This document shows, in pieces, positions 1-43,358 of a stretch of DNA of 43,358 bases (position 1 is the stretch's first letter; the number at the start of each line of letters is the position of its first letter). Position numbers and translations under genes: made by a program. The DNA is from a virus: IMG/VR virus record IMGVR_UViG_3300029267_003234, positions 1 to 43,358 of that record; one strand, written 5' to 3'. Below the pieces are notes generated by a model that did not search any database, had not been told where the DNA came from, and saw nothing but the letters and a program-made list of their open reading frames with translations.

Positions 1-196
1 AGCTCCCGCAGTTAACACCGGCCCGTCTTGTTGTCTCAAATGTTGAGCCATCGCAATCCGTAATAATACCACCATGGGTATATCGTGACTGACCGTCACG
101 TGCCCAGAAGCGCTGTATGGCATTGATTATGCGTGACACTAAACCGGGGCTTAGAACGAGGAAAGAGTCACCAGGGTTTAAAATGAACGGATACAT
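1..196 (-). CDS. NlpC/P60 or YiiX-like cysteine peptidase, N-terminal part
   Basis: The gene runs off the left edge; only about 65 N-terminal residues are present. It starts MYPFILNPGDSFLV and continues with RYTHGGIITDCDGSTFET. A GD near the start followed by a conserved HGGI histidine and then a 'DGSTFET' strand is the pattern of permuted NlpC/P60-type (YiiX-like) papain-fold peptidases and amidases, which cut peptidoglycan or act on lipids. The ATG at 196 is preceded by a strong AGGAGGA ribosome binding site. It lies downstream of the tail fibre genes, where phages often keep lysis or cell-wall enzymes. The catalytic Cys would be expected just before the cut, in the GDS or VNCGS region, but cannot be assigned. 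The family call is moderate because most of the protein is missing. Confidence 0.5.
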   Translation of the reverse strand, partial: MYPFILNPGDSFLVLSPGLVSRIINAIQRFWARDGQSRYTHGGIITDCDGSTFETTRRAGVNCGS

Positions 197-210
197 ATCG
201 ATGTCTCCTC

Positions 211-540
211 CTAATAAAATTCAATAACTTGCCATGCAACTATTGTATCAACATGCACTTCAGGAAGTCCTCCATATCCGGCCTGGCCACAAACTGTTAT
301 TTGAGTGGCTGAATCAATGGTGACCCATCCTCCTATAGCCCCAGTACCTTGATTAGTCGCAGCGTTGTAGACATCACATAACAGCATGACTTTTGCGGGA
401 TCGACAGCATTTATTGAGACTACTTCATATTGGTACGGACCGCCCGCCCCGCCCTCGAATGGGGAATCGCCATCGATTGCCGTAATTCCCCTCTGTATGC
501 TCTTAACCCCGCTCCCTGAAAATTGGCTCAAAAATGACAT
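211..540 (-). CDS. hypothetical small virion-associated protein
   Basis: 109 residues, not recognised. The N-terminus (MSFLSQFSGSG) is followed by a Gly/Pro-rich stretch (SPFEGGAGGPYQYEVV) and then beta-strand-like alternation with few charged residues, typical of small phage adhesin or fibre-tip proteins. It sits between the tail fibre gene and the peptidase, separated by 19 and 14 bp, in the same late transcript. A role as fibre accessory or particle surface protein is inferred from position only. Confidence 0.5.
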   Translation of the reverse strand: MSFLSQFSGSGVKSIQRGITAIDGDSPFEGGAGGPYQYEVVSINAVDPAKVMLLCDVYNAATNQGTGAIGGWVTIDSATQITVCGQAGYGGLPEVHVDTIVAWQVIEFY

Positions 541-559
541 TAGATTTCATCTCCTTTCT

Positions 560-2188
560 TTATGCGATACGCCATCCCGCAGGGTCTCTCACCAACCGGA
601 ATGCGGCGTATTTAAGGTCACAAATCATATCCTCCGAAAGTCCCATGATTTTCATACCATTCCGGCCTATAGTGAGGTAGTGGGTATCAAACGATGCTCC
701 TACATCTATGATTTCAACTGCATCCCCCACGTCCGACTCACCGCTTGATGGTAGCGTACAGGTAAAAGCGCTCCCGCTGGTATCTGCTAAAATTCGATCC
801 CCCACCGCAATATTCAGGTTGGATGAGGCCTGCCGGATCGTTTTGAGCGCCCCTCGTTCCCTGATCTCTGAGTGGGAATTGGCGCTACTGTTGTGAGCTG
901 CGATATCGGTCCCGATTTTGTTTTGGATAAAGGTGTGGGCAATCTCGCTTGCGTTGTGAGCAGCTATATCAGCATCTATCTCATCTGAAACACCACCAAA
1001 TAGGTCGGAATGGGCATCCACATCGACGTTGTGGGCAGCAATACTTTCAGGTATCCCGTGGGCATCGGTCAAAGCATTGTGACTTGAAATGTCAGAATCA
1101 ATTTCAGCCCTGATATCTTGATGGGCGATCTCATTCACATTATGAGCCGCGATATCAGAGTCGATTTCACCGCGAATGTCTGTATGAGCCGTACCATTCG
1201 AGTTATGCGCCAAGATGTCATTATCGATCTCGGTTTGCAGGTTCCCAATTTTTGTAGCCAGATCATGGGAATCCGGGTCGGCGTTGTGGGCACCGATATC
1301 GGTCCCAATTTTATTTTGGATAAAGGTGTGGGCGGCCTCATCGGCGTTGTGAGTACCGATATCGGTCCCGATTTTGTTTTGGATAAAGGTGTGGGCAATC
1401 TCGCTTGCGTTGTGAGCAGCTATGGCCTCATCAATATCGTCATCCCATGGCGGCGGGTCCCCGCCAACACCACCGTGGGCGTCCGGGTCGTTGTTATGCG
1501 TCTCGATGTCTGTATCGATTTCCGTGCTGATATTGGCGCGAATAGGCGAGTGAGCGGTTTCATCATTATTGTGGACCGTGATATCATCATCAATCTCTTG
1601 ACGAATCAGGGGATGGGCGTCTCCGTCCGCATTGTGTGCCGCGATATCATCATCTATCTCAGCACTGATATTGATTTGGATCGGTTCATGAGACTCGGGG
1701 TCCAGGTTGTGAGCTTCCAGATCAACATCTGTGAGGTAGTGATCCCCGTCAATCGTAACCACCACATTCGTGGCATTTGAAACCACAACTATCAGATCAA
1801 TAATTTGCTCAACGGCTGTGGAGCCGCCGCCAGCAGGTAGATAATCAGGGTTGGAGGCATATGCGACAGCATAAAGAATCTCTGCTTCTTCGTCGTCCGG
1901 GTCTTCGGCAAACAAGCCGATTTCACGAATGAAAAAACCGGTTTCCATCCCCTCGTTAGTCAAGGTTCCCCGTATCCGTGCCGTGCCGTCCCCGACGACC
2001 GTGGCCTCCGTTGGAGACACAGATTTCCGTTCGTTTGCGAGTTCCGTATAGCCCTCAAGGTCACCACCGGGGTCTAACGCCCCATCCCCCAATGCGATCC
2101 TTACAAAGTTCAACTCTTCGCCCGTCTGGACAAGGGCCTGGAGGTTTCGCCCTACATCCGTTAATACCATACCCCCGAAATCTGCCAT
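560..2188 (-). CDS. tail fibre protein with His-Asn repeats
   Basis: 542 residues. Residues 1 to about 155 (MADFGGMVLTDVGRN..., then FFIREIGLFA) match the N-terminal domain of phage tail-collar/tail-fibre proteins (P2 gpH-like, DUF3751 type), which anchors the fibre to the baseplate. Residues of about 155-460 are a run of roughly 13 units with the pattern IxxDIxAHNxxxxAHxxI. Each unit carries two histidines, which suggests a rod of trimeric coil or beta segments that could bind metal. The C-terminus (after about 460) is a globular cap rich in strands. A 67-bp stretch is duplicated exactly at 901-967 and 1357-1423, so repeat number probably changes by recombination. It lies directly downstream of the gpI-like gene, the usual P2-type order J-I-H. 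The fibre call is firm; receptor specificity is unknown. Confidence 0.85.
   Translation of the reverse strand: MADFGGMVLTDVGRNLQALVQTGEELNFVRIALGDGALDPGGDLEGYTELANERKSVSPTEATVVGDGTARIRGTLTNEGMETGFFIREIGLFAEDPDDEEAEILYAVAYASNPDYLPAGGGSTAVEQIIDLIVVVSNATNVVVTIDGDHYLTDVDLEAHNLDPESHEPIQINISAEIDDDIAAHNADGDAHPLIRQEIDDDITVHNNDETAHSPIRANISTEIDTDIETHNNDPDAHGGVGGDPPPWDDDIDEAIAAHNASEIAHTFIQNKIGTDIGTHNADEAAHTFIQNKIGTDIGAHNADPDSHDLATKIGNLQTEIDNDILAHNSNGTAHTDIRGEIDSDIAAHNVNEIAHQDIRAEIDSDISSHNALTDAHGIPESIAAHNVDVDAHSDLFGGVSDEIDADIAAHNASEIAHTFIQNKIGTDIAAHNSSANSHSEIRERGALKTIRQASSNLNIAVGDRILADTSGSAFTCTLPSSGESDVGDAVEIIDVGASFDTHYLTIGRNGMKIMGLSEDMICDLKYAAFRLVRDPAGWRIA
901..1423. repeat. perfect 67-bp direct repeat inside tail fibre gene
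   Basis: Positions 901-967 and 1357-1423 are identical over 67 bp and lie in the same reading frame (456 bp apart). They encode identical copies of the AHNASEIAHTFIQNK unit. Identity at DNA level, not only protein level, indicates a recent duplication or gene conversion within the fibre shaft. Confidence 0.85.
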
Positions 2189-2191
2189 GAT

Positions 2192-2908
2192 TTAAGCTCC
2201 TTCCGCTATCGTTATCGTACTCCCAAGCCGGATGCCGCCGCCAAAATACGGGGTAGCCCCCACATCGAATGTCGGCATGGGCGGGTTTATTGTGTAAGTC
2301 GTGGAGAAAGATTTAATGATACCAAGATACATCAAATTTTCTCTCCTACGCTCATAGATGGTCCCTTCATAGAGTATATGCAGGGGCTTTATCGTATCCA
2401 AACGGGCATCCACATGAGCCACAAAATCATCGATAGAAATCCCCCTGGCCGTCATTTCATCGATATTGACTGTCAGCTTGCCACGGGACGTAAGGTAATA
2501 GTCATCAAAATTCGACACTTCATCTTGAGGGTAATAGGCGACACCGTAATCTTCGCTTTTCTTTGCCCACAACGGCATCCATGTAACCGGCAGCCCTAAA
2601 AATTTCCGGGCAAATGTTGATACAATAATGTATTCGCGATCTTTGAAGAGAAGCTCCAGCTTTCGCCATGCCACGGCAATAGCCATGTCCTCTTCTTCCG
2701 GGATTGCCTGGAAGAAGTCTCCTAAGCCCCCAATTTCTCTTTGCATGTCTACGCTGTCGGCAGTGTAAATCGACTTTGCCCGCTTCATCCTGTCTGAAGC
2801 AGGGTCAAAATACGTCTCCCAAAGTTCCTGGATTGCCTCGGAGAACTGTAGCCATCTCGGAGTATCATCCTTGACAGGAGAGAGACGTTTTTTCAGCCAG
2901 TCAATCAT
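2192..2908 (-). CDS. P2 gpI-like baseplate/tail protein
   Basis: 238 residues. It starts MIDWLKKRLSPVKDD and has a helical N-terminal half and a C-terminal half ending in a strand-rich region (STTYTINPPMPTFDVG). No single diagnostic motif is visible. The call rests on its position: it overlaps the end of the baseplate J gene by 4 bp (ATGA) and directly precedes the tail fibre gene, exactly where P2-like phages carry gpI, the protein that links the baseplate wedge to the fibres. It could instead be an unrelated baseplate component. Confidence 0.5.
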   Translation of the reverse strand: MIDWLKKRLSPVKDDTPRWLQFSEAIQELWETYFDPASDRMKRAKSIYTADSVDMQREIGGLGDFFQAIPEEEDMAIAVAWRKLELLFKDREYIIVSTFARKFLGLPVTWMPLWAKKSEDYGVAYYPQDEVSNFDDYYLTSRGKLTVNIDEMTARGISIDDFVAHVDARLDTIKPLHILYEGTIYERRRENLMYLGIIKSFSTTYTINPPMPTFDVGATPYFGGGIRLGSTITIAEGA

Positions 2909-4458
2909 AGATACCCCAACGTAATAGTGGTCGCATCCATATCAATATGCACCATGTCATTAAGATCGCTCGGTTCTGTTTCTCCCGTAATCTCAATGCT
3001 GAAATAGGCACTGGAATCCGCGAAATAGCCGCTCGCGCTAATTAGCGCGTAAAAATCTTTAAGGTAAATTTCCGTTTTCCGGTTGGCGGAATCCTTACTG
3101 TAATTTTCCGTCAAAAGATCAATAATGGCCTGTTCCACGGTTGCCAATACAAGCGTCCGGGAAACCACCCCCGTAATCGCAAGAGAGAACGTCACGAAAT
3201 TAGGATCTATCCATTCATATTTCCGGTTCAAAAGCGGGACCTGTTCAAGAGCCTCGATACACCGGTCTTCCAGGGTCTCAAACAATACCCAGTAATCATC
3301 CGCGCCGGTCGGTTCCGTGTCGCTGGTGTGGGCCTGGATACAAACCAGGGCCACACCGCCAGAAGTCGTAACCGTGTCATCAACTACATAATCCGTTTCG
3401 GTTGCCCATACCCCTTGATCATTGTTTTGTTCGTAGGCGGATATGAAAATCTTATTGATAAAATTTACGTTCGGCTCTCCGGCCGCCTCTTCCGCCTCCT
3501 GTTCCCCCCAGACCTTACACCATAGGATGTTAGGTAACTGCCTACGAAGAAAAAAACGGTAATCCTCCCGCCATACTAACCGCTCGTTGTAAATCGGCCA
3601 GTAATGGAGGTTTCGGCGTAGTTCTTCGCCTTCTTCCCCGCTTATGCCGCCGGTAATAGAATTGAGTGTCGTAATGGTAATGGCAGCCTGCTCCTCGTTG
3701 AAATCAAGAAGCTCACCCACAATATGCAATTGCTGACCAGCGGCCAAGTAGGAGGTCCCCTGTGTCAACCACAACGTGATTTCAACCTGTGTTCCGGCCG
3801 GTAAAATCATCCCGAAAACACCATTTCCAAATCGAATACCGGATTGACCCGTATGTGCGTAGAACTCGTCATAAACAAGACTTTCCGCGTCCACATTTTG
3901 AAACAGACGCGAGTAAGTCATCTCCTGGAAACCATTTCCATCCTGGAGATCCACGGCTACGGAAAACGATTTGATCTGTCTGGTTACATCAGATGAGAGG
4001 AGTATCTCGTAAAACGCTTTTTCTTCGGTGACCGTATGCGTAACCACACTGCTCTGTATTTGCCAGATTTCAACCAAACCACTCTCGGCGGCCGATAAAA
4101 CCAGTGGGGCACGGGTCGCATAGTACAGTTGCGCACCGGATTCAAATGCCTGATCTTGGGGAATGGAAATCTGGTAAGCCCCATTGTTGACGATATTGAC
4201 CTTCCCTGTTGAGGGTATCGGTTTCCGTGGCAGGTACTCCCGGTCCTCAGCATGAGACCGTATACTGGATTCGTTTAGTGCCGTGGACAGGAAAAACTCC
4301 TGCATAGACCGTTCAATGGCGAAAAGCCCTTGACGAAGCGCCCAACTCTGAAATATCGAAATATGGTCAACGAATTGGGAGTCTTTCAGGACATCCCAAC
4401 CCGCTTTCCCTTCCAGGATTTCTTTGAATTTCGCGAGGGCCTCATCCTTGCCGATCAT
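2905..4458 (-). CDS. baseplate J-like protein with inserted carbohydrate-binding-like domain
   Basis: 517 residues. The central region (about 90-330) carries the Baseplate_J pattern: a strand-rich domain, then EELRRNLHYWPIYNERLVWREDYRFFLRR, where family members have the R...A..EDY signature. Baseplate J/gp6-like proteins form the wedge ring that triggers sheath contraction. Residues of about 348-394 (WATETDYVVDDTVTTSGG through HTSDTEP to YWVLFE) look like a chitin-binding type CBM5/12 fold inserted before the C-terminal domain; closely similar segments occur twice in the sheath protein of this genome. The gene overlaps its neighbours on both sides by 4 bp, so translation is coupled. Confidence 0.8.
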   Translation of the reverse strand: MIGKDEALAKFKEILEGKAGWDVLKDSQFVDHISIFQSWALRQGLFAIERSMQEFFLSTALNESSIRSHAEDREYLPRKPIPSTGKVNIVNNGAYQISIPQDQAFESGAQLYYATRAPLVLSAAESGLVEIWQIQSSVVTHTVTEEKAFYEILLSSDVTRQIKSFSVAVDLQDGNGFQEMTYSRLFQNVDAESLVYDEFYAHTGQSGIRFGNGVFGMILPAGTQVEITLWLTQGTSYLAAGQQLHIVGELLDFNEEQAAITITTLNSITGGISGEEGEELRRNLHYWPIYNERLVWREDYRFFLRRQLPNILWCKVWGEQEAEEAAGEPNVNFINKIFISAYEQNNDQGVWATETDYVVDDTVTTSGGVALVCIQAHTSDTEPTGADDYWVLFETLEDRCIEALEQVPLLNRKYEWIDPNFVTFSLAITGVVSRTLVLATVEQAIIDLLTENYSKDSANRKTEIYLKDFYALISASGYFADSSAYFSIEITGETEPSDLNDMVHIDMDATTITLGYL

Positions 4459-4802
4459 ATCAGGACCTCCCCCGCGTAAGTACCGATTTTATGAGATATC
4501 GCCACGTGGAACAAATCGATTTCCCTAAATTCTACTGCAATCTGTGTGATGATTAAGTTTCTAATATCAATTGGCATTTTCTTCCTTATGGAAATTTTCA
4601 CTACTACTTCAAGGCTTGTCGTCATAGGAGAATGTTTAAACTGTGTCAGGTTGTGTCCCCATGATGGGAGGTCTGCAACAGTGCCTTCCGGTGTCTCAAA
4701 CCATTCTCTAATTCGATCATCCATGGCCGGACCATCGACAAGACGTTCAACCCCTGTGTCCGGGTTCAGCTTTATCAAATGTTGTAGCTCTTCGATGAGC
4801 AT
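4455..4802 (-). CDS. gp25/GPW-family baseplate wedge protein
   Basis: 115 residues, close to the usual 110-140 for the family. The segment IREWFETPEGTVADLPSWG matches the hallmark of T4 gp25/P2 gpW proteins (I..L.T..GE....P.WG/FG). The C-terminal half (LEVVVKISIRKKMPIDIRN) fits the family's alternating strands. The protein forms the inner wedge of the baseplate and starts sheath polymerisation. It sits between the long tape-measure-like gene and baseplate J, the canonical location, and overlaps J by 4 bp. Confidence 0.75.
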   Translation of the reverse strand: MLIEELQHLIKLNPDTGVERLVDGPAMDDRIREWFETPEGTVADLPSWGHNLTQFKHSPMTTSLEVVVKISIRKKMPIDIRNLIITQIAVEFREIDLFHVAISHKIGTYAGEVLI

Positions 4803-4807
4803 TACGT

Positions 4808-7585
4808 TTAAATCCTGTCATACGCCATTAGGGTCAACATCGAGTCGTCAAAATCTGATTTGATATTCGTTTTAGGTGCTATAGGTTGCTGGTTCGGTTT
4901 TTCAAAGGGATACGACGGTTTTTTTGCAGTGTTCTCCAGTGTTCGGACAAGCCGGTTGATAGCGGCATTATCAACGTTTTCAGGTGCCTTCTTGACATTG
5001 GCAGCAAGCTCTTTTGCCCTGGATCGTATGGGGAGATCCCCCTGTATCTGCTCGATTTTGGGCAGCGGCCTTACATGCTCAATCGTAGGGATGGGATCGC
5101 TTTGCACTTGCGGTTTCGCGACCGCTTGTGGGGATTCAATTGGTTTAGCAGTCTTGACCTGGGCTTTTTTGTCTTTTTTCCCCGTAAACCAGCCCCAAAT
5201 GGATTTGACACCTTCTGTTACAGTAGCAATGGGAGCGGTTATAGTCTTTTCGATAATCCCCTTTTCGCCTTTTTTGGTGTCTCCTTTTTTGGTGTCTCCT
5301 TTTTTGGTGTCTCCTTTTTTGGTGTCTCCTAAGCCAAAAAAATCTCCGATTTTGGATCCAAACCCATGTATGCCTTTGGCGATATCAGATGTATCGGCAT
5401 CGACGCCAAGCATACTAAGGAGGCCTGTGCCAAGCCCCCCCATGTCTAAGACGTTTGCCAGGGCGGATGATGTTTTTTGACCTGTTGTCGCATCCTGCCC
5501 TTTCTGTAAACCAAATGCCCGCTCCTGCATACCTCGGTCATGCCATCCTTGAAAGGCATCAAACCCGGCCATGCCAACAGCGGCTATTTGGCCAAGAACT
5601 GGAACCGCGCGAAGTGCCCCGCCTGCCAGCTTCCCGCCCATTTTCAATGCCGCCTTGCCACCCAGCTTGGTTGCGCCTCTGCCCCCTAATTTCGTTGCTA
5701 TTTTGGTGGAGGGCTTTGCTATAGGTTTGGCCGCCTTTGGGGCCGCTTCCGGGATGATATTGGTCGTTCGCGATGCTGCGCTTGTCACGGCTTGTTCTGC
5801 GACCATATCCGGGATAGATGATTCACCGCCCCCGAAAAGTCCTCCCAATAACCCCCCTCCAAGACCGCCAATCCCTAAACCACCAATCCCTAAACCACCA
5901 ATCCCTAAACCACCTGATATAAGGCCAGCAATTTTTCCAAACTTACCTCCCCCACGAAGACCCATCATCCTACGAGACAGGGACGGAGTCGGGGTCCTTT
6001 GTATTTTTGGGACCTTTATTTTCCCCATGGCCCCTGGCCGTTTTCGTTCGACCAGTTCGATGGACTTCGGGACCTTAACAGCCTTCGGAACCTTAACAGT
6101 CTCCGGGACCTTAACAGCCTTCGGAACCTTAACAGTCTCCGGAACCTTAACAGTCTCCGGAACCTTAGCAGCCTTCGGAACCTTAGCTGGCTTCGGGATC
6201 TTAGCAGCCTTCGGAACCTTAGCTGGCTTCGGGAGCTTAGCAGCCTTCGGAACCTTAACAGTCTCCGGAACCTTAGCAGCCTTCGGGACCTTAACAGCCT
6301 TCGGAACCTTAGCTGGCTTCGGAACCTTAGCTGGCTTTTCTACGTAAGCTTTCTTTGCGATAGGCTTCGGGACCCTTGGAGTTGTCTTCGTTCTGGGTAC
6401 CGTCTTGCTTGAACGTCTCTCCGTTCTCCTTCGGGATAAATCCCGAAATATCCCGCCGTCGATACCCTTTACAGCTTTAATCAATTCCTTGTGGTGGGTT
6501 TCGTCTTCGCGTTCAGTGTCCTTCAGAGCATCGACAGTCTGTATCCCTAATTTGGAAAGCTGTTCAGTGACGCGCTTATGGTCTTCAATATTTTGCGCGT
6601 TCTTCTGCTCTATTATGCGGGTTTTGGCTTCACTTTTAGCTGTAGTTTTTCCTGCTTTGATGGGTATGTACTTCCCCCGACTATCCCTCAGCCTGCCTGC
6701 GGCGTCCTTTTTGACACCATCTGGCAACGAATCTTCCTTCGATATTTTTCGTTTTCGTAAAAGACTTGAGGCGGCACCCTTTAGCCTTCCGAAATCGGTA
6801 TTATCTGCTACCTCCTTAGCTTCCTTGACAGCCCCCCACAAAGGCCCGCCGATAGCTGTCCCCGCAATATCTGTGATATCCTGATTTTCAAGGGCATCCC
6901 GGGCAATCCCCATGCCTGTAGTGCCCGCGCCTGCCAATACAGTCTTGATCCCTGATACTATGGATTTCCGGTCCTTAACTCGTTCTGATTCATTCTTGCG
7001 GGTTTCAAGAGCTGTTTCGCTTTTTGATCGTTCGATATTGGTATGATGGCCAGTATTATTCTCTGCCGTTTTCGGTCGTGGCTTGACAGATTTCGGTAAT
7101 CCGGTCTTACTCGATAATCCCTTACTCTTTGTGGCTTTTGACTCTCGAACAGTGTCAGCCTTTGCAGCATCCTGGATTTCTTTAGATAGGACAGCTTTCG
7201 CTTTTTGGAGATCCTTCGTATTCCTGCTACGTTCAATTTTACGGGTTTTTTCTGCCCCGGCACGGTTTGTCTTTTCAATGTATTGATTTTCGGTCTTAGC
7301 AGTAGGTGTTATAGCAGTAGCCTTTTTGGCTTTAGGATGATCTGAGAGTTGAATGAGTGTCCCGGTAGGTCGTTTTTTGATTAGATGCGAAATATCGCGG
7401 GTGTCCTTGCGGATATCGACCAGCACACCATAAACATTAGCATTGGAGGAAATGATGGAATCCAGCTTGTCAGCGAATGCAACAAGTTGATTCCCGCTTT
7501 CATAATCGCGTGAGGCCTCTTCCGGCATGGCCGGGATAGCGACATCCTGATGAACAATAATTGTTGCGTCTTTGATAGCAGCCAT
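4808..7585 (-). CDS. putative tail tape measure protein, low-complexity
   Basis: 925 residues. Residues of about 1-390 are charged and helical. A Lys-Val-Pro repeat region follows at about 415-520 (units KVPKAAKVPE, about 20 copies, encoded by a tandem 15-30 bp repeat at 6060-6345). Then come a Gly-rich hydrophobic segment (repeated GGLGI, encoded by 15-bp units near 5869-5915), an Ala/Gly hydrophobic helix (AAVGMAGFDAFQ), and four exact DTKKG units (5274-5333). Length, hydrophobic Gly segments and position between the chaperone pair and gp25 are those of tape measure proteins, which set tail length and help DNA pass the membrane. The basic KVPK repeat is unusual for one. An alternative is a baseplate hub/central spike-associated protein; I see no lysozyme or peptidase motif. 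Confidence 0.55.
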   Translation of the reverse strand: MAAIKDATIIVHQDVAIPAMPEEASRDYESGNQLVAFADKLDSIISSNANVYGVLVDIRKDTRDISHLIKKRPTGTLIQLSDHPKAKKATAITPTAKTENQYIEKTNRAGAEKTRKIERSRNTKDLQKAKAVLSKEIQDAAKADTVRESKATKSKGLSSKTGLPKSVKPRPKTAENNTGHHTNIERSKSETALETRKNESERVKDRKSIVSGIKTVLAGAGTTGMGIARDALENQDITDIAGTAIGGPLWGAVKEAKEVADNTDFGRLKGAASSLLRKRKISKEDSLPDGVKKDAAGRLRDSRGKYIPIKAGKTTAKSEAKTRIIEQKNAQNIEDHKRVTEQLSKLGIQTVDALKDTEREDETHHKELIKAVKGIDGGIFRDLSRRRTERRSSKTVPRTKTTPRVPKPIAKKAYVEKPAKVPKPAKVPKAVKVPKAAKVPETVKVPKAAKLPKPAKVPKAAKIPKPAKVPKAAKVPETVKVPETVKVPKAVKVPETVKVPKAVKVPKSIELVERKRPGAMGKIKVPKIQRTPTPSLSRRMMGLRGGGKFGKIAGLISGGLGIGGLGIGGLGIGGLGGGLLGGLFGGGESSIPDMVAEQAVTSAASRTTNIIPEAAPKAAKPIAKPSTKIATKLGGRGATKLGGKAALKMGGKLAGGALRAVPVLGQIAAVGMAGFDAFQGWHDRGMQERAFGLQKGQDATTGQKTSSALANVLDMGGLGTGLLSMLGVDADTSDIAKGIHGFGSKIGDFFGLGDTKKGDTKKGDTKKGDTKKGEKGIIEKTITAPIATVTEGVKSIWGWFTGKKDKKAQVKTAKPIESPQAVAKPQVQSDPIPTIEHVRPLPKIEQIQGDLPIRSRAKELAANVKKAPENVDNAAINRLVRTLENTAKKPSYPFEKPNQQPIAPKTNIKSDFDDSMLTLMAYDRI
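5274..6345. repeat. three tandem repeat tracts inside the tape-measure-like gene
   Basis: There are three tracts. One is about four near-identical units spelling DTKKG on the minus strand (5274-5333). The second is three units spelling GGLGI (5869-5915). The third is a long array of 15/30-bp units spelling KVPKAAKVPE variants (6060-6345). All keep the reading frame. They are typical of slippage or unequal recombination and would let the protein change length. Confidence 0.8.
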
Positions 7586-7586
7586 T

Positions 7587-7770
7587 TCAACCCGTTTGCT
7601 TTCCCCTGGATCGTCTTACAATCTCATCGTGAAGCGTAACAACAAATTTTTCCGGCGTATCTAAAAGGTTTTTCAGGTCTTGATTTGCAAAAATGCAAAG
7701 ATTTTGAAGAATTTTATTCCAACCGCGTGCGCTAAAAGATTGGAATGTAGTCGATATCCCGAAAGGGGAC
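7587..7770 (-). CDS. +1-frame C-terminal extension of tail chaperone (probable frameshift product)
   Basis: In the +1 frame relative to the chaperone gene the minus strand stays open from just after a TGA (about 7773) to a TGA at 7587-7589, two bases before the ATG of the tape-measure gene. The extension reads FQSFSARGWNKILQN, then CIFANQDLKNLLDTPEKF, and ends RRSRGKQTG: ordinary soluble protein with no start codon of its own. The overlap contains GTC CCC TTT at 7770-7762. CCC followed by T is a known +1 slip-prone site for proline tRNA (CCC to CCT). Tailed phages commonly make a frameshifted long form (lambda G/GT) from the gene just upstream of the tape measure. The fused product would be about 313 residues. 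Confidence 0.55.
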
Positions 7771-8529
7771 CCTCAATCGGGTCTCTGCCTCCTTTTGCTC
7801 GTCATTCGGGCATTTATGGGGCGGCGTAAAAAGATATATCGTCCCCAATTCATCCATAGTCGTATCTAAACCGTGCTGCATATCGGCCAAACAGTCCCCC
7901 ACCTGTTCCGCCATTTCCCCGAATTCAGTTGTGGTCATCAAAAGAATTTTTTTCTCTGTAGCATCTACCCTGCGGCTTAGGGTTTCGGGTTCCTCTTTGC
8001 TATGCAGGCACAAAAGCAACCTTAAGAGGCGGATCTGAGCCTCCTTCTTTCGATATGCCCCGCTTTTTTCGCCATGCTCTTCTGCTGCAACCCCTAATGA
8101 CAATCGACCCCGCTCCAAAAATTCCATGTCTTCGCCAGTCAAGGGCCGCACCAACATACCATTTCTCAACTCCCGCTCGGGCTTGCCATCCAGATTCCGG
8201 TATCCCTCCCCCAATATCCTCATATCTTGCAGTAGCGAATGGGTTTCCCCGCAAAAATCGCACTCATAGGAGAGGGCAATGCTTGGATCTTTCGCCGTAT
8301 GAATCCAGTACCAGAATAGGATAGCCCGCCGGTCATCAGCGGTCCACATTTTAGCATCAAGCTGGGTCGCCCTGTCCTGGTGGTCCTGCATCCGGTTTAG
8401 GAATAAAGTAGTTACCTGTTCCTCGTGCCCCTGGTCGATATCAGTAAAATCGATCACGTCTTTAACAGTTGCCTCACGGAGGCAAATCCTTCTGTCGGGA
8501 TTACTGGGTAAAGAAATTTCGGGAATCAT
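7732..8529 (-). CDS. tail assembly chaperone, T4 gp26-like, with Zn-binding Cys motif
   Basis: 265 residues from the ATG at 8529, which has AGGAGG just upstream; a longer upstream reading would overlap the previous gene and lacks a ribosome site. The start MIPEISLPSNPDRRICLREATVKD and the central CDFCGETH (about residues 100-107, CxxC plus His) recall the T4 gp26/'T4_baseplate' family, where a small zinc knuckle is common. It lies one gene upstream of the tape measure, the position of gpG-type tail chaperones. Its reading frame ends with a TAG at 7732-7734, but the adjacent frame continues to the tape measure start (see the extension entry), supporting a G/GT-like chaperone that coats the tape measure during tube assembly. 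Confidence 0.6.
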   Translation of the reverse strand: MIPEISLPSNPDRRICLREATVKDVIDFTDIDQGHEEQVTTLFLNRMQDHQDRATQLDAKMWTADDRRAILFWYWIHTAKDPSIALSYECDFCGETHSLLQDMRILGEGYRNLDGKPERELRNGMLVRPLTGEDMEFLERGRLSLGVAAEEHGEKSGAYRKKEAQIRLLRLLLCLHSKEEPETLSRRVDATEKKILLMTTTEFGEMAEQVGDCLADMQHGLDTTMDELGTIYLFTPPHKCPNDEQKEAETRLRVPFRDIDYIPIF

Positions 8530-8540
8530 ACTCCTCCTTT

Positions 8541-9044
8541 TTACAGAGATCTGAATTGGATGAACGTGATAGGAAATTCGCAAAATCCCGGCTCATCCCG
8601 GGACTCTGTTACATCGCCTAATTGAGTCGGATACATGACCCATGTATCCGTCAAGACACCTCCTGTACCTGAGCCTGTCTGCAGAACCGTATATCGCTCG
8701 ACATTAAGACAATATTCTGGAGGTAAAGCAATTGTGCCGTCCTCTAAAAGGACCTTTGATACAAGGCCTGCAAACCAATTGTGTATCCTGCCATCCTCAT
8801 GGTCCCTCATTGTCATTGACAACTGTACCGGCGCGGAGGCTATAGGATACGTAATCGTCAAAGCCGATGGCCCTATTTTTTCGGGCTCCGTCTCAACCTC
8901 AATGGGACCGTAAGAAACGTCCTTAACATAAAAATCGAAATCGTCCGGCGCTTGCGGAATCTCGAACCTAAATTGCCATGACTGCCGGAATTCTTTCTTG
9001 ATCGCCTGCTTCGCAATCAATCGCATTGCCGCAAAATCTTCCAT
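8541..9044 (-). CDS. tail tube-like protein (gp19-like fold)
   Basis: 167 residues. The segment YGPIEVETEPEKIGPSALTIT followed by LSMTMRDHEDGRIHNWF resembles the strand-hairpin-strand pattern of the contractile tail tube family (T4 gp19, gp54 and gp48 share this fold), including 'D..G.I..WF'. The neighbouring 162-residue gene is a second candidate, so one may be the major tube and the other a tube initiator or terminator. It ends 12 bp before the chaperone start. Family assignment is by pattern only. Confidence 0.45.
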   Translation of the reverse strand: MEDFAAMRLIAKQAIKKEFRQSWQFRFEIPQAPDDFDFYVKDVSYGPIEVETEPEKIGPSALTITYPIASAPVQLSMTMRDHEDGRIHNWFAGLVSKVLLEDGTIALPPEYCLNVERYTVLQTGSGTGGVLTDTWVMYPTQLGDVTESRDEPGFCEFPITFIQFRSL

Positions 9045-9050
9045 CCCCCC

Positions 9051-9096
9051 GGAAAACCCCCCTCTACTCCCCCGGAAAACCCCCCTCTACTCCCCC
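9051..9096. repeat. 23-bp tandem duplication with SD-like sequences
   Basis: Two exact 23-bp units lie at 9051-9073 and 9074-9096, in the short gap upstream of the tube-like gene. On the transcribed minus strand each unit contains GGGGGAG and GAGGGGGG, so the leader holds several purine-rich Shine-Dalgarno-like runs before the ATG at 9044. Confidence 0.75.
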
Positions 9097-9101
9097 GGCC
9101 A

Positions 9102-9665
9102 TCACATTATTACCACACCGGGGATGATGGCCTGACTCTCTTCCATCGCAAGAGCCGCGGTATCCAATCGCTCGCGCAACTCTTGATCGCTCGGAAATTC
9201 CAGGTCAAGCCCGGTTGATTGCGCCACGGCCCTGCCGCGTTCGGAATTTAAAACGTCAATCAATGCGATCAGATATTTTGAGATCAAATGGATAGATTCA
9301 GGCGGCAAATCCGCATCCGAATCCCAACCCTGAAAATCCTGGAAATACCAGACACGAAACGGTTTCACACTGGAATACAAAAACGGACAAATTCCACCCG
9401 GCTGTTCCGTAACCGTAATCACGCCCTCTGACTCTTTGGCTTCATGATAGACACAACATTCATCCATGGCGATTGCCAAGGACATGAAATCTTCAGGGGT
9501 CTCTATCTCAGTTACATCTACAGGAAAAGTGAGATTGGCAACCGGCCCCACTTTTTCTTGATAGGCCTCCAAAGCTTTTGCCAACAATTGATTCTGTATT
9601 CCCGTATCCAAATACATCACAGGGAAATCGGATACTGCCCTGGCCAAAAGTTCTGTAGGTGACAT
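9102..9665 (-). CDS. hypothetical tail/neck structural protein
   Basis: 187 residues, not recognised. The N-terminal third is helical (LLARAVSDFPVMYLDTGIQNQ, then LLAKALEAYQEKVG); the middle is strand-rich with DECCVYHEAKESEGVITV. The C-terminal half is helical and starts in a conserved-looking PPESIHLISKYLIALIDVLN. It is placed between two tube-like proteins in an unbroken late operon and starts 1 bp from the stop of the next upstream gene, so a role in the tail tube or its junction is likely. No signal peptide or membrane segment is seen. Confidence 0.5.
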   Translation of the reverse strand: MSPTELLARAVSDFPVMYLDTGIQNQLLAKALEAYQEKVGPVANLTFPVDVTEIETPEDFMSLAIAMDECCVYHEAKESEGVITVTEQPGGICPFLYSSVKPFRVWYFQDFQGWDSDADLPPESIHLISKYLIALIDVLNSERGRAVAQSTGLDLEFPSDQELRERLDTAALAMEESQAIIPGVVIM

Positions 9666-10154
9666 TTAGCTGTCCCATCCAACCCAGTTCGCGTGCAGTG
9701 TACCTGTAGGCTTGACCAAGGTTGAATCTTCCACTGAGAGATCCACCCCCTCAAGCTCAAGCCAGCAATCCTCAAGCACTACATTTACCCCTGATCCGCC
9801 GCTTTCAGACACGAGGGCTAATTCTACTTCCAGGTATTTCTTTTCTTTCACCCAACTGCGAATCGCTTCATATGCGATACCCTCAATCACTTCCTTGATC
9901 GATATAGGTACCTCAACAGCATTCTTGTAACGCCCGGCCTGCACAAACTGGACACCATGGGGGCCATACGTCTCAATGGGTTCCCGCGCCATTGCTGGCA
10001 GCTGTGTCGTTTGGACTAAAAACGACAGGTCCGGAAACTCCGCGATCGTCATTTCAAAATCATCGGCCGTAGCCCCTTCACCGTAACCCAATAAGCGTGT
10101 GTACGCCTCTTTTGCCAAGGGGATATTCCCCACTACATTGCTGATATTTGACAT
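9666..10154 (-). CDS. tail tube protein candidate
   Basis: 162 residues. It contains SFLVQTTQLPAMAREPIET, YGPHGVQFVQAGRYKN and VEVPISIKEVIEG. Tail tube proteins of contractile phages carry an 'LP....I.....G.....G......v.v.f' sequence in which two long strands form the tube lumen; this fits. Length (about 160) is typical for gp19-like tubes. It lies between the tube-cap-like gene (upstream) and the 187-residue gene, downstream of sheath. A signal that would distinguish major tube from baseplate tube (gp48/gp54) is not visible. Confidence 0.55.
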   Translation of the reverse strand: MSNISNVVGNIPLAKEAYTRLLGYGEGATADDFEMTIAEFPDLSFLVQTTQLPAMAREPIETYGPHGVQFVQAGRYKNAVEVPISIKEVIEGIAYEAIRSWVKEKKYLEVELALVSESGGSGVNVVLEDCWLELEGVDLSVEDSTLVKPTGTLHANWVGWDS

Positions 10155-10178
10155 ATTATTTTCCTCATTTAGGAGTTA

Positions 10179-10760
10179 TCATTGATACATTGCATCAACA
10201 TCTGACCTGTTTTGCATTTTGATTGACCCTATCTGCATACTCACTGAAGCCCGTATAAGACGACCATTTTTATCCCGCTCTTTGTCGATCGGCATGCTTA
10301 ATGATTTGATATAGGAATCAGGGAGAGACATCCGGCCCAGTTCAATCATTACAGGTTGTGGAACCCTGCCGCCTGGGAGTATTTCAGACACTTCAGGAGC
10401 AATCATTTTCTCAAGGGCCATCATGGCACCCTCTACCTCCCTCCATGGATCGTATAAAGCATAGAACTTAAGGGCGAGATCGAATAGATACGGCTCATTC
10501 CCCCCCCACGTTTGGACAGAAGAAAAAGTTGACAGGGACGTCAAGTCCGTAATCTTCTGAACCATCCCTCCCACTTTTTTAAACATAGATCCAATACTGG
10601 AATCCTCGAACGGCGACTCCCAGTTCGCGACAATCTCTTTGGATGTCCCCTCATCGATCATTCCGACAACGCACAGAATTTCACCTTCAAAATCCTGGAT
10701 GAGATGACACTTTAGATACGCAGACAAGGCCGTGTCTGCGTTTCCCCATTCGGTGAGCAT
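10179..10760 (-). CDS. tube/baseplate junction protein candidate (gp48/gp54-like)
   Basis: 193 residues. The stretch IVANWESPFEDSSIGSMF, then QTWGGNEPYLFDLALKFYALYDPWREV, then VPQPVMIELGRMSLPDSYIKSL resembles proteins that cap or nucleate the tail tube. In those families 'W.G.....F.L.L.F.A..D...EV..P' is typical, with an internal proline-containing 'PPPV.I..G' strand. It is located between the EF-hand gene and the tube candidate. There is no clear ribosome site beyond a GGGGG run. The call is by pattern and context only. Confidence 0.4.
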   Translation of the reverse strand: MLTEWGNADTALSAYLKCHLIQDFEGEILCVVGMIDEGTSKEIVANWESPFEDSSIGSMFKKVGGMVQKITDLTSLSTFSSVQTWGGNEPYLFDLALKFYALYDPWREVEGAMMALEKMIAPEVSEILPGGRVPQPVMIELGRMSLPDSYIKSLSMPIDKERDKNGRLIRASVSMQIGSIKMQNRSDVDAMYQ

Positions 10761-10764
10761 ACAA

Positions 10765-11427
10765 TTAAAGCCCCCGCGATTTCCTTATCCGCATGGCTTT
10801 TTGCCTGGCTTTTCTTGCTGCGCCAGTATTAGCTTTTCTACGTGCTTTTTTTAGCGCAGCACGCTGTTTAGCAGACAACCGCTTAGGTTTGCCTATTCGC
10901 TTTTTCCTGAAAACGACCTTCCCGTTTTTTATGACTTTTACCCGTCGGTACGCCGCCTCCAAAATCGTATCATCTGACACGGCAAAACCGGAGACCAACT
11001 CATCATCATCGATTTCAACATCATGCATCTTGTTGGACAGGTATTCCCCCAGCTTTTCACCCGCGGGATCATCTTCATCATCAATAAACCCCTTAACGTT
11101 CTTTTCATCGGCACCCAATTTCACAAAAGCAGCACCAACAGCAGAAAAGAGGTCGTTGTAGAGATCCTCTTCTTCTTCATTGATTTCGGCATCCCCGTCC
11201 AGGTCTGCCATGCCGACAACTAAGGCATCCAATGCAGTATAGCTAAAATCCTGGTCCTCCAGCCACACCAGGGCTAAGGACATCCCCTGCGCCCTTGCCT
11301 GCATAGCCGCAAAATCAGCAATCTTTTCCGACGTGGCTGTTTCAAAAACAATGTCTTTTTCGTGGTCCTGTAAGTAGTCAAACTGCGCCCCGAAAATATC
11401 AGTCCCCACAATATCCTGATGTTCCAT
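10765..11427 (-). CDS. EF-hand protein with highly basic tail
   Basis: 220 residues from the ATG at 11427 (AAGGAG about 8 bp upstream); an upstream in-frame start would overlap the sheath gene. Residues 75-86 (DLDGDAEINEEE) form a textbook EF-hand calcium loop: Asp at 1, 3 and 5, Glu at 7, Ile at 8, Glu at 12. The region around it is acidic (EEEEDLYNDLFSAVG, DDEDDPAGE). From about residue 165 the protein turns strongly basic (KKRIGKPKRLSAKQR to the end), a tail that could bind DNA or the acidic particle interior. It lies between sheath and tube genes. A structural or calcium-dependent assembly role is inferred; I do not recognise the family. Confidence 0.6.
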   Translation of the reverse strand: MEHQDIVGTDIFGAQFDYLQDHEKDIVFETATSEKIADFAAMQARAQGMSLALVWLEDQDFSYTALDALVVGMADLDGDAEINEEEEDLYNDLFSAVGAAFVKLGADEKNVKGFIDDEDDPAGEKLGEYLSNKMHDVEIDDDELVSGFAVSDDTILEAAYRRVKVIKNGKVVFRKKRIGKPKRLSAKQRAALKKARRKANTGAARKARQKAMRIRKSRGL

Positions 11428-11438
11428 TTGAAATCTCC

Positions 11439-13298
11439 TTATTTGATCAGCCGCGGCTGTCCTGCAATACGCCGTGCGCTGCCTGTAGGGCAAAAAGACC
11501 AATCAACCAGCCAGAGATCGATCTCCTGCTGAGTCACAGTAAATTGATAGGGGCTGTCACCATCGATATCCGGTTCGCGTGGGGACGAAAGCGCCTCCGA
11601 TGTCACGAGCTCGTCCAAAATGGCTTTAATCCCCTTCGCGAGGCCGCGATAGGTAATCCCGTCCGGTTCATGTTTAAATTGGTTTGCGAGCTCCACAAAT
11701 CGATGATCGATATAATTGGCAATCCGGTTGACCCACACGAAACGGCTATATGACTGTAAGAAAAAAACTGTCAGCGAATCGTCAATCACGAGGCCTCCGT
11801 CATCCCATGCAATAACCGGGTTGATTCGACCGGTATAGAAATCATCTCTGTTTAAATTATCACCGGGGAAAAGAGGTGTGACTCCTACTCGTTCCAGCCT
11901 TCCCCGCTTTACTCCAGCCGGAGAATAATGAATGCCAGGCGTGGATCCGGTAAAATTCGCATCTCCTTGGGCGCAAGCCGCTGCAACCGCGCCGGAGGCC
12001 CCCCATGCGGTTTTCCCGCCATACCACTCGTCGGTGGCCCCAAACGGACAATAATAGCAAGAGGCCTGTCTGCTGGAGAGAGAGGTAGACTTCAACCAGA
12101 GCAGGGCGGCCGCCGCATCCAAGTAATAGGGCACGTCAAAGAAAAAATTGACATGACGCGCTTCGGCTATGTCAATGCAATTGGCAAGGACCGACTCGTC
12201 ATAATTTCCGGCCGCAAACAGCAAAAACATCGGGATGGATTCATCTCGGAACATATCCCAAGCATCTATCCAATCCTGTGTCTCGGGTTCGCCGCCATTC
12301 GACCCCCCGGCAAAGGCGGTTTTACTGACCTCATCCAGAGTATCCTGGATTTCGTCCCACTCAAGGCTTACACCCAAATCACACCTAAACCGGTCACTTT
12401 GCTGTTGTAGAACCGACTCGATAAAGTTTGGTCGGCCCATATCATCCCGGTCAGTCTCAACAATCCCGACCACATACGACTCCAGCAGATATTCTTCACC
12501 AGAAATCGTCTTATCATAGAAATTGATTTTAAACCGCTTGTCTTGATTGGTGAGCAATCGCCAGTTCGGGCTATCATCGGGGTCAGGAGCTTCTTCCTCG
12601 GAGGAATGATCATTGCGGCATAGATACTCATTACCATCTGGGAATTCTGCCACATCATTTTCGCTATAGATGGTTTCAGCCTCCCAATCACCCTTGTGAT
12701 TGATAAGCTTTTCGATCTCGAAAGACCTGTTAGTACTGGGGTCCCCATCAACCGGCCAAACTTGCAACAGATAACCATCACCAAGGGCCAATGTCGCACC
12801 GTAGGCATGGTTATCCTGTTCTTCGACTCCGGGATACTCTTCCCAGTTGACCCCCGGGACTTCCACAGTTGGGGCCGGGTCATCACTGGTATGAGCCAAG
12901 ATGCAAATTAACTGTCCATCAGCAACAGTGACAACATCGTTTGCAAGATATGCCGTCTCTGTGGCCCAATCCCCTTTATCATCGATGTGCTTTATAGCTA
13001 ATGAAGGGAATCGTGCATCATCCGCGACAACCCTGACCACATTGACATAAGCACAATCTTGAGCCGCGTCATTCACATGCCGGAGACCCTCCATATGCTG
13101 CCCCGCTTTGGCCGGGTACGGCATGCCAAAATAGTCCTCCCAATTGTTGTAGGTTACCTGGACAATCTCACCGACAGGCCCTTTTGACGCACGTACAACC
13201 GTAGCACCAATAGTCGTGGGGCCGCCGCCGGTTTTAAATGTTTGATCAATTAAATCCAGAACGGTGATTTCCGCAGCATTCGTGATAATATTCTTCAT
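11439..13298 (-). CDS. contractile tail sheath protein with two carbohydrate-binding-like inserts
   Basis: 619 residues. The N-terminal segment (TTIGATVVRASKGPVGEIVQV, then NNWEDYFG) and the C-terminal region (RFVWVNRIANYIDHRFVELAN, then IDLWLVDWSFCPTGSARRI) have the layout of myovirus sheath proteins, whose terminal strands interlock to form the contractile mesh. Two inserts, about residues 108-157 (WATETAYLANDVVTVADGQL...HTSDD) and 202-250 (WEAETIYSENDVAEFPDGNE...HSSEEE), resemble chitin-binding CBM5/12 modules and match an insert in baseplate J. They would lie on the outside of the tail. It overlaps the 116-residue upstream gene by 1 bp. Confidence in the sheath call is high. Confidence 0.9.
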   Translation of the reverse strand: MKNIITNAAEITVLDLIDQTFKTGGGPTTIGATVVRASKGPVGEIVQVTYNNWEDYFGMPYPAKAGQHMEGLRHVNDAAQDCAYVNVVRVVADDARFPSLAIKHIDDKGDWATETAYLANDVVTVADGQLICILAHTSDDPAPTVEVPGVNWEEYPGVEEQDNHAYGATLALGDGYLLQVWPVDGDPSTNRSFEIEKLINHKGDWEAETIYSENDVAEFPDGNEYLCRNDHSSEEEAPDPDDSPNWRLLTNQDKRFKINFYDKTISGEEYLLESYVVGIVETDRDDMGRPNFIESVLQQQSDRFRCDLGVSLEWDEIQDTLDEVSKTAFAGGSNGGEPETQDWIDAWDMFRDESIPMFLLFAAGNYDESVLANCIDIAEARHVNFFFDVPYYLDAAAALLWLKSTSLSSRQASCYYCPFGATDEWYGGKTAWGASGAVAAACAQGDANFTGSTPGIHYSPAGVKRGRLERVGVTPLFPGDNLNRDDFYTGRINPVIAWDDGGLVIDDSLTVFFLQSYSRFVWVNRIANYIDHRFVELANQFKHEPDGITYRGLAKGIKAILDELVTSEALSSPREPDIDGDSPYQFTVTQQEIDLWLVDWSFCPTGSARRIAGQPRLIK

Positions 13299-13648
13299 TA
13301 TTCTTCACCTCCACTATCATCAGAGGGTTTAATTCCTAATCCGGTCAGGTCGGCTTCGACTTCTGGTTTCTCATTAAACTCTGTTTCTTCCTTAGCCTCC
13401 GTCTTTTTGGCCGGTTTGCGTTTTTTTGTAGGTCGGCTCCCTCTTTTCTTCGGTTTCGGGGTGGGTTCGTCTATGACTACTCTGATTTTGACATAGGGTG
13501 CCCGCCGTTCCATTGCTTCAATAAACGATTTTACGGATGCATCCGGGATTTCCAATGTAGCATCCCCGGGCTTAATTAAAATTTTCCCCAGGCTGTCCGC
13601 GTAGGCGACCTCTGCACATCCGTTGTTTTTTACTACGATTGTTGCCAT
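13298..13648 (-). CDS. hypothetical protein with Lys/Pro-rich linker
   Basis: 116 residues. Residues 1-62 form a small compact domain (MATIVVKNNGCAEVAYADSL, then IPDASVKSFIEAMERR). Residues 63-90 are a basic, proline-rich linker (PTPKPKKRGSRPTKKRKPAKK). The C-terminus is acidic. It sits between the capsid and sheath genes, behind a UUCG hairpin. Phages often carry small neck or capsid-decorating proteins here; no function is assigned. Confidence 0.5.
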   Translation of the reverse strand: MATIVVKNNGCAEVAYADSLGKILIKPGDATLEIPDASVKSFIEAMERRAPYVKIRVVIDEPTPKPKKRGSRPTKKRKPAKKTEAKEETEFNEKPEVEADLTGLGIKPSDDSGGEE

Positions 13649-13673
13649 GATGAGATGCTCCTGTTAGTGGTTA

Positions 13674-13693
13674 GCCCTGCCCGAAGGCAGGGC
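13674..13693 (-). other. UUCG-capped hairpin after capsid gene
   Basis: A perfect 8-bp stem GCCCTGCC/GGCAGGGC encloses a TTCG loop on the minus strand, 20 bp after the capsid stop. UUCG tetraloops are exceptionally stable in RNA. There is no T run after it, so it more likely protects the capsid mRNA 3' end or marks processing than terminates transcription. Confidence 0.7.
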
Positions 13694-13713
13694 CAAAGAA
13701 AGGAGGATAATAA

Positions 13714-15309
13714 TTAAGACGACTCAATTTCCAGGTCCATAAAGTACTCACGACCGTCAAACGGTTGTAAGTCCCTGTAGGCCTGGCCCCACAGGGTATT
13801 CCGATATTTAAGGTCGGTTTGGATTGCATGTCTGAACGGCATGGGAGGAATGGCATCGCCGGTAACGTACCCGGCCTCACCCACGCCGCGGCCTTTGGCA
13901 TAACACAGGCACTTATATTGGGACTTTTGCGGATCCTCGAAGACATCCCACATGCCGAAGAGTTTACCAATATAGTGCGGTTGGGGTATGCGCCTATAGC
14001 CCGCGGCTGGCACGAAAAAAGGCTGCTTCATGGCTTTAAAAAGCGTAGCACTCTTTGAATCGGCTACGATCCCTACTAACCCAGAAGTACCGGTACGTTC
14101 CATCAGGACAGCATCAATTTCAAGCAGCGTTTCGCGTACTGTTTCGTAATGCTCTTGGAAATACAGACCAGTAGGCACCACCATGCTCCAGGCCCGCTCG
14201 CCCTTGGAGTAAAAGTACAGGTCGCGGAGGATCTTCCGATCACGGTCAGCGGCTAAAACATTACGCATTGCGGCCATGGCCATGGAGTCAGCATCCATAG
14301 AAAACTCACGACGTAGTGCCCACAACGCCTGCAGTGTGGTACTGGCTGAAATGGCGTTCTCGTGCGGATAAATCACGCGGGAATCCATCTCATGGTTGAT
14401 TACGGGGATCAAAGTAGGATCCTTTTCAATATCTACATCAAATCCGACATGAATCTCGATACCGTCCGCCGGGCCGGTACTAAAGATCGGGTCGATATTG
14501 CCGGTTGCGTAATCCACCGTTCCTGTCACTGTTATTGTGGTTTCCCCTACGACAAACGATCCATGTAGATTCCCCGCGCCGTCGTCTTTTGCAACGATAT
14601 TGTGGTCATGAAAAATCTTGATGGACTGCTTTTTAAATGGGTAAACTCCAGAGAATATGGTTTCGGAATCAAACTCGAAATCCCCTGTAAGCGTGGGGGT
14701 CGCCTCGCTATCAGCCTCTTTGACCAAATGGCGTTGGTCCATCGATGCATACTGGCCATTGAAAGAGTGATCAATTTTTTCTCCCTGTGTCAAGTCCCCA
14801 AAAGTAGACCCGGCCACTCGCCAGACTTTGAAAATTTCACTCTGGTTGTAATGCCCCGGGATATGCGACACCATCCGACTGGTAATCGACATTAAGGCAA
14901 CTGGCAGGATCAATGCGATCATCCGGTCCCGCATCAAAATCCCTTCTGTGGTCTCCAGATTAGATGACTCCAGAACCATATTGTCCGGGCCATTTCCAGC
15001 AGAGATTTCAATTCCGTTCTGGATTGCCTGGTAAGCACTGGCTAACATTTCATCAGATGGCATTTCACCATATTGCCGCTGGTAAGGTATTAGGGCATTG
15101 GCCGCAATGCGGGCTACAGTCCCTTTACCCTTGCCGATAGATTCAAAAACGCTACCTTCGACAGATCTGTCCAGGGCCTCAACAAGTTGGTTTTCGTTTG
15201 AGATAACCTCCCCGCTATCGCCGTCGATGATCGGGGTGATAATGGCATGGCGCATGGAAGCAGCCTTCTGACCGATCTCGACCATTCGTTTTTTATATTT
15301 TTCGGGCAT
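13714..15309 (-). CDS. major capsid protein (HK97-fold/T4 gp23-like)
   Basis: 531 residues. The N-terminal about 100 residues look like a removable scaffold arm, followed by helical and strand segments (MRDRMIALILPVALMSI, FKVWRVAGSTFGDL), long spine-helix material (ISASTTLQALWALRREFSMDA), then ERAWSMVVPTGLYFQEHY, GLVGIVADSKSATLFKA and a C-terminal QTDLKYRNTLWGQAYRDL. This layout is that of large HK97-fold capsid proteins. A strand-rich insert at about 240-300 (VVGETTITVTGTVDYATGN) may be a surface domain. ATG at 15309 has GAGGAG 8 bp upstream. It has its own leader with a CRISPR-like repeat and a UUCG hairpin downstream, so it may be expressed as a separate strong message. The capsid call is by layout and size; portal and protease are not adjacent. 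Confidence 0.6.
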   Translation of the reverse strand: MPEKYKKRMVEIGQKAASMRHAIITPIIDGDSGEVISNENQLVEALDRSVEGSVFESIGKGKGTVARIAANALIPYQRQYGEMPSDEMLASAYQAIQNGIEISAGNGPDNMVLESSNLETTEGILMRDRMIALILPVALMSITSRMVSHIPGHYNQSEIFKVWRVAGSTFGDLTQGEKIDHSFNGQYASMDQRHLVKEADSEATPTLTGDFEFDSETIFSGVYPFKKQSIKIFHDHNIVAKDDGAGNLHGSFVVGETTITVTGTVDYATGNIDPIFSTGPADGIEIHVGFDVDIEKDPTLIPVINHEMDSRVIYPHENAISASTTLQALWALRREFSMDADSMAMAAMRNVLAADRDRKILRDLYFYSKGERAWSMVVPTGLYFQEHYETVRETLLEIDAVLMERTGTSGLVGIVADSKSATLFKAMKQPFFVPAAGYRRIPQPHYIGKLFGMWDVFEDPQKSQYKCLCYAKGRGVGEAGYVTGDAIPPMPFRHAIQTDLKYRNTLWGQAYRDLQPFDGREYFMDLEIESS

Positions 15310-15352
15310 TTTACTTTCTCCTCATATCGTAAAGGTTTTAGTTGGTAAGTTT

Positions 15353-15384
15353 GTTTCAATCCACGCCCCTATACGAGGGGCGAC
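15353..15384 (-). ncRNA. solitary type I-C CRISPR repeat in capsid gene leader
   Basis: Read on the minus strand this 32-bp unit begins GTCGCCCC, has a 7-nt loop TCGTATA, and ends GGGGCGTGGATTGAAAC. This is the shape of type I-C repeats: a 6-bp GC stem (CGCCCC/GGGGCG) and the 3' handle GTGGATTGAAAC. No second copy lies within a spacer length on either side, so it is not an array. It lies 43 bp upstream of the capsid ATG and in the sense orientation of capsid mRNA, so it would be transcribed as part of the 5' leader. Type I-C Cas5 cuts at the base of this hairpin. A decoy-repeat (Racr) role or regulation of capsid mRNA is inferred. Confidence 0.75.
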
Positions 15385-15444
15385 GGAAAAAATCTTTCCG
15401 CACCAACGTGCTACAAAGAGAAAAGCGAAGTAAATGATGTTGAC

Positions 15445-15490
15445 TCCAGATACGCCGTATCTGCCGTATCTGCCGTATCTGGATTTTTTT
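15445..15490 (+). terminator. hairpin from triple 9-bp repeat followed by T run
   Basis: The 9-bp unit GCCGTATCT occurs three times in tandem (15454-15462, 15463-15471, 15472-15480), flanked by the 10-bp inverted repeat TCCAGATACG (15445-15454) / CGTATCTGGA (15474-15483) and then seven T's (15484-15490) on the plus strand. It has rho-independent terminator form for plus-strand transcription, opposite to the genes around it. It may block antisense transcription into the spike gene. Confidence 0.5.
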
Positions 15491-15519
15491 AGGACTTTTT
15501 ACTGCGTTAGAGCCCTGGA

Positions 15520-16389
15520 TTAGAGCCCTGGATGGGAATGGTGATTTGTGTTCCCGTCTCCGTCAAGGATCTCGCCGTCCGCTTCGATACTGCCTTCAGA
15601 ATGCATGGAACCAACAGCCTCAATGCCACCGCCAACAGTGAGTTCTCCCGAGATGTGAACATTGCCGTTCAGGTAAATCTCAGGAGCCGTAAGGGAAATT
15701 GATACACCTGCAACGCCATTGATTTGATTAAGGGCACTAACTAAGACATCACTTTTAAGGGATGTGATTAAGATACTGCCTTTTTCAGACAAAATGATGA
15801 TGTTCTGGTCGGCAGTCAGGAAAGCGGCTTTTTCACTATGCAGGGTGATATCGCCCTCCGGTGTTATTTCGATAGCCGCGCCGGTTTCTCTCTGTGTTAC
15901 AATAATCGATCCTATTTTTATCCCATTGACATTCTGCTTTTTTGGTATTTCGACTATAATACCATCCTGGGAATAAACGTTGTTTTCGTAGTAGTCTCGA
16001 TCCGCTGGTTCAGGTTCGCCAGCACGACGTTTATGGACCAAAGCTTCCGGCCCAAGCCACATTTCGTGTGGTGCCTGGGGCGATGCTTCCGGGCAATAGT
16101 GTACGCTCCCCAACAACCGGGGTCGCCGGGTATTCCCGACAAACGGAAAATCCACCCATACATAATCCCCCACCTCCACGGACGTTACAAACCCCTCATT
16201 CTCCCTCGATCCAGGCGGAAACGCATATTCAGCCCACGGTAAATCCTCATCCGGGACATTATCCGTAAAAACCCCATACACACGGATCTGCACCCGTAGC
16301 TGATGGTCCGGGTCGTCTGTATTCACAACACGTCCGATATATCGGTTGTCAAATCTCATAGTCGGCCGATCTGGTAAATTCTTTTGCAT
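15520..16389 (-). CDS. baseplate spike protein (gpV/gp5-like, OB fold plus beta-helix)
   Basis: 289 residues. Residues of about 12-115 form an OB-fold region (YIGRVVNTDDPDHQLRVQIRV, then VEVGDYVWVDFPFVGNTRRPRLLG) as in P2 gpV and the N-terminus of T4 gp5. Residues of about 140-275 are short alternating strands (GAAIEITPEGDITLHSEKAA, then SISLTAPEIYLNG), a triple-stranded beta-helix needle. It ends NHHSHPGL; closely spaced histidines at the tip coordinate iron in P2 gpV. The protein punctures the outer membrane. A 13-bp sequence around the stop is duplicated immediately downstream (15520-15545). No lysozyme domain is present. Confidence 0.8.
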   Translation of the reverse strand: MQKNLPDRPTMRFDNRYIGRVVNTDDPDHQLRVQIRVYGVFTDNVPDEDLPWAEYAFPPGSRENEGFVTSVEVGDYVWVDFPFVGNTRRPRLLGSVHYCPEASPQAPHEMWLGPEALVHKRRAGEPEPADRDYYENNVYSQDGIIVEIPKKQNVNGIKIGSIIVTQRETGAAIEITPEGDITLHSEKAAFLTADQNIIILSEKGSILITSLKSDVLVSALNQINGVAGVSISLTAPEIYLNGNVHISGELTVGGGIEAVGSMHSEGSIEADGEILDGDGNTNHHSHPGL

Positions 16390-16392
16390 TGG

Positions 16393-17433
16393 TCACCTCG
16401 ACACTTGCGATCCATCCAACGGGACCACGATTTTTGTTCTGCAGTTATACTGGTCACCTGTATGATAATGGCAAACAACACCCACCACACCAGTCGTGGG
16501 CAAGCTCTCATCGAAGGGCCTCGCCTTGTCATCCAAGTGCCACCCAAATTTTAGGGCAAGACCAGGTTCAAGACGCCCATCGCCGATCATAGCTAAATCG
16601 ATTAGGAGGAGGGTAAATTCAACCATGTTACTTAATGTGATTTCATGTCCTACCCCCGCAAATTCCACAGGAGCATCAGTAGAGATGCAATCCCCGGACA
16701 CAAATCCTTTTACCATGTGCCATCCAATATATTTCCTGAGAATTCGGTCACCCACGACATGAGCGACATTCATGACATCCATATGGACGATCTGGTTTTC
16801 AGCTTGTATATTATTCCACTCGTAATATATTCGCTCCTCCTCATTCAAATTCCGCAGGTCAACTAACCGCTGGAAACAAAATACATTGCGACTGAAGAAC
16901 GCGACAGCCCCATGCTCTTTTGCCATTTGTCTTATTAGTAGAGATGGACGCATCCCGGGCAACAAGTGATAATCTTCTACAACAGGGAAATTGCCGATTC
17001 GATCCTGTATCACCCCAGACTTCAACCCTGGAATCAACTCTCTCAGGATTTCCCTGACCGGTTTTTGCACGAATAGCCGGGCTTCAGGGGCGGGCATTTT
17101 CAATTTGTAAACATCTTCCTGGAAACAATGCATAGTCAATCTGATCCCGTCTTTCGGCATAGTCAGGATTATAAATCGGATAACAACATTCAGCCCCTTT
17201 CGATATGTAGGATCTTCGAATATGATCTCCAATACATCCCCGATTTTGATTTTAAACCATGGCGAGTCAGTTAAAATCGAGTCTGGATCGTCAAACAACA
17301 AACTTAGACGTGGCCCGGATAAATCAACCGTTTCAGTGTATATGCATTCCTTCAGAAATGACCTGTCAATCTCCTCCCCGGTACCTATCCACCAAATTTT
17401 CTGTATAATATTACCAATCTGCGTACTACCCAC
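16393..17433 (-). CDS. baseplate hub protein (gpD/gp27-like)
   Basis: 346 residues from a GTG at 17433, which has GGAGG six bases upstream; the open frame extends nine codons further to a TTG without a ribosome site. The sequence contains GDVLEIIFEDPTYRKGLN, VREILRELIPGLKSGVI and MRPSLLIRQMAKEHGAVAFF. The last matches the 'S....L..LA...G' feature of P2 gpD/late-control hub proteins, which hold the spike. It is 3 bp upstream of the spike gene, the natural partner, and overlaps the preceding gene by 8 bp. Confidence is moderate to good. Confidence 0.65.
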   Translation of the reverse strand: MGSTQIGNIIQKIWWIGTGEEIDRSFLKECIYTETVDLSGPRLSLLFDDPDSILTDSPWFKIKIGDVLEIIFEDPTYRKGLNVVIRFIILTMPKDGIRLTMHCFQEDVYKLKMPAPEARLFVQKPVREILRELIPGLKSGVIQDRIGNFPVVEDYHLLPGMRPSLLIRQMAKEHGAVAFFSRNVFCFQRLVDLRNLNEEERIYYEWNNIQAENQIVHMDVMNVAHVVGDRILRKYIGWHMVKGFVSGDCISTDAPVEFAGVGHEITLSNMVEFTLLLIDLAMIGDGRLEPGLALKFGWHLDDKARPFDESLPTTGVVGVVCHYHTGDQYNCRTKIVVPLDGSQVSR

Positions 17434-18145
17434 AAGGTACCTCCAATCCGCAATATCCAATAAGCCTGAAATGAATTTCTACGTCCCCAACTTCAACGGC
17501 CTCGCCGAAGAGGACTTGACTGGCAACCGTCAATGTGTACTCTACCCCGAAAACTCGACCCTCTTCTTTCGTCAAACTGATATCCGTAGTCTCAATGGCC
17601 CTCGGTTCTTGGATGAATGCATTGACCGTAAGGGGCGACCCGTCAATCAGATAGGCCACCTGGAAAACGTGATTCTTAGATCGCCGTTTAGTGAGATACG
17701 CGTACCAAGCCAACTGGAGCTTATCCAAGGTCGGTTTATCCCATGACAGCATGATCATACGATATTGCAGGTACAACGGGAAAACCGACAACCGAAAGGC
17801 GGTCTCCAGATCCTCATCCCACCGAACCTTATCATGGATAATGCCCCGGTTTTCATTGTTCGTAATTCCTGGTTTCCTGCAATATGCGACCAAAGGCAGA
17901 TCCAAAACGTTTGCTGTAGTGTTCGGATCAACAACCCTGGACCCTTTCCGGCCGCCCACATAGGAGGAAATGAAGTCCTGTGGAGTATCGAAATCATGTC
18001 TGAAAACCTGTTTGTTAGAATTACGGCCCAAAAACTCCTCATAATCCGCAGGGCCTACCGCTGCCAATCCATCAAAGGCCGCACAAATGGTGCGGCCAAG
18101 GCCGAAATCAACCGCCTGCAGTTCTGAAAACTCGTTCGCCATCAT
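17426..18145 (-). CDS. hypothetical baseplate/tail protein
   Basis: 239 residues, not recognised. It contains a helical N-terminus (FGLGRTICAAFDGLAAVGP) and a strand-rich C-terminus (LTVASQVLFGEAVEVGDVEIHFRL). It overlaps the 159-residue gene upstream by 4 bp (ATGA) and the hub gene downstream by 8 bp, so it is translated with them and is very likely a virion component near the hub or sheath end. Confidence 0.5.
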   Translation of the reverse strand: MMANEFSELQAVDFGLGRTICAAFDGLAAVGPADYEEFLGRNSNKQVFRHDFDTPQDFISSYVGGRKGSRVVDPNTTANVLDLPLVAYCRKPGITNNENRGIIHDKVRWDEDLETAFRLSVFPLYLQYRMIMLSWDKPTLDKLQLAWYAYLTKRRSKNHVFQVAYLIDGSPLTVNAFIQEPRAIETTDISLTKEEGRVFGVEYTLTVASQVLFGEAVEVGDVEIHFRLIGYCGLEVPCG

Positions 18146-18621
18146 TCAATTCCTTCCGGGTTAAAACCAAAAAACGGTATAAGGTAATACTTCGTAATAC
18201 AGGATGGAGACTCCCCCACCGGTTCCGATTTTAGCACATAGTAATAGCGGTCCTCGGTCTGCTCATCGTTCACATACTCCTCGAACCACACCACACTCTG
18301 TTTTCGGATATCATCGGCTCGAATCAGCATAACAATGGGTTCTTCTCCAGGGACCAGGCTCTCTCCATCATCAGCCATACCGAAAATAAGAGATTCATCT
18401 CGTACAATAATCCCCTTTGTATTCTCCGGGTCATCATATTCGATTCGCCGCTCCCTCCCCTCCATAGTCCCCACAACGTCCGCACCCTCGGCAACAACTT
18501 CCTCTGTGCCGGGCAAAGCTCGGAACAAGACGATATCAATCGCATTCGGGGACTGATCCAGTAAGGCGTCCAGGGAATCCGAAAGCGCTTGATTTGTATC
18601 GCGATAATCTCTTGCTGTCAT
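18142..18621 (-). CDS. hypothetical neck/tail-completion-type protein
   Basis: 159 residues. It starts MTARDYRDTNQALSDSLDALL and is strand-rich and acidic thereafter (EGADVVGTMEGRERRIEYDD, VWFEEYVNDEQTEDRYYYVL). It overlaps both neighbours by 4 bp. Size and composition resemble head-tail joining or tail-terminator proteins, but no diagnostic motif is seen, so this remains a contextual guess. Confidence 0.45.
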   Translation of the reverse strand: MTARDYRDTNQALSDSLDALLDQSPNAIDIVLFRALPGTEEVVAEGADVVGTMEGRERRIEYDDPENTKGIIVRDESLIFGMADDGESLVPGEEPIVMLIRADDIRKQSVVWFEEYVNDEQTEDRYYYVLKSEPVGESPSCITKYYLIPFFGFNPEGIE

Positions 18622-19751
18622 ATGTCAAGTCCTCCCGCCATGGCTGTTACGTTTTTCAGTGTAATATTGTTTTTGGTTGCGAAACGATCCAATGCCTCTT
18701 CTTTTGTTTTTTTGAGTTTGTAGACATCGCGAAGCAGGGACGCTTCGAGTTTAGACAAAAGGATCTTTTGCTTGTTTTCCTCTTTTTTCATCAACCGGGA
18801 AAATCCTTTTTTTGACGCATTGAAATTATTGAATTCGTCCCATACCTTTTTGTCAAACTCGGCATCCCCGGCCTTTTCGGCACCTTCAAGTTCGGTTTCG
18901 CGCAAGTCCTGCCCTTTATTAAGCCTAAGCCCCAGCCTATCCGCAAGTTTCCCGCGCCAACCCTTATCTTTGGCCTCCTTAGCCATCTCCTTAGCAATCC
19001 GGGCATGGATGAAGGGCGATTGCAGGACCGCAACCACCTTGATCGTATGTTTACAGGCGCATCCTAACAATTTCGGATTACGGATTTTGGGGAACCCGTG
19101 CTCCAAGGGATCGAGCGCAAACCCGCCAATGGTCGCCAGATACCGGAACCAGTATTGATGACGGCCACAAGCGCAATCAAAGGAGATTTTCCCTTTACAG
19201 GCCCTTTGCGCCGGCGTGATATATGTGCCCGTGCTTCGGGTCATTTCCTTCTGCCAGTCTTCCAGGCGGACGCGGACCTGATAATGGGTTTTGCCTGGAT
19301 GGTTGCCGGAAGCGGTCACACGAAAATAAAGAACATGGTCTTTGATTTTGTATAGGGTCGCGTTTCGAATGCTTTTTGCTTTTGTGAAGTCTGTTGCACC
19401 ACGCCGGATACCATCCATGTCCACAGGAACTCTGGATGCTCGGAGTAAAGCGGCAATTTCAACACCCCTCTGGGACTCCTTGAATCTTTCCTGTTTTTGT
19501 TCCAGGGCCTCGGCCATTTTGTCGAGTTCCTGCAATGTGTACTCGACCGTCCCGCCTTTTCGCCCGTACTGGAGGACAAGATTTTGTTTGCCGTGCTTAG
19601 TGAGTTTCTCCCTCTTCGCCAGCATGTCCGGCGGAAGGATGCCCACGGCACCTTTCCGCTTACTGGCTTTTTTCTTCCATATCCGGCCGAACATCCGCGA
19701 GAATTTTTTAAATTCGTTCAGCTTTTTATCTTTTTTACCGAAGAGGGCCAT
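18618..19751 (-). CDS. hypothetical structural protein with CxC...CxCxH cluster
   Basis: 377 residues, strongly basic N-terminus (MALFGKKDKKLNEFKKFSRM) and basic helical C-terminus. The middle (about 185-245) carries DCACGRHQYWFRYLATIGGF followed by LLGCACKHTIKVV, i.e. CxC then CxCxH, a likely zinc site reminiscent of SWIM-type fingers though with a longer spacing. It overlaps the 159-residue gene by 4 bp and starts 1 bp from the gp53-like gene. This is where some phages place portal-adjacent or morphogenesis proteins, but it does not look like a portal. Function unknown. Confidence 0.5.
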   Translation of the reverse strand: MALFGKKDKKLNEFKKFSRMFGRIWKKKASKRKGAVGILPPDMLAKREKLTKHGKQNLVLQYGRKGGTVEYTLQELDKMAEALEQKQERFKESQRGVEIAALLRASRVPVDMDGIRRGATDFTKAKSIRNATLYKIKDHVLYFRVTASGNHPGKTHYQVRVRLEDWQKEMTRSTGTYITPAQRACKGKISFDCACGRHQYWFRYLATIGGFALDPLEHGFPKIRNPKLLGCACKHTIKVVAVLQSPFIHARIAKEMAKEAKDKGWRGKLADRLGLRLNKGQDLRETELEGAEKAGDAEFDKKVWDEFNNFNASKKGFSRLMKKEENKQKILLSKLEASLLRDVYKLKKTKEEALDRFATKNNITLKNVTAMAGGLDI

Positions 19752-20045
19752 TTAAGGTTTCCCCGCATAATAAATAATCCGTTGCCTGATCCATTGCACG
19801 GGCGGAAGCTGCAATTCCACGCCCGCTTCCATCGCCCCCCTGGGTTCATCCAGGCCCGCCGCGATCATGACAACCCATTTCAACCCTTCGATGCCGTAAT
19901 ACCGGTATGCGGTCAGTTCCGGCATTAAGGTTTCATTTGGTTGGATAATGTATGTGGGCCACGAAGGATCACCGTTTCGGATTTCCCGATATAGTTCCGT
20001 CCGCATAAGCGGGTCCGTAATATTGTACGGGCTCAGTCTGTCCAT
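19752..20045 (-). CDS. gp53/LysM-like baseplate wedge protein
   Basis: 97 residues. TYIIQPNETLMPELTAYRYYG and GLKWVVMIAAGLDEPRGAMEAG, ending in LQLPPVQWI, match the LysM-like half of T4 gp53 and P2 gpX ('y.v...d....ia...yg....w..i...N...dp..l..G..l.iP'). Such proteins clamp baseplate wedges or the tail end. It overlaps the 222-residue gene by 1 bp. Moderate confidence. Confidence 0.6.
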   Translation of the reverse strand: MDRLSPYNITDPLMRTELYREIRNGDPSWPTYIIQPNETLMPELTAYRYYGIEGLKWVVMIAAGLDEPRGAMEAGVELQLPPVQWIRQRIIYYAGKP

Positions 20046-20713
20046 TATTGTTGTTTTCCTTTATTGATAAACGCCTGCTTTCGGATTTCATCCAGTTCCA
20101 AGCCACGCTTACGATCAAATCCATGCGTGATTGCTCGAAATGATTTATATGGGTTCGCTTCCTCTTCCGGTTTCCCGCCGTCGAGACCGCCAAAATACTG
20201 ATCCAGGTAAACGCTCGAAACCGGATTCGCGCCCAACGCTGCCATGCAACAAAGCAGCATGGCCCTCTGTGCCCCGGTAAAGCTGTCCCAATTAATATTG
20301 TACTTGACCCGCCCTTTTTCATCTTGTTGGATGTCAATCCGGTTTGCCCTGATGGCATAATGCTGGCTTTCGGCTGGTAAAATGAGATTCCCCATATTTT
20401 CCAGTGCGAAATACCAGTCGAGGGCCTCATAGTAATTCACGCGGCCGGTTTCCGTATCCACGTCCTCGAACGAAAACTGAGTGCCGTGTTGTGAAATGTG
20501 TTCCGTCCGCTCCTCCACCAGAACAATAAACCCTCGCTTCTTCCTGGTTTCGATCTCTTCCTTCAGCGCATCTTTCCAGTCAGAGAACAGACCTTTGATC
20601 TGTTGAATGATCTGGAAGACCAGCTGTTCTCCATTGTAGACTGCATAGGCCTTGAATTTCTTTTTCTGGGTAAGCGATATCGCGAATATTTTTTTCATAA
20701 GTTCTGGTGTCAT
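20045..20713 (-). CDS. hypothetical protein upstream of baseplate genes
   Basis: 222 residues, not recognised. The first half is basic and helical (MTPELMKKIFAISLTQKKKF, FSDWKDALKEEIETRKKR). The second half includes RVNYYEALDWYFALENMGN and a hydrophobic Cys-containing helix FTGAQRAMLLCCMAALGAN. The 110 bp between it and the DUF5320 gene hold no other gene. Context (between terminase and baseplate) suggests a packaging or virion role. Confidence 0.45.
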   Translation of the reverse strand: MTPELMKKIFAISLTQKKKFKAYAVYNGEQLVFQIIQQIKGLFSDWKDALKEEIETRKKRGFIVLVEERTEHISQHGTQFSFEDVDTETGRVNYYEALDWYFALENMGNLILPAESQHYAIRANRIDIQQDEKGRVKYNINWDSFTGAQRAMLLCCMAALGANPVSSVYLDQYFGGLDGGKPEEEANPYKSFRAITHGFDRKRGLELDEIRKQAFINKGKQQ

Positions 20714-20821
20714 TGTTTAAAACAATCCTGTTTCAGGGAAAACGCCAATGATTTCCGAGGGAAAAAGGGGGCGCATTGGAGTTCCCCTCCTCCGCACATC
20801 CCCTTTATGAAATTTCCCTAA

Positions 20822-20974
20822 TCAGTTCGAATCTTCTTCTTCCCGGGACATCCTATCCTTGTCCCAATCCGGAACGCTGATAGGGGCGGAAAGAATTTCC
20901 TCATCACAGTGCCCTAACCCACGCCCTGTTTTCGGCCCTTGGCCATTCGGCCCTGTTCCATCTCTATTCGGCAT
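20822..20974 (-). CDS. DUF5320-like mini-protein
   Basis: 50 residues. The N-terminus MPNRDGTGPNGQGPKTGRGL followed by GHC is the hallmark of DUF5320 (M-P-x-x-DGTGPxGxGPxTGRGxGxC), small proteins mostly known from anaerobic archaea and bacteria beside iron-molybdenum-cofactor-type and Mrp-type genes. The rest is acidic (VPDWDKDRMSREEEDSN). AAGGAGGTG lies 7 bp upstream of the ATG at 20974, so expression is expected. It sits 31 bp downstream of the terminase large subunit gene. Function of the family is not established; a phage packaging-region location is unusual. Confidence 0.75.
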   Translation of the reverse strand: MPNRDGTGPNGQGPKTGRGLGHCDEEILSAPISVPDWDKDRMSREEEDSN

Positions 20975-21005
20975 TGTTTTTCACCTCCTTCCTTGGTCTC
21001 GATCA

Positions 21006-22475
21006 TCATCCATCCAATATCTCCTCTGCCCATTTCAAGAGTTCATTTTTTTCTTGGGTGATATCCTGTTCGCCCGCCGGGACGTAATCAGCCAGATAAA
21101 AAAAACAGTGGGTATCAAAAATATCCGGGGACCGGATACCCTGTGACCGCATTTGCTGCTTAGACATAATCACATAGCGCCCCCGCCGATCAAAATCATA
21201 AGGGATTTTAGACGCTTGATCTACTATTTTATTCCCTGCTGCCAACTTGAGGCGTCCCTCAAAAATTGCCTGCCGCGCTTGGACAGACGAATAAGCCCTC
21301 TGATCCTGGTATCGTTTCTTGTCCCGATCCGAATGAGGCGGACGTCCCCAGTGGATACGCACCACATCATGGCCCAGGTCCTCAAGTTCCAAAGCCGTTG
21401 CCAGTCCGGGACCATCACTGTCAACAGCAATAGTTACATTGGGATAATCCACAGCCCGCTGGTGTATGAGCTGCCCAAACCGTTTGGGGTCCATTTCGTT
21501 CGTTTCCACGCAGTCAACCACTTCAATCGTTCGGGTTTCGTCATACCCAGCAACCTTACCGACAGTGTACACGCTCGAATCCCGGTAAACCCCTTCCCCA
21601 ACATCAACCGTGATTACCCAGCCCCACTCCATTGGATGTACGATGCGGAGCTTTTGAGCGTCCAGACACCATGACCGCGGGATAAGATACCCTGAAAGAT
21701 TATCTGGAAACCGGCCCAGAACTTTAATTTGATATTCCGGACTGTGGTGCCCGCCATACTCAATCAGCTTCTCGCGAATGAATTCTTTGCTGACAAGAGG
21801 ACTTTCTTCCGCGTTAAAAAAAAACGTTGTATAAAGATCCCGGAGGGTAGAAAACGCATCCGCAAAATGACCGCTGGCCCGCATCGGCTGGGAGACCATA
21901 ATAAAGCGATTGTGTTTATCGGTCAATGCACCCCTCAACACGCCAAGGACATCATCTTCCACGCCTGACGCCTCATCAACCAAAACCGTATACCATTTGC
22001 GATGTTGCCCGGAAACAGCGTCAGGTTTGTGTTTGGGTGCCGTCCGGGGCATAACGTACCATGAATCTTTTTTCCCTTTTGCGTAGTACCGTTTCGTCTC
22101 CTTGATGAAACATCCCGACATCCAGGGATAAGTAGCATCTACAGCACTTATGACATCATCCAGCTCCTTCCAAACCACAGACCTCACCTGTTCAATGTTT
22201 GTTGCGGTAATAAGGGTATTCGAGGCAAAATAAGTCCGTAGCATCCAGTCGCAAACAGCGGCATAAAGCCTGGATTTCCCCGTTCCATGGCCGCTCGAAA
22301 TCGCAACCCTTGACCCCGGTTCCTGGATTGCCGTTGCCGCAGCCAATTGCTGCCAGGTCAAAGTCATAGAACACGCTTCGAGGCAGTATCGCACTAAATC
22401 ATGGCGATACCGTAGGCAAAAATCCCGGTATCTGGGGTCCGCTCGAATATCTTTTTTTCGGATCGTTTTTCTCAA
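21006..22475 (-). CDS. terminase large subunit
   Basis: 489 residues. The ATPase domain has Walker A SSGHGTGKSRL (about 60-70), a Walker B-type VLVDEASGVEDD (about 165-176), and an SQPMRASGHF coupling region. The nuclease domain begins with VITVDVGEGVYRDSSV (about 285-300), with acidic residues at the positions of RNase H-fold terminase nucleases and a later AVDSDGPGLATALE. The motor packages DNA into the prohead and cuts it. The start is a TTG at 22475 whose codon overlaps the stop of the small-subunit gene, with GAGGTG upstream. Confidence 0.9.
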   Translation of the reverse strand: MRKTIRKKDIRADPRYRDFCLRYRHDLVRYCLEACSMTLTWQQLAAATAIQEPGSRVAISSGHGTGKSRLYAAVCDWMLRTYFASNTLITATNIEQVRSVVWKELDDVISAVDATYPWMSGCFIKETKRYYAKGKKDSWYVMPRTAPKHKPDAVSGQHRKWYTVLVDEASGVEDDVLGVLRGALTDKHNRFIMVSQPMRASGHFADAFSTLRDLYTTFFFNAEESPLVSKEFIREKLIEYGGHHSPEYQIKVLGRFPDNLSGYLIPRSWCLDAQKLRIVHPMEWGWVITVDVGEGVYRDSSVYTVGKVAGYDETRTIEVVDCVETNEMDPKRFGQLIHQRAVDYPNVTIAVDSDGPGLATALELEDLGHDVVRIHWGRPPHSDRDKKRYQDQRAYSSVQARQAIFEGRLKLAAGNKIVDQASKIPYDFDRRGRYVIMSKQQMRSQGIRSPDIFDTHCFFYLADYVPAGEQDITQEKNELLKWAEEILDG

Positions 22476-23227
22476 ATCACCTCAAAAGATGTGTCCTTAA
22501 AGCTGTCCTGGTCGGCGAGTTCCTTTTTGAGCTTTTCAACGGCTTCCTTCCGTTCAGGGACAAATTCTTTTTCTTGGCATTTAGAGGCCACGAGACGCTC
22601 CTCGTAGAGCCGGTCCAGTTCTATTTCAGATATCGCGCCCTTGCTATCATCCTCTCCCGGCTCTTCCGGGGGTTCCTTCGCCAACATGATTTCAACGGCT
22701 TTTGGTAGCGGTAAGCCCTCCTTGTTGTAGCGAAGCGCCGCCTCACGCACTGTGATCTCACCGGCTAACAGAGCCTCGAAAATATCATGAGAAACCGGGG
22801 TTGACAGCACATTGTCACCGAATTCGAGGCGTGCTTGATTGGAAAGCGTCTTGATACCGGTCATGATTTCCCCAAACTTAGCAGATTCGGGATCGCAACA
22901 CTGCAGGCCCTCCCGCAGCTTAGCAATCCCCTCTAAAATCAATTTCTTTCTTTCATCTCGGGCTCTTTGCCTGAGCTTTTCGTTTTCTTTTCGGATCTTT
23001 TTTTGCTCGTTTAAGTCCCATGCTTCGGCTCGCTGTTTCCAGTCGTATTTATCGAAAGCATTCCTCCAAGAAGAAGGCACGTTCCTAATCTGTTTTCGTC
23101 CTTTTTCGACCTGATAGTGCCGGAATGCAACTTGTAGCTTTCTTTCCGGTCCCAGCAAACGATAGACTTCGAAACGAGCAAACCACATAGTGTTTTCACC
23201 TTTCATCCTATCCCAATTAGCAGCCAT
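22472..23227 (-). CDS. terminase small subunit
   Basis: 251 residues. The sequence MWFARFEVYRLLGPERKLQV followed by VPSSWRNAFDKYDWKQRAEAWD is the pattern of small terminase subunits of the phBC6A51/DUF1804-like type (W..F..Y...G..R......, then W......W..R..AWD). This is a helix-turn-helix DNA-recognition domain, followed by a long charged helix. It directly precedes and overlaps the large subunit by 4 bp. ATG at 23227 has GAGGGG about 7 bp upstream; an internal ATG (MWFARF) also has a ribosome site and could be used. Confidence 0.75.
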   Translation of the reverse strand: MAANWDRMKGENTMWFARFEVYRLLGPERKLQVAFRHYQVEKGRKQIRNVPSSWRNAFDKYDWKQRAEAWDLNEQKKIRKENEKLRQRARDERKKLILEGIAKLREGLQCCDPESAKFGEIMTGIKTLSNQARLEFGDNVLSTPVSHDIFEALLAGEITVREAALRYNKEGLPLPKAVEIMLAKEPPEEPGEDDSKGAISEIELDRLYEERLVASKCQEKEFVPERKEAVEKLKKELADQDSFKDTSFEVI

Positions 23228-23232
23228 ACGTC

Positions 23233-23421
23233 TTACCCCTCCTCACACCGTTCCGGTTCTACTGGACCAACCTGTTTGATTATGCGAGTGACCTCCTCGG
23301 TTGTCTCCGCCACAAAACCGCAGGCGGGGCAGGATCGATACCGAAAGGTTAACCCCGACACGCCCTCAATATTGCGCGTCGAATCCGTTTTCATTTTGTT
23401 TGTGCAATTGGGGCAATACAT
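23233..23421 (-). CDS. zinc-ribbon protein, Ogr/Delta-like activator candidate
   Basis: 62 residues. CPNC at residues 3-6 and CPAC about 27 residues later, with RYRSCPACGF, form a four-Cys zinc site. P2 Ogr/P4 Delta late-transcription activators have the same length and arrangement ('CP.C..........T......RY..C....C...F...E.......'). If so it would switch on the late operons that follow. NrdR-type zinc ribbons look similar, so the call is provisional. It overlaps the VRR-NUC gene by 56 bp in another frame. Confidence 0.5.
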   Translation of the reverse strand: MYCPNCTNKMKTDSTRNIEGVSGLTFRYRSCPACGFVAETTEEVTRIIKQVGPVEPERCEEG

Positions 23422-23797
23422 CCGAATGTCTACTATCCTTCATTAGCACATCTAAAAAACGTTTATACGATCTCACTACATGCACCGTATGTCCAAGGTA
23501 CATCATTTGGCGTCTGAGGGCCTGCTGTTCCGTTCGCAACCTCCCCCCTGCAGCTTTCAACTCGATGAGGGCCATCGTCCCACCAGGCAGGAAAACAAAG
23601 AGATCCGGGAAGCCGGGTTTATTCTTTTTTTTGCTGCGGTCGTGAAAACACGGCCAGCCTTGCTCCCGGCAATATCTCTCACACCGGGATTGCAACCGCG
23701 CTTCCGGTCCCGGATCAGGTATTTCGGGTGAAACGGCCTCCCTGCCCCTGTGTCTTGCCGCCATGTATGCATCGCGCTGATCTTCCGTCCAATTCAT
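23366..23797 (-). CDS. VRR-NUC domain nuclease
   Basis: 143 residues. The domain spans about 30-115: EARLQSRCERYCREQGWPCF, then KKKNKPGFPDLFVFLPGG, MALIELKAAGGRL, RTEQQALRRQMMYLGHTVHVV. The G-x-PD-l and ExK (IELK) signature of VRR-NUC PD-(D/E)XK nucleases is intact, followed by a Q-containing helix. Phage VRR-NUC proteins act as Holliday-junction or flap nucleases in replication and packaging. It is translated with the upstream Arg-rich mini-gene through an ATGA overlap. Confidence 0.85.
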   Translation of the reverse strand: MNWTEDQRDAYMAARHRGREAVSPEIPDPGPEARLQSRCERYCREQGWPCFHDRSKKKNKPGFPDLFVFLPGGTMALIELKAAGGRLRTEQQALRRQMMYLGHTVHVVRSYKRFLDVLMKDSRHSDVLPQLHKQNENGFDAQY

Positions 23798-23898
23798 CGG
23801 TTTCGCCTCCTGGACATCGCTGCAGCCCTGTTCCGTCTTCGCCGCCGCCTTTGATATTTCGTCAATAGACTCGTGCTGCCCGCCACTTGTTTTTTCAT
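23794..23898 (-). CDS. arginine-rich 34-residue peptide
   Basis: MKKQVAGSTSLLTKYQ followed by six consecutive Arg and a second basic cluster (MSRRRNR). The ATG at 23898 has TAGGAG 5 bp upstream and its TGA overlaps the VRR-NUC start codon (ATGA), arguing for real coupled translation rather than chance. Such a peptide would bind nucleic acid. No homologue recognised. Confidence 0.5.
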   Translation of the reverse strand: MKKQVAGSTSLLTKYQRRRRRRNRAAAMSRRRNR

Positions 23899-23906
23899 GC
23901 CGTCTC

Positions 23907-24221
23907 CTATTCCTGCTGGGTAATGTCTACCAAACCCCGCCTAAATTCTTTCTCCAGTCTCTTGGCCCTGTTGAGGAGCTTCCGCGCCCGGGATTTCAGT
24001 GAGTTTCGCGCATGCCAAATCTCATCAGGGTTTGCAAGATCTGTACGTTTATATCCCTGGTTCCCCCCCACCAATTTCCCAGTTTTTTCGGCAACGAGCC
24101 GGACCGTCCGGGCTTTGACTGCCGCGTACTGCTCAATCTCACCAGACTTATGCCATTCTCCATCGGACAGAAACAGCATGATTCTATGGACCTGGGGGAG
24201 GGGGAGTTTGATGCTTGTCAT
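23907..24221 (-). CDS. putative winged-helix DNA-binding protein
   Basis: 104 residues. The N-terminal half (VHRIMLFLSDGEWHKSGEI, then YAAVKARTVRLVAEKTGKLV) has the winged-helix pattern 'I...L..G.W.....I........tv......l...' seen in small phage regulators and Z-DNA-like wHTH proteins. The C-terminal half is a basic helix (SLKSRARKLLNRAKRLEKEF). It lies 11 bp downstream of ssb. Replication-associated regulation is inferred. Confidence 0.5.
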   Translation of the reverse strand: MTSIKLPLPQVHRIMLFLSDGEWHKSGEIEQYAAVKARTVRLVAEKTGKLVGGNQGYKRTDLANPDEIWHARNSLKSRARKLLNRAKRLEKEFRRGLVDITQQE

Positions 24222-24232
24222 GGTGTGTCCTT

Positions 24233-24649
24233 TCAGAACGGGATCTCATCTTCGGGGTAGCTCGTGCTCGGTGATGATGGCGATTGAGTAGGGGGCGGCC
24301 CTTCCTGCCCGTCGCCCTTGCTCCCAAGCATCTGCATCTGGTTCGCTGCGATTTCCGTCGTGTAACGCTTGTTACCGTCCTGATCCTCCCAGGAACGCGT
24401 CTGGAGCTTGCCCTCAATATAAACCTGCATCCCCTTCCGCAGATATTCCCCGCAAATTTCGGCAAGACGCCTCCATGCCACAATTCGATGCCATTCTGTT
24501 TTTTCTTGTTTATCGCCGGTGTTCTTGTCCTTCCAAGTCTCAGATGTTGCAATGGAAAAGTTACAAACCGCTGTTCCGTCCTGGGTGTACTTGGTCTCGG
24601 GATCCTTTCCGAGCCTGCCAATTAGGATAATCTTGTTGACTCCAGCCAT
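24233..24649 (-). CDS. ssb: single-stranded DNA-binding protein
   Basis: 138 residues. The OB fold is clear: [74 protein letters not shown] Gly/Pro/Ser linker leads to the acidic C-terminal tail EDEIPF, the peptide by which bacterial SSB recruits replication and repair partners. It follows the helicase gene by one base. Coats ssDNA at the phage fork. Confidence 0.95.
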
Positions 24650-25942
24650 TTAGAAAGTCCCTCCCTCGTCTTCTTCTGCCGCATCCCGGAAAACCTGTCT
24701 ACTCCCGTCGAAATAAAGGCCAACCTTTCCCGTCCCGGTATTCCGGCCTTTAGCAATTTGCAATAGTGCCTGATGTTTATTTTCCTCTGTTTCCACGTAT
24801 TGCGCCTGCCGCCAGATAAACATCACAGTATCCGCATCCTGCTCGATAGACCCGCTCTCCCGGAGATCGGAAAGCATCGGCTTCTTATCGCCCCCCCTAA
24901 TCTCACATGCGCGGTTCAGTTGGGCCAGACAGATAACGGGAATATTCAAGCTACGCGCCAGGCCCTTCAGCTTCGCAGAGATCATGGCGACTTCCCGCTC
25001 CCTGTGTTCGACTTTCCCGTTAGATCTAATAAGCTGGAGGTAATCAATAACAACCATCCCGACATCCTGTTTTCGTTTCCTCGCTTCGCACGTCGCTATC
25101 AGTTCATCAATCGACATATTGGCCTTATCGTTGTATGCGATAGGGAGCTTATCTAATTCGTTTGCGGCTTTAATAATCCTGACCATCCCGTTTTTGTCTA
25201 TCCGCGACCGCCGTATTGACGTGTAGTTGACGTTGGAATGCGCCGAGATCTGCCGTTTAACCAACTGATCTATTGGCATTTCAAGGGAGAAGAACAGGAC
25301 CGGGACCCCCGAGGCTTCGGCAAAATCCTTCGCGAGAACGCTTTTGCCCATTCCCGGTCTGCCAGCCAGGATAATCAGGTCCCCCGCCTGCCAACCCCCT
25401 ATTAAGGCATCAAGTCTGTAAAACCCGGTAGATATTCCGGGGTTCGTCTGCCCATCCAGACTTGACACCACATCGGGAAGGACATCGCTTATTTCAACAA
25501 CATCCTGACCTGCATCACCCGCCTTAATCCCGGCAATCCGCTCTTTGACCTGTGCTAACAGGTCTCGCGCATCAGACTTGGCGGCTCCTTCGGTTATATC
25601 GCTTGAAAGGCCCAATAAGGCCTGTGTTAATTTATAGTTTTTGATTTGCTTGATATGGTACCGCCAACCCGCTGAGGTGTGGACGACTGATAGAATGTCG
25701 GCCAGGTAATCAGAACCGCCAGCTTTTATGAGGTTTTGTTTTTTCCGGAGGTCGTTGACGATCGCAGTAGGCAACAGGGGGTCTCCGTTGTCGGCCAAAT
25801 CGAGAAAGGACTGGAATAGGTATTTGTTTTTCTCGCTGGAAAAATCGTTTGGTGCCAACTCAGCCCTGATTTCACGCAGACAGTCCGGGTTGATTAAAAT
25901 TCCGCCGATTAGACATTGCTCAGATTGTGGAATGGAAAACAT
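24650..25942 (-). CDS. dnaB: replicative DNA helicase, DnaB family
   Basis: 430 residues from the ATG at 25942, which has AGGAGG 5 bp upstream; a longer frame into the initiator gene is not needed. N-terminal domain: IPQSEQCLIGGILINPDCL. RecA-like domain: ISTGFYRLDALIGGWQAGDLI, Walker A GRPGMGKS, FFSLEMPIDQLVKRQ, Walker B VVIDYLQL, then LAQLNRACEIRGGDKKPMLS with DLRESGSIEQDAD. All motifs of hexameric DnaB are present. Works with the upstream initiator to open and unwind the phage origin. Confidence 0.95.
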   Translation of the reverse strand: MFSIPQSEQCLIGGILINPDCLREIRAELAPNDFSSEKNKYLFQSFLDLADNGDPLLPTAIVNDLRKKQNLIKAGGSDYLADILSVVHTSAGWRYHIKQIKNYKLTQALLGLSSDITEGAAKSDARDLLAQVKERIAGIKAGDAGQDVVEISDVLPDVVSSLDGQTNPGISTGFYRLDALIGGWQAGDLIILAGRPGMGKSVLAKDFAEASGVPVLFFSLEMPIDQLVKRQISAHSNVNYTSIRRSRIDKNGMVRIIKAANELDKLPIAYNDKANMSIDELIATCEARKRKQDVGMVVIDYLQLIRSNGKVEHREREVAMISAKLKGLARSLNIPVICLAQLNRACEIRGGDKKPMLSDLRESGSIEQDADTVMFIWRQAQYVETEENKHQALLQIAKGRNTGTGKVGLYFDGSRQVFRDAAEEDEGGTF

Positions 25943-25950
25943 GTTGCCTC

Positions 25951-26940
25951 CTACCAGTAGTTGGGTTGCTCTTTTGGCGGAACCGAGGATCTCGGATCTG
26001 GGCAATTAGGGATAACGCTTTGCTCATCTTCCCACCGTTTGCCGTTTAGCCAACCTTGAGCCCATTTGGGTGATTTACCTCTGGCTACCAAAGAAACCCT
26101 TTCTTCTGCTTCTATCGTAGCGGCCTCAATTATCGTGGGTATTAAATCTTCATTGGGGTTAAGAAGATACCATGCACCCGCAGCCTCAGCTTTCCCTTTT
26201 TGGAGATTAAAAGCCAACCAAAAGCGATTAAAAGCATCTAAAAGTTCACCCTTCAGTACAACTTCTTTTTTGCCAATTTTTCCGACGTAGAAATTTCCAT
26301 TTCCAGGGAAATGCGGTTGATTTGCAGCTTGCGGTTCTTTGCGGTTGATTTGCGGTTCGACCTCAACCGCAAATGCGGCAGCATTTTGCGGAAGGTTTTT
26401 ATATACTTTACTCTCCTTTCCTTTCCTTTGTGTACCGATGTCAGCATTTTTAGAGGTTATTGTTAACATTCTGTTTACATTTACGGGGGCTTCTGTTAAC
26501 GTTTTGTATGTATTTATCTCATTAATGTTTACATTAACCGCAGCCGGATACCGTTTTTCAACATCCTTGATGAGCAGGTATTCACGAATAAAATCAACCT
26601 CTTTTCTCCTTTTTGATGCTTCGACGAAACGTTTCTGGATGCCATGACTGGTGAGAACCGCAAATTTGCGGTAGATCGCTTTATTAAAAATATCCCACCT
26701 GCATGCATCATTAATGATATCACTTATCTCATTAATGTTTACATTAACCCTCTTTCCGAACAACAATAACCGTTCTTCTGTTAGCATTAAAAAATAGCCA
26801 TTTCTGTAAATACGCTGATATAATTTTATAATAACAGCAAACCCTACGAGGCCAAATTTCGCTTCGATAAGCTCCAATTTTTCATCAACACTAACGTCCA
26901 ATGGGAAATAATCTAAACCGGTTTTATTAAGCCTCGGCAT
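25951..26940 (-). CDS. replication initiator-like protein (DUF4373 N-terminal domain)
   Basis: 329 residues. The start KTGLDYFPLDVSVDEKLELIE followed by FGLVGFAVIIKLYQRIYRNGYF is the DUF4373 (Lin1244/Lin1753-like) wHTH signature found in phage replication initiators. The linker region (about 120-210) is low complexity with three VNVN motifs. The C-terminal part (KWAQGWLNGKRWED) resembles the helicase-loader end of DnaD-like proteins. It lies 8 bp upstream of dnaB. Iteron-like repeats inside the gene (26312-26373 and the 26-bp pair) suggest the phage origin is embedded here, as in lambda O. Confidence 0.75.
   Translation of the reverse strand: MPRLNKTGLDYFPLDVSVDEKLELIEAKFGLVGFAVIIKLYQRIYRNGYFLMLTEERLLLFGKRVNVNINEISDIINDACRWDIFNKAIYRKFAVLTSHGIQKRFVEASKRRKEVDFIREYLLIKDVEKRYPAAVNVNINEINTYKTLTEAPVNVNRMLTITSKNADIGTQRKGKESKVYKNLPQNAAAFAVEVEPQINRKEPQAANQPHFPGNGNFYVGKIGKKEVVLKGELLDAFNRFWLAFNLQKGKAEAAGAWYLLNPNEDLIPTIIEAATIEAEERVSLVARGKSPKWAQGWLNGKRWEDEQSVIPNCPDPRSSVPPKEQPNYW
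26312..26373. repeat. iteron-like repeats, candidate replication origin
   Basis: The 14-bp sequence TGCGGTTGATTTGC occurs at 26312-26325 and 26340-26353. A perfect 9-bp inverted repeat TTTGCGGTT (26349-26357)/AACCGCAAA (26365-26373) follows, and further GCGG-containing copies extend to about 26392. The cluster is inside the initiator gene, as lambda iterons are inside O. Initiator binding is inferred. Confidence 0.5.
26514..26749. repeat. 26-bp AT-rich direct repeat in initiator gene
   Basis: Positions 26514-26539 and 26724-26749 are identical over 26 bp (core ATTAATGTTTACATTAACC), 210 bp apart and in frame (VNVNINEI on the protein). A weaker related copy lies near 26465-26488. AT-rich exact repeats next to iterons are typical of an unwinding region, or they may reflect a duplicated protein linker. 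Confidence 0.6.
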
Positions 26941-27116
26941 TTTCTTTTCCTCTTTCCTAAACTTCGCACCTGTTCCAATAAGACCGCCTTCCGCTTAAGA
27001 AAATCCTGCAATGTCATTCCCAGGAAATCGGCAGTTTTTCGCTCGCGATCGTGGATGTAAACAACCTTCTTTTCCACACCCTCCCTAACCGTGACCCTGT
27101 CTGTCTCGACCATCAT
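26913..27116 (-). CDS. hypothetical small basic protein
   Basis: 67 residues (MMVETDRVTVREGVEKKVVY, then DFLGMTLQDFLKRKAVLLEQ, basic end). AAGGAGG abuts the first ATG; the second ATG, three bases on, is also possible. It overlaps the initiator gene by 28 bp and the upstream 64-residue gene by 32 bp, in a compact early-type cluster. Not recognised. Confidence 0.45.
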   Translation of the reverse strand: MMVETDRVTVREGVEKKVVYIHDRERKTADFLGMTLQDFLKRKAVLLEQVRSLGKRKRKCRGLIKPV

Positions 27117-27279
27117 CCTCCTTAAAATGCAACGCCTGTCTTCGGCGCTGACGATTAGCCTCCAACCGGGCTCGTAATTTGCGCCGTTTTCGGTTCTTCA
27201 GCCAACCAAAAACCCTAAGAAAATTCACGCTAAAGCTTTTCTTCGGCGGATCATACGGATTGTTAGATTCGTTGATCAT
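27085..27279 (-). CDS. hypothetical basic protein
   Basis: 64 residues, rich in Arg/Lys from residue 27 on (LKNRKRRKLRARLEANRQRR). Its ATG overlaps the stop of the membrane mini-gene upstream (ATGA), indicating coupled translation. The basic helix may bind nucleic acid. Not recognised. Confidence 0.45.
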   Translation of the reverse strand: MINESNNPYDPPKKSFSVNFLRVFGWLKNRKRRKLRARLEANRQRRRQALHFKEDDGRDRQGHG

Positions 27280-27359
27280 CGCTCATCCTGCTTGTAGATG
27301 ATGATAATCGCGGCAATTGTAATGCATATGGCCATTGCTATATATCCACCTAATGTCAT
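27276..27359 (-). CDS. 27-residue single-span membrane peptide
   Basis: MTLGGYIAMAICITIAAII ends in YKQDER: one hydrophobic helix and a short charged tail. TAGGAGGTG sits 7 bp upstream of the ATG at 27359, a strong ribosome site. Its TGA overlaps the next start. Phages often carry such tiny membrane proteins in early clusters; function unknown. Confidence 0.6.
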   Translation of the reverse strand: MTLGGYIAMAICITIAAIIIIYKQDER

Positions 27360-27371
27360 TTCGCACACCTC

Positions 27372-27695
27372 CTATAAACCCATTCCCTCTTTCGTGAGCT
27401 CCGAGAGGGTAATAATCGTATCTACCAACCGCTTGTAACGCTGCCTTTGAATTAAAATTACCTGTCCATAATTCAATAAGTTATCTAATTTATCTAAAGT
27501 GAGTCCCGTCTCTCCGCTGCGGAACCGGGAGAGGGCTGCTTTGTCAATATCTAACTCGTTGGCCAGGGTGGTAAGGCCCACCTCGTCAACAAGCTCGAAT
27601 ACCGCGTCAGTGATGGTTGTGGCGGATCGAGACATGGTGGCGTCAATTCCCTTCAATTTTTGTTGTTTGTTTTTGTTTGGCATAATCCGTACCAT
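27372..27695 (-). CDS. HTH regulator, CII/Cro-like
   Basis: Up to 107 residues. The helix-turn-helix is TTLANELDIDKAALSRFRSG (about 41-60), followed by a GLTLDKLDNLLNYGQVI helix. This is the layout of small phage regulators such as CII or Cro. The start is uncertain: ATG at 27695, an internal ATG at 27680 (MPNKNK) or one at 27635 (MSRSATT). It lies downstream of a second HTH gene on the same strand and heads the replication cluster, a position typical for CII. Confidence 0.6.
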   Translation of the reverse strand: MVRIMPNKNKQQKLKGIDATMSRSATTITDAVFELVDEVGLTTLANELDIDKAALSRFRSGETGLTLDKLDNLLNYGQVILIQRQRYKRLVDTIITLSELTKEGMGL

Positions 27696-27704
27696 GAAAA
27701 CAAA

Positions 27705-27935
27705 TCAAGCCCACGGGAAAAACCCCAGGGCTTGAGAAACGGCATCCTCGACTTTCTGAGATGTTCGAGAACCCGACAAAACCATGTTAACATATTGTGT
27801 GGTGCAGCCCGCTTCCCGGGCAATATCGCCCTTGCGTATCCCGGACTCTTTTAACAGGAGTGAGATAATGTTTGAGAACGTAAATCCTGTTGTTGTCAGG
27901 AATGAAAACGCGAGACGGTTTTTTCTTGTTGTCAT
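27705..27935 (-). CDS. small HTH regulator (Cro-like)
   Basis: 76 residues from the ATG at 27935. The HTH is KGDIAREAGCTTQYVNMVLSG. The frame is open further upstream, but there it only translates the CRISPR repeat (FQSTPPHRGAT is what type I-C repeats spell on the reverse strand), so the longer start is rejected. The -35 of the oppositely directed promoter overlaps this start codon, so the two transcripts should affect each other. Confidence 0.6.
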   Translation of the reverse strand: MTTRKNRLAFSFLTTTGFTFSNIISLLLKESGIRKGDIAREAGCTTQYVNMVLSGSRTSQKVEDAVSQALGFFPWA

Positions 27936-27956
27936 TTCAACCCTGTGGTATAGAAT
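27929..27956 (+). promoter_or_regulatory. sigma70-like promoter in front of solitary CRISPR repeat
   Basis: -35 TTGTCA (27929-27934), 16-bp spacer, -10 TAGAAT (27951-27956); five of six positions match consensus in each box. Expected transcription start is near 27963, about 10 bases before the repeat unit at 27973. No plus-strand protein gene starts within the next 500 bp, so the natural product is a non-coding RNA. Confidence 0.55.
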
Positions 27957-27967
27957 ATTTATTGTGC

Positions 27968-28135
27968 CTACTGTCGCCCCCCTATGCGGGGGCGTGGATT
28001 GAAACACGGTTCCGCAACCGAAAGCTTATGGGTGGAGGGGGTGTGGCCCGTGCAAGTACACAGTACCCGCCGGTTACGGCTCCCGGCGGCGAACGTGGGT
28101 AAGCCGACCACGGTTACTTCCGAGAAATTCGTCAT
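27968..28135 (-). CDS. possible 55-residue Icd/Ash-like micro-protein
   Basis: The reading MTNFSEVTVVGLPTFAAGSR followed by NRRVLCTCTGHT has a weak GAGGGGG site upstream of the ATG at 28135. Its last residues translate the CRISPR repeat. The peptide recalls small Icd/Ash-type ORFs that lie opposite antisense RNAs in P1/P4-like immunity regions. It may equally be only the complement of a structured RNA on the other strand. Low confidence. Confidence 0.25.
   Translation of the reverse strand: MTNFSEVTVVGLPTFAAGSRNRRVLCTCTGHTPSTHKLSVAEPCFNPRPRIGGRQ
27973..28005 (+). ncRNA. solitary type I-C CRISPR repeat unit (Racr candidate)
   Basis: Plus-strand 33-bp unit: GTCGCCCCCC, loop TATGC, GGGGGCGTGGATTGAAAC. 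The stem CGCCCCC/GGGGGCG and the 3' handle GTGGATTGAAAC are those of type I-C repeats and match the unit at 15353-15384 in both outer parts. Only one copy is present here, with no spacer-length neighbour, no leader and no cas gene. A promoter ends 17 bp upstream. Solitary repeat units behind a promoter in phages are the known form of RNA-based anti-CRISPRs, which load Cas proteins into inactive complexes. Confidence 0.75.
28025..28130 (+). ncRNA. structured RNA segment downstream of the CRISPR repeat, C4-like
   Basis: About 100 bp with consecutive hairpins: CCGCCGG (28067-28073)/CCGGCGG (28083-28089) with a 9-nt loop, and CGTGG (28094-28098)/CCACG (28108-28112). A long-range pair ATGGGTGG (near 28028-28035) and CCACCCAT (near 28161-28168) closes the region. 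Location in an immunity region beside HTH genes, and the opposite micro-ORF, recall the C4/CI antisense RNAs of P1, P7 and P4. Identity is not proved. Confidence 0.4.
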
Positions 28136-28167
28136 TAAGGAGTCCCCCTCTAAATAAACCCCACCCA

Positions 28168-28401
28168 TTATTTATGCAGCTCCGGGTCTGGTAACGAATC
28201 CAAATGTCTAAATAACCGCTCCAGCAGCCTAATTGAGCCAGGCCCGTTCCTGTACCCCGTGAGGGCCATACAGAGAGAGTTGCTGTTGACAGGTTCCTCC
28301 GGGGTGGCTATGGCCGCCGCCAGGGCCTTTTGAGATCCCTGGCCGTCAAGACTCAGATCCACCAGAAGGTGCTTTATTTGTTTTCTAAGATCGCTTTCCA
28401 T
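28168..28401 (-). CDS. small putative regulator
   Basis: 77 residues. QGSQKALAAAIATPEEPVNS followed by SLCMALTGYRNGPGSIRLLE resembles a degenerate HTH (Q..LA..I......S.......G....P......L...). No good ribosome site is seen. It is divergent from the CI-type repressor gene, where Cro-type genes lie. Moderate-low confidence. Confidence 0.45.
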   Translation of the reverse strand: MESDLRKQIKHLLVDLSLDGQGSQKALAAAIATPEEPVNSNSLCMALTGYRNGPGSIRLLERLFRHLDSLPDPELHK

Positions 28402-28502
28402 AAAGTTCGAACCATAAGTACCTCTATTAAATTAAATGTCTTCGATCGTTCATGGAGTGAGATGCTACACGAAGCGTGAATTGTTGTCAAGGAAATAATC
28501 AC

Positions 28503-29021
28503 ATGCTGAATATGATGGAAGTGCTAAACCGCGTTTCTGAGGTAATAGGGCTGACTGCCAATAAGGATATTGCTACTGAATTAAATGTCGAACCGAACGT
28601 ATGTTCAAACTGGAAAACCCGAAACACTGTCCCATGGGAAAATTTGTTCCGTTTTTGCATAAAGCGTAGCGTCTCTATGAACTGGCTCCTAACCGGCAAA
28701 GAGCGCACCGAACCCGAGCCCCTCGAACCCGAGACCAGCCAGGCCATAGATGCCGTGAAGGAGATCATGGCATCAGAAAATGATTATGCAAAGGCAGCCC
28801 TGGCGTCGAACTTGATAGCGTTCAAGGCAATGGTTGCGGCCGAGAAAGATGCTGCTAAGAAGTTGACAAATAAAGAAAAAGAGATAAAAAAGAAGAACGA
28901 ACAGATCGAAGGATTGGAAAAGCGCGTTGACAAGTTGGAAAAAGAACGTACGCATATTAGGTATATAAACGACCCTCCTGCAATCGCTGCTACCGGAACG
29001 GAGAATGGTACCGATACATAA
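28503..29021 (+). CDS. CI-type phage repressor, N-terminal domain plus coiled coil
   Basis: 172 residues from the ATG at 28503 (AAGGA upstream; an in-frame GTG at 28476 is less likely). Residues of about 1-62 match the bacteriophage CI repressor HTH family: VIGLTANKDIATELNVEPNV, then SNWKTRNTVPWENLFRFCIK and MNWLLTG. The C-terminal half lacks the S24/LexA-type peptidase of classical CI and instead is a Lys/Glu heptad helix (KKLTNKEKEIKKKNEQIEGL), a coiled coil for oligomerisation. SOS-type autocleavage is therefore not expected; induction may need an antirepressor. Confidence 0.75.
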   Translation: MLNMMEVLNRVSEVIGLTANKDIATELNVEPNVCSNWKTRNTVPWENLFRFCIKRSVSMNWLLTGKERTEPEPLEPETSQAIDAVKEIMASENDYAKAALASNLIAFKAMVAAEKDAAKKLTNKEKEIKKKNEQIEGLEKRVDKLEKERTHIRYINDPPAIAATGTENGTDT

Positions 29022-29075
29022 ACAAAGGGAACGTGGTGACGTACGTGGATTTCAGGTATGGGATGAGGTGATGCA

Positions 29076-29360
29076 ATGACGCGCAAGAAGTTAGATCTTT
29101 ACACGGTTTTTGAGATGGTAGAGCAGATTGTGGATCATACGGACAAACACGAATATTACGCGGTAGGTTTTAAAAATTGCAGACAACGCTCTATAACGCC
29201 TAAATCAGCCGCGCGGCTTTTTGCGTCGGCTGAATTAGCCTTGTTAGCCGTTTTACACATAGCCCGGTATTCTTCTATATTCATTTGCCTTGATGATGTA
29301 TTCAGCCCTTGGCCGCTGATTTGTGTCAAGTGGAAGATGTATTTTCTTATCAAGAAATGA
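29076..29360 (+). CDS. doubtful small gene, perhaps truncated
   Basis: 94 residues. The first 32 (MTRKKLDLYTVFEMVEQIVD, HTDKHEYYAVGF) look protein-like and have GAGGTG upstream of the ATG. The remainder reads through a hairpin and antisense to the HNH gene, with odd composition. It may be a gene cut off when the restriction-modification module was inserted. Confidence 0.3.
   Translation: MTRKKLDLYTVFEMVEQIVDHTDKHEYYAVGFKNCRQRSITPKSAARLFASAELALLAVLHIARYSSIFICLDDVFSPWPLICVKWKMYFLIKK
29205..29233. terminator. hairpin between convergent genes
   Basis: TCAGCCG (29205-29211) pairs with CGGCTGA (29227-29233). An inner AGCC-GCGC-GGCT hairpin is followed by TTTTT (29218-29222) on the plus strand. 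It lies between a plus-strand ORF and the 3' end of the HNH gene and could stop transcription from either side. Confidence 0.45.
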
Positions 29361-29927
29361 ACGAAATTGATTAAGACCGCCATCCAAATTAACAGCTTTT
29401 AATTCTTCTGCTTTTTTCTCGTTTAACTTCATAATGAAATCTTCATTCAAATAAATCAGACAATTATCATATGCTCTATGAAACGTAGGTGATAATGCCA
29501 TCCCATTTGTAACATGATCACTGCTGTCACCCGAAGGCACAGGAAGGATGTGTGCGGCATCCACTAAGCGCAGCTGTGTTCTTGTTACTGCGCACCGATT
29601 ATCATATGCGCCCATTACCAATTTTCTAAAATTTGCATCACGGGAATATTTGCTTACGCTTTCGACAATTTGTTTTCTATCTGCTGCCAAAGCGGCGATA
29701 TCTTCTTTTGGAATTTCTTGCAATTCGGCTGCTTTTGAGAGCATTGATGTCAAGTCGCTTTCTGCGCCATATAAATGCAACGGTGCTGCGTTAAGACAAT
29801 AACTTAGAAATTGATCTGCCCTTACCCCTATGGCTATTTCATCATTATCTTTAGTTGTAAACGAGAACCCATTTTGTAGCGCAGAATGCAATGTTGTAAT
29901 GTTAATTTGTACTGAGAAATCCTGCAA
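29253..29927 (-). CDS. HNH restriction endonuclease, C-terminal part (frameshifted)
   Basis: 224 residues in this frame, with only a TTG at the upstream end. It carries the catalytic HNH_2 domain: MGAYDNRCAVTRTQLRLVDA, AHILPVP, HVTNGMALSPTFHRAYD, giving His, Asn and His in the right order. The preceding text (FSFTTKDNDEIAIGVRADQF) continues the family's N-terminal domain, whose start is in the other frame (29902-30222). One base too many near 29900-29912 (GGATTTCTC) breaks the gene. With the upstream methyltransferase this forms a restriction-modification pair. It is either inactive, or the frameshift is an assembly error or is bypassed. Confidence 0.75.
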   Translation of the reverse strand: MQDFSVQINITTLHSALQNGFSFTTKDNDEIAIGVRADQFLSYCLNAAPLHLYGAESDLTSMLSKAAELQEIPKEDIAALAADRKQIVESVSKYSRDANFRKLVMGAYDNRCAVTRTQLRLVDAAHILPVPSGDSSDHVTNGMALSPTFHRAYDNCLIYLNEDFIMKLNEKKAEELKAVNLDGGLNQFRSFLDKKIHLPLDTNQRPRAEYIIKANEYRRIPGYV

Positions 29928-30222
29928 AAACCCCTAAATCAGGATGGTACCCCATAAGTACTGTAAGCCCATTGGGATTCATAGGCAAAGGCGATGATAC
30001 AGATGTCATTTGTATTCTGTACTCATCAGGTAAAGAAACGCGCCCTCCATGGGTTAAAGTCCAAATATAAACCCACAGGCTGTATGTGTTGCCTAAATAA
30101 CTTATGATGAATTTTCGAGGATGGGTGCGTATAGATTCAGAAACGTACGCTGCCACTCCACCTGATTGCTGGATAGCCTCAATTAACTGATTGACAATTA
30201 CGTTTGGACTAACTGCTGGCAT
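29902..30222 (-). CDS. HNH restriction endonuclease, N-terminal part (frameshifted)
   Basis: 106 residues ending VLMGYHPDLGVFAGFLSTN. This is the N-terminal domain of the same HNH_2 enzyme: 'YLWVYIWTLTHGG...EYRIQMT......LLMGY.P...VFA' is typical of family members, which then continue with the S-V-Q segment now found in the -1 neighbouring frame. Its ATG overlaps the methyltransferase stop (TAATG), so the pair is translated together. The merged protein would be about 325 residues. Confidence 0.65.
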   Translation of the reverse strand: MPAVSPNVIVNQLIEAIQQSGGVAAYVSESIRTHPRKFIISYLGNTYSLWVYIWTLTHGGRVSLPDEYRIQMTSVSSPLPMNPNGLTVLMGYHPDLGVFAGFLSTN

Positions 30223-31223
30223 TATTTTTGTTCCTTTGTCTTTTTAACGGGCCGTTTCTTTCCCCCGTCCGCAGGAAGTGGCTCTTCATCATCGACACCA
30301 TTCCAGAGTGCTCCCGGATGAGAAATTTTGTATGTTGGCGTTTTTCTATCAAGTGTTTTAACAGGGAAGCGCAGCTTCCCACCTTCTATATACTCTTTTT
30401 CAAGTTCAACACAAACCCACTTTCTTTTAAGTTTTTCTGCCGCTTCTCCGGTAACACATGACCCACCAAATGGATCAAAAACAAAATCACCTTTATCTGA
30501 CAACATACGGATAAAATATTCAGGCAGATCAATAGGAAATCTTGCGGGATGAGGTTTGATTCCGGCTTCTTTGCATTTGATGAGATATGTAGAATTGCTT
30601 TCAGTATTGGCTATAGCGATTAGATTCGGTGGAATGGAAGCGCCATTGTCTTTAGAAAATTTGTCACTAATATCGTGTCCACTTGGTCGAAGCTTGGCCT
30701 TATAACCGTTTTTCAATAGTCCTTTCATCGAATCACTATACGGGACAAGGACACGCCGATTACTTGCTTTAGGCCAAGGTGTCTTGGATAGCCACCAAAC
30801 ACAGTTAATGGCATCTTTAACCCTAATTCTCCTTATATTAACCCACTCGGCTGGTGTAGGCAGTTTGGATGGATTCCACCAGAAAAAATCTTGTGCCAAG
30901 TGGAAACCATACTCACGACAAAGCATTATCATTAGTTCATAATGATATAAAGACCTTGTAGGTTGACCTGGTATCCACGCACCACCAATGTCAATTACAA
31001 GCGAACCGTCATCACTCAAGACTCTATTAAAATGTTCTGCAAACGGTCGAAACCAATCCAAATACTCATGAGCATCAACGTTGCCATAATCTTTTTTTCG
31101 TACCAGGCCAAAAGGAGGAGAAGTCATAATCAGATTGACTTCGCCATCTTTCAATTGAAGCATGTATTCCAGAGAATCTGCATGAAAGATGCTTCCAAAT
31201 TTAGTTTCAAAAAATTTCTTCAT
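30222..31223 (-). CDS. DNA methyltransferase, beta class, SPPF type (N4-cytosine likely)
   Basis: 333 residues from the ATG at 31223. Motif IV TSPPFG (about residues 34-39) comes before motif I DFVFDPFGGSCVTG (about 265-280) and ends in VCVELEKEYIE, the order of beta-class enzymes. S-P-P in place of D-P-P usually marks N4-cytosine methylation. It protects DNA from the HNH enzyme encoded by the next gene, or protects phage DNA from host restriction. The module 29.2-32.4 kb is visibly richer in A+T than the surrounding phage genes, suggesting acquisition as a unit. Confidence 0.85.
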   Translation of the reverse strand: MKKFFETKFGSIFHADSLEYMLQLKDGEVNLIMTSPPFGLVRKKDYGNVDAHEYLDWFRPFAEHFNRVLSDDGSLVIDIGGAWIPGQPTRSLYHYELMIMLCREYGFHLAQDFFWWNPSKLPTPAEWVNIRRIRVKDAINCVWWLSKTPWPKASNRRVLVPYSDSMKGLLKNGYKAKLRPSGHDISDKFSKDNGASIPPNLIAIANTESNSTYLIKCKEAGIKPHPARFPIDLPEYFIRMLSDKGDFVFDPFGGSCVTGEAAEKLKRKWVCVELEKEYIEGGKLRFPVKTLDRKTPTYKISHPGALWNGVDDEEPLPADGGKKRPVKKTKEQK

Positions 31224-31348
31224 TATCACAATGTTTTATATCGCATACATATGGCTAAAAAGAAGTGTTTATATCACATATGGGTTCAAATGTCCCCAAG
31301 GAATGTCGGCGGCTAAATGTGAATATGCAAAACATGAGGTGTCGATGT

Positions 31349-32026
31349 TTACCTGATCGTTGGTGAAACGAATGTCTTAGCTGTAACCACACCTGTTTGA
31401 CCCCTGCGTGGTTCAAAGCTAAAAGTGTCCCCTATACGAACCTTATATCCTCTATCAATCCCACCCTCGGCCATCGGGGATACGGTATCTTGAGGGGTGG
31501 GTTTAGGGAGGGGTTCTAAAGAATCTTCTAAGCCAAGGACAAGAGCCTCAGTTTTTGATCCATTAAAGACAACATCATAATCAAGATCAATTAAAGTTGC
31601 CTGAACTGTAGCCATATCATACAAAGAATGTGATTGTAAATCTTCGACAGATAAATCATCAACCAATCCTTTATAACGAAATTTTGATGGGTACCACTTG
31701 ATTAAAAGTCGGGCTAAAACTTTTACCTGTTCTTTATTTTCTGTATTAAATGGATTTCGAGCCTTTACCACAAATGGATATACATGCTTCAAATCTTCAT
31801 CTTTTGCATAATTTTGAGCATATATAACATCTTTCGCTAACCATAAACCACCGCCATAAACAGGTGACCCCTCTTCTAAATCAAGCTTACCATATCTTGA
31901 ACCATGAAAAAAAACATCTTGCGGGGGGCTTTCGTGTTGATACTTTTTAACAAGGTCCAACCTTTCAATCCCACCCTCGGCCATCGGGGATACGGTGGGT
32001 ATGCGGCCTTCCCCCTTCTCGGTCAT
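31349..32026 (-). CDS. ADP-ribosyltransferase-like (ART-PolyVal type) protein
   Basis: 225 residues. VFFHGSRYGKLDLEEGSPVY, GGGLWLAKDVIYAQNYAKDE, then HVYPFVVKARNPFNTENKEQ matches the ART fold of polyvalent phage proteins: 'FhGs......F........GGlWfs.....A..Ya....vyp..l...nP'. The HGS and the L-W-x-(A/S) positions are those that bind NAD. The flanks repeat the peptide TVSPMAEGGI at residues of about 10 and 193, encoded by an exact 32-bp DNA repeat. It overlaps the MerR-like gene upstream by 4 bp. It probably modifies a host protein or RNA on entry; targets unknown. Confidence 0.55.
   Translation of the reverse strand: MTEKGEGRIPTVSPMAEGGIERLDLVKKYQHESPPQDVFFHGSRYGKLDLEEGSPVYGGGLWLAKDVIYAQNYAKDEDLKHVYPFVVKARNPFNTENKEQVKVLARLLIKWYPSKFRYKGLVDDLSVEDLQSHSLYDMATVQATLIDLDYDVVFNGSKTEALVLGLEDSLEPLPKPTPQDTVSPMAEGGIDRGYKVRIGDTFSFEPRRGQTGVVTAKTFVSPTIR
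31455..31996. repeat. 32-bp direct repeat flanking the ART domain
   Basis: 31455-31486 and 31965-31996 are identical over 32 bp, 510 bp apart and in frame. Both encode (T)VSPMAEGGI. The repeat neatly brackets the ART domain, as if a cassette had been inserted into, or could be excised from, a larger protein. Confidence 0.8.
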
Positions 32027-32463
32027 GCCTTTGTCTCCGTTATGTATTCCACTCCGTTGTCAATGATGTTGCGTATCTTCTGTAAATCAATAATATGGTA
32101 GTGAATCCACCGTCCACAATTTTCCATCAAAAACTTTTGAATCCCGATCATTCCTATTATTTCCAATGCAACCGGCTCTTGCTTTTTTTCCCCAGTTACG
32201 AAAACAACGAAGGCTTCTTTTTGTGTAACGCTGGAAATTGACAATTTTTCTGTCAGCTTTTTAGCGGCTTCACGGTTCATCCCGAAGTCGATGAGTTTTT
32301 TATATAGCGCGGCGAAATAAAGGTCATCCTCCGAAAATTTAAGCCGCGTCCCTGATCCCCTTGGAGGATGATAGGACCGAATGTACCCTCGAACAAACCA
32401 CTCACGCAGCCTTCCGGTAGTTATGCCCAAAACATGGGCTGCATCTATGGATGTAAAAAGCAT
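32023..32463 (-). CDS. MerR-like helix-turn-helix regulator
   Basis: 146 residues. The start MLFTSIDAAHVLGITTGRLR followed by EWFVRGYIRSYHPPRGSGTR and LKFSEDDLYFAALYKKLIDF is the MerR/HTH_17 winged pattern (A...LGIT...LR.W...G.I.......G..R.Y...D). AAAGGAG is upstream of the ATG. It is coupled to the ART gene by a 4-bp overlap and is divergent from the large RNA locus. It likely controls its own promoter. Confidence 0.7.
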   Translation of the reverse strand: MLFTSIDAAHVLGITTGRLREWFVRGYIRSYHPPRGSGTRLKFSEDDLYFAALYKKLIDFGMNREAAKKLTEKLSISSVTQKEAFVVFVTGEKKQEPVALEIIGMIGIQKFLMENCGRWIHYHIIDLQKIRNIIDNGVEYITETKA

Positions 32464-32503
32464 TATACCGCTCCTTTGAAATAAATAAGCACAACGCTTG
32501 TTT

Positions 32504-32531
32504 ATGATAACACTGTCAATAAGATTGTCAA
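32504..32531 (-). promoter_or_regulatory. promoter of MerR-like/ART operon
   Basis: On the minus strand -35 TTGACA (32531-32526), 16-bp spacer, -10 TATCAT (32509-32504). A second TTGACA lies 14 bp downstream. An ACAACGCTTGT partial palindrome (about 32491-32501) near the start site could be an operator. Confidence 0.6.
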
Positions 32532-32677
32532 CTAATAAATCAAAAAATTAAACCCTTTTTTTTCTCTGTCGCAAGCCTCGATCTTGTTTCAAATCTATTT
32601 CCGCTTCTAATAATCCCCCACCAACCGCCTCCGGGGTTTTTTGTTGTAAGAAAAATTCACGTCATGACATTTTTTCC

Positions 32678-32706
32678 TTGACATAAGTTCACGTTTTGTG
32701 TATCCT
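32678..32706 (+). promoter_or_regulatory. strong promoter of the structured RNA/tRNA locus
   Basis: Perfect -35 TTGACA (32678-32683), 17-bp spacer, -10 TATCCT (32701-32706). The 7-bp sequence TTCACGT occurs at 32656-32662 and 32688-32694, 32 bp apart, possibly a binding site. Expected start near 32713, eight bases before the first RNA stem. Confidence 0.7.
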
Positions 32707-32720
32707 TTCACTCAACATCA

Positions 32721-32809
32721 CAATCACATCAACCCCCGGTAACGGGCAAGGCAACTAAACCGGAGCATCCGGTTGAAATAAGGGGTGTGAGTCCCCTTAG
32801 ATGTGATTG
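32721..32809 (+). ncRNA. four-way junction RNA domain
   Basis: P1 is CAATCACATC (32721-32730)/GATGTGATTG (32800-32809). Inside are CCCG-GTAA-CGGG with a GNRA loop (32735-32746), AACCGG-AGCAT-CCGGTT (32758-32774), and TAAGGGG-TGTGAGT-CCCCTTA (32779-32799). An alternative 7-bp pair CGGGCAA (32743-32749)/TTGCCCG (32807-32813) would break P1 and the first hairpin, so a two-state switch is possible. Confidence 0.65.
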
Positions 32810-32892
32810 CCCGCAAGTCCGAAGGCCGCAAAGATCTTCGCGAACCAATTCGGGGGACAAGCAGCCGGAGACAACGTGGGGGAAAAACTTGA

Positions 32893-32967
32893 CGCGGGTT
32901 GGCCAAGTAGTAAGGCGCCGGGTTCATACCTCGGAGATCAGGGGTGCAAATCCTCTACCCGCTACCA
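32893..32967 (+). tRNA. tRNA with anticodon CAT (Met/initiator-like or Ile2), CCA encoded
   Basis: A full cloverleaf can be drawn. The acceptor is CGCGGGT/ACCCGCT with a C-T mismatch at 1:72. The D arm is GCC...GGC. The anticodon arm is CCGGG-TTCATAC-CTCGG with CAT at 32925-32927. The T arm is AGGGG-TGCAAAT-CCTCT, the discriminator is A, and CCA is encoded. An unpaired 1:72 and G29-G30-G31 in the anticodon stem are initiator features. The D loop lacks GG and T-loop position 55 is G, so the fold or modification is unusual. Confidence 0.75.
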
Positions 32968-33318
32968 AAAAAAAGAAACCCATCAGCTTAACCTCCTTAA
33001 CTTGGCGTAAACCTCCATAACCACCCGCAATCGTGCGGGAACGGGGCATTGTGCTCCGAAGGAAGATAACCGTCAACCTCAGCGATGGCAGGGTCCCGGG
33101 GCGGTCCCGGGTGGCAGTGGACACGCTGCAAAACAAAACGAGGTGGCCAACCCTGCCATCATTAATTCTTTACCAGTTGAGTTGTGCGCTTTCTCTCCTA
33201 AGCCCTCTGACTCTCCGTGTGAGGGCAGCCGCAGCACCGGCCGGAGACTCCGCTGCCCAATAAAACAGGGAGAGGGCTTAGACGAGAGAGCGCACAACAA
33301 ACGCCGAAGGGATGATGT

Positions 33319-33426
33319 ATGGAAACTAAACTCTTAATCAGCTTTATTAAATGGTTCGCTTGGACAGTCCTTGCAGTTGCCTTTGGTTACTGGTGGGCCT
33401 GGGAAGCTCTCGGGGGGAAGATATGA
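33319..33426 (+). CDS. 35-residue single-span membrane peptide
   Basis: METKLLISFIKWFAWTVLAV continues AFGYWWAWEALGGKI: one hydrophobic, Trp-rich helix. GAAGGGA lies upstream of the ATG. Its TGA overlaps the start of the next gene (ATGA). First protein gene after the RNA locus, thus probably early. Function unknown. Confidence 0.55.
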   Translation: METKLLISFIKWFAWTVLAVAFGYWWAWEALGGKI

Positions 33427-33593
33427 AGATCACCTTTAAAGTTAAATGGTGGAGCTGGAAAAGCGGCCAGGAACAGATCGCAATAGCCCTGCCCAAAACC
33501 CAAAACGGATACATATCGAAAAGGGCCTGGAGGCGGTTTGAGGCTGCAATTAAGGACCTAAACGGTAAAAAAGTGAGGGTGGAGGTCTTATGA
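33423..33593 (+). CDS. hypothetical 56-residue basic protein
   Basis: Starts MKITFKVKWWSWKSGQEQIA at the ATG that overlaps the previous stop, and ends NGKKVRVEVL. It is basic and strand-helix like. Coupled translation supports a real gene. Not recognised. Confidence 0.55.
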   Translation: MKITFKVKWWSWKSGQEQIAIALPKTQNGYISKRAWRRFEAAIKDLNGKKVRVEVL

Positions 33594-33631
33594 AATGAAA
33601 AACAACTATCGTTCTTGGAGGAGGTAGAATA

Positions 33632-34798
33632 ATGCAGCAAACAGCGCAAAATCTACACGAGACACTCGAGGATTTCCTGGCAGACGGAGCCCACCTGCTA
33701 CTGCCGAGCACCTATGTTAGTGAGCTGCCGCTCTATCACAAGATAGTCGTGGACAGGGTATTCCTTAACCCGGACCCGAAGGAGGGCGATGTGTATATGC
33801 AAGTAAGAGGGGGGGGCAACAATGGCCCCTCGAAATTCGCCCCGAGCCACAGAGGCCTCATGAAGCTGGCCAATGCCGCTGGCATCATGTGGGACCCTTC
33901 CCGGTGCATGAGATTAGACGACCGGAGAGACAGGAACTACGTCGTCTACCAGGCAGTGGGCGGCATTAAAAAGATGGATGGATCCCCCGCCTTCTTAAAA
34001 GCGGAGTACGATCTTGACTTTGAGGTCGTCGAGGAAGAGATCAGGGAAAACTACGAAAAAAAGGGAAAGAAGTACGGCAAAGATCCTAAGAGATTTGGCT
34101 GGTGGCACAAGATGGACGGCCCGGCCCAGGAGGCATACTTAGAGGACTTTATCCGGCGGGATGTTCTCCATAAAAGAAAACACAAACTGAAATTAGCCGA
34201 ATCCGGGGCCATGGATCGCGTAACCCGGCACCTGCTTGGACTCAAAAGCACGTACACGGCAAAAGAGCTTGATAAGCCCTTTATCGCGGTACGGACTATT
34301 TTCCAGCCGGACTACGACAACCCGGAAACAAAAAAACAGATTGCCGCCGCATCCATCCAGGCCGTGGCTGGTGTATTCGGCCCGTCAAAGCAGGCCGCGC
34401 CCTTACGCCTCGTCGAGCCCACTATTGACGTGACCCCCCCGCCCGAATCCGAATTCCCCGAAGAGGTCCCGGAAGCCCCCGAAGAAATGGAGCCCGAGCC
34501 CGAGGACTCACCCCCCGATGGAGGCGAGGAATACCCGGACCCAGCTGTAGCTGATTTCCTCGCCCTGGATTACGAGCAGCGTTTGTCCTGCATAGGCGAT
34601 GCGGCCAAACAACGGGGCATAGAAGACCAGAAAGCCCTCTGGACGTTTTACCAGGAACAGACCGGAAAGCAGCCCCCGAAGAAAATCAAGATGATGCCCG
34701 AGAAAGACATGGTTGCCCTGTTCGAGGCGCTTATGTCTCTGCTGCCGGTCGCCCCGGCAGAGGAAGAACCGTTAGTAGAGGACGATATTCCGTTTTAA
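33632..34798 (+). CDS. putative RecT-like recombination protein with SSB-type tail
   Basis: 388 residues. SHRGLMKLANAAGIMWDPSR and later AESGAMDRVTRHLLGLKSTY, then TAKELDKPFIAVRTIF resemble phage annealing/recombination proteins ('GL..LA...G', then 'ETKA..RA.R..LG....YT..EL..PF.V'). A long acidic Pro/Glu linker (residues of about 275-310) follows, then a small helical domain. The C-terminus EEEPLVEDDIPF copies the tail of bacterial SSB, the peptide that binds repair proteins. A GGAGGTAG site precedes the ATG. It is upstream of SbcD/SbcC genes, supporting a recombination role. Confidence 0.5.
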   Translation: MQQTAQNLHETLEDFLADGAHLLLPSTYVSELPLYHKIVVDRVFLNPDPKEGDVYMQVRGGGNNGPSKFAPSHRGLMKLANAAGIMWDPSRCMRLDDRRDRNYVVYQAVGGIKKMDGSPAFLKAEYDLDFEVVEEEIRENYEKKGKKYGKDPKRFGWWHKMDGPAQEAYLEDFIRRDVLHKRKHKLKLAESGAMDRVTRHLLGLKSTYTAKELDKPFIAVRTIFQPDYDNPETKKQIAAASIQAVAGVFGPSKQAAPLRLVEPTIDVTPPPESEFPEEVPEAPEEMEPEPEDSPPDGGEEYPDPAVADFLALDYEQRLSCIGDAAKQRGIEDQKALWTFYQEQTGKQPPKKIKMMPEKDMVALFEALMSLLPVAPAEEEPLVEDDIPF

Positions 34799-34813
34799 GG
34801 AATGGGGACCAAC

Positions 34814-34846
34814 CACAACATATAGGTACCGCCTCACAACATATAG
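34814..34846. repeat. 12-bp direct repeat upstream of sbcD-like gene
   Basis: CACAACATATAG occurs at 34814-34825 and 34835-34846, 21 bp apart (two helical turns), in the 65-bp gap before the ribosome site. This spacing fits a dimeric regulator or an RNA-level control element. No terminator is seen. Confidence 0.45.
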
Positions 34847-34863
34847 TTAACAGGAGAAAACCC

Positions 34864-36087
34864 ATGCAGATACTTCATTTCGCAGATGTCCACGCAATAG
34901 ATAAGAGTATCGATGAAGTCGAAAAATGCCTAAAGGAGATCCTACGGGTTGCCCAAGCTGAAACCCCCGACCTAATCGTTATGGCCGGAGACACTTTTGA
35001 CAGCCGTATGGTCCGTCTCGACAGTCAATCTGCAAAGCTGGTCTTCGAGATATATTCCAAGCTGGCCGACATCGCCCCCATGGTCGTGATCACGGGGACC
35101 CCATCGCACGATGGAAGGGCGGTGGACGCGATGGAACACATTAGAAGCGGAAACCCTATTTATGTGGCAGATTATCCGGGTCAGGTCATTTTGACCAACA
35201 GCGGAGGATTTGCGCCAACAAGTTTTGCAGCCACACCTGAAGCAGCCGGAGAAGTAGCGGCTCTCATCAGCACGGTCCCAACCCCCACAAAACAATATTG
35301 GGAGAAATGCGGCGGAGAAACCAAATCGGCCAAAGAGACCGACGCGGAAGTGGCGCAGGCCATGAGCGCAATGTTAGCCAACTTCGGGGCTGTTGCCGAG
35401 GGTTTTGACGTTCCGCATATCCTTATAGGCCATTTTAGCGTGGGGGGGGCCTTCCTGTCTGAGACTCAACAGTTAATAGGCCAGGACATCGAGCTTTCCC
35501 GGGATCAGATAAGGCTGGCCAATGCCGACCTTGTGACCTTGGGCCATATACATTACCCCCAAGAGATTGAGCCGAACATCTATTATTCCGGATCTATCTA
35601 TACAAAGGATTTCGGAGAGGCCCATCCTCATGGGTGTTATCTTCACACCCTGGAGAACAAAACCCTGGCAGAATCACAGTTTATCCCAACCCCCACAAGG
35701 AAGCTCGTCAAGCTCAAAGCAGACATGACCAACGGGGATCACGGATCATCGATCCAGGACGTGATCGAAAAGAGCAACGGAGATATTGCAGGGGCTTTTG
35801 TACGTCTCGAAGTCAAGGTTTATCAGGACGAGGCCGACGCCATAGATAAGGAAGCAATCAAACAAGCGCTTCCCCCCGGTGCCCTGGAGCTTGAGATCAA
35901 GCTCCAGCGTGTGCCACGTGAAACTGTTCGGTCTGCAACACTCCTGGAGATGCAAACTCTCCGGGATAAGATCCGGGAGATGGCCCTCCTTAGAAAAGAA
36001 GATGTCCCGGAAAGTATCCTTGCAAAAGCGGACATGCTGGAGCACCTGGAGCACGATGAGCTTTGTAAGGCGGTGGGGCAATTATAA
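34864..36087 (+). CDS. sbcD: SbcD/Mre11-like nuclease (T4 gp47-like)
   Basis: 407 residues. Metallophosphatase motifs in order: LHFADVHAID (about 4-13), VMAGDTFDSR (about 40-49), VVITGTPSHDG (GNHD equivalent, about 75-85), HILIGHFSVGG (about 180-190), LVTLGHIHYPQ (about 220-230). These coordinate two metal ions for exonuclease and endonuclease activity. With the SbcC-like ATPase downstream it would process DNA ends and hairpins during phage recombination. GTP in place of the usual GNH(D) in motif III is a small deviation (T-P-S-H-D-G keeps the His). Confidence 0.85.
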   Translation: MQILHFADVHAIDKSIDEVEKCLKEILRVAQAETPDLIVMAGDTFDSRMVRLDSQSAKLVFEIYSKLADIAPMVVITGTPSHDGRAVDAMEHIRSGNPIYVADYPGQVILTNSGGFAPTSFAATPEAAGEVAALISTVPTPTKQYWEKCGGETKSAKETDAEVAQAMSAMLANFGAVAEGFDVPHILIGHFSVGGAFLSETQQLIGQDIELSRDQIRLANADLVTLGHIHYPQEIEPNIYYSGSIYTKDFGEAHPHGCYLHTLENKTLAESQFIPTPTRKLVKLKADMTNGDHGSSIQDVIEKSNGDIAGAFVRLEVKVYQDEADAIDKEAIKQALPPGALELEIKLQRVPRETVRSATLLEMQTLRDKIREMALLRKEDVPESILAKADMLEHLEHDELCKAVGQL

Positions 36088-36296
36088 TGCTCGGACAATT
36101 AGACCATATCTGCGCCTATTGCCGGGAATACCATTTCAAACCTGACAACCCGGACGGCCCGGGGCAAGCGTATTGCGGATATTTCAAATGCTGGTTTCCT
36201 AATCAATTAGACCCGTGGAGACCCCCTGCAGGCCTGCGGGGGAAAGGTTGTAAACACTGGATACACATGGGGGAGAAGAGAGATGAGACAGTTTGA
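36087..36296 (+). CDS. small Cys-rich zinc-binding protein
   Basis: 69 residues. CAYC (9-12) with a later YCGYFKC and GCKHW gives at least five Cys and a His, likely one or two zinc sites. The start overlaps the sbcD stop (TAATG). It lies between the two subunits of the nuclease, but no partner role is known. Confidence 0.55.
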   Translation: MLGQLDHICAYCREYHFKPDNPDGPGQAYCGYFKCWFPNQLDPWRPPAGLRGKGCKHWIHMGEKRDETV

Positions 36297-36426
36297 CGAA
36301 ATGTGGGAGGCTTTTGACTACTGCAGAGAGGTAAATCACCCCGTAACCGCATTAGTTGATGGCGAAAAATGGAAGGTGTACCCATCTGGAAGAGCAGAAC
36401 GAAGGAGGGAAAACAGTGAAAATTAA
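36283..36426 (+). CDS. hypothetical 47-residue protein
   Basis: MRQFDEMWEAFDYCREVNHP then VTALVDGEKWKVYPSGRAER. GGGAGAAGAG precedes the ATG. It overlaps the Cys-rich gene at its start and the SbcC-like gene at its end, as expected in a tightly coupled operon. Not recognised. Confidence 0.5.
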   Translation: MRQFDEMWEAFDYCREVNHPVTALVDGEKWKVYPSGRAERRRENSEN

Positions 36427-38701
36427 TAATTTAAAATTAAGAGGCTGGACCGGAATAAAAAAAGGTTTGGGCTTAGACAACCTGGAATTAGACCTTTCCG
36501 GCCTATCCGGTCTAATAGCTCTTTCCGGACAAAATGGGGCAGGAAAATCAACCATTCTTGAAAACCTTCAGCCCTACAGAACCCTGGCAAGTAGGAGTAA
36601 GGCGCTTCCCTGGCACGTTTTCACCCGGGATGCGTCAAAAGAGCTTGATTTCGACTTCCAGGGAAACAATTACAAAACCAAAGTCCTGATCGACGCAGAC
36701 TCAGGCCGCCAGGAGGGCTACATCTGGAAGAACGGGAACAGTGAAATTGACGGCAAGGTCCGCAACTATGACGCCTACATCGAAAACCTGTTTGGATCCA
36801 AAGACCTGTTTTTCAATTCCATCTTCTGTGCTCAAAATGCTTCAAAGCTTTCAGACCTGACCACCGGCAAGCTTAAGGAGCTGTTCGCGGAATTCCTTCG
36901 CCTCGACAAATATATTGCCTATGAGGCCACAACAAAACAATGTATCTCTCTGCTGTCATCACAGGGAACCGTGTACCAGTCCCAGGTTGACAATCTGCGT
37001 GATCGCCTATCGCAATATGGTGACCTGAAAGACAAGTTGGCTCAGGCCCAGGCCGACCTGGATGGAGCGAACAGGATACACGGCCAGGCCGTCCAAACGA
37101 TCGTTGAGATTGACGCCGACATCGCAAAGGTGAAAGAGGTTATCGCCGCGAATTCGGCGCAAAACGCCCGCCTGAAGGACTTCAACACGCGGATTACCAC
37201 CACAGAGCAGGCCATCCAAACCGGTTTAAAGGCGTATGAGGACAGTGTGGAGGGCATGCGAACTGAAGTGAGGAACGCAAAACAGGAAATCGTCAAATTC
37301 TCCGAAATCATCAAAGACAAAGACCGGATCGAAAAAGCTGTGATTGAAAGGAAGGAGCTGGCCGAAAGGATCGAGGCCAACAGCGAAAGTCTGACTGCGG
37401 CATACACAGAAAAAGAAGCGCTTCAGAAACAGATACAGCAAATTAAAGATAGACTTCAAAAAGAAATCGTAGAGCACCCCGACAAAAAAAAGATACCTCT
37501 ATTAAAAGAGCAGATCCGGAATCTCAAAGCACAGACCTCGGACCTGGAGAAGCGAGACCCCGAATGTGTGAGTACAATCTGCGGATTCATTAAGACAGCC
37601 CTGGACGCGGAGAAAAGCCTCCCCGAGCTGAACAACAAATTAGATAACATCCTGACCTCAGTAGCGGACACTGATGCTGAAAACATCGAAATTGAGGCAG
37701 AGTTAAACAGGGAGATGAAAGATGCGAAGGGGATGGAAACGGCCGTATCAATAGAGATATCTACAATCCAGAATGTTTTGGCGAGCATCAAAAAACAACA
37801 TATATCATTGATCGCCCTGGCCGACAAAGAAGGGGACCTCCGGGAAGCCCTCGCAAAGAAAGAAGCTGCTGCGACGCGAGAGAAGGACCTCACGGCACGG
37901 GGGCTGGCACTTAAGGCAGAGTATGACAAGAAGGTTGAAGGGCTCAGGAACGAGCTGTCAGATCTCAGGTCTGTGTACCATGACATCCTTAGCCAGATTG
38001 ATACTGATGCGGAGGACAGGCTGAAGCGAACAGAGTCAGGAAAGTTGACAGCAGAGAAGTCAAAACATGACTGGGAAGAACGAATCTCTGATTACATGGC
38101 CACGATCCGGACCATCCAGGACCAAATAGCGGAAAAGTTCACCCTGGAAAAACAACTGACAGAAATTGAGAGAAAAGGGGCTACCATCCAGGCCCAGGTG
38201 TCGGAATGGACGTATATGAGGAATGCCCTCTCAAAAGACGGTATCCGGGCACTGGAGATTGATTCCGTGGCTCCTTCTATCTCCGCTTATGCAAACCAGA
38301 TCCTTTACAACACGTTTGGACCGGCCTACTCGGTTAAGCTCAGGACGCAGGACGATGAGGGGCGGGAGGTGCTGGATATCCTGGCAATTGAAGAGAGCGG
38401 AAAGGAAACGCTGTTGGAGGATTTGAGCGGTGGGGAAAAGTGTTGGAGTTTGAAGGCCCTGCGTCTGGCAATGACGCTGATCGCGAAGCAGAAGAGCGGA
38501 AGAAGCCTGGAATCCTGTTTCGCGGACGAAGAGGATGGGGCGCTTGACGCTGAAAACGCTCAAAACTTCATCCGGCTTTATCAATCTTTTATGGAGGCCG
38601 GAGGCTTTGATTCCTGCTTCTTCATCTCCCACCGGCCCGAATGTGTAGCGATGGCAAATCGTATTCTCGAATTTGGGGAAGGTGGGATAAGCGTAAATTG
38701 A
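36416..38701 (+). CDS. sbcC: SbcC/Rad50-like ATPase (T4 gp46-like)
   Basis: 761 residues from a GTG at 36416, which has AAGGAGGG upstream; an earlier in-frame ATG would overlap two genes and lacks a site. The N-terminal lobe has Walker A LSGQNGAGKSTILENL. Long coiled coils flank a hook near the centre (Cys384 and Cys389, DPECVSTICG). The C-terminal lobe has the ABC signature EDLSGGEKCWSLKAL, Walker B SCFADEEDGALD and the His switch FFISHRPE. The hook is CxxxxC rather than the usual CxxC. Partner of the sbcD-like nuclease. Confidence 0.85.
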   Translation: MKINNLKLRGWTGIKKGLGLDNLELDLSGLSGLIALSGQNGAGKSTILENLQPYRTLASRSKALPWHVFTRDASKELDFDFQGNNYKTKVLIDADSGRQEGYIWKNGNSEIDGKVRNYDAYIENLFGSKDLFFNSIFCAQNASKLSDLTTGKLKELFAEFLRLDKYIAYEATTKQCISLLSSQGTVYQSQVDNLRDRLSQYGDLKDKLAQAQADLDGANRIHGQAVQTIVEIDADIAKVKEVIAANSAQNARLKDFNTRITTTEQAIQTGLKAYEDSVEGMRTEVRNAKQEIVKFSEIIKDKDRIEKAVIERKELAERIEANSESLTAAYTEKEALQKQIQQIKDRLQKEIVEHPDKKKIPLLKEQIRNLKAQTSDLEKRDPECVSTICGFIKTALDAEKSLPELNNKLDNILTSVADTDAENIEIEAELNREMKDAKGMETAVSIEISTIQNVLASIKKQHISLIALADKEGDLREALAKKEAAATREKDLTARGLALKAEYDKKVEGLRNELSDLRSVYHDILSQIDTDAEDRLKRTESGKLTAEKSKHDWEERISDYMATIRTIQDQIAEKFTLEKQLTEIERKGATIQAQVSEWTYMRNALSKDGIRALEIDSVAPSISAYANQILYNTFGPAYSVKLRTQDDEGREVLDILAIEESGKETLLEDLSGGEKCWSLKALRLAMTLIAKQKSGRSLESCFADEEDGALDAENAQNFIRLYQSFMEAGGFDSCFFISHRPECVAMANRILEFGEGGISVN

Positions 38702-38731
38702 GGGAGTTATGCGGATCTGTTTAATCACTGG

Positions 38732-38944
38732 TTATAAATTTTCGCAGAGTGAATCAAGAATGAATGGGTGTTCAGCCTTGAGGAACAACAAAACCGCAAG
38801 CAACCGAACGGGTGCTGCCGTGATCCGCTGTTCCCCTCGCTCCCACTTGACCCATAGGTTCCTGTGTATGCCCATGAGCCGTGCCATTTCGGACTGGTTA
38901 AGGCCCAGCGTGAGCCGGGCCTGTTTGGGGTTAAATTCGCTCAA
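38732..38944 (-). CDS. XRE-type HTH regulator
   Basis: 70 residues from a TTG at 38944 with GGGAG upstream. The frame is open further but there it overlaps the 88-residue gene. HTH: NPKQARLTLGLNQSEMARLM, then GIHRNLWVKWERGEQRIT. It is coupled to the upstream gene by a 14-bp overlap. Probable autoregulator through the ACCTATTAGGT site in the promoter. Confidence 0.65.
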   Translation of the reverse strand: MSEFNPKQARLTLGLNQSEMARLMGIHRNLWVKWERGEQRITAAPVRLLAVLLFLKAEHPFILDSLCENL

Positions 38945-39197
38945 TGACAGACTCCCGCTCTTTGTCAAATATGGCCGACAAATCGCATCCAGTGTCGATC
39001 TGCCCATTGTCTTTAAGGCGGGTGATTTTTGCGGACCAACCAGAAAAACCGTCCTTTTCAGCGCGGGCAAGAATTTTTTGTTTAGCTTCTGCCATATTGA
39101 TGGCAGAAACCTGAAAACCGTATTTACCGGTTCCAAACGAAGATGGACCGGAGTTTTTAACGTCTTCTGCGTTTGTCAAATTAATGATGTACCTCAT
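38931..39197 (-). CDS. hypothetical protein upstream of HTH gene
   Basis: 88 residues. MRYIINLTNAEDVKNSGPSS then YGFQVSAINMAEAKQKILAR. It is the first gene of a two-gene minus-strand operon (with an HTH gene second) surrounded by plus-strand genes. The size and order resemble toxin-antitoxin modules, but no known toxin fold is recognised. AGGGGGAG lies upstream of the ATG. Confidence 0.5.
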   Translation of the reverse strand: MRYIINLTNAEDVKNSGPSSFGTGKYGFQVSAINMAEAKQKILARAEKDGFSGWSAKITRLKDNGQIDTGCDLSAIFDKERESVIERI

Positions 39198-39229
39198 TTT
39201 CTCCCCCTGTTTGTGTTAGCGTTAGGAAA

Positions 39230-39259
39230 TTTATACACCTATTAGGTACAGGATGTCAA
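39230..39259 (-). promoter_or_regulatory. promoter and operator of the HTH two-gene operon
   Basis: Minus-strand -35 TTGACA (39259-39254), 18-bp spacer, -10 TATAAA (39235-39230). The perfect palindrome ACCTATTAGGT (39237-39247) lies between the boxes, where a bound repressor would block RNA polymerase. Confidence 0.65.
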
Positions 39260-39379
39260 CAAAAAAATGCAAATATTTTTGGAAAAGCGAAACAAAAATT
39301 TATAACCCACAGCTCAAGCGGACCGTAAAAAAACCCCGGCCGGTTAGCTAAATCGTTAAACTGGCTAAAGGAGGTCGCT

Positions 39380-39787
39380 TTGGAATTCCACGACATTATC
39401 AAAACATCGGCTCTTGAGTTTGCCAGAAAAAACGCAATAGTCATGCCCGGTGAAATCGTAGAAACGACGTGGTGTGGTAGGTGGAAAAAACCCCATAAGG
39501 TCCAGATTTATCAAGTTGGGGCTTGTCTCTCCCACGATGACTTTGACACGCAAAAGCGCGAGTTTAAAGCGGTCCTGGAGATGTGCTATTATGCACTCCG
39601 ATTGAAAGCTGATGGTACGCCAAAAGACACGCCAGGATGCGGGATAGTGCTCCAGCATTTTGTCGCGGCAGACGGGCGGGAATGGAGCCAATCACAGAAC
39701 GTCGTCAATAACGCAGCTGTTCACTGGTCGTTGCCGGAATCATGGCCGTATGTGCCGGAATCTGTTTTAACCAGTCAATCCACCTGA
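39380..39787 (+). CDS. hypothetical protein
   Basis: 135 residues from a TTG with AAAGGAGG 5 bp upstream. FARKNAIVMPGEIVETTWCG, RWKKPHKVQIYQVGACLS, EFKAVLEMCYYALRLKADG and ending in WPYVPESVLTSQST. Mixed alpha/beta, no membrane segment. Unrecognised; likely early gene. Between this gene and the minus-strand operon are about 180 bp with the divergent promoter. Confidence 0.5.
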   Translation: MEFHDIIKTSALEFARKNAIVMPGEIVETTWCGRWKKPHKVQIYQVGACLSHDDFDTQKREFKAVLEMCYYALRLKADGTPKDTPGCGIVLQHFVAADGREWSQSQNVVNNAAVHWSLPESWPYVPESVLTSQST

Positions 39788-39811
39788 CTGAAAACGGGAG
39801 TAGAAAGAAAA

Positions 39812-39973
39812 ATGCCCTTTAAACCTACAGCCCAACCCGAAGACTATTTCGAGCGTTTCAACCAAGATCGCCCGGATGGCTGGATCGCAGAACACCAGAA
39901 AGAAAACCTAAAGCGAACCATCGGAGACGATCTTTGGGATTGTTTGGAAGATATGGAAAAACACTTACAATAG
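39812..39973 (+). CDS. hypothetical 53-residue protein
   Basis: MPFKPTAQPEDYFERFNQDR then PDGWIAEHQKENLKRTIGDD. A GGGAGTAGAAAG site lies upstream of the ATG. The last about 10 residues read through, in another frame, the start of an HNH endonuclease remnant, so the gene end may be a fusion or chance. Confidence 0.4.
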   Translation: MPFKPTAQPEDYFERFNQDRPDGWIAEHQKENLKRTIGDDLWDCLEDMEKHLQ

Positions 39974-40059
39974 ACCAGGTCGACAATGATGGAAACTATG
40001 AACCCGACAACTGTCAATGGCTGACATTGGTAGAAAACGCAACTAAGAAAAACCATTAG
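39943..40059 (+). pseudogene. remnant of an HNH homing endonuclease
   Basis: Without a start codon this frame reads FGRYGKTLTIDQVDNDGNYE followed by PDNCQWLTLVENATKKNH, the C-terminal HNH/NUMOD-type signature ('T.DRIDN.G.YEP.NCRW.....Q..N'). Only the last about 38 residues survive, directly upstream of the helicase gene. Homing endonucleases often invade such genes, so this is probably a decayed insertion. Confidence 0.6.
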
Positions 40060-40063
40060 TCCT

Positions 40064-40861
40064 ATGAAATTACGCAAACATCAATCAGACTTTAAATACA
40101 TAATCGACAATATCATTGCCGGGGAGCGCGTTCACAAAATCATCGTGAACGCGACTCCGGCGGCGGGGAAATCCATGATTCCAATCCTTGCAGGAAAGTT
40201 GATCACAGAGGGCCTCGCAGACGCCCTCGCATGGATCGTGCCCCGCAAATCCCTGCAAAGTCAAGGGGAGCGCGGATTCGTGGATACTGGATTTCGAGAC
40301 ATGTTGAACCACAACCTCACGATCAGACAGTCAACAAATGATATCGACCCATGCAGGGGGCTTAACGGGTGGATTTCTACTTATCAGGCGCTATCTTTGG
40401 ATGAAAAACAGCTTGCATTAGCCGATTTTTCAACCAAACGATACATCCTCATCCTCGACGAAAACCACCACATTGAGGATAAAGGGGAATGGTACAGGTC
40501 TCTGCACCCCCTTGTAGACAAAGCAAAATACCTCGTAATGATGACCGGGACGATGAACCGTGGAGATGAAAAGCCAATTGCATGGCTACCCTACCATAAC
40601 GTCGGCGGAGGCATGGTCCCGGTAACCGAATCCCATGAGGACGTCCGCTATATCCACTATGACAGGCTGACGGCCTTAAAAGAAAAGTCGATCCTGCCAA
40701 TACAGTTCACCTTGTCTGATGGCCGAGTAGAATGGAAGAAAAACGGTCAACACAAAGAGGGGATGCTGTCTAACCGGGCGTTTGATGCAGGTCAGGCAAT
40801 CTTCACGGCCTTAAACACCGAATTCGCGGAAAAACTCCTGGATAATGGGGTCGCTCACTAG
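40064..40861 (+). CDS. SF2 DNA helicase, N-terminal part (UvsW/ResIII-like), ends in amber
   Basis: 265 residues before an in-frame TAG at 40859-40861. Motif I NATPAAGKSMIP (about 28-39), Ia/Ib regions, motif II LILDENHHIE (DENH in place of DEAH), motif III LVMMTGTMNRG. This is the first RecA-like lobe of SF2 helicases that unwind branched DNA. The same frame continues beyond the TAG without another stop to 41746. The TAG could be a C-to-T change in a CAG codon (next codon is CAG) and either inactivates the gene or is read through. Confidence 0.8.
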   Translation: MKLRKHQSDFKYIIDNIIAGERVHKIIVNATPAAGKSMIPILAGKLITEGLADALAWIVPRKSLQSQGERGFVDTGFRDMLNHNLTIRQSTNDIDPCRGLNGWISTYQALSLDEKQLALADFSTKRYILILDENHHIEDKGEWYRSLHPLVDKAKYLVMMTGTMNRGDEKPIAWLPYHNVGGGMVPVTESHEDVRYIHYDRLTALKEKSILPIQFTLSDGRVEWKKNGQHKEGMLSNRAFDAGQAIFTALNTEFAEKLLDNGVAH

Positions 40862-41746
40862 CAGGAATACAAGGTTCAGCATCCCAGGTCAAAACTCCTG
40901 ATCGTTACCTCCGATTTTAAACACGCAAAGAAAGTAACGGATAGGCTAAAAGGGCAGGGGCTTTATGTCAAGATAGCCACATCCCATGACTCCCCGAAGG
41001 CCCTACGAAACATCTATGAATATAAGTTTGGAAATCTTGATATCTTAGTGTCAATTGCGATGGCCTATGAAGGCTTCTCTTGCAAGCCCATCACCCATAT
41101 TGTTTGCTTGACTCGGATTAGATCCGCGCCATGGATAACCCAAATGGTGGGGAGGGCAGTAAGGGTCGATCCCCAGGCAGGCCCCTACGAAACCCAACAG
41201 GCATACATCTTCGCGCCAGACGACTTCCTCTTTCGGCAGGTTGTAGAAAAGATCAAATCAGAACAGCTTTCCGTCGTCCTGGAGACCCAGGGAGAAGCAG
41301 AACCGCGAGAACCCAGGGGGGAAGGATCGGAGAAGGTGCCGGACGTTATCCCTCTGGGATCGATCCTTACCGGGGAGAGATCCTTTTCAATAGGTGGGGT
41401 GATAGGAGGCGTACGACCGGTCGATATCCCGCAGACGCCGACAGACATTGAAACAGCCCTCCGGAAACAGATCGAGGAACACGTTAAGGAATACAGCTTC
41501 AAAAATTATTACAAGATCGAACGCATCAATGCAGAGATCAAATACGCTCTTGGAAAGCCCAGGGCGGAAATGTCTCTGTCTGAATTGCGTAGCACCCTGA
41601 TATTTATCCGTGATGCCTACCCTCTGAACGGCAAATCGATCATCCCCCAGGTGAGCCAGCCCAGGGGGAAGGGGCTCAGGAGAAGCGCCAGGGCGGAAGA
41701 GGTTGAACCGCCAGACCAATTAGGGCTTTTCGGAGGAAGGCTATGA
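40862..41746 (+). CDS. SF2 DNA helicase, C-terminal part (continues after in-frame amber)
   Basis: Frame continues from the amber: KLLIVTSDFKHAKKVTDRLK (motif IV region), NLDILVSIAMAYEGFSCKPI (motif V region), THIVCLTRIRSAPWITQMVG and RAVRVDPQ (motif VI, QMVGRAVR). A GTG at 41048 gives a separate 232-residue reading, but the region 40862-41047 is clearly helicase too. The last about 90 residues are an accessory tail. It overlaps the ASCH gene by 4 bp. If translated alone, from 41048, it lacks ATP binding. Confidence 0.75.
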   Translation, partial: QEYKVQHPRSKLLIVTSDFKHAKKVTDRLKGQGLYVKIATSHDSPKALRNIYEYKFGNLDILVSIAMAYEGFSCKPITHIVCLTRIRSAPWITQMVGRAVRVDPQAGPYETQQAYIFAPDDFLFRQVVEKIKSEQLSVVLETQGEAEPREPRGEGSEKVPDVIPLGSILTGERSFSIGGVIGGVRPVDIPQTPTDIETALRKQIEEHVKEYSFKNYYKIERINAEIKYALGKPRAEMSLSELRSTLIFIRDAYPLNGKSIIPQVSQPRGKGLRRSARAEEVEPPDQLGLFGGRL

Positions 41747-42159
41747 AAGCAATCAGCTTATGGCAGCCATGGGCGTCAGCAATGGCGTTTGGCTGGAAAA
41801 AAATCGAGACGAGAACATGGTCGACATCGTATCGGGGACCGCTATTAATCCATGCTGCTAAAAGGATAACCAGATGGCCGTCCATCGACGTTCAAGCTTT
41901 GTTCGATGGAATAGCCTCCCAACCCTCGGATTTGCCCCGTGGTGAAATATTGTGCCAAGTCAGCCTGGTTGATTGTAAACGAATATACCAACACAACAGA
42001 CCTTATGGAAGAGAGCGGGTATTAGGGGATTATACCCCTGGCCGGTATATGTGGATCACTCAAGATACGACCGTGTTTATCGAGCCTATCCCGTATAGAG
42101 GCAGGCAAAGGATCTTTGAAGTTGAACCGCCGAGGCAGGGGAGTTTGTGGGGTGCATAA
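41743..42159 (+). CDS. ASCH-domain protein
   Basis: 138 residues. The N-terminal MKAISLWQPWASAMAFGWKK followed by IETRTWSTSYRGPLLIHAAK is the ASCH signature ('mKaisl.qPWA..i..G.K..E.R.w.t.yrG.l.IHa.k'). ASCH proteins bind RNA or modified nucleosides. C-terminal GRYMWITQDTTVF fits the barrel's last strands. It starts in ATGA overlap with the helicase gene. Confidence 0.8.
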   Translation: MKAISLWQPWASAMAFGWKKIETRTWSTSYRGPLLIHAAKRITRWPSIDVQALFDGIASQPSDLPRGEILCQVSLVDCKRIYQHNRPYGRERVLGDYTPGRYMWITQDTTVFIEPIPYRGRQRIFEVEPPRQGSLWGA

Positions 42160-42228
42160 TATGATTTTTGGGATGTTATCCGTATCTGGATACTAACTTG
42201 TTAGCGAGAAAGGATAGGGAGATGAAAA

Positions 42229-42432
42229 ATGACAGAATGGAAACAGTATAAACGAAAAGGCTTGAGTGAAATGCGTCCATATATCCTGGGCGAGGACTTG
42301 ACCGGGATTAGCGTATCGCCGGAAGATGACCCGCCGAATGACATAGGTATGATCGCTCGAAACCCGAAGAACCACAAAGACCAGTGGTATGTAGCCCGAA
42401 AATATTTCGAAGACAACTTGGAACCAGCATAA
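42229..42432 (+). CDS. hypothetical small phage protein
   Basis: 67 residues. MTEWKQYKRKGLSEMRPYIL then GEDLTGISVSPEDDPPNDIG and MIARNPKNHKDQWYVARKYF. GGGAGATG precedes the ATG. Resembles small phage proteins that begin 'W..Y.......MRP....' and contain a 'G..I.R.....D.WYV....F' end, common near replication genes. Function unknown. Confidence 0.6.
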   Translation: MTEWKQYKRKGLSEMRPYILGEDLTGISVSPEDDPPNDIGMIARNPKNHKDQWYVARKYFEDNLEPA

Positions 42433-42502
42433 CCAGCGTATGGACCGGACACGAAAAAGCTGTACCGGTCATGCTTAACGTTGTGCCCTTAGTTTAAGAA
42501 GC

Positions 42503-42572
42503 GCCCGAGGCATCGGCGGTAAAACAGACCCGGCGGGGGAAATTGTCGGTTCGAATCCTCCCTTCGGCTCCA
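42503..42572 (+). other. tRNA-like 3' end, degenerate tRNA or attachment-site candidate
   Basis: The sequence ends GGTTCGAATCC...CTTCGGC-T-CCA, the classic T-loop (TTCGAAT, 42550-42556) and acceptor end with CCA at 42570-42572. A 5' strand GCCCGAG (42503-42509) pairs with CTTCGGC (42562-42568) with one mismatch. The T stem is poorly paired and the middle has no clear D or anticodon arm, so this is not a normal tRNA. tRNA 3' ends in phages often mark attachment sites; an excisionase-like gene lies 200 bp further on. A hairpin GACCGG/CCGGTC (42443-42470) lies just upstream. Confidence 0.35.
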
Positions 42573-42585
42573 GAAGGTGATAGCT

Positions 42586-42774
42586 ATGAAAGAATGTAAG
42601 AATTGTACATTTATGAGGATATATGAAGCTGTTGATGACCCGCAGCGACGATTATGTCTTTGCGAAGATGTCGATGATATAAAGGATGGGGCTGTAATTT
42701 TACGAGAAGTCTCAAACTTTAATGCCTCTGATTGTCTCGTTTATCGGTCAAAACAAACAGGAGATAAACCTTGA
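42586..42774 (+). CDS. small Cys-rich protein
   Basis: 62 residues from the ATG at 42586 (AAGGTG upstream; an in-frame GTG at 42577 is less likely). MKECKNCTFMRIYEAVDDPQ and RRLCLCEDVDD, then DCLVY: CxxC and CxC plus one more Cys, a probable zinc-binding mini-protein. It overlaps the next gene by 4 bp. Confidence 0.5.
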   Translation: MKECKNCTFMRIYEAVDDPQRRLCLCEDVDDIKDGAVILREVSNFNASDCLVYRSKQTGDKP

Positions 42775-43031
42775 CGACTCATACTGAAATAACCGCTATA
42801 GCCGATATCGTAGCGCGGGAAGTTTCCTACCGGATCGCCGCCTTATCGATCCCTGGCCGATGGTTGACTATGAAAGAGGCTCAGGCATACGCCAAAGTAA
42901 AGTCTCTGAATACCATCAAGAAATGGGTAAACGAAGGCCTGATCTATGGTCGTCCGCGATCCGGTAGGGGTGACTGGATTATTGACAGAGACAGCATTGA
43001 TAAATTCTATTTGGAGGAAAAATTCATTTGA
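42771..43031 (+). CDS. excisionase-like HTH protein
   Basis: 86 residues from a TTG (CAGGAG 8 bp upstream). The segment RWLTMKEAQAYAKVKSLNTI, KKWVNEGLIYGRPRSGRGDW, IIDRDSIDKFYLEE is the HTH_17/MerR-type excisionase pattern (L...EA..Y..VS..TI..W...G.I.......G...I...S). Such proteins direct excision or act as regulators. The next gene starts inside its stop codon (TTGA). Confidence 0.7.
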   Translation: MTTHTEITAIADIVAREVSYRIAALSIPGRWLTMKEAQAYAKVKSLNTIKKWVNEGLIYGRPRSGRGDWIIDRDSIDKFYLEEKFI

Positions 43032-43358
43032 AAAGTTTTCATGAAGAACTTTCGTTAAGCATATTCTCAGTAAAGACACGAATTCCTTTGATCAGGTCTA
43101 AATACAAAAAGATTATCCTTGATGAGTTTTTTCCAAATAAAGAAAGCCGTATTGACAATGATATTTGCGACAAATTAAAAAAATGGAGCAGAACTCCAGA
43201 CGCCATTGCGATACTTACACCAAAGCAAGCTAAGTTTTTAGGTTTAGAAGAAATTAAAACGGTGCTTTTTTGCGAGGCAGAATACACAAGCCCAATTTCA
43301 AGAAAAGGTCTTTTTGAATATGCTGGATTATACGACGTCCTCTACGATGAAGATTTTA
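43028..43358 (+). CDS. unidentified protein, N-terminal part
   Basis: The frame starts at a TTG overlapping the previous stop and runs off the window after about 110 residues: MKSFHEELSLSIFSVKTRIP, then IILDEFFPNKESRIDNDICD and AIAILTPKQAKFLGLEEIKT. After an excisionase-like gene an integrase might be expected, but the visible part does not resemble a tyrosine or serine recombinase. Composition is A+T richer than the genes before it. Not recognised. Confidence 0.5.
   Translation, partial: MKSFHEELSLSIFSVKTRIPLIRSKYKKIILDEFFPNKESRIDNDICDKLKKWSRTPDAIAILTPKQAKFLGLEEIKTVLFCEAEYTSPISRKGLFEYAGLYDVLYDEDF

Follow-up and report, generated by a model that had tools for sequence, protein, structure and literature searches.

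Two solitary type I-C CRISPR repeats were found in a phage genome, one beside lysogeny and regulator genes (SRU1) and the other upstream of the major capsid gene, within its leader (SRU2), and we consider it somewhat probable that both act as RNA anti-CRISPRs (Racrs) against a host type I-C system. The repeat sequences, their hairpins and their positions were observed, and the window, that is, the whole stretch of 43,358 bases that was analysed, contained neither a CRISPR array nor type I-C cas genes. The window is the whole of its viral record in IMG/VR and is classed as linear, a class that often represents fragments. The features around SRU1 are as follows.

27705 to 27935, minus strand: small HTH regulator gene, divergent from SRU1 (PHROG transcriptional repressor, E 3.7e-6; Pfam HTH_3 below the cut-off)
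27929 to 27956, plus strand: sigma-70-like promoter sequence TTGTCA-16-TAGAAT, by consensus match only (5/6 in each box, 10/12 in total)
27973 to 28005, plus strand: SRU1, solitary type I-C CRISPR repeat of 33 nt (from pattern, fold and comparison with array repeats)
28006 to 28040, plus strand: spacer-like stretch 3' of SRU1, the first 20 nt of which are shared, among viral contigs, only with a sister contig
28503 to 29021, plus strand: CI-type phage repressor gene (Pfam Phage_CI_repr, E 5.6e-10)

SRU1 was as an earlier sequence-only reading of this DNA had described it, with a GTCGCCCC start, a GC stem and a GTGGATTGAAAC end, and it folded as the I-C hairpin (seven pairs, −15.4 kcal/mol, z −2.50). 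At up to three mismatches, the unit occurred once in the window and in none of 100 shuffles of it. The Rfam family CRISPR-DR9 matched SRU1 at 23.2 bits (E 0.018), well below the curated threshold of 45. A 218-nt fold containing the unit retained six of the seven hairpin pairs, and when 83 nt comprising SRU1 and the sequence that follows were folded, the best structure broke the repeat hairpin. SRU1 falls within a GTG-started minus-strand ORF (27705-28007) and a heuristically called 66-aa plus-strand ORF; it is probably intergenic because the HTH matches lie downstream of an internal ATG at 27935. No terminator was found 3' of the unit. The stretch at 28006-28180 looked RNA-like and was considered as a structured RNA of its own. 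This was rejected, as its fold was no more stable than those of shuffled sequences (z −0.19 including SRU1 and −0.60 excluding it), Rfam at E ≤10 gave just three weak matches, all over the repeat, plasmid matches numbered four and were at chance level, and a 20-nt piece of it was present in no viral contig except the sister.

The same reading had taken the unit to be present in single copy. This did not hold, since a second type I-C unit, which it had missed, was found on the minus strand in the capsid leader.

15353 to 15384, minus strand: SRU2, solitary type I-C CRISPR repeat of 32 nt, GTCGCCCCTCGTATAGGGGCGTGGATTGAAAC, with a loop unlike that of SRU1
15310 to 15352, minus strand: 43-nt leader from SRU2 to the capsid start codon, with the ribosome-binding site GAGGAG at 15318-15323
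13714 to 15309, minus strand: gene for the major capsid (head) protein, homologous to P1 gp23 (30% identical to P1-like phages by tblastn, at 98% coverage)

The GTGGATTGAAAC end occurs twice in the record, once in each unit, and the units share 18 identical nucleotides at and just past the 3' end. The SRU2 hairpin was canonical (z −2.67) and was stable within the leader (z −3.06). SRU2 is intergenic, and the ribosome-binding site of the capsid gene lies 30-35 nt past its handle. No terminator was seen between SRU2 and the capsid gene, and no promoter was found upstream of the unit. The capsid homologue of RCS47 is labelled "major head protein Gp23" and that of JL22 "major capsid protein", with other records differing; the gene product itself matched Pfam Gp23 just below the cut-off (E 6.7e-5) and phrog_1014, a PHROG family without a function. 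By analogy with P1, we take the capsid gene to be expressed late.

Both units were compared with the array repeats of bacterial genomes, for which the sample comprised at least 118 loci, with 71 distinct repeats among the matches listed. Among these matches, SRU1 was one edit from two repeats, GTCGCCCCCCATGCGGGGGCGTGGATTGAAAC (20 times, 4/118 genome loci) and another seen once, which agrees with the type I-C subtype named by the sequence-only reading; the exact SRU1 sequence gave no match in the genome collection. SRU2 was, again among the matches listed, one edit from a single-copy repeat and two edits from a main repeat present in 30 copies in one genome. In the genome nearest SRU2 among these matches (L123/G002), the array is adjoined by type I-C Cas5c, Cas8c, Cas7 and Cas1c and by a Cas3. 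SRU1 and SRU2 therefore resemble different repeat variants. For each, identity to a known CRISPR repeat of the genome arrays was 90% or more across no less than 90% of that repeat, a criterion of the SRUFinder type, and no further repeat was found within 130 bp on each side of either unit, by our own thresholds modelled on a published test of about 100 bp. The likeness to CRISPR repeats could instead be a coincidence, the inverted-repeat core being a DNA operator for a phage regulator, as the place of SRU1 between regulator genes would allow. This was judged extremely unlikely, as the 5' GTCG and the GTGGATTGAAAC tail, which is not palindromic, are shared without change by SRU1, SRU2 and real repeats, and SRU1 never arose in the window shuffles.

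The absence of cas genes, also claimed at the outset, was borne out when six Cas proteins from a type I-C reference locus were run against the window by tblastn, with no meaningful match (best E 0.35). A search for spacers directed against the phage, with 1,428 pieces (putative spacers and flanks) from the at least 118 genome loci and 112 spacers from six array loci, yielded none that was convincing; the best matches in the window were 16 exact nucleotides or 18/19 nt. A search of 395 genomes from the phylum that includes a Desulfobulbaceae genome (taken to be Desulfobacterota) detected capsid relatives in 3; two of them are strong, at 58 and 50% identity, and the third is weak. In the genome with the 50% identical capsid there are 66 I-C repeats, located on a single contig that is not the prophage's, and the I-C repeat pattern was absent from the genome with the 58% identical capsid. 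Placing the phage host within this phylum is a guess. As a separate observation, the solitary repeat of viral contig L292 equals the I-C array repeat of G324, the genome holding the 50% identical capsid relative.

The promoter reported upstream of SRU1 was recovered by a promoter scan, which placed the end of the site 16 nt before the unit; the −35 box shares bases with the ATG (27933-27935) of the divergent HTH gene. A comparable site 5-40 nt upstream is found for just 0.42% of the positions on the plus strand (0.96% of the intergenic ones), and this proximity is therefore suggestive of a promoter, short of proof. The contention that there is no plus-strand gene for the site to serve needs to be softened. 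The CI-type repressor gene lies on the plus strand about 500 nt downstream of SRU1, but it is not an obvious partner because a minus-strand ORF (28168-28401) intervenes. No sign of a known acr gene near SRU1 was seen, as NCBIfam gave no match for the four proteins nearby. Several other elements were seen in and beyond the regulator region. A 51-nt inverted repeat (28455-28505 and 32663-32713, 78% complementary) with a TTGACA box in each arm flanks this region and is possibly one regulatory element used twice. The protein encoded at 31349-32026 has a duplicated TVSPMAEGGI motif and a weak match, below the cut-off, to the ADP-ribosyltransferase of polyvalent proteins (E 8.1e-6). Inverted arms of 28 nt, 89% complementary and 62 nt apart, lie at 33181-33298, 3' of a tRNA-Met gene (32893-32967).

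Solitary repeat units (SRUs) of phages are known RNA anti-CRISPRs, as the sequence-only reading had stated; they were described as such by Camara-Wilpert et al. in 2023, where the nine tested candidates inhibited and 2,103 units were located on viral sequences, IMG/VR included (PMC10651486). According to its introduction, such units often lie just downstream of a predicted promoter, and 83% of prophage SRUs with cas-bearing hosts are reported to have a host CRISPR-Cas of the same subtype. The same work includes a tested type I-C example, RacrIC1, which is co-transcribed with acrIC5. RacrIC1 and the other Racrs resemble SRU1 and SRU2 in being solitary phage repeats with no adjoining cas genes, and RacrIC1 shares with the present units its type and has the place within a longer transcript with a protein gene that is proposed here for SRU2 (PMC10651486). 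It differs in adjoining an acr gene, whereas the present phage has two putative Racrs with differing loops, one of them in a capsid leader. The Racr principle, with a tested type I-C example, is thus already known, and no report of a capsid-leader copy was found. The listings from full-text searches for Racr with type I-C, SRU with capsid and repeat-like autoregulation, in a collection with few subscription papers, showed no capsid-leader unit, and the words "capsid" and "late gene" are absent from the main text of PMC10651486. The placement of SRU2 in the capsid leader is the unusual and interesting part of the finding.

Published studies of Racrs and Cas5d would lead one to expect that the two units are transcribed and cut, that they sequester Cas proteins and that they provide a two-stage supply. 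SRU1 RNA would start at a promoter of its own, amid the regulator genes, and serve as an early or lysogenic supply, and SRU2 RNA would be part of the late capsid mRNA and provide a late supply. In type I-C systems, Cas5d takes the place of Cas6 and its cut leaves a 33-nt guide between an 11-nt 5' handle and a 21-nt 3' hairpin (PMC5965380). Host Cas5d would accordingly bind and cut each repeat hairpin as pre-crRNA. On the upstream product, Cas5d would stay on its hairpin; the downstream product would carry a proper 11-nt 5' handle, on which Cas5, Cas7 and Cas8c could assemble around an RNA that is no guide against the phage. The Cas proteins would be spent on useless RNA. Unlike RacrIF1, which traps Cas6f and Cas7f on a piece without the 5' handle (PMC10651486), the type I-C unit would have the handle on its downstream product and may thus gather a fuller Cascade with a useless guide.

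The downstream RNA could also be a functional guide, each unit being a one-repeat mini-CRISPR that directs the host's Cascade against one of its genes or against some other virus. Virus-borne mini-CRISPR arrays are known (Medvedeva et al. 2019, cited in PMC11656645) and, like this phage, carry repeats in a virus without cas genes; a proper handle on the downstream RNA would be consistent with such a use. The present units differ from mini-arrays (as presented in PMC11656645) in having a single repeat per site and in that the next 20 nt exactly match no other virus. An exact search of IMG/VR with the first 20 nt after SRU1 and after SRU2 returned no contig except the sister, and a seed search for TTC-flanked matches of the downstream sequences inside the window gave best matches that did not surpass those of shuffled spacers. 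It was concluded from these two results that a mini-array is very unlikely.

The virus is probably a P1-like temperate myophage, which was deduced from the P1-like capsid, a PacB-like large terminase (37% identical over 97% to that of P1 and its relatives), a tail sheath gene downstream of the capsid gene and the CI-type repressor gene. A 925-aa protein is encoded at 4808-7585, with 18-nt tandem repeats at 6011-6370 that encode a stretch rich in lysine, alanine, valine and proline. The sister contig, from metagenome 3300017989, carries both SRU1 and SRU2 and differs by one mismatch over 21,593 bases and by none over 11,359 (99.995 and 100% identical). On this near-identity it is the same population as the IMG/VR record, and the conservation of the units between the two is therefore not independent. 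Six more distant relative contigs have capsids 54-64% identical, two of the six with identical leaders; no type I-C unit was found in their capsid leaders or in a hairpin-plus-handle scan of 19-22 kb of each. This absence, together with the confinement of the exact flanks to one population, is what would be expected if the units were inert or nearly so, having been captured from host-array repeats and kept by chance in a young lineage. Such an origin was considered unlikely, though it deserves to be taken seriously: the units share the 18-nt 3' part despite their different loops, stems and handles are intact in both, and SRU2 sits in the leader of an essential gene.

The setting of such units more generally was surveyed with three viral pattern scans, which together with the two units of the window gave at least 103 solitary I-C units. 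From 312 repeat matches listed, 168 array members, 13 matches near a locus end, 15 duplicates (including the sister contig) and 13 with poor stems were removed, leaving 103; gene calls were heuristic and contigs were counted regardless of relatedness. Of the listed units, 34 lay inside ORFs (15 on the same strand and 19 on the opposite) and 69 between genes. The intergenic units were found between genes of their own strand in 41 cases, between opposite-strand genes in 10 (41 versus 10, p 1.5e-5) and in mixed settings or at an end in 18. The excess persisted with stricter gene calls of 120 aa (44 versus 12 listed units, p 2.1e-5), suggesting that most type I-C units of viruses are oriented for reading with phage operons, like SRU2. 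Two or more solitary units were present in 6 of the 96 surveyed contigs listed (a hand count), and paired units in one phage thus recur. A predicted start codon lay within 43 nt in 24 of 46 listed intergenic units with a same-strand gene next, so the nearness of SRU2 to its start codon is unexceptional.

Promoters were not enriched at the listed units (5/103 versus 34/848 random intergenic positions, p 0.60). A terminator within 160 nt downstream was found for 10 of the 103 listed units versus 36 of 848 random intergenic positions (p 0.025), with 2/103 on the antisense side, and the terminator-followed units look like free-standing small RNA genes. Candidates of this kind are L022, L173, L225 and L232, in which an intrinsic terminator lies 54-118 nt 3' of the solitary I-C repeat. 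Viral contig L028 has two different type I-C repeat sequences adjacent in one short array.

A hot spot before capsid genes was considered and is not claimed. Of the 26 units that had a gene of 170 aa or more on their own strand no further than 260 nt away, 6 preceded a capsid or head maturation protease gene (the window, L038, L305, L173, L219 and L225), versus 0 of 26 control leaders (Fisher p 0.023), the controls being the 26 annotated of 79 drawn from the survey loci. Of one batch of ten proteins, two were annotated (L036 and L044). This category was picked post hoc on data already seen, and the window's gene was counted through its likeness to P1, an aid that the controls did not have; with the PHROG label alone the comparison became 5/26 versus 0/26 (p 0.051), and when every "head and packaging" gene was counted, the window's among them, it was 7/26 versus 5/26 (p 0.74). 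Furthermore, L173, L225 and L232 have a terminator before the gene and are therefore not mRNA leaders. The unit of L026, which lies 42 nt before an operon holding a capsid gene, was outside the survey as it is too near the locus end.

SRU2 might serve to regulate the capsid mRNA, with a Cas5d cut or a Cascade reaching the ribosome-binding site, such that capsid synthesis tracks free type I-C Cas. The geometry is compatible with this: the unit is 43 nt before the ATG, the ribosome-binding site falls at the far end of the 33-nt guide region, the leader hairpin is stable with no terminator between, and the short distance to a start codon is shared by the 24/46 listed intergenic units. Regulation of this kind was nevertheless judged distinctly unlikely, because it leaves SRU1 unexplained, was not encountered for phages in the literature searches, and would have to be reconciled with the 20 of 26 annotated large-gene units that precede something other than a capsid or head protease gene. 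Since the ribosome-binding site of the capsid gene would mark the end of the SRU2 guide region, capsid translation and the decoy function of SRU2 may compete. From this competition a joint circuit can be envisaged, for which we see only a slim chance, in which the capsid gene is a sensor of the CRISPR state: free type I-C Cas would cut the leader and cover the ribosome-binding site, and much capsid would be made only after SRU1 RNA had titrated Cas, SRU1 being the decoy and SRU2 the sensor.

The assignment of both units as Racrs is supported by their near-identity to array repeats, the canonical hairpins, the solitary state and the published Racrs, and further by the lack of a 20-nt match in other viruses, the orientation bias of the survey and the pairs in 6/96 listed contigs. 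It is weakened by the lack of independent conservation, the six relatives without units, the 83-nt fold, and the missing SRU1 terminator and SRU2 promoter, as well as by the finding that a promoter is no general mark in the survey and that no acr gene was indicated near SRU1. The initial proposal of a Racr candidate at SRU1 is still the best reading of a solitary I-C-like repeat with a promoter-like site, no type I-C cas genes and no 20-nt match in another virus; its view of a lone locus has been replaced by one of two units.

If the Racr assignment is true, this phage would draw anti-CRISPR RNA from two transcription programmes, that of the regulator region and that of the late structural mRNA, which bears on when an RNA decoy is needed during infection. 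The operon-oriented reading of viral type I-C units bears on the strategy by which such units are searched for. The copy in the capsid leader poses the question of the fate of an mRNA whose leader is a Cas5d substrate.
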